Source of the DNA: Halobacteriales archaeon QS_9_70_65
GTDB taxonomy: Archaea; Halobacteriota; Halobacteria; Halobacteriales; Haloarculaceae
Assembly (NCBI GenBank): GCA_003023535.1
Contig: PXSC01000146.1
Coordinates: forward strand, 1,043-6,801
DNA length: 5,759 nucleotides
Direction: 5' to 3'
Part shown: one piece after another, positions 1 through 5,759 of the stretch
How positions within the stretch are numbered: the first letter of the stretch is position 1
Layout of the letters: each line of letters begins with the position of its first letter
The notes under the pieces: model-generated
What the model saw: the letters and a program-made list of their open reading frames with translations, nothing else
Databases searched by the model: none
What the model was told of the DNA's origin: nothing
Made by a program: the position numbers and the translations under genes

Positions 1-1
1 C

Positions 2-427
2 GCCGGCGACGTCCAGACCGTCGCCGACGACCGGCGGGCCTTCGCCGTCGTCGGCGCCTCCAGCCTCGCCGTCTGGGCGCTCGACGTCGTGACGGCGCTG
101 GTCGTCTTCCTGGCGTTCGGCGTCGACCTCGCGCCGGCGGAACTGGCCGCCGTCGGGTTCTTCGCCGTCAGCGTCGGCAACCTGGCGAAGGTGCTGCCGC
201 TGTCGCCCGGCGGGGTCGGCCTCTACGAGGGCGCCTTCACGCTCATCGTCGTCGCGCTGACGTCGGTTCCCTTCGAGATCGCCCTGGCGGCCGCCGTCGT
301 CGACCACGCCGTCAAGAACGTCGTCACCGTCGTCGGCGGCGTCGCCTCGACGCTGCTGTTCAACGTCTCGCTGACGGAGGCCGTCGAGGAGTCCCGCGAG
401 GTCGGCGAGGCGACGGCCCGGGAGTGA
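2..427 (+). CDS. C-terminal part of flippase-like UPF0104 / LPG-synthase-TM family membrane protein (5'-partial)
   Basis: The reading frame is open from base 2 and stops with TGA at 425-427, giving 141 residues; the start lies left of the window. It contains about four hydrophobic segments: one near residues 13-37, one near 48-62, and two around 75-117. The hallmark stretch is LPLSPGGVGLYEGAFTLI, followed by VVDHAVKNVVTVVGG. This is the proline/glycine loop and following helix typical of the last part of the UPF0104 / lysylphosphatidylglycerol-synthase transmembrane domain (PF03706-like). The protein ends in a short acidic cytoplasmic tail. In haloarchaea this domain occurs alone or behind a GT2 glycosyltransferase domain, as in AglD of N-glycosylation. 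Because the N-terminal part is outside the window, I cannot choose between them. The family call is secure; the substrate is unknown. An inverted repeat follows 7 nt after the stop. Confidence 0.85.
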   Translation, partial: AGDVQTVADDRRAFAVVGASSLAVWALDVVTALVVFLAFGVDLAPAELAAVGFFAVSVGNLAKVLPLSPGGVGLYEGAFTLIVVALTSVPFEIALAAAVVDHAVKNVVTVVGGVASTLLFNVSLTEAVEESREVGEATARE

Positions 428-434
428 CCGCGGT

Positions 435-457
435 GCGGCCGGCCCGCTGACGGCCGC
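435..457 (+). terminator. GC-rich inverted repeat just after the flippase-like gene; possible transcript end
   Basis: GCGGCCG (435-441) and CGGCCGC (451-457) form a perfect 7-bp stem with a 9-nt loop, starting 7 nt after the stop codon of the membrane-protein gene. There is no T-run behind it, and archaeal termination usually relies on T-rich tracts rather than hairpins. It could therefore be an RNA 3'-end structure, or chance in GC-rich DNA. It also lies next to the left border of the truncated TFB remnant, so it might mark a rearrangement point. Confidence 0.3.
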
Positions 458-469
458 CCCGGCGCCGCC

Positions 470-854
470 AACTCCCTCGGCGAGGTGTCGCTTGTCTCCG
501 GCGTCGAGAAAAGCGAGATCGCCCGTACCTACCGGTACGTCGGCCGGGAATTCGGCCTAAGGTCGAGCCGGCCGGCCCCGAGAGCTACGTGCCGCGGTTC
601 GCCAGCGACCTCGACCTCTCGGAGGAAGCGGAGAACCGCGCCCGGAAGCTGCTACGAAACGCAAAGGAGCAGGGCGTCCACTCCGGCAAGTCGCCGGTCG
701 GGCTCGCCGCGGCGGCCGTGTACGCCGCCTCGCTATCGGCCGACGAGAAGACCACCCAGGCCGCCGTCAGCGAGGTCGCGGACATCTCGGAGGTCATCAT
801 CCGCAACCGGACCACGAACTGCTCGAAGCCGAACAGGACATTCCCGTCGCCTGA
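470..854 (+). pseudogene. Transcription initiation factor B (TFB) remnant: C-terminal cyclin fold only, two frameshifts
   Basis: Three frames must be joined to read it. Frame 2 (470 to ~560) gives SLGEVSLVSGVEKSEIARTY and then RYVGREFGL, matching the end of the first cyclin repeat of TFB. Frame 1 (~561 to ~810) gives YVPRFASDLDLSEEAENRA, then SGKSPVGLAAAAVYAASL and EVADISEVIIRNR, the second cyclin repeat. Frame 3 (~811-854) gives HELLEAEQDIPVA and a TGA stop, the usual TFB tail. Each change is explained by one lost base: an A in CTAAGG at about 558-561, and a T between CGG and ACC at about 810-811. The N-terminal zinc ribbon, B-finger and most of repeat 1 are absent; homology starts abruptly near 470. 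Intact family members run to about 300-330 residues, so roughly 40% survives. It is almost certainly non-functional. Haloarchaea normally carry several tfb paralogues, so loss of one is tolerable. Confidence 0.87.
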
Positions 855-955
855 CCAACCTCGGCGACGGCACACCGCCGACGCGTCACTCCCTGATACG
901 AGTCGTCATTTGACCTTACGTCGATTACGCGGCGGTACGAAACGATGTCTCGAGC

Positions 956-1421
956 ATGGACGAAGCAACGGTACTCCACGATCCCGGCACGGCGACGCGT
1001 CGTCGCGTCCTCGGGGGAATCGGTCTATCGGTGTCGGCGGCCGCTAGCTGTGCCGACCCGCCTGACGGGTCCCCAAGGGACCCGAGACGCGATTGAACCC
1101 GTCTCTGGTTCGAGGCGGTCGACGCCCTGAAGACGAGGCCGACGACAACCCGATCGAGTACGCGTCGCTCTCCGACGGGGAGCAGTCGCTCGTCGGCACA
1201 GCGCTCGGGGAGGGCAAGTACGTCGCGGACACCGACGAGATGTCGCCGGCCTGGCACTCGCCCCGGGGCGCGTCGAGGCCCGTAGCGAGGAGGGTGAAGA
1301 ACTCGTCGTCTACCTCGTCCGGAACGGTCAGTACTACCAGGTCGGGCTCGTGAACGGCGACCACACCATCGCCTCACCGACGCCGATAGGGGACGATCGG
1401 GCTGACCGGCTTCATCGTTGA
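956..1421 (+). pseudogene. Broken lipoprotein gene with Tat-type signal peptide, family unknown
   Basis: ATG at 956 opens MDEATVLHDPGTATRRRVLG, followed by GIGLSVSAAASC. This is a short N-region with an arginine pair, a hydrophobic core and a lipobox-like Cys at residue 32, as in haloarchaeal Tat lipoproteins. The frame meets TGA at 1094-1096, but the same frame continues sensibly beyond it as TRLWFEAVDALKT (to ~1128). A one-base loss then moves reading to frame 1, with ADDNPIEYASLSDGEQSLVG and TALGEGKYVADTDEMSP (to ~1245). Another one-base loss moves it to frame 3, with EGEELVVYLVRNGQYYQVGL and VNGDHTIASPTP, ending at TGA 1419-1421. Joined, this gives a protein of about 150 residues. The central YASLSDGEQ...ALGEGKYV and LVRNGQYYQVG segments look like a small haloarchaeal domain I cannot name with certainty. 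Three lesions argue for a dead gene, unless the base calls here are poor. Confidence 0.65.
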
Positions 1422-1545
1422 CTGCCAGTAATTCCTGGACGATCATCAGCAGTAGGCCCTGCAAATTCACTGTCGAACCTCCGTCATAATGCCTTTCGCC
1501 GAGTCTAGAAGAGTACGAACTACCGATGTCTTATTTGGCAGAAGA

Positions 1546-1553
1546 CTTTTACC
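1546..1553 (+). promoter_or_regulatory. TATA box for the Tat-exported protein gene
   Basis: CTTTTACC is centred about 29 nt before the ATG at 1578, the spacing expected for a leaderless haloarchaeal transcript starting at or next to the ATG. A second AT-rich stretch (CTTATTTGG, 1530-1538) could serve a start about 20 nt upstream. The intergenic DNA from 1422 to here is AT-rich relative to the rest of the window, and I recognise no gene in it. Confidence 0.5.
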
Positions 1554-1577
1554 AGTGTGTGTATCGTGTACGGTACC

Positions 1578-2417
1578 ATGACCGAGTCCGACGACGGCAT
1601 CAACCGACGGACGGCCCTGAAGACGACCAGTATGGCGCTCAGTACCGGTGCCGCATTCACACTCGTCGGTTCCGCGGGGGCAGATCACACCTGTCACAAC
1701 TCCTGCGGCGGAGGCTCGTACAATGAACTCTCGTCGGACGACTACATCTGGAAGAAGAGTGACCGCGAGGTGGAAGTCTACGGTGGAAGCGGTAGCGGTT
1801 GGTGTTTCAAGTATCGTGGGGTCCTCGCGTTGAGTCTCATGTACCTCGACGTTCAGAAGAATCCCGAGGGCGAGTACGAGCATTACTTCGACGCCGCGAG
1901 TTCGTTCACAATGTACCGGAAAAATACGTGCGAAGAGGATGAATGGAAGAAGATCGACCGGGTCTCCGGGAACAGGGTCACGATCGACAACCACATGCCC
2001 GGCTCATCGTTCATTTCGGCGAACAAGCGTGACGACGATGTCGGCGCCCACCCGGCCCCGTCGGACGACTCCGACGACGGTTCGAACTGGGGAGACGCGG
2101 CGTACACCGTCATCAGCGCGGCCGTGTCGGAAATCAATGACAAATTCAATTACGCGATGACCGCCGGCGAAATCGCGGATGCCCTCATCGCGGACGCCGA
2201 CGCCACCACGGACAACTCGCGAAAGTCGTTCGCCTGGCCATACGACTACGACAACTGCAAGAAGGAGGCCTCGACCGCAACTCGATTCATGATCAAGAAC
2301 GACGACGGTGCCTCCGAAATCGACTTCTCGTTCTACCACGAGGCCAACTCCAGAGACTCGACGGTCGACATCTACATGAACTGGGATGTTCAAGAGGACG
2401 CGACTGATCACTACTGA
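1578..2417 (+). CDS. Tat-exported cysteine-containing protein of unknown function
   Basis: The gene encodes 279 residues. I chose ATG 1578 over the in-frame GTG at 1557 because the TATA box sits about 29 nt before it and the N-region then fits a Tat signal: NRRTALKTTSMAL at residues 9-21 with Arg10-Arg11, a hydrophobic core, and a probable cleavage after GSAGA (~35). There is no lipobox, so the mature protein (about 244 residues) is likely released outside the cell. It has five cysteines: 39 and 43 (TCHNSCGGG), 76 (GWCFKY), 118 and 227. Two disulfides plus one free thiol, or a metal site, are possible. A D/S-rich linker (PSDDSDDGSN, 161-170) separates an N-terminal part rich in aromatic residues from a C-terminal part that includes an AAVSEINDKF...TAGEIADAL helix pair and ends in DHY. 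No catalytic motif or known family is recognised. The DNA is less GC-rich than its neighbours, suggesting recent acquisition. It stands alone, with no visible partner gene. Confidence 0.82.
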   Translation: MTESDDGINRRTALKTTSMALSTGAAFTLVGSAGADHTCHNSCGGGSYNELSSDDYIWKKSDREVEVYGGSGSGWCFKYRGVLALSLMYLDVQKNPEGEYEHYFDAASSFTMYRKNTCEEDEWKKIDRVSGNRVTIDNHMPGSSFISANKRDDDVGAHPAPSDDSDDGSNWGDAAYTVISAAVSEINDKFNYAMTAGEIADALIADADATTDNSRKSFAWPYDYDNCKKEASTATRFMIKNDDGASEIDFSFYHEANSRDSTVDIYMNWDVQEDATDHY

Positions 2418-2424
2418 CGCCGAA

Positions 2425-2455
2425 CGGGACGACGGACCGATTCGTCCGACGCCCG
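2425..2455 (+). terminator. Imperfect two-tier hairpin behind the Tat-exported protein gene
   Basis: CGGAC (2433-2437) pairs with GTCCG (2444-2448) around a 6-nt loop, and an outer CGGG (2425-2428) can pair with CCCG (2452-2455) across small internal bulges. It begins 7 nt after the stop codon. There is no T-run, so its role as a transcript end is a guess. The rest of the 2418-2631 gap between the convergent genes shows no supported gene on either strand. Confidence 0.25.
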
Positions 2456-2631
2456 CACCGGGTCCGGAAAGTTCTGCGCCACACGTGACGGAGACGTCGT
2501 TCGACGGCTCGTCATCGAGCAGACGAGCGTTTCGCGCCGGCGAACGTCCGGCTTCTGTCTCGGTGCCTGACCGGGTACGCGGCTGCTGTCGAGCAGTTCG
2601 GGCCACTTGAACGGGGCGAACGGGACACCGT

Positions 2632-2901
2632 TTACGACTCGCAGGTCCGACCGGCCTCGACCGCTCGCTCCGCGACCTCGGCGAACGTCTCCCAGGCCTT
2701 CAGGCCCGCCCGTAGCGCGACCAGGTCGTCGGCGTCGATGTCGACGCTGACCTCGCGACCCTCGCGGCGAACGGTTGCCGTCGTGCGGTCGCCTTCGATC
2801 TCGTCGGCCTCCTGGCGCACGGCGTCGGCGACCAGCGCGGCCGCGTCGCCGCTGTCGTAGCGGAACGTCAGGTCGGCGTCGTGGGAATGGGCGGATGACA
2901 T
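2632..2901 (-). CDS. pcc1: KEOPS complex subunit Pcc1
   Basis: The product has 89 residues, the usual size for archaeal Pcc1. The diagnostic C-terminal helix is present: DIDADDLVALRAGLKAWETF (residues 54-73), matching the I-x-A-x-DLVALRAxLN-x-W pattern of the family. It is preceded by two beta strands (LTFRYDS 11-17 and TATVRREGREVSVDI 41-55) flanking a helix (AAALVADAVRQEADEI). In KEOPS, Pcc1 dimerises and binds Kae1, supporting N6-threonylcarbamoylation of adenosine 37 in tRNAs that read ANN codons. It is the last gene visible on the minus strand, 28 nt behind rpoP. With no TATA box between them it is probably co-transcribed with rpoP and the L37Ae gene. No Shine-Dalgarno sequence precedes the ATG. 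The slightly long histidine-containing N-terminus (MSSAHSHDAD) is unusual, and no alternative start lies close by. In relatives as I remember them, prefoldin beta often follows pcc1; here the next DNA belongs to the opposite strand. Confidence 0.85.
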   Translation of the reverse strand: MSSAHSHDADLTFRYDSGDAAALVADAVRQEADEIEGDRTTATVRREGREVSVDIDADDLVALRAGLKAWETFAEVAERAVEAGRTCES

Positions 2902-2929
2902 CCGGCGGGAGGAGCGGGCCCGGAGACGG

Positions 2930-3064
2930 TTACTGGACGTTTACTTCCTTGATGTCGCGGCTCCGCTCCTTCAGCAGGACGCGGTGCCCGCAGTACGGAC
3001 AGCGGACGCCGCCGTACTCGTCGAGTTCGACGTCGCGCTTGCAGCGGGAGCACTTGTAGCTCAT
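2930..3064 (-). CDS. rpoP: DNA-directed RNA polymerase subunit P (Rpb12/RpoP)
   Basis: The gene encodes 44 residues, exactly the usual haloarchaeal length. It begins [20 protein letters not shown] and continues [20 protein letters not shown] before ending VNVQ. The zinc ribbon uses Cys5, Cys8, Cys22 and Cys25 (CxxC...CPYCG). The basic C-terminal stretch after it is the typical Rpb12 tail that contacts the polymerase assembly platform (Rpo3/Rpo10). All key residues are intact. The ATG lies only 2 nt after the TGA of the L37Ae gene (sequence TGACGATG on the minus strand), so the two are almost certainly translated from one mRNA, with translation of rpoP coupled to termination on the short upstream gene. 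pcc1 follows after 28 nt. It is easily missed by gene callers because of its size. Confidence 0.95.
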
Positions 3065-3066
3065 CG

Positions 3067-3177
3067 TCAGGCGTCGTCCTCGCCGAGGGCGGCGCGGATC
3101 GAGCGGGTGACGGTCTCGCCGGCCGCGTACCGGGCGCCGAACCGCCCCGCGCTGCCGGTGGAACCTCGTTCGGCCAT
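3067..3177 (-). CDS. rpl37ae: 50S ribosomal protein L37Ae (eL43), internally deleted: zinc ribbon missing
   Basis: This is a 36-codon gene. The N-terminus [17 protein letters not shown] matches the start of archaeal L37Ae ([11 protein letters not shown]), and the rest, [19 protein letters not shown], matches its C-terminus (PGGxTVRRSIRAALxED). Between these, relatives of about 90 residues carry roughly 50 more: a basic helix (RVxxRRVxEIE) and a zinc ribbon with two CxxC-type knuckles. Here no cysteine remains. The join, at about 3119-3127, keeps the frame. Everything else looks alive: a BRE/TATA placed for a leaderless start at this ATG, a proper TGA, and rpoP 2 nt downstream. Possible explanations are a true in-frame deletion with a full-length copy elsewhere, a ribosome that tolerates a minimal eL43, or an assembly collapse. 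The family call rests on both conserved ends in the correct order and on the rpoP neighbour. Confidence 0.72.
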
Positions 3178-3200
3178 GCGTAACTGTGGCGTCAGCGAAC

Positions 3201-3219
3201 GCATAAACCCCACGTTTCG
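3201..3219 (-). promoter_or_regulatory. BRE/TATA promoter of the L37Ae-rpoP-pcc1 unit
   Basis: Read on the minus strand, CGAAACGTGG is followed by GGTTTATGC. The TATA-like GTTTATGC (3208 to 3201) is centred about 28 nt before the ATG at 3177, and the purine-rich CGAAAC resembles a TFB-recognition element. The spacing predicts a leaderless mRNA beginning at the ATG. It shows that the short L37Ae gene still has its own promoter. Confidence 0.65.
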
Positions 3220-3259
3220 CCCCGCGACGGCGCCACTCTCGTCTCGGATCCCGTGTCGG

Positions 3260-3982
3260 TCACTCCCGGAAGCCGGCCTCCGCGAGGGCGTCGTTGAGGT
3301 CCGCCCGGACGTGCTCGCCGAGCTTGCGGTCGCCGGCGGTCGTGACGACCCGGTTCTCCTGGACGCTGGAGCCGTCCCGGACGAGCAGCCGGACGTTGCC
3401 GGTGCCGTCGGCCCGGGTGGCCTTCGCCCGGACGCCCGTCCGGGAGCCGGAGCCGCCGGCGTCGATCGGGCCGGGGACGATCTTCTTCACGTGGGGGTGG
3501 TCGGCGACCGTCTCGAGGGCCGCCTGGCCGTCGCGGCCGCCGATGAGCGTCGAGTGGCTGCCGCCGAGCTTCTCGGCGACGGAGGCCTCGACGACCTCCA
3601 GGGCCGGCTCGCCGCGCCGCTCCCGGACCGCCTCGACGGGGTCGTCGTCGCGGACCCGGTAGAACGGGTAGTGTAGCTCCGCCCGGACCGACGACAGCAC
3701 CTCGCGGTCGCCGGCGGCGTACACCTCCTCGGGGCGCTTGCGCCGGACCTCGTCGGCGACCCGACCGGCGTAGTTGCGGAGTTCCGTCGTCGCCCACCGG
3801 CCCTCTTCTTCGGGTTCGGTGGTGATGGTCCGCTCGGCGACGACCGTCTCCTCGAGCAGGCAACTGACGGTCGCCCGCTCGCGGCCGCAGTCGAGAACCG
3901 CGGTGTCGGCGTTGGCGCTGCGGCAGACCAGACAGTAGTCGCCCGGCCGCTCTAACGCACTCGCACACTGCCGACACTCCAT
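3260..3982 (-). CDS. DUF2103 family predicted metal-binding protein with N-terminal zinc ribbon
   Basis: The product has 240 residues. An N-terminal zinc ribbon uses Cys3, Cys6, Cys17 and Cys20 (MECRQCASA...DYCLVCRSA), and further cysteines lie at 32 and 41. Residues ~26-135 form an acidic, mostly alpha/beta middle part. The C-terminal DUF2103 signature follows: EKLGGSHSTLIGG (137-149), then VADHPHVKKIVPGPIDAGG (159-177), with a final stretch through VRLLVRDGSSVQENRVVTT. The reading frame is open far upstream, but ATG 3982 is chosen because the zinc ribbon starts right there and a TATA box sits about 25 nt before it. The family is archaeal and uncharacterised; its placement beside rnhA, rpoP and pcc1 suggests a nucleic-acid or translation role, which is inference only. 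A long overlapping frame on the same strand has arginine-rich, low-complexity content and is a GC-driven shadow. Confidence 0.82.
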   Translation of the reverse strand: MECRQCASALERPGDYCLVCRSANADTAVLDCGRERATVSCLLEETVVAERTITTEPEEEGRWATTELRNYAGRVADEVRRKRPEEVYAAGDREVLSSVRAELHYPFYRVRDDDPVEAVRERRGEPALEVVEASVAEKLGGSHSTLIGGRDGQAALETVADHPHVKKIVPGPIDAGGSGSRTGVRAKATRADGTGNVRLLVRDGSSVQENRVVTTAGDRKLGEHVRADLNDALAEAGFRE

Positions 3983-4004
3983 ACCGTTAGAAGGCGCCTG
4001 TGCC

Positions 4005-4010
4005 GCATAA
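4005..4010 (-). promoter_or_regulatory. TATA box of the DUF2103 gene
   Basis: On the minus strand the 53-nt gap between the DUF7108 stop and the DUF2103 start contains GACTTATGCGG. The TTATGC core (4010 to 4005) is centred about 25 nt before ATG 3982. This supports an independent leaderless transcript rather than full dependence on the rnhA promoter, and it fixes the start codon. Confidence 0.55.
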
Positions 4011-4035
4011 GTCGGCCGGTTGCGACGCCGGCGAC

Positions 4036-4590
4036 TCACTCCGCTTCCCGTCGACCGGCCGTCCGGACGAGTTCGAGTGACCGCTCGACGACCGCCCGCT
4101 GGTCGTCCGTCGGCCAGGCGTTCCGCGGGAAGTACTCCTCCAGGAACTCCGCGCGTTCGGCCGGCGTCGCCGTCTCGACCCGCTTGCGGTAGTGATTGCC
4201 CATGAAGTCGGCGAAGGCGTGGGCGTTGGCGCCGTGGGCGTCGCCGTGTTCCTCGGCGACCCGCTCGGCGACGGCCCGGTTGTGCGCCTCGACGGCCGCC
4301 CAGTCGTCGTCGCCGACCCCCGACAGCGACCGCTCGACGCCGCGGTCGACGTCGTCGATCCGGTCGACCTGCACGACGCCGTCTTCGACCCACTCCTCGG
4401 GGTAGAGCACGAGCGTCTCGCCGGCCTCGTCCTCGCGGACCCGCGGGACGTAGCCGTGGTCGGCGAGCAGGCCGTCCCGTTCCTCGCGGTAGGCCGCCCG
4501 CTCGTCGTCGTCGACCGCCTCGCGCATCCGTCGGGTGAGCGTCAGCGCGCGCGTCACGACCGTCTCGGGGAGTGACTCGCCGTCAGCCAT
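4036..4590 (-). CDS. DUF7108 family 'rnhA operon' protein
   Basis: The gene encodes 184 acidic residues of a haloarchaeal family known mainly for sitting behind rnhA; no biochemical function is established to my knowledge. Residues 8-45 form a helical N-region (LPETVVTRALTLTRRMREAV...ERDGLL). A short beta segment follows (ETLVLYPEEWVEDGVVQVDR, 58-77). The rest is helical, containing ANAHAFADFMGNHYRKRVE (121-139) and EFLEEYFPRNAWPT (148-161), the most family-like stretches. There are no cysteines, signal peptide or membrane segment, so it is a soluble cytoplasmic protein. Its ATG (4590-4588) overlaps the last 8 nt of rnhA, which points to translational coupling and joint function. The plus-strand frames opposite it are shadows. 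The family name is from memory; the operon relation is visible. Confidence 0.78.
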   Translation of the reverse strand: MADGESLPETVVTRALTLTRRMREAVDDDERAAYREERDGLLADHGYVPRVREDEAGETLVLYPEEWVEDGVVQVDRIDDVDRGVERSLSGVGDDDWAAVEAHNRAVAERVAEEHGDAHGANAHAFADFMGNHYRKRVETATPAERAEFLEEYFPRNAWPTDDQRAVVERSLELVRTAGRREAE

Positions 4591-5173
4591 CGAGTGCGTC
4601 GTTCACCAGGTCGTCCGCGCGGTCGTTTATCTCCCGCGGTACGTGGTCGATGGACCACTCCTCGACCCGGGCCAGCAGCTCCCGGGCCCGGATTCGCCGC
4701 TCCCGGAGCTGCGGGTCGTCGGTGTTCCACTCGCCGCGGACCTGCCGGACGACCAGCTCGGAGTCGCCCCGCACCGCCAGCTCGTCGAAGCCGACGTCGA
4801 CGGCGGCCTCCAGCCCCCGGATCAGCGCCTCGTACTCGGCCTGGTTGTTCGTCGCCCGGCCGATGCGCTCGCCGTCCTCGGCGGCGACGCCGTCGCCGGT
4901 GACGAGGACCCACCCGACCGCCGCGGGGCCGGGGTTACCGCGGGAGCCGCCGTCGAAGTAGAGGTGCGCCCGGCCGCCACCGCCCTCGAGGAGGCCGACG
5001 AGTCGGCCCGGCGACCCGCCCTGGACGACCACCTTGTCGTCGTAGGCGACCGCCGTCGCGTCGACGTGTCGCGCCCGCCACCGCTCGTGGTCGGTGTTGC
5101 CGCCGTCGACGTCGACGCCGGCCGCCTCGAGCCGTTCGCGGGCCGCCTCCGGGTCGCAGTCGACGACGGGCAC
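4583..5173 (-). CDS. rnhA: Ribonuclease HI (type 1 RNase H) with haloarchaeal N-terminal extension
   Basis: The product has 196 residues. The RNase H fold spans about 68-195 with all four carboxylates: Asp74 in AHLYFDGGSRGNPGPAAVGW, Glu113 in NNQAEYEAL, Asp137 in AVRGDSELV and Asp187 in REINDRADDLVN. His177 in IDHVPRE occupies the position of the mobile catalytic-loop histidine. Such enzymes cut the RNA strand of RNA/DNA hybrids (primers, R-loops, misinserted ribonucleotides). Residues 1-67 form a separate N-terminal module (DPEAARERLEAAGVDVDGG, then HVDATAVAYDDKVVVQGGSP) also seen in haloarchaeal RNase HI; its role is unclear. The start is GTG at 5173-5171, supported by a TATA box about 25 nt upstream; no better ATG is nearby. 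It heads a minus-strand operon with the DUF7108 gene (8-nt overlap) and is divergent from tfb. Confidence 0.93.
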   Translation of the reverse strand: MPVVDCDPEAARERLEAAGVDVDGGNTDHERWRARHVDATAVAYDDKVVVQGGSPGRLVGLLEGGGGRAHLYFDGGSRGNPGPAAVGWVLVTGDGVAAEDGERIGRATNNQAEYEALIRGLEAAVDVGFDELAVRGDSELVVRQVRGEWNTDDPQLRERRIRARELLARVEEWSIDHVPREINDRADDLVNDALDG

Positions 5174-5194
5174 GTCTCGGCGTTCGACTTCCGG

Positions 5195-5202
5195 GTATTA
5201 TT
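5195..5202 (-). promoter_or_regulatory. TATA box of rnhA
   Basis: AATAATAC on the minus strand (5202 to 5195) is centred about 25 nt before the GTG at 5173. The spacing implies a leaderless transcript and is the main reason to accept GTG as the start. Confidence 0.6.
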
Positions 5203-5233
5203 CCTTCCGATCTCGGGCCGACGGCGCCGCGAC

Positions 5234-5254
5234 GGCGGCCACGACGTCGCCGCC
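5234..5254. promoter_or_regulatory. Inverted repeat between the divergent rnhA and tfb promoters
   Basis: GGCGGC (5234-5239) and GCCGCC (5249-5254) form a perfect 6-bp inverted repeat with a 9-nt spacer, roughly midway in the 157-bp divergent intergenic region. It could be a binding site for a regulator of either gene. In DNA this rich in GC such a repeat may be chance, hence the low confidence. Confidence 0.2.
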
Positions 5255-5292
5255 GCCCATCGATTCGTCTCGCCCCTCGCCGAACGGTGGCG

Positions 5293-5303
5293 GGGGTTTA
5301 AGT
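5293..5303 (+). promoter_or_regulatory. TATA box of tfb
   Basis: GGGGTTTAAGT has its TTTAAG core at 5297-5302, centred about 31 nt before the ATG at 5331. The transcript should start within a few bases of the start codon. The upstream CGAACGG (5281-5287) is a possible TFB-recognition element. Confidence 0.55.
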
Positions 5304-5330
5304 CGGTCGGCCGGGTTACCTACAGCCACG

Positions 5331-5759
5331 ATGACACGGCCCACCCGCCAGCGGGAGCGCGAGGAGTCCGACGCCGAGCAGGACGAGCGGAGCGACGCGG
5401 CGGCCTGTCCGGAGTGTTCCTCCGAGGAGATAATCAAGGACGGCGACCGGGGCGAACTCATCTGCGAGGACTGTGGGCTCGTCGTCGAGGAGGAACACAT
5501 CGACCGCGGGCCGGAGTGGCGGGCGTTCAACCACTCCGAGCGGCAGTCGAAGTCCCGGGTGGGGGCGCCGACGACCCAGACGATGCACGACAAGGGGCTG
5601 ACCACCCAGATCGACTGGAAGGACAAAGACGCCTACGGTCGGTCGATCTCCTCGAAGAAGCGCTCCCAGATGCACCGACTGCGGAAGTGGCAGGAGCGCA
5701 TCCGCACCAAGGACGCCGGCGAGCGCAACCTCCAGTTCGCACTCAGCGAGATCGACCGG
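5331..5759 (+). CDS. tfb: Transcription initiation factor B (TFB), N-terminal part (3'-partial)
   Basis: The frame is open from ATG 5331 to the last base, giving 143 codons with no stop. After a charged N-terminus (residues 1-24) comes the TFIIB zinc ribbon: Cys26, Cys29, Cys45 and Cys48 (ACPECSSEE...LICEDCGLVVEEEHIDRGPE). The conserved EWRAFNHSER (62-71) and the B-finger/linker region (SRVGAPTTQTMHDKGLTTQI) follow, then WKDKDAYG and the start of the first cyclin repeat (RLRKWQERIRTKDAGERNL). TFB recruits RNA polymerase to TBP-bound promoters and sets the start site. All key residues seen are intact, so this looks like a functional general factor, unlike the fragment at 470-854. The second cyclin repeat lies outside the window, so the two cannot be compared directly. 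rnhA is divergent on its left. Confidence 0.95.
   Translation, partial: MTRPTRQREREESDAEQDERSDAAACPECSSEEIIKDGDRGELICEDCGLVVEEEHIDRGPEWRAFNHSERQSKSRVGAPTTQTMHDKGLTTQIDWKDKDAYGRSISSKKRSQMHRLRKWQERIRTKDAGERNLQFALSEIDR

Follow-up and report, generated by a model that had tools for sequence, protein, structure and literature searches.

In-frame absence of 51 codons from the eL43 (L37Ae) gene next to rpoP in a haloarchaeal contig, probably an assembly or library artefact

Two forms of the ribosomal protein eL43 (L37Ae), one with four cysteines and one with none, are present among haloarchaea. The four-cysteine form is that of Haloarcula, known from solved 50S structures in which the protein is named L37Ae (e.g., 3cpw and 1vq4); chain 3cpw_Y is homologous to the protein of L001, one of the nearest relatives of the locus described here, along residues 3 to 86 of the latter. 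The cysteine-free form occurs in Natronomonas and other haloarchaea (L001, L002, L004 to L009, and others), has 86 to 92 residues with a basic helix and a central segment, and is encoded next to rpoP. Cysteines are likewise absent from chain 9l94_R (8 entries), a protein named eL43 in a solved ribosome, over the part that aligns to L001 (residues 7-87 of 89). Here, we analyzed a haloarchaeal stretch of DNA of 5,759 nucleotides (the window) in which an ORF next to rpoP resembles the cysteine-free form in position and in the absence of cysteines, whereas it lacks both the basic helix and the central segment. The features discussed are listed in Table 1.

Table 1. Positions of the features in the window
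Feature	Position	Strand	Remarks
TFB gene	start near 5331	plus	
RNase H-like gene	5173-4583	minus	upstream of DUF7108
DUF7108 gene	4590-4036	minus	upstream of DUF2103
DUF2103 gene	3260-3982	minus	upstream of the stub; served to locate the locus in relatives
TTTATG element	3202-3207	minus	25-30 nt 5' of the stub ATG; identical in L001
eL43/L37Ae stub ORF, 36 codons	3067-3177	minus	17 initial and 18 final codons of the 87-codon gene of relatives, joined by one hybrid codon
Junction	3125/3126	minus	blunt join lacking 153 bp of L001; imperfect GGCCGG repeat adjacent
rpoP (RNA polymerase subunit P, 44 aa)	2930-3064	minus	spacing to the stub as in L001
Pcc1 gene	2632-2901	minus	downstream of rpoP; diverged from the relatives' copy

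A scan of genome contigs with the DUF2103 protein yielded 282 relatives, the best 80 of which were taken as loci. The nearest ones were L001 (MAG QS_4_69_225), L002, and L003 (MAG QS_8_69_73), with L008 further off. Protein identity between the window and L001 was 93 to 97% for TFB, RNase H, DUF7108, and DUF2103, 96% for the gene at 2-430, and 100% for RpoP; the DUF2103 protein of L003 was 96% identical to that of the window over 222 residues. At the same place, between DUF2103 and rpoP, L001 and L002 have an eL43 gene of 87 codons and L008 one of 89 codons.

The ORF running from 3177 to 3067 encodes 36 residues without a single cysteine. Its two ends can be aligned with the intact genes of L001, L002, and L008, and the first 17 and last 18 residues of the L001 protein are identical to those of the stub. 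Such agreement of both ends with a full-length gene at the same place in these relatives means that the likeness to L37Ae is not due to chance and, judged by this alignment, the ORF is the eL43 gene with 51 codons missing in frame. The first-pass annotation had described a cysteine-free L37Ae ORF of 36 codons composed of two joined ends, a loss of about 50 codons near 3119-3127 without a shift in frame, and an rpoP start 2 nt beyond the stub stop. All of this is borne out: the loss amounts to 51 codons joined at 3126/3125, the ATG of rpoP lies at 3064, and the start, the stop, the spacing to rpoP, and the TTTATG element, which we take to be TATA-box-like, are kept. As a protein, the stub falls outside the eL43 family in length, with 36 residues compared with the 86 to 95 residues of the genes read in relatives. 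Its similarity to the Pfam profile PF01780 is confined to residues 6-19 and remains below the cut-off of 21.9 (13.4 bits, E value of 0.082).

An eL43 gene was found by script in 66 of the 80 loci; four cysteines are encoded in 40 of these genes and no cysteine in the other 26. Those of Haloarcula are among the 40, whereas the window ORF is devoid of the entire middle part. According to the first-pass annotation, a Cys4 zinc ribbon had been removed from the protein. This view has to be abandoned, because the nearest relatives belong to the cysteine-free group and the full-length genes read in L001, L002, L004 to L009, L011, and L012 encode no cysteine, so that the missing part held no such ribbon. 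Together with chain 9l94_R, these relatives indicate that the cysteines were lost independently of the gap seen in the window. These data also show once more that a zinc site is lacking in many haloarchaeal eL43 proteins. The middle segment itself is present in all 66 genes read, the cysteine-free ones included, and the gene of L080 is cut by the end of the locus.

The abundance of short eL43 genes was assessed in the 146 genomes of the family of L001 using PF01780 at an E value of at most 0.001. Matches were obtained in 140 genomes, and 138 of them spanned the profile from position 2-4 to position 82-84 out of 85. In G053, the match is partial since about 40 codons (about 120 bp) inside eL43 are replaced by 5 Ns, and in G132, the genome of L043, the contig begins inside the gene. 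The profile was not matched in G003, the genome of L003, where a gap of 159 Ns extends from the end of DUF2103 into eL43. The same holds for G078, G128, G014, and G015, which also have no rpoP match, and for G146, with a weak rpoP match of 21.4 bits; these five genomes look incomplete at the locus because their rpoP match is absent or weak. A gapless shortened eL43 was found in none of the 146 genomes. Nor does any of them contain two full-length matches, which leaves the earlier proposal of a second full-length L37Ae gene unsupported; second matches in the family were weak (21.6 to 24.2 bits in G022, G081, G083, and G098).

The genomes behind the 14 loci in which the script had detected no eL43 gene were inspected, along with that of L080: the L003 genome gave no match, and the other 13 and that of L080 all did (14/14). 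In total, 78 of the 80 genomes contain a full-length eL43, one has the N gap (L003), and one has the contig start within the gene (L043). With the full-length L001 protein as query, 1,170 of 1,173 candidates were retrieved, and all of the 120 matches listed had at least 86 residues. Among database cluster representatives, no protein of 26 to 84 residues shared three words with the 48-residue frame that holds the stub. Among the papers listed in literature searches, titles and abstract openings mentioned neither a shortened eL43 nor a loss of cysteines in haloarchaeal eL43, which is weak evidence of absence.

Compared with L001, the first 52 nt of the stub show no differences and the last 59 nt show a single one, and both kept ends are unchanged in amino acids. 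Between 3126 and 3125, the 153 bp are absent, and no Ns interrupt the seamless join. A blunt breakpoint (GGTACG / CGGCCGGCGA) fits best, and moving it adds mismatches; a GGCCGG repeat of 6 to 7 bases lies close to both breakpoint edges and is out of register. There is accordingly no direct repeat of k-mer length at the two breakpoints. Assembly collapse in the strict sense, as considered in the first-pass annotation, fits poorly, as any repeat common to the breakpoints is at most about 6 to 7 bases long, and plain repeat collapse was rejected as the sole cause since each shift of the blunt breakpoint adds mismatches. Since simple repeat collapse does not fit the join, the explanation has to be sought in a chimeric molecule, in a gap that was closed wrongly, or in a deletion that is real. 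Two further candidates were discarded. Sequencing drop-out at a very stable hairpin was rejected, as the 60-nt DNA of L001 just left of the junction folds with a z score of only about -1.9 and stronger folds exist elsewhere in the stretch. A chimera of two distant contigs is unlikely, given that the two flanks of the stub match one and the same set of relatives, in unchanged order, and that synteny is found again at 1-430.

We consider it probable that the gap is an assembly or library artefact and that the organism possesses an ordinary single-copy, full-length, cysteine-free eL43 gene beside rpoP. The alignment of the locus in close relatives, which the first-pass annotation had proposed as a check, disclosed an intact gene at the same place in L001, L002, and L008, one half of what that annotation had named as speaking against its reading. 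With the whole gene present in close relatives, the gap is more likely to stem from a faulty assembly or library, or from a defect of recent origin, than from a new type of ribosome. The organism's gene would then have about 87 codons and an ordinary eL43 function, and would be transcribed from the kept TTTATG element, probably together with rpoP. The window presumably stems from a metagenome-type assembly, and the gap may go back to a chimera formed in the library, to a scaffold gap that was closed wrongly, or to an assembler path that skipped the central part of the gene. The part missing from the window contains, in L001, a stretch of 65 bp (4974-5038) with 31-mers common to 6 of the 77 other loci (L004 to L080), and the kept ends have no shared 31-mers. 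Such shared k-mers are a cause of breaks in metagenome assemblies and might have led to assembly failure in eL43.

Three drafts of the family (G003, G053, and G132) fail to assemble through eL43. In the size-matched control eL42, 142 of the 146 genomes gave a match, one of which ends at position 71 of 76, and none of the 142 was broken; the difference in breakage (3/141 for eL43 versus 0/142 for eL42) is not significant (Fisher P = 0.12). The contigs of the six best database matches to the L001 protein have at most 718, 821, 6,933, 1,248, 1,365, and 1,110 bases, and several lower-ranked matches are on long contigs. A search with DNA in the genus of L001 matched 19 of 20 genomes, and in the best ones (G001, G002, and G009) the match breaks into two at the junction (query position of about 176-182). 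The N runs inside the eL43 gene of two haloarchaeal drafts other than the window lie at 4669-4827 in L003 and at 1338-1342 in L095.

Several data argue against an artefact. The rpoP gene has more shared k-mers than eL43, yet it is intact, and a seamless, N-free join with a blunt breakpoint is not explained by plain k-mer collapse. In addition, the segment 3119-5758 looks well assembled since, the eL43 gap aside, it differs from L001 only by one in-frame indel of 6 bp in TFB and by indels of 1, 30, 4, and 8 bp between genes. The 159 Ns in L003 are nearer to the spacing in the window (216) than to that in L001 (411), and would fit a short gene there too; however, N-gap lengths in such drafts are unreliable, because the 5 Ns of G053 stand for about 120 bp.

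The alternative that retains some weight, although we regard it as rather unlikely, is a real and recent in-frame deletion that affects the strain as a whole or only part of its chromosome copies, with the loss of function tolerated through intact copies or another eL43 gene. Haloarchaea are polyploid. The seamless junction and the clean flanks relative to L001 are in accordance with such an event, and a blunt join next to the imperfect GGCCGG repeat would be compatible with error-prone end joining. Furthermore, the adjacent segment from Pcc1 to a TFB remnant varies between strains. The single difference in the 111 kept bases is what a young event would show. However, fourfold-site divergence from L001 is low, with about 5% in DUF2103 and DUF7108, 8% in RNase H, and 22% in the TFB part, so that the absence of decay says little on age and the event, if real, may date from any time since about the split of the strains. 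The family survey, with no gapless shortened and no second full-length eL43 in its 146 genomes, also weighs against a deletion. If real, the stub is most likely non-functional because the segment present in all genes read is missing. A real deletion would mean that a ribosomal protein that is full length in nearly every relative can shrink to its two ends, and caution is called for since the shortening is seen in a single contig.

Very improbable is a functional mini-eL43, in which a haloarchaeal lineage that had already lost the zinc ligands then lost the central segment and now assembles ribosomes with the two kept ends as a 36-residue peptide. The in-frame join and the unchanged amino acids at both ends agree with this idea, and the earlier loss of zinc ligands might have left the middle less constrained. 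In contrast, an in-frame outcome is expected by chance in one of three cases, the middle is kept even in cysteine-free genes, and neither the search for short proteins nor the family survey returned a comparable form. We found no evidence for the changed ribosome with a ribbon-less eL43 that had been proposed. It is equally hard to credit that the stub survives solely as a translated leader coupling translation to rpoP: the 2-nt spacing, the start, the stop, and the TTTATG element are kept, but both spacing and promoter derive from the full-length gene, as the spacing is also 2 nt in L001 and ranges from -4 to 39 in the other loci. The coupling noted in the first-pass annotation is therefore ancestral and not special to the stub, and it reflects no adaptation and provides no evidence for a leader role.

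Downstream of rpoP, the window departs from its relatives. The Pcc1 protein is only 63% identical to that of L001 (50/79), whereas those of L001 and L003 agree at 98 of 107 residues and the neighboring genes of the window are 93 to 100% identical to L001. From this comparison, the Pcc1 region is a local replacement that starts after rpoP, with synteny returning at 1-430. The remnant of a second TFB gene lies at 485-860, with the part 589-900 matching the TFIIB repeat (PF00382, E value of 4.8e-18), and DNA related to this remnant is present in L002 and L003. The strain-variable segment also encodes, at 1578-2417, a protein of 279 residues with no Pfam match, the start of which (INRRTALK) we take to be twin-arginine-like.
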